Assembly: GCA_001304015.1 (NCBI GenBank)
Contig: LJUY01000061.1
Location: 1-16,047, forward strand
Direction of reading: 5' to 3'
From: a candidate division Zixibacteria bacterium SM23_81
GTDB taxonomy: Bacteria > SM23-81
Length of the DNA: 16,047 nt
The notes below the pieces were generated by a model that saw only the letters and a list, made by a program, of their open reading frames with translations, ran no database searches and was not told the origin of the DNA. Every line of letters begins with the position of its first letter. The stretch's first letter is position 1. Of the stretch, positions 1 through 16,047 are shown in pieces. The position numbers and the translations under genes are program-made.

Positions 1-1
1 T

Positions 2-3000
2 GCCGGGCCGATTGATTACCTGCCGTTTCTGACCAACACGTTCCATGCTCCCTGGGTAGAGGTGGTTTCCCCCAACGGCGGTGAGGTCTTTGCCGACACG
101 TCCATCATCACCTGGGTAGCACCGGATGTGGAGGATGACCCGGTGACATTGGACATCCTGTACTCATCCAATGGAGGTTCCTCATGGACGACGGAGGCCG
201 CGGATGAGCCCAACGACAGCACCTATGAGTGGGACACGAATTCCTTGAGCGATGGCACCCAATATCTTATTAAACTACAGGCTGACGATGGGACCTATAC
301 CAGCTGGGACATCTCCGATGCCGTCTTCACCATCTATAATCCAGATCCTCCCCAGGTGATCGTCACCTATCCCAACGGTGGCGAGCTCGATTCCAATCAA
401 GCGAACGATGGAACGCACGGCTGGAACGTCTCACAGCTGGATGATGGAATCGACTATCTTGTTCGCCTTACTGTATCCGATACCTCGAATCTATCGGGCA
501 TGGACACTTCCGATGCTGTCTTTGAGATCAACAACCCCGATCCCCCTACGGTGACAGTATTAAGCCCTAACGGAGGTGAACACTGGAGCGGAACTCACTC
601 CATCGTGTGGACGGCTAGCGATCCTGATTCGTTAGAAGGCCTGACTTTCGATCTATTCGTGGGCACCACCACCGCCTCCGACACGATCTGGACCGTATTG
701 GACAGTACCTCATCGGATACCAGCTACTCCTGGAACACCGGCGGTTACTCCGACTGGGGCACCTGCTATGTCAAAGTAGTGGTCACCGACCCGGATGGGC
801 TCTCCGACGGGGATCTGTCCAACTCCAGCTTCACTGTGGACAACACCCCACCCCCCATGCCCTCATACCTGTACCTGGATGCCGAATGGGATCCGATCAA
901 CGGTCTGGGCACCGCACACCTCACCTGGGAGGATGTGGTCGACACTTTGAGCCCGCCGGAGTTCTTCCAGGTCTTCTACGGCACCTCCAATGATAACATC
1001 GACTATGACACCCCCATCTACTCCGGCAGCTCCAATTTCCTGATGGTCGACTCCCTCAGCCCTGGTCCTCATTACTTCGGCCTGAAGGCCAGGGACTCTG
1101 CCGACCAGCCCAACGAGGTTACCTATCAGAAGAACAAGGGGACCCACGGCGAAGGTGTCTATTTCACCTCCGCTGACTTCAACCTCTCCAGCGTGGTGTC
1201 CAGCTCCAACGGCGTGGTCACCGGCTCCAGCCCCAACTTCCAGCTGGACGGCTCGGTGGTGATCACCTACAGTGATTTCATGATCATCTCCTACGAAAAT
1301 CTCACCGCCGGCGACAGTGACGGCCACCATGCCCTGATGGTCTATGGCCGCTTGGTGGCCCACAAAAGCACATTTTCTGCCAGCAGCGCTGGGGACTGGA
1401 GAGGCGTCGTTTTCGCCGACTCTAGCATGGATTACGACACCACCACCACTGTGGGCTGCCAGATTGATAGCTGCACCATTCGCCATGCCGTCAACGGCAT
1501 CGACTGCAACTGGTCATCGCCCCTGATCGACGGCAACGAGATCTCCCACTGCTCATTCGCAGGCATCAACTGCTTCTGGTCCGAGGCCATCATCCAGAAT
1601 AATGATGCCGCCACCGGCGGCATCCACCACAACGCCTATGGCATCTGGGAGGACGGGGAGGGACCAACTGGCTGGGGCATCCTGGTAAAGGACAATGAGG
1701 TGCGCGACAACACCTTTGCCGGCATGCATTTCGGCAATAGCGCCCGCCCCACCATCAAAAGCAACCTGATCCATGACAACGGTACCGGGGCCGAGTTCCA
1801 GACCTGGGCGTTCCCGGTCCAGTTTGCCCGCAACGATATCTACAATAACTCTGTCTACGGCGTCGAGAACGATACAACCTCCTGGCAGATCACCGCTGAG
1901 AACAACTGGTGGGGCGCGGCCAGCGGACCCTCCGGGCAGGGCACTGGCTTCGGCGATGCCGTAAGCAAGAATGTGGACTTCCAGCCGTTCCTGACATTCC
2001 CCACCGGCACCGACGTGGTCAACTGGTGCCAGCTTGTCTCCCCGGACAGCATCAACATGGACGTGGGCGATACCACCGGGACCATCCTGGGACAGGTTTA
2101 TGAGCCTGGCATAACACCCGGCGGTGGTCAGGGTGCTGGCATTACAGCCCAAGTGGGCTATGGCTCGAACAACACGGAACCATCCGGGGCTGGCTGGAGT
2201 TGGTCAACGGCCTCCTACGTGAGGGATGTGGGCAGCAACGACGAGTATGGGGGCAACCTAACGGTTTCGCGGACCGGGACATATGACTTTGCCTTGCGAT
2301 TCTCCAAAGACAGCGGGACCACCTGGGTATACGCAGATCTGGATGCCAACAACCAGGGAGGGGATGGCGGAAATGGCTACACCACGGATCAGGCCGGCCA
2401 TCTGCAAGTGGGTTTCGTAATCACACCTGTTCTGGTCATCGACGATGATTTGGGACACTGGGAAATTCCTTACCAGGATGCCCTGACAAACAATGGGATC
2501 GGCTATAACACGTGGGAGGTTTCCACCCAAGGCTCGCCGCCGACCAGTGTCCTCAACAAATACCAGGCGGTGGTCTGGGAGACGGGGGAGGACGCGACGA
2601 ACACCCTTACAGCAGAGGACGAAGACAATCTGATGGCATATCTGAACAATGGCGGCAGTCTTTTCCTCTCCAGCAAAGGCTATCTGACTGAAATCCTGGT
2701 GGCCAACTACTTCACAGCCAACTATCTCCACATTGACATGTGGATCAACGATGTCACCGGCATCGAGAGGGAGCGGGGCGAGCCGGGAGACATCATCGCC
2801 GATGGCCTGAACCTAGAGCTGGATTGGCCCCTATGTGTGGGAACCGATGACATGATCCCTGGAAACGACGCCGTGGGTATATTTCACAACGATTATTTCA
2901 AGTCAGGGAAACAGCTGAATTTCGGTGGCCTCCGCTATCCCATCGCCACTACTAAGAGCGGTTACCGGTTAGTTTTTCTCAGCTTCCCCTTTGAGGCCAT

Positions 3001-4264
3001 CAGCGATCTCCCTGATCCCGACAACCAAGATACTGTTATGGGACAGGTGATGTCCTGGCTGATGACTGGCCTGCTTCCGCCTGAGGCCCTCATGGCCGGC
3101 GATCAGTGTCCCAGCTATGTCCCCCTGACCTGGTCGCCCCCAGGCTCTATGGTGGACACTCTTCAGATTCACGATGGATCCATGGAGGGCCGCGTTCGGG
3201 CACCTAGTCCAGGTAACGTCCTGGCCGTGCGGTTGACACCAGAGTCGTATCCCTGCATCCTGCGAACGCTGATGTTTCACGTCTGGAACATTAAACCCAT
3301 GACGGCGGTAGACATGTATGTGTTCGCCGACACCTCATCCGACACTACATCTACACCCGGCCCACCCATCTCCGGTCCCCATGAAGTCATCACTCAAGGA
3401 CATGGCGATGGTTGGGTGTTCACCGACATCTGGGACGACCAGGTGACCGTGGACAGTAGAGATGTCTATGTGGGTGTGGTCTATCGGGACAGCATCGACA
3501 CCGGCGTGAGCTGCGACCGAACCGCACCCTTCCACGATCGTGGCTGGTGGGGACAAAGTGTGAATGGCCCCTGGGAACTTCTCAGCGACTTCGGCTGGCC
3601 TTTCAACGTCTCAAATCCCAGCATCACGGCCGTGGTCACTTACCAGGATGGGGCCAGCAAGCTTTTGAGCGGCGAACGGGAACCGGGTCTTACCCAGTTC
3701 GAAGCAGGTGGGGCCGAAGAAGACAGCAAGGCCTTCCTGGGGTATAACATCTATCGCGGCGAGACGAGCGGTGGTCCTTATGACTTCTTGGAATTCGTAT
3801 CCAAAGAGCAGACCACATACCAAGATGACTCCGTGATCGGCGGCGAGCAGTACTGGTATGTGGTCAGCGCCACCTACCATCAAGAGGAAACCGACTATTC
3901 CAACGAGGTTCAGGGTTTTCCACGCTCTATCCTGCCCCCCATGATAGTCGACGATCTGGAGATCTCCTTGGATATGAACAACCTCCACCTGAACTGGTCG
4001 CCAGTAGGCCTGGATACGGCGGGCTATCCCAAGCAGACAGAATACTATATCATATACCGAACCACCTATCCCTATGCCAGCATCGGAGACCCAGACTCCC
4101 TGGGAAATACCACTGAGACCTTTTACTTAGATCAAGGTGCAGCAGGAGACACCCTTATGCAGTATTTTTATGTGGTCAAAGCGATGGACTGCTACGGCAC
4201 CAAGTCCGCAGAATCCAACAGAGTCGGGGAGTTCGACCGAGGGGTAACCTCTGGGAACAAATGA
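2..4264 (+). CDS. Giant secreted beta-helix / Ig-like / Fn3 multidomain protein, 3' part (5' end outside window)
   Basis: The frame is open from the first bases of the window, so the GTG at 62 is not the real start; about 1420 residues are visible. Domain order, by nucleotide: a short tail ending DYLPFLT (2-40), which resembles the end of a parallel beta-helix; three Ig-like repeats with a PNGGE signature (62-846); an Fn3-like stretch (850-1120); a right-handed beta-helix of PbH1-type repeats (about 1160-2010) ending in NWWG...GDAVSKNVDFQPFLT; a beta-sandwich module with WSWSTASYVRDVGSNDEY (about 2130-2420); a glutamine-amidotransferase-like fold beginning VLVIDDD (about 2429-3090); an unassigned beta-rich segment (3090-3650); and two Fn3-like domains (3710-4255). 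Such proteins are exported and surface-associated; substrate unknown. No C-terminal sorting or FlgD-like domain is evident after the last Fn3. It is followed directly by a terminator, so it ends its transcription unit. The architecture is solid; the function is not. Confidence 0.85.
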   Translation, partial: AGPIDYLPFLTNTFHAPWVEVVSPNGGEVFADTSIITWVAPDVEDDPVTLDILYSSNGGSSWTTEAADEPNDSTYEWDTNSLSDGTQYLIKLQADDGTYTSWDISDAVFTIYNPDPPQVIVTYPNGGELDSNQANDGTHGWNVSQLDDGIDYLVRLTVSDTSNLSGMDTSDAVFEINNPDPPTVTVLSPNGGEHWSGTHSIVWTASDPDSLEGLTFDLFVGTTTASDTIWTVLDSTSSDTSYSWNTGGYSDWGTCYVKVVVTDPDGLSDGDLSNSSFTVDNTPPPMPSYLYLDAEWDPINGLGTAHLTWEDVVDTLSPPEFFQVFYGTSNDNIDYDTPIYSGSSNFLMVDSLSPGPHYFGLKARDSADQPNEVTYQKNKGTHGEGVYFTSADFNLSSVVSSSNGVVTGSSPNFQLDGSVVITYSDFMIISYENLTAGDSDGHHALMVYGRLVAHKSTFSASSAGDWRGVVFADSSMDYDTTTTVGCQIDSCTIRHAVNGIDCNWSSPLIDGNEISHCSFAGINCFWSEAIIQNNDAATGGIHHNAYGIWEDGEGPTGWGILVKDNEVRDNTFAGMHFGNSARPTIKSNLIHDNGTGAEFQTWAFPVQFARNDIYNNSVYGVENDTTSWQITAENNWWGAASGPSGQGTGFGDAVSKNVDFQPFLTFPTGTDVVNWCQLVSPDSINMDVGDTTGTILGQVYEPGITPGGGQGAGITAQVGYGSNNTEPSGAGWSWSTASYVRDVGSNDEYGGNLTVSRTGTYDFALRFSKDSGTTWVYADLDANNQGGDGGNGYTTDQAGHLQVGFVITPVLVIDDDLGHWEIPYQDALTNNGIGYNTWEVSTQGSPPTSVLNKYQAVVWETGEDATNTLTAEDEDNLMAYLNNGGSLFLSSKGYLTEILVANYFTANYLHIDMWINDVTGIERERGEPGDIIADGLNLELDWPLCVGTDDMIPGNDAVGIFHNDYFKSGKQLNFGGLRYPIATTKSGYRLVFLSFPFEAISDLPDPDNQDTVMGQVMSWLMTGLLPPEALMAGDQCPSYVPLTWSPPGSMVDTLQIHDGSMEGRVRAPSPGNVLAVRLTPESYPCILRTLMFHVWNIKPMTAVDMYVFADTSSDTTSTPGPPISGPHEVITQGHGDGWVFTDIWDDQVTVDSRDVYVGVVYRDSIDTGVSCDRTAPFHDRGWWGQSVNGPWELLSDFGWPFNVSNPSITAVVTYQDGASKLLSGEREPGLTQFEAGGAEEDSKAFLGYNIYRGETSGGPYDFLEFVSKEQTTYQDDSVIGGEQYWYVVSATYHQEETDYSNEVQGFPRSILPPMIVDDLEISLDMNNLHLNWSPVGLDTAGYPKQTEYYIIYRTTYPYASIGDPDSLGNTTETFYLDQGAAGDTLMQYFYVVKAMDCYGTKSAESNRVGEFDRGVTSGNK
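62..846 (+). repeat. Three tandem PNGGE Ig-like repeats, the middle one shortened
   Basis: The GGE codons fall at 77-85, 377-385 and 572-580. The first period is 300 bases (100 codons), the second only 195 (65 codons). Each unit ends in a similar linker: NPDPP for repeats 1 and 2, and DNTPPP for repeat 3. In repeat 1, 49 residues lie between GGE and the conserved Trp of YEW; in repeat 2 only 13 do. The middle beta strands of repeat 2 are therefore missing without loss of frame. Confidence 0.75.
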
Positions 4265-4298
4265 GCACGAACTGACAGAGCAGTACACCGAGAGGAAG

Positions 4299-4331
4299 AA
4301 GCCCTTCCGAACTTTTCGGGAGGGCTTTTTT
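4299..4331 (+). terminator. Intrinsic terminator of the giant protein gene
   Basis: A 12-bp stem (4299-4310 with 4316-4327, one G-U pair) closes a 5-nt loop and runs into six T residues (4326-4331). It starts 35 nt after the stop codon. Confidence 0.9.
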
Positions 4332-4519
4332 AAGCAATGCCCTGACGATTAAATCATGGTTCAGCGGTCGTGAAAAGAAAACTTCACAGCTGTCGCTTCA
4401 GGAATTGCGATCAACGAACCCCGTTCACAGACAGCGATTCACTAACGTGAACTATAGATCACCTGCATACTTAACATTTGTTTTCGGCCTAATTTTTGCT
4501 CATTTATTTTTCTGCTAAA

Positions 4520-4547
4520 TTGACCGAGCAAACAGATGCTGAATGAT
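4520..4547 (+). promoter_or_regulatory. Weak sigma70-type promoter candidate for the diguanylate cyclase
   Basis: TTGACC (4520-4525), a 16-nt spacer and AATGAT (4542-4547). The match is moderate. If real, transcription would start near 4555, inside the longest possible ORF, which argues for the translation start at 4705. Confidence 0.25.
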
Positions 4548-4704
4548 AAGACAACCGGCCCTTGCGTCGTCTCAAAACACCAGAATATTAACACCAAAAT
4601 CGCCGACCTGGGCTTCAGATACACTCTTCATTCGCTCACATCCCTCGCATTTTGCCAAGTCCGAAAACGTTGTGCAGAATCGCTGCTCATTCTATGCGGG
4701 ATAC

Positions 4705-6804
4705 ATGATGAAAGACAAAAACAAGACAAAAAATCAACTCATGGCGGAACTGGCCGAACTGCGCCAACGCACTGCAGAGTTAGAAACATCTGCAAGCCCT
4801 AGCCAGCGGATCAAGCGGGTGATGTGGGAGAGCGAGAAGCGCCTTCGAAGTCTCTTCGAAATGATGACTGAAGGCGTGGTCATGATTGCCCCCGATGGTC
4901 AGATCGTCCAGGCCAATCATGCGGCAGAGCGGATATTGGGGCTCAAGCTTTCTAAGATAGAAGATCGCAAATTGATTGCCTTAGATTGGAAAATCCTCCG
5001 CCCCGATGGAACGCCGATGCCGCCCGAGGAGACGCCTGGTCACCGTGCGATGAAAAAAAGGCGCCGCGTGGAGAATATCGTGATGGGCATCGAGCGCCCA
5101 GATGGCTCTATCTCCTGGGTCAACGCCAGTGCTGTCCCGCTCATAGACAAAGCGGGCAAGCTTGAGGGTATCGTCGGCACCTTCGCAGACATCACCGAGC
5201 ACAAGCAGGCCGAGAAAACGCTGCAAAGGAAAACCGACCAGCAGGAACAGCTCCTTCAGACCGCCCGCCACCTGACCGCATGCCTTGATGTCACAAAGGT
5301 CTTAAGACAGATCGGCATTCGGGCCAAGAAGATTCTTAAAGCCCACGGTTGCGTGATTTACCTCCTGGAAACGGACGGAAAAACATTGGCGCCTGTCGTG
5401 GCTATCGATCCTACCTATGAGGAGGAGATCCTATCGACTCCCCTCAACGTCGAGTCCAGCTTTACCGGCCAGGCGATAAAAACCCGGCGAGGTTTGATCT
5501 TTAACGATCCCACCGCTCATTCCCTGGGACAACAGATTCCGGGAACGCCCGTAGAGAAGAACGAGCGCATCATCGTCGCGCCCTTTGTCGCCGACGATAA
5601 AGTTCTCGGAGCGATGTGCCTTAACCGTATGGGGACGCTCTTTTCCGAAGAGGACCTGGCTCTGGCTGAGACCTTCGCCACATACGCGGCCACTGCCCTG
5701 AAAAACGCCCAGACGCACCACGATCTCCAGCATGAGGTGGAGGAACGCAAGAGAGCTGAGCTGGCGCTGCGTGAATCGAGAAGAAAAATAGAGGGTCTCC
5801 ATGACACGACTTGCAGTTTAGAAGCTTGCCAGAGTGAGGATGAGGTCTACCAAATCACCGCCAAGGCGGCGGAGCAGATCCTCACCTTTTCTCTGTGCAC
5901 CCTGGATATTGTGGAGGGAAACAGGCTGGTGGTGAAGGCGTTGTCGTCTGGGCTGCCACCTGAAACAAGTGTAGAAAGAGACCTTGATGAGGCAGGCCTG
6001 GCCGGGATGACCTATCGCACTGGCGAAACCTTTATCTTTGGCGACTTGGATGAAGTTCCAGGGGCGAAGCCGACAGGAGAGGACTTCAAATCCGGGATTA
6101 GCGCACCGATAGGTGATATCGGCGTGTTTCAGGTGGTCTCCACTGATCCGAATGCTTTTTCCAACGAGGACAAAGAGCTGCTCGAGCTCCTGCTTGGTCA
6201 TACTGCAGAAGCCGTGCGAAGGATTCGTTTGCGGAACGAGCTTCGCGAACAGGCCACCCGTGACCCACTGACTGGGGCATACAACCGCCGCCACTTCAGG
6301 GAGATGATCGAGCGCGAGAGAGCGCGCTCTAAGCGGTATAGACATCCCATAGGATTCTTAATGATCGACATCGACGGGTTCAAGCAGATCAATGACACAA
6401 ATGGGCATCAGACGGGTGATCGGGTTCTTCAAGAAGTGGCAGAATTCTTGCAAAGCCAAGTGCGAGCGGTGGAGATGGTGGTGCGCTACGGTGGGGATGA
6501 GTTTCTCATTGTCATGCCGGAGAGGGGCAGGGAAATCGCAGTGGTGAAGCAACGGATTAAGAAGGCGGTGGCACGCTGGAATGAGGCCAATGAGATATTT
6601 GATTTTCCGGTTACGCTGTCCATCGGCGGTTCTTATTGGAGTCCCCGCGGTTCCGAATCCCTAGAGGAAGTCCTAGCCAAAGCCGACGGACGGATGTATG
6701 AAGAGAAGAAAGGCAGCAAGCGCGCCGTCGAGAAAAAGGATCTCAGGACTGACAAAAAGGACCGAAAGTTAAAGGAAAATAGGAAGACAAAGGTACCCAT
6801 TTAG
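4705..6804 (+). CDS. PAS-GAF-GAF-GGDEF diguanylate cyclase
   Basis: Predicted to make cyclic di-GMP from two GTP in the cytoplasm in response to ligands sensed by PAS and GAF domains. Numbering from ATG 4705 (699 aa): N-terminal coiled coil with the typical K-rich, LMAELAELRQR start (1-42); PAS plus PAC (45-170, ending GTFADITEHKQAE); GAF1 (about 195-335); GAF2 (about 365-510); GGDEF domain (about 515-685) with DPLTG at 520, the metal-binding segment DIDGFKQIND at 555-564 and an intact GGDEF signature at 596-600; then a Lys/Arg-rich tail. No membrane segment and no EAL domain. The inhibitory I-site reads RAVE (587-590) instead of RxxD. The frame is open back to ATG 4543 (753 aa), but those 54 residues are low-similarity and lack an SD; ATG 4705 or 4708 fits family starts better. 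It appears monocistronic. Confidence 0.9.
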   Translation: MMKDKNKTKNQLMAELAELRQRTAELETSASPSQRIKRVMWESEKRLRSLFEMMTEGVVMIAPDGQIVQANHAAERILGLKLSKIEDRKLIALDWKILRPDGTPMPPEETPGHRAMKKRRRVENIVMGIERPDGSISWVNASAVPLIDKAGKLEGIVGTFADITEHKQAEKTLQRKTDQQEQLLQTARHLTACLDVTKVLRQIGIRAKKILKAHGCVIYLLETDGKTLAPVVAIDPTYEEEILSTPLNVESSFTGQAIKTRRGLIFNDPTAHSLGQQIPGTPVEKNERIIVAPFVADDKVLGAMCLNRMGTLFSEEDLALAETFATYAATALKNAQTHHDLQHEVEERKRAELALRESRRKIEGLHDTTCSLEACQSEDEVYQITAKAAEQILTFSLCTLDIVEGNRLVVKALSSGLPPETSVERDLDEAGLAGMTYRTGETFIFGDLDEVPGAKPTGEDFKSGISAPIGDIGVFQVVSTDPNAFSNEDKELLELLLGHTAEAVRRIRLRNELREQATRDPLTGAYNRRHFREMIERERARSKRYRHPIGFLMIDIDGFKQINDTNGHQTGDRVLQEVAEFLQSQVRAVEMVVRYGGDEFLIVMPERGREIAVVKQRIKKAVARWNEANEIFDFPVTLSIGGSYWSPRGSESLEEVLAKADGRMYEEKKGSKRAVEKKDLRTDKKDRKLKENRKTKVPI

Positions 6805-6844
6805 AGCAGGATTAGATCATCCGCATCGGCGTGAGGTGTAACAC

Positions 6845-6925
6845 GAGCGGACCGAGACAGAGTACAAGGGCGTTGAAGAGGCGCTGTGAGAGAGTGAAGA
6901 GCAGCCCCGCCATATCTTGTTGTGA
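6845..6925 (+). pseudogene. Remnant of a PAS-box sensor gene
   Basis: In one frame this reads ERTETEYKGVEEAL, stop, ESEEQPRHILL, stop. Apart from the stop it is the linker that normally precedes a PAS domain in sensor kinases (…EEALRESEE.FRHI…). The TGA at 6887-6889 would be Arg CGA before one transition. The fragment is in a different frame from the upstream diguanylate cyclase and has no start codon or SD. It is short, so the call rests on motif recognition alone. Confidence 0.45.
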
Positions 6926-7069
6926 ACATCATGTGAATATAGATAAGCCATTCATCCCCATTTGGAATGAATCCTCATGATAGGTTACAAGCTCGCCTGA
7001 TTTGCCTCTTCCCAAAAGAACCAAACTGCTTGAGCACCCCTCTTTTTTTCACTTTTGTACAAAAAAGTG

Positions 7070-7098
7070 TTGACAAAAGGCGAGTTCGGTATTAAACT
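7070..7098 (+). promoter_or_regulatory. Sigma70-type promoter of the small membrane protein gene
   Basis: Perfect TTGACA (7070-7075), 17-nt spacer, TAAACT (7093-7098, 4 of 6). The predicted start is near 7105, giving a leader of about 58 nt. Confidence 0.65.
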
Positions 7099-7149
7099 TT
7101 TGCAGCACGAGGTATTGTAAGTTTTCATCGTCACGAACCTCAAACAAAG

Positions 7150-7157
7150 GGGGGTGA
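7150..7157 (+). promoter_or_regulatory. Ribosome binding site deciding the GTG 7163 start
   Basis: GGGGGTGA matches the anti-SD complement GGAGGTGA at 7 of 8 bases and lies 5 nt before GTG 7163. The alternative GTG at 7154 lies inside this site and would have no SD. Confidence 0.65.
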
Positions 7158-7162
7158 AGACC

Positions 7163-7396
7163 GTGCGTTACCTTTACGTGATCTTCGGCGTTTTGCTCAT
7201 CATTTTCGCATGGGCTGGAAAATCTGCGACCTGGGCTGCTATCATCCTGACCGCTGTGGGATTGATCCAGATTATCGCCGGCCTATCCCAAAAACATGCG
7301 CCCGCACCCGCACCACCGCCACCACCGCCGAAACCCGAGCCCAAGCCGGAGCCGGCCAAGGAGACTCCTGAGCAGGAGAAGCCCGCCGAAAGTTGA
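7163..7396 (+). CDS. Small two-helix membrane protein with Pro/Lys/Glu-rich tail
   Basis: 77 residues from GTG 7163, chosen by the SD at 7150-7157; the GTG at 7154 would add three residues. Two hydrophobic segments (about 3-19 and 24-42) are joined by a short polar turn (GKSAT) and predict a helical hairpin in the inner membrane. Residues 46-77 form a low-complexity tail: an AP run, six consecutive prolines, then KPEPKPEP and acidic residues. The tail resembles proline-rich spacers that reach across the periplasm or bind partners, but it has no TonB domain. The gene has its own promoter and terminator, so it is a single-gene unit. I recognise no family; function unknown. Confidence 0.75.
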   Translation: MRYLYVIFGVLLIIFAWAGKSATWAAIILTAVGLIQIIAGLSQKHAPAPAPPPPPPKPEPKPEPAKETPEQEKPAES

Positions 7397-7425
7397 TAGT
7401 TCAGCGGAGAATAGATGATTATCTT

Positions 7426-7457
7426 AAGAGCCCCCGTATTTCGGGGGTTCTTTTTTT
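7426..7457 (+). terminator. Intrinsic terminator of the small membrane protein gene
   Basis: Stem of CCCCCG (7431-7436) with CGGGGG (7442-7447), extended outward by a G-U pair and A/G pairs to 7426, around a 5-nt loop; seven T residues follow at 7451-7457. Confidence 0.9.
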
Positions 7458-7489
7458 CCCCAGAGGACCTCGTTTTGATGAAAAAAACA

Positions 7490-7518
7490 TTGACAAACCA
7501 CAATTTTAATATTAGGAT
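7490..7518 (+). promoter_or_regulatory. Sigma70-type promoter of the OmpA-like / S9 peptidase unit
   Basis: Perfect TTGACA (7490-7495), 17-nt spacer, TAGGAT (7513-7518, 4 of 6), placed just after the preceding terminator. The start is expected near 7525, giving a long leader of about 180 nt. Confidence 0.65.
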
Positions 7519-7705
7519 TACTTTCAACTTCATTGCTTACAGCAAATAAGTCAACCCAGTAGGACCGATGCAGAATTCACATCACCACCGTGAGATAAAA
7601 TTGGTGATCGAAATTCATACAAATGGCGCTCAAGAAAGGAGGGGAAACGGGGAGAAAAAACGTTTCAACTAAATGGGTCGGAGAATTTTTCACAAAGGAG
7701 GCATT

Positions 7706-8377
7706 ATGAAACGGGCAGTGACCTTCATTCTCATAGGCTTTCTGACGATGAGCCTTGTGGGCTGCGCATCGATGACCAAGTCTCAGAAAGGCGCCGTCAT
7801 CGGCGGCACCGCAGGAGCTGTGGTAGGGGGAATCATCGGCAAACAATCGGACAACACTGCTGAAGGAGCCATCCTGGGAGCAGTCGTTGGGGGAATCGCA
7901 GGAGGTATCATCGGCGACTATATGGACAATCAGGCCGCCGAGATGGAGAGAGACATAGAGGGCGCCAAAATTGAGCGGGTTGGTGAGGGCATCAAGGTCA
8001 CTTTCGAGTCTGGAATCCTGTTCGATGTGGACTCGGCAGCCCTCCGACCAGCAGCCCAGGACAACCTGAAAAATCTGGCCAGCATCTTGCAGAAATACGA
8101 AGATACGGAGATCCTTATCGAAGGCCACACGGACTCCACAGGGCCCGAGGAATATAACCAGACGCTCTCAGAGCGCCGGGCCAATTCCGTCAACAATTAT
8201 CTGATCGGCCGGGGGGTTCAGAAAATTCGCCTGACCACGGTGGGCTATGGTGAGATGCAACCCGTCGATACAAACGACACCCCAGAGGGGCGGCAGGCTA
8301 ACCGCCGTGTTGAAGTGGCCATCTGGGCCAACGAAGAGCTGAAAGCAGCGGCTCAAAGACAAGCAGAGGGTGGCTGA
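7706..8377 (+). CDS. Glycine-zipper OmpA-family outer-membrane lipoprotein
   Basis: 223 residues from ATG 7706, chosen because AAAGGAGG (7694-7701) lies 4 nt upstream and a lipoprotein signal follows at once; ATG 7673 would bury it. The signal has lipobox LVGC with lipid Cys20 and Ala at +2, consistent with outer-membrane sorting. Residues about 27-70 form a glycine-zipper region (GAVIGGTAGAVVGGIIG and a second similar run), a membrane-inserting or oligomerising segment. Residues about 100-210 are an OmpA C-terminal peptidoglycan-binding domain: GHTDSTG with Asp143 and LSERRAN with Arg158, the 15-residue spacing of the diaminopimelate-binding Asp/Arg pair of OmpA. It probably tethers the outer membrane to the cell wall. 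It is 43 nt upstream of the S9 peptidase gene, likely co-transcribed. Confidence 0.92.
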   Translation: MKRAVTFILIGFLTMSLVGCASMTKSQKGAVIGGTAGAVVGGIIGKQSDNTAEGAILGAVVGGIAGGIIGDYMDNQAAEMERDIEGAKIERVGEGIKVTFESGILFDVDSAALRPAAQDNLKNLASILQKYEDTEILIEGHTDSTGPEEYNQTLSERRANSVNNYLIGRGVQKIRLTTVGYGEMQPVDTNDTPEGRQANRRVEVAIWANEELKAAAQRQAEGG

Positions 8378-8420
8378 AACCCATGAGATCATAGATTTCA
8401 CAGAAAGGAGAGCTTCTGTT

Positions 8421-10430
8421 ATGCGAGGCGAGCGACTCCTGACCATGACTCTCACCCTTTTGCTGGTAGCAGGTTTGACATACTCCCCAATCTCAGCTCA
8501 GGATAGGGTCGAGGAAATCCTGGCCGAGGCCGATACCTGGATCATCTCCGACACCACGCAGATTTTTAGCTTCATCGATGACTGTAATGCTGAAGCGCTG
8601 AAAATGCTGAAGGCATCGCCCCACTGGGAGTCAACCTATGACGATCTGAGCTTCCTCATGAGCATCGATTTCGTGGGTGACCCGCAGATGGACAACACCG
8701 GTCGGATGTACTATCTGATGCGCATCACTGGCCAGACCATGGCCCTGTTTTACAGCGATGAGCCCATGGGTTTCCCCCATCAGCTCACTCCCAACAATTG
8801 GGACGACGCTGGGCTTCACATCGGTTATTATGTGGTACATCCCTCCGGAAATTACGTGCTGGTGGCCACTCATCTCCATGGAAACGAGAACTACGATATC
8901 TACAAGTTCAACCGCGACGGCTCATTCAAACCGCTTTTGGTGGAAAGTAATATCCAGTTCCGCCAGCCAGTTTTCAAAAACGAAGACGAGTTTTTCCTCA
9001 TCTCCAACGACCGCACCACCCAGACCCTCGTTAAGTATACCCTCTCCACGGGTCGGGTGGATACAATCTACACAGAGCCTGGATGGTTCGGACCTGGAGA
9101 CTACTTTGACGGAAAGGTCCTGTGCACCCGTTGGCTGAGCTTCTCCGAAAGCCAGCTCTTCATTGTGGATGCCAGCACCGGCAAAGCAAAAGATCTTACA
9201 AAGAAGGGCCTTTACTACGGCGGGTTCTTCACTGGGGACGGACGGGTGGTCACCCAGACCTCCTCTCTGTCAGATGCCGAGGAGTTCCTCAAATTCGCCC
9301 TGATAGATCCCCAAAAACCAAAGAAACTAAAGCTTCTCTACGATCCCAAGATGGACACGGATGAGGGATTCCTGGCGGTGCGGAAGGCCGATGCGGTAGT
9401 CGCTCTATTGAACAAAGATGGTTATTCCCAGCTGTTAGCCTTCGATCTTGAGGGAAAGCAAATTAAAACACCCCGGCAGGAGATCGGCGTCATCATCGGA
9501 GCCACCCCGGCGAGCATCGGTTATTTCGCAAATGATGCCGGCGATATCTCCTACGGCTTCTCCTCTCCCAACACCTCCCCTAGTGCGTACTCCTTCCGCC
9601 TGGGCACCGAGAGGCTCAAAAACTGGGCTTCCGCCTCCACCTTCGGTTTCGATTTCTCCAACATCAAGGTCCAACTAGTGCATTACCCGTCTAAAGACGG
9701 GACCATGATACCGGCCTTTCTCTATGTGCCCGGAGCGACGAAGAAAAATGGCCAGAACCCGGCCGTGGTCGTCTATCACGGTGGCCCTCCTGCCCAGAGC
9801 CGTCCATACTTCCAGAGAAACATCGCCTTCGCCCTGAGCCGGGGATTGGTGATGATGTTCCCTAACGTTCGCGGCTCCACGGGCTATGGACCAGCCTGGG
9901 AAGCTGCCGACAACCTGGACAGGCGTTTCAGGGCTTTGGAGGATGACATCGCCGCCGTCGACTATCTGGTTAATGAGGGCTGGTCAAATCCAGACAAGAT
10001 CGCCATTTGGGGGGCCTCGTACGGCGGATACACGGTTAACTACCTGGCAGCCAGGTGGCCGGAGAAGTTCGCCTGTGCCGTCTCAGAGGTGGGCGTGGCC
10101 GATGTCGACTACGAGCTCACTCACGGAGACATCACCTTCAAGGCAGGTTGGGAGAAAGAGTACGGCCCGGTGGGAAGCGAGCTGACCCATCAGCTTTCGC
10201 CAATCTTCATGTCCGAGATGATCAAGAGGCCCATCTTCATCACGGCAGGTTTCTACGATCCACGAGTCTTCGCCGGGGGGCCGAGACGATACGGTTACCT
10301 ACTGAAAAAGCTCGGTAAGGATGTGATGTATTACGAGGAGGTGGAAACCGGCCACGGAGCTGGGACCACAAGCCAGATTGTGGAGCAATATACTCGCAGC
10401 TATGTGTTCATCCTGGATCACATCATGTAG
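8421..10430 (+). CDS. Secreted S9-family (prolyl oligopeptidase / acylaminoacyl peptidase type) serine peptidase
   Basis: 669 residues from ATG 8421; the frame is open from 8370, but AAAGGAGA lies 9 nt before 8421 and a signal peptide begins there (hydrophobic run 6-20, likely SPase I site after ISA at about residue 25). An export route and periplasmic or cell-surface site are inferred. Residues about 70-410 look like a beta-propeller of WD/PD40-like blades; about 430-669 are the alpha/beta-hydrolase domain. Triad as read: Ser533 in GASYGG, Asp613 in GFYDPRV, His645 in GHGAG; the oxyanion motif YHGGP precedes. The usual HG before the Asp motif is replaced by AGFYDPRV, but Asp is retained. Family members cleave oligopeptides or release N-terminal residues; substrate unknown. 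It is second in the likely operon with the OmpA-like lipoprotein. Confidence 0.9.
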   Translation: MRGERLLTMTLTLLLVAGLTYSPISAQDRVEEILAEADTWIISDTTQIFSFIDDCNAEALKMLKASPHWESTYDDLSFLMSIDFVGDPQMDNTGRMYYLMRITGQTMALFYSDEPMGFPHQLTPNNWDDAGLHIGYYVVHPSGNYVLVATHLHGNENYDIYKFNRDGSFKPLLVESNIQFRQPVFKNEDEFFLISNDRTTQTLVKYTLSTGRVDTIYTEPGWFGPGDYFDGKVLCTRWLSFSESQLFIVDASTGKAKDLTKKGLYYGGFFTGDGRVVTQTSSLSDAEEFLKFALIDPQKPKKLKLLYDPKMDTDEGFLAVRKADAVVALLNKDGYSQLLAFDLEGKQIKTPRQEIGVIIGATPASIGYFANDAGDISYGFSSPNTSPSAYSFRLGTERLKNWASASTFGFDFSNIKVQLVHYPSKDGTMIPAFLYVPGATKKNGQNPAVVVYHGGPPAQSRPYFQRNIAFALSRGLVMMFPNVRGSTGYGPAWEAADNLDRRFRALEDDIAAVDYLVNEGWSNPDKIAIWGASYGGYTVNYLAARWPEKFACAVSEVGVADVDYELTHGDITFKAGWEKEYGPVGSELTHQLSPIFMSEMIKRPIFITAGFYDPRVFAGGPRRYGYLLKKLGKDVMYYEEVETGHGAGTTSQIVEQYTRSYVFILDHIM

Positions 10431-10468
10431 TCACTGATGAACATATACATGATCCTTGAACCGGGAAG

Positions 10469-10582
10469 ATGTCCAGCTGTGTCAATGCTACCGACTTCAA
10501 CGGTGGCGAGCTCAACGATCTGGTGATAACCAGCGTGAAGAGCAAAACCGTCACGATCTTGATGAACGTCAGCAAAAAGTAG
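10469..10582 (+). pseudogene. C-terminal remnant of an FG-GAP/VCBS-repeat protein
   Basis: From an ATG at 10469 a 37-codon frame reads ...TDFNGGELNDLVITS followed by VKSKTVTILMNVSKK and a stop. This matches the last repeat of FG-GAP/VCBS proteins (typically DFNGDG..DL....TVSILLN), but the calcium loop is degenerate: GE replaces DG. The frame has no good SD, and the upstream repeats are gone. It could be a tiny expressed ORF, but a relic of a deleted surface protein gene is likelier. Confidence 0.55.
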
Positions 10583-10681
10583 ACTGAAAGATAGTATGCC
10601 TATTGTGTGATTCATGATGCTCAGAGGAAGGCCTCATCGCTGAGCGGCGCTGGGCGAAGCAAGGTACTTCTGTCCCAAAGC

Positions 10682-10719
10682 AAAAAGAGGGGCGAAGTTG
10701 GAGTTCGCTCCTCTTTTTT
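10682..10719. terminator. Bidirectional terminator between the S9 peptidase and EEP genes
   Basis: 15-bp stem (10682-10696 with 10704-10718, one G-U pair) around a 7-nt loop. One side begins with five A, the other ends in six T, so it can act on both strands. It lies 31 nt past the minus-strand gene's stop and about 250 nt past the peptidase stop. Confidence 0.88.
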
Positions 10720-10749
10720 CATCAAAACGAGCCCACAGCCAATTTGGCG

Positions 10750-11679
10750 CTATTCGAATACCGGGAAAGTGGCCATCACGGGGCGATGATCGGAGACCTC
10801 GCTTAGATAATTGGCCAGCTCGTCGTCCAGTCGCAGGGTTTTGGTCAAGCCCCCCTGATATTCGGCAAAGACATCCTGTGAGACCAGGATGTGATCGATG
10901 AGGCTGCCATATCGTGGAAAGGAGGCGGCCACGGATTGGCCGGCCAGAGGCGCGGTCAGAAAACGGTAGTTCAACGTATCCTCAATCAAGACGGTAAAAG
11001 CGTTGGTATATGATGGATCATCGATCTCGTCGTTCCAATCGCCAGCGATGAGATAATCCTTCTCCGCATTGGCAGCCACCTGTGCGTCAAGGTAATTCTT
11101 GAGTCGTTGCGCAGCTTGTCGTCTCCGATTCAGGTCATCCTCTTCGCTACCGGCCTTGAGGTGCATGACGATGAGCACGAAGTCGAAGCGACGTCCATCC
11201 TTCTCGGCCACCATATGTGCTTCCAAGGGAGGGCGTGTAAAGGCGTACCAGTCGTCCTCAAACAGCTGTCTCATCTGGCTCACGGACACAATGGATCGTT
11301 TGTAGATAACCCCTGTCTTTTGATATCCCCAGGAATAGGAGTCCCCGGAGAAAAAGCCATCGTAGTCGGGCAGAAGATCCAAGAGATCTCGAAAGGCACT
11401 GGTGTCACTGATCTCCTGAATGGCATAGAGATCGATGTCCAGGGCCGCGATGATCTTGCCGACCAGCTCCACGGTTGAACTCTCCTGAGGAAAGTTCTCG
11501 ATGTTCCAGGTGGCCAGCTCAAATCTGTTCGCCTCACCCTGCGGCTGGACGATGCTAGGCGGCACTGGCTCAATGCCAGTCACTCTGTGCTCTCCACAGC
11601 CTGAGACCAGAAGAGGACCCAGCAAGGCGAACAAGAAGAAACTATTTCTTAAAGTCCCCACAAAATAACGAGCTTTCAT
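10750..11679 (-). CDS. Lipoprotein of the endonuclease/exonuclease/phosphatase (EEP) fold
   Basis: 309 residues with ATG at 11679. The frame stays open to 11775, but this start places a lipoprotein signal at the N terminus: hydrophobic run about 14-25 and lipobox VSGC with lipid Cys28. The SD is weak (AGAG). The EEP domain spans about 55-307: Asn59 in TWNIEN, Glu89 in AIQEI, His173 in MHLK, Asp214 and Asn216 in GDWND, IDHILVS at 261-267 and the C-terminal SDHRP with Asp297/His298. These are the metal-binding and catalytic positions of the family, so it should be an active Mg-dependent phosphodiesterase or nuclease outside the cytoplasm. The substrate (extracellular DNA, a phospholipid or a phosphoinositide-like ester) cannot be told. 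It is convergent with the S9 peptidase and divergent from the reductase gene; monocistronic. Confidence 0.9.
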   Translation of the reverse strand: MKARYFVGTLRNSFFLFALLGPLLVSGCGEHRVTGIEPVPPSIVQPQGEANRFELATWNIENFPQESSTVELVGKIIAALDIDLYAIQEISDTSAFRDLLDLLPDYDGFFSGDSYSWGYQKTGVIYKRSIVSVSQMRQLFEDDWYAFTRPPLEAHMVAEKDGRRFDFVLIVMHLKAGSEEDDLNRRRQAAQRLKNYLDAQVAANAEKDYLIAGDWNDEIDDPSYTNAFTVLIEDTLNYRFLTAPLAGQSVAASFPRYGSLIDHILVSQDVFAEYQGGLTKTLRLDDELANYLSEVSDHRPVMATFPVFE

Positions 11680-11732
11680 CGGTTTTCTCTGGGAATAATG
11701 GCAGAATGAAAGAAGGGCACTCATCTTAATAT

Positions 11733-11761
11733 AATTTACGTAAAACAGCGCGCAAAAACAA
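11733..11761 (-). promoter_or_regulatory. Weak promoter candidate for the EEP lipoprotein gene
   Basis: On the minus strand TTGTTT (11761-11756), a 17-nt spacer and TAAATT (11738-11733). Only 3 and 4 of 6 positions match, but placement in an AT-rich stretch about 54 nt before the start is right. Confidence 0.3.
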
Positions 11762-11884
11762 CCAATTTCTGGCATATCACGCCCTTTTAATCTCTACCAG
11801 CCCAGGGGACTTGTGTGAAGCCACTGACAATTGTGCTCTTCTATTGAGCTGCCGAACTCCAATCATACACGACGAACGTCGGCG

Positions 11885-11915
11885 AAGTGATCTGCGGGCC
11901 TACCAGAGATCACTT
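11885..11915. promoter_or_regulatory. Perfect 9-bp inverted repeat next to the reductase promoter, possible operator
   Basis: AAGTGATCT (11885-11893) and its exact reverse complement AGATCACTT (11907-11915) flank 13 nt. The repeat ends 12 nt before the -35 box of the promoter at 11928-11956. Position and symmetry fit a dimeric regulator's binding site. A hairpin without a proper T-run is the alternative. Confidence 0.45.
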
Positions 11916-11927
11916 GATATTTTCTTA

Positions 11928-11956
11928 TTGACACCAAAAGGTTGAGTTGATATCAT
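11928..11956 (+). promoter_or_regulatory. Near-consensus sigma70-type promoter of the reductase cluster
   Basis: Perfect TTGACA (11928-11933), 17-nt spacer, TATCAT (11951-11956, 5 of 6). The start is expected near 11963, giving a leader of about 185 nt before ATG 12148. Confidence 0.7.
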
Positions 11957-12006
11957 AGGGTAGGCAGATTGCTGCAAACCCGTCTCTCTCAGCATGGGAT
12001 CCGGAA

Positions 12007-12087
12007 GCGCTGGGCGATGGCGGCATCGCTGAGGCCTACGAGCTTTTCAAGATGAACCTGGCCCTTTATCCGTTTTCAGAATTGTGA
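12007..12087 (+). pseudogene. Remnant of a TPR-repeat gene
   Basis: This frame, open since 11959, reads ALGDGGIAEAYELFKMNL then ALYPFSEL and TGA. It resembles a TPR helix pair of the type A..LY.LN...YPDS.N found at the C terminus of hydrolase-TPR proteins. There is no start codon or SD. The frame is the same as that of the downstream reductase but a stop separates them. It lies in the reductase 5' leader. Short, so recognition is tentative. Confidence 0.4.
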
Positions 12088-12147
12088 GGATTTGCCGCAG
12101 AAGCTGAAATTCTATTCAGAGCTCGAGCAAAAGCCGAGGATACCAGC

Positions 12148-13399
12148 ATGTCCCAAAAAGGACTTGTCGATCGAAGAAATTTCATGAAAATGGCAGCTAC
12201 AGGAATGGCCGGGATCTGCTTAGCCCCCTCTGTCGGTGCAGAACAAACCGAACTACCGGCCCATCTAAAACCAGCCTCCAGAAAGCTCATCTACCGAACT
12301 CTCGGGAAAACTGGAATCACATTGCCCGTTATTAGCATGGGCGTGATGAACTCGGATAATCCAAATCTCGTCCGTGCGGCCTTGGATGCTGGAATTATGC
12401 ATTTAGACACGGCATGGTGGTACCAAAGCGGCAGAAACGAGGAGATGATTGGGGATATCGTTAAGGATCGCCCCCGGGATTCTTACGTTATCGCAACCAA
12501 AGTCCCCGGAAGTGTCCCCTTGCCCTATGCTAGGGGCGTCTTTCCTGACGACGAGGTCAGCAGAGCAACACTAGTGGACTCCTTTCTGAAAAGAGTAGAC
12601 ACCAGTCTCAAACGGTTACGGCTGGAATATGTAGACATCCTCTACCTGCATAATGTCTGGACACGCGAAGCCGTCCTGTTTGAGTCTTTGATGGAAGCCC
12701 TTGCAAAGTTGAAGAAAGAGGGAAAAGCCAAGTTCTTGGGTATTTCCACTCACCGCAACGAACCCGCGGTTATAGAGGCCGCCATTGATAGTAAACTCTA
12801 TGAGGTGGTCCTCACGGCCTACAATTTCAAACAAGATCATCGTCTTGACGTACAATCGGCCATTGCGAAAGCCGCCCAAGCTGGCCTAGGGGTCATTGCG
12901 ATGAAGACTCTGGCCGGGGGGGTACCTTGACGAAGAAAGGACAAAACCCGTCAACGCAAAGGCGGCCCTGAAATGGGTTCTCCAGGACGAAAATGTCCAC
13001 ACCGTCATCGCCGGTTGCACCGCTTTTGACCAGATGGAGCTAGATCTTTCGGTCATGGAGGATCTCACCCTGGAGGATTCTGAAAAACGGGATTTGCAGT
13101 TGGAGTCTTCCATAGAGGAATCTTCAAGAGGAGGTATCTACTGTCAAGCCTGCGAGAAGTGCATGAACCAATGCCAGGAACGCCTCCCGATACCCGATAT
13201 CATGCGAGCCTATATGTATGCTCAAGGCTATCGAAACCTCTGCGAAGCCCAGAATCTTTTGCTCTCCTTGAATCTGTCCTCCGATATTTGTAAGCATTGC
13301 GAACGATGCGCTGTGACCTGCGTTCGGGGATTCGACGTCTCCAGGAGGATTCGAGATGTCATTTGCCTCCAAGAAGTTCCAGCAAACTTTTTGGTGTAA
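12148..13399 (+). pseudogene. Tat-exported dicluster 4Fe-4S aldo/keto reductase, frameshifted at a G7 run
   Basis: ATG 12148 has GAGGA 7 nt upstream. A Tat signal (DRRNFMK, then a hydrophobic run to about residue 30) is followed by an aldo/keto reductase barrel with the full tetrad: Asp87 and Tyr92 in DTAWWY, Lys118 in ATKV, His168 in YLHN. The frame then ends early at TGA 12928-12930, just after a run of seven G (12916-12922). Removing one G restores AGGYLDEERTKP and the rest of the barrel through 13399, for 416 residues. The restored C terminus carries two CxxCxxCxxxC clusters (Cys332/335/338/342 and 381/384/387/391), the ferredoxin-like tail of this oxidoreductase branch. As written the products are a 260-aa barrel lacking the Fe-S tail and an untranslated or separate tail. 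Substrate unknown. First gene of the cluster; the next start is 21 nt downstream. Confidence 0.88.
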
Positions 13400-13405
13400 C
13401 CTTTT

Positions 13406-13412
13406 TAAGGAG
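13406..13412 (+). promoter_or_regulatory. Ribosome binding site deciding the ATG 13421 start
   Basis: TAAGGAG lies 8 nt before ATG 13421. The in-frame GTG at 13412 overlaps this site, so it is an unlikely start. Confidence 0.65.
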
Positions 13413-13420
13413 TGGCCCTG

Positions 13421-14350
13421 ATGCGATTTCGGGGCTTCAAAAGAATCTTTTGCCCCCTGATGGCATCTCTTTTTACCGTCGGTATCACCATAAAATTGGG
13501 ACCTGTCTTCTGGATGGCTCCGGCCGGGGAAACAAATACGCTCTTTCCAGAAATAGAGGGATGGAAAAGGTCTGGAAACATTCAGGTCTTCACCTCAGAG
13601 AGCCTCTTTGACTACATCGACGGTGCCGCTGAACTCTATCTGAGCTACGATTTTCACCAACTGCAGGTGGCCGAATATCATGACCAGGAGGAAACCATAA
13701 TTACCGTTGAAGTCTATGGTCACAAAACACCCCTTCACGCGTTTGGAATTTACAGCCAAGAACGGCCAAGAGAGGCAAACTTCCTGGATATCGGCGCCCA
13801 GGGCTATGTTGAGGAAACGATGCTGAATTTTGTGATCGGGCCCCATTAAGTGAAGATAAACACCTATCTGGGTGCGTCGAAAACTCAGGAAGTTCTGCAG
13901 CACTTCGGAAAAAGGGTTGCTGAACAACTCGGCGGAAGAGCATGGTTGCCAGAAATATTATCCTGTTTCCCAGAGCAGCGAAAATTTCCAAACTCTGAAA
14001 GATTTGTGGCCAGAGATTTCCTGGGCCACAGATTTCTCCATCACGGCTTCACTGCCGATTATGGCGATTCCAATATGACCTTTACGCTTTTTATCATCGA
14101 AGGGACCGATCCCGAAAATTGCGGTGAGATGCTCCAGGAGTATTTCCAACTCACCGGATATTCCCAAAAGGAGGCCAAAGAAGGTCACTATATTCTGAGG
14201 GATCCTTATCACGGAGAGGTCGCCCTTATTTGGGCTCAAAAATATCTTTGGGGGGCTATCAATCTCGTTGACATCAGTCTTCGATCAGAATATTTACAGC
14301 TTACACAGGACCTGTTACAAAGACACAAGGGACTCAAAAAGATCAAATAA
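13421..14350 (+). pseudogene. DUF6599-like exported protein interrupted by an in-frame TAA
   Basis: From ATG 13421 the frame starts with a basic, hydrophobic N terminus (probable signal peptide, possible cleavage after APA near residue 34) and the family-like segment WKRSGNIQVFTSESLFDYID, then GAAELYLSYDF. TAA at 13847-13849 (codon 143) stops it after NFVIGPH. The same frame continues without another stop to 14350 with VKINTYLG, then LGHRFLHHGFTADYG and an ordinary C terminus, 309 codons in all. Relatives have an aromatic residue, usually Tyr, where the TAA stands, as I recall the family, so a single TAC/TAT to TAA change explains it. GTG directly follows the stop (TAAGTG), so reinitiation could yield a 166-aa C-terminal product. 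Family function is unknown. It sits 21 nt after the reductase and 15 nt before the glycosidase gene. Confidence 0.8.
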
Positions 14351-14365
14351 GAAAGGAGGAACTCG

Positions 14366-16047
14366 ATGAAGAGAATACTCTTTTTGCTCGTCTTCGTTTC
14401 TATTCTGGCCCAGACGGCTTCGGCTGACTTCATCGAAAGCACCCCAGTCGGGCCTGGAATAGTACACCACCATGAATTCAGAGAGGGGGGACCCTGGCAT
14501 TTTCACGTTCTGGAAATTGACCTTTCAGAAAATTGGATCCAGCTTGAGACGGTGAAAGCCAATGACCGGCTTTCCGGCTATGAAAGAACCTCATCCATGG
14601 CAGGCCGGAATAATTACGAAATGCACAGAGTGGTGGGAGCGATCAACGGAGATTTCTACGCCTCTGGGGGCATTCCCACCGGCACCCAGGTTTTGGATGG
14701 AATATTGTTAAAACGTCCCTATGCGGGACGTTCCGTTTTTGGGTCCACCTCTGAGAAACAGCCATTCATTGAGGTCGTTTCCTTCACAGGACAGATAGGA
14801 GCAGGGGATAGTTCGACTCTCGAAATAGATGGCGTCAACGAGGCACGGGACACGGATAAGCTTGTTCTATACAACAAATATTTTGGTCTCACAACGCAGA
14901 CCAATTATTGGGGGACGGAGATCACCGCGCAGTATCTTACAGGACAACTCGCGGTAAACGACACCCTCGCGGTTCTGGCCCTGACCAAGGACAGCGTTCA
15001 GGCCACAGGGCACGGGAACAATGCCATACCTTCCGACGGAATGGTCATCTCGGGACACGGCACCTGTCGAGATTTCTTGAACGAACACGTCTTTGTCGGT
15101 GACACGCTGTCTGTGATCCTTGAGCTTCCACCGGTGAGCCAATCCATCCTCGAACTGGTGGGAGGCGGACCGCGTCTGATTCGCGACGGAACGGCCACCG
15201 TAGAATCGGTGAGCGAGGGATTTGGCCAAAGCTTTGCCTCAGATCGCCATCCACGCACGGCGGTGGGTTTTTCAGAGGACTCCAACAAGCTGTACTTTTT
15301 TACCGTAGATGGCAGACAAGCGGGATATAGCGTGGGCATGTCACTTTATGAGCTGGCTGACTACATGCTGGAATGGGATGTGTATCAAGGGATGAATCTG
15401 GACGGCGGCGGCTCGACCACCATGGTGGTAAGAGGGCAGGTGGTTAACAGCCCATCGGACACTGGCGGTGAGCGATCGGTGGCCAATGCCCTGATGGCCA
15501 TAAGCACAGCACCCACAGGTCCTCTCGCCGTGCTGAGAATTGATCCCAAAGAAGTGTTCGCACTTGCAGAAACCCAGGTGCAGTTTTCCGTCGCTGGATT
15601 TGACCAGTACTATAATCCCGTCACCCTTCATCAGGACTCCTTGGTGTGGAGCTGTGATTCCGCTATCGGTACCATTGATGACAGCGGCTTGTTCACCGCG
15701 GGCAGCGATGAGATCTCTGGCTATCTCTATGTACATTATGAAGATATTAGAGACTCAGCGCTGGTGCATATCACCGATGTCACCACCATTGCCCTGTTTC
15801 CAAATCCCGTCATTCTGGAGGTGGGACAACAACAAGCCATTTTTCCAGAGGCCAGGGATTCATATGGAAACCTGATATCCCTCTCTGCCACCGATTACCA
15901 GTGGTCTGTCACGGGCGCGGTGGGAGAAATTACCACGGCAGGCATCTTCACTGCCACACAGTCGGGAGAGGGATTCATCATCGCAGCATACAATTCCGTA
16001 TCGGGCAGCACAGCCGTCTCGGTGGGCATCCCAACGGATGTCATTGT
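14366..16047 (+). CDS. Exported phosphodiester glycosidase (NAGPA domain) with Ig-like tail, 3' end outside window
   Basis: At least 560 residues; no stop before the window ends. The SD AAAGGAGG (14353-14360) lies 5 nt before ATG 14366. Signal peptide with SPase I site after TASA (residue 20). Residues about 30-380 carry the phosphodiester-glycosidase (NAGPA, formerly DUF2233) signatures: INGDFY at 93-98, HPRTAVG at 295-301 and the diagnostic NLDGGGSTTM at 345-354. The mammalian relative uncovers N-acetylglucosamine-1-phosphodiesters on lysosomal enzymes; bacterial members are thought to cleave sugar-phosphodiester bonds in the envelope or in exopolymers. Two bacterial Ig-like (BIG2-type) domains follow (about 388-470 and 474-556), each with W(S)...GTI/GEI...G.FTA. 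A cell-surface or secreted enzyme is inferred. It starts 15 nt after the DUF6599-like gene and is presumably co-transcribed. Confidence 0.88.
   Translation, partial: MKRILFLLVFVSILAQTASADFIESTPVGPGIVHHHEFREGGPWHFHVLEIDLSENWIQLETVKANDRLSGYERTSSMAGRNNYEMHRVVGAINGDFYASGGIPTGTQVLDGILLKRPYAGRSVFGSTSEKQPFIEVVSFTGQIGAGDSSTLEIDGVNEARDTDKLVLYNKYFGLTTQTNYWGTEITAQYLTGQLAVNDTLAVLALTKDSVQATGHGNNAIPSDGMVISGHGTCRDFLNEHVFVGDTLSVILELPPVSQSILELVGGGPRLIRDGTATVESVSEGFGQSFASDRHPRTAVGFSEDSNKLYFFTVDGRQAGYSVGMSLYELADYMLEWDVYQGMNLDGGGSTTMVVRGQVVNSPSDTGGERSVANALMAISTAPTGPLAVLRIDPKEVFALAETQVQFSVAGFDQYYNPVTLHQDSLVWSCDSAIGTIDDSGLFTAGSDEISGYLYVHYEDIRDSALVHITDVTTIALFPNPVILEVGQQQAIFPEARDSYGNLISLSATDYQWSVTGAVGEITTAGIFTATQSGEGFIIAAYNSVSGSTAVSVGIPTDVI

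Follow-up and report, generated by a model that had tools for sequence, protein, structure and literature searches.

For frameshifts that are confirmed by homology and occur as singletons, the GeneTack survey of 1106 genomes expected sequencing errors to be the main cause (PMC3711429). In Campylobacter, poly-G contingency genes contain G runs, mainly G9–G10, whose length sets the reading frame (PMC8355987). For a mycobacterial fumarate reductase, slippage has been proposed to rescue a frame change at a poly-G run that is much longer than the one considered here (PMC7835394).

The locus described here, in which the gene for an exported aldo/keto reductase (AKR) is broken at a run of seven G residues, has several features of the GeneTack singleton class termed ‘hypothetical pseudogene / error’ (PMC3711429): it occurs in one genome only, its domain is split over two frames, intact homologues exist elsewhere and a conserved recoding signal is absent. 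It differs from this class in that the adjacent, conserved partner gene is also broken, by a nonsense change. The likeness to the Campylobacter genes lies in the in-ORF position of a G run whose length sets the frame, but the present run is shorter (7 versus mainly 9–10 residues) and not conserved, and the sampled genome lacks a set of tract-bearing broken genes.

A G7 run separates the two parts of a Tat-signal AKR gene

The window, i.e. the whole stretch of DNA that we analysed, is a contig of 16,047 bp (C93) from a 3.07-Mb draft assembly (99 contigs; 92.6% complete). The AKR gene and its break comprise the following features.

12148–12930, plus strand: Tat-signal AKR gene, 5′ part (RR-F-M-K signal; D87, Y92, K118 and H168; PF00248, E = 5.6e-31)
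12916–12922, plus strand: G7 run, the frame-break site (sequence; hexamer coding scores)
12905–13399, plus strand: open +1 frame, remaining barrel and tail with two CxxCxxCxxxC motifs (frame, Pfam, alignment)

The frame that starts with the ATG at 12148 has a Tat motif reading RRNFMKMA and encodes 260 amino acids before it is stopped by the TGA at 12928–12930, and the +1 frame carries the protein on, without stops, as YLDEERTKP.... The truncated product matched the Pfam family Aldo_ket_red with a score of 108.1 bits (cut-off, 24), which rose to 127.2 bits, with the match reaching past the lesion, when a read-through across the tract was made for the purpose of the search. D87, Y92, K118 and H168 occupy invariant columns in our alignment (A1), and we take them, from general knowledge of AKRs, to be the catalytic tetrad of Asp, Tyr, Lys and His. 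All eight cysteines of the two tail motifs (C332/335/338/342 and C381/384/387/391 in the read-through numbering) are invariant in the same alignment. Fer4_9 scored below its cut-off of 27 bits both on the tail alone (20.8 bits; E = 4e-4) and on the read-through (17.9 bits). Residue 288, in the putative cofactor loop, is Ala in the window versus an invariant Pro in the family.

Coding potential was assessed with a hexamer model trained on ~560 kb of the same genome, with the window left out. The 150 nt before the run scored 25.1 (frame 0) and the 150 nt after it 29.0 (frame +1). Since strong flank scores fall in different frames, the frame truly switches at the G7 tract, and the tracts scored elsewhere in the genome (see below) show that chance does not account for so strong a switch. 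The frames, the Pfam matches and the hexamer scores thus agree with the initial annotation, which had proposed that one extra base divides the gene for a Tat-signal AKR carrying two 4Fe-4S motifs. Its further statement that both halves are well preserved also held, as the +1 frame is free of stops and the tetrad positions and the eight cysteines are kept. This preservation of both halves indicates that the AKR lesion is either recent or an error, and the stop-free tail frame with its full set of cysteines makes the decay of the gene slight.

The region upstream of the AKR gene contains a good match to a sigma-70-like promoter at 11928–11956 (TTGACA, a 17-nt spacing and TATCAT, with TG ahead of the second hexamer), ~190 bp from the broken gene. 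Around 11980–12085, a stretch interrupted by stops reads AWDPEALGDGGIAEAYELFKMNLALYPFSEL and is similar to the TPR-like tail that some serine hydrolases have. It could be what is left of a gene, but a search of the same genome gave no paralogue, and this reading was set aside.

The intact relatives examined have a single open frame and no G run at the break site

Intact single-ORF genes for AKRs with a Tat signal and two 4Fe-4S motifs, ~385–480 codons in length, were found at ten other loci in unrelated lineages. The set comprises eleven ORFs (L003, L004, L005, L006, L052, L053, L054, two in L062, L065 and L076), from all of which the lesion is absent. A comparable G run was likewise absent from every intact homologue whose break site could be placed. 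The closest relative found was that of Candidatus Aminicenantes bacterium JdFR-80, a metagenome-assembled genome (L052; 52% identity by tblastn). Its product shares with that of the window the Tat motif, the AKR barrel and the pair of four-cysteine motifs, all in matching order, and its Fer4_9 match scored 29.6 bits. Unlike the window, it has a single open frame and no G run, its codons at the break site being ACC CAA GCG GGT GTT TAC, and DUF6599, the family encoded next to the broken AKR gene (see below), was not found in the stretch examined around it.

Sixty relatives were searched, none of which is shown as belonging to the same genus, and the sole genome of the same family had no match. 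A search of the window's own genome gave no further copy of the Tat-AKR-Fe-S gene; the other two AKR matches there are weak and represent ordinary AKRs. A relative-rate test of the AKR tail depended on the outgroup, the window branch being faster with L003 and L053 and not with four other outgroups; it was left out of the evidence.

The adjacent DUF6599 gene is broken by a separate nonsense change

The gene that follows the AKR gene encodes a DUF6599 protein and is interrupted by an in-frame TAA.

13412–13849, plus strand: DUF6599 gene, 5′ half (first ATG at 13421; PF20244 positions 2–99 of 186; ends in TAA)
13847–13849, plus strand: in-frame TAA (Tyr or Phe at that column in six intact relatives)
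13850–14350, plus strand: DUF6599 gene, 3′ half (same frame; PF20244 positions 111–184 of 186)

The TAA column is occupied by Tyr or Phe in all six of the intact relatives compared. This break had escaped the initial annotation, which had named uniform G7 together with further downstream decay in relatives as the mark of an ordinary pseudogene. Decay beyond the G7 run does exist, in the form of the DUF6599 nonsense change, but the genome that shows it is that of the window, not of a relative; the AKR tail itself has no further stops.

DUF6599 lies directly downstream of the AKR gene in L003, L004, L006, L055 and L076, and in L067 it adjoins, again downstream, an AKR without the Fe-S tail. The two genes adjoin in several unrelated lineages and so form a conserved pair, each member of which is damaged in the window. 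The two lesions, located within 930 bp, are of different kinds, an indel and a nonsense substitution. Repeats of at least 16 bases were not found around the AKR/DUF6599 module, and the DUF6599 lesion lies outside any repeat.

Two more DUF6599 genes, each directly downstream of a gene for a DUF362 protein, occur elsewhere in the same genome (positions 1–9000 of contig C36; L158).

1492–2049, 3493–4800, 2062–3441 and 4793–5971 of L158, minus strand: DUF6599 and DUF362 genes (Pfam)

The DUF362 proteins have a twin-arginine-like N-terminus. Exported redox proteins may thus have DUF6599 partners more widely. A search of the literature library found no paper on DUF6599.

Other G tracts of the genome keep their reading frame

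The genome contains 281 matches to G7, counted with overlaps on both strands. In sampled stretches of the genome we scored 72 runs of at least seven G or C residues, 57 of which had scores above 5 on both flanks. Of these 57 tracts with coding flanks, 43 stay in one frame, the coding strand changes at 12 and the frame switches at 2. Six same-strand frame changes were called in all, only two of which have coding sequence on both flanks: the window and an ordinary gene boundary, between two genes that we take, from the appearance of their sequences, to be trehalose-phosphatase-like and MscS-like. A further switch, called at L050:17274 with a weak upstream score, falls where a hydrogenase-like gene meets a DRTGG gene. 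The window is therefore the only clear frame break within one gene among the 72 tracts scored. Since the other tracts of 7–9 residues in coding sequence keep their frame, the sample contains no set of tract switches. A systematic homopolymer error in the assembly was also considered and is not supported, as 43 other G/C7–9 tracts are coding and in frame.

Internal stops were found in none of the 30 ABC_tran and none of the 24 Response_reg matches of the same genome. The genome is not generally broken, these 54 domain matches bounding the rate of breakage loosely and being no proof of a clean assembly. A search for frame breaks by coding potential alone was abandoned, as it flagged gene boundaries such as rplD/rplW. 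Under its strict rule, this ab initio scan recovered only 52 of the 600 indels implanted in a simulation; we claim no genome-wide rate of frame breaks, because the scan is too insensitive. A hexamer scan for in-frame nonsense changes proved too noisy and left the DUF6599 stop unflagged.

Discussion

We consider it fairly likely that an exported redox module, dispensable to the organism, was recently inactivated by single lesions. The ancestor would have had one exported AKR of ~416 amino acids that carried a double 4Fe-4S domain at its C-terminus, with the gene for a secreted DUF6599 partner next in line. The short G run would have gained one base by replication slippage, and the ribosome would then stop two codons later, so that the product lacks the last part of the barrel, the putative cofactor loop and the eight cysteines of the clusters. 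Because these parts are gone, the truncated AKR product should be inactive, as judged from general knowledge of AKR folds. The DUF6599 partner would have been broken separately, by the nonsense change. The balance tilts to a real loss because two lesions lie within 930 bp, they affect a conserved pair and the other long ORFs of the contig are open. Counting against this reading are the slight decay of the AKR tail and the expectation that singleton frameshifts are mostly errors (PMC3711429). Whereas the two lesions, the conserved pairing and the in-frame state of the other G tracts are seen in the sequence, we infer that the organism truly carries the lesions and is losing the module; the AKR gene is probably an ordinary broken gene and part of that module.

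The main rival is an assembly or consensus error, in which the gene of the organism is intact and the additional G, possibly together with the TAA, is an artefact of low coverage or of mixture in the contig. Apparent pseudogenes in assemblies are in many cases errors (PMC11017572), as singleton frameshifts often are (PMC3711429), and the window is one 16-kb contig of a 99-contig draft in which both genes are otherwise well preserved. An artefact is thus possible, but we regard it as less likely than a real loss, since it needs an indel error and a substitution error close together, one on each member of a conserved pair, in a window whose other long ORFs are open and in a genome whose other G7–9 tracts are in frame and whose 54 examined domain matches have no internal stop. 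Illumina data were robust for homopolymer indels in one study (PMC3025981), which would bear on the present assembly if it was made on that platform.

The initial annotation had also raised a phase-variable switch, in which slipped-strand mispairing at the G tract would turn the exported reductase on and off. The tract does lie inside an ORF, and a change of one base in its length would restore a good protein. However, a run of only 7 G falls short of the G9–G10 that mainly make up the Campylobacter switches (PMC8355987), no relative examined has a G tract at the break site, runs of G7–9 are common and harmless in the genome itself, and none of the other sampled G tracts coincides with a clear break in a gene. 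Hypermutable length and retention in relatives, both features of contingency tracts, are therefore lacking. The independent nonsense lesion of the partner, which lies outside any repeat, also counts against a switch, because the module would stay broken even if the G tract reverted. These observations make a phase-variable switch very unlikely. A G run beside a stop in one draft genome does not amount to a switch.

Recoding, by which +1 ribosomal or transcriptional slippage on the G run would give some full-length protein, has in its favour the intact AKR tail frame and the rescue proposed for the mycobacterial fumarate reductase (PMC7835394), but we consider it the least probable reading, as the slip site has no stop codon directly at it, no significant RNA fold follows the tract (z = −1.44) and the site is conserved in no relative examined, whereas programmed frameshifts form conserved clusters (PMC3711429). 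There is only a slight chance that the G7 run switches the frame slowly, or that slippage rescues it, such that in a population a small fraction of the cells or transcripts would still yield the exported Fe-S enzyme.

If the lesions are real, as the reading of a recent gene loss holds, the joint break of the AKR and DUF6599 genes suggests that the two form one module. This would help to place the uncharacterised, secreted DUF6599 family with exported redox enzymes. The pairing of AKR with DUF6599 is a lead on the function of DUF6599, and as such a more useful by-product of this analysis than the broken gene itself.
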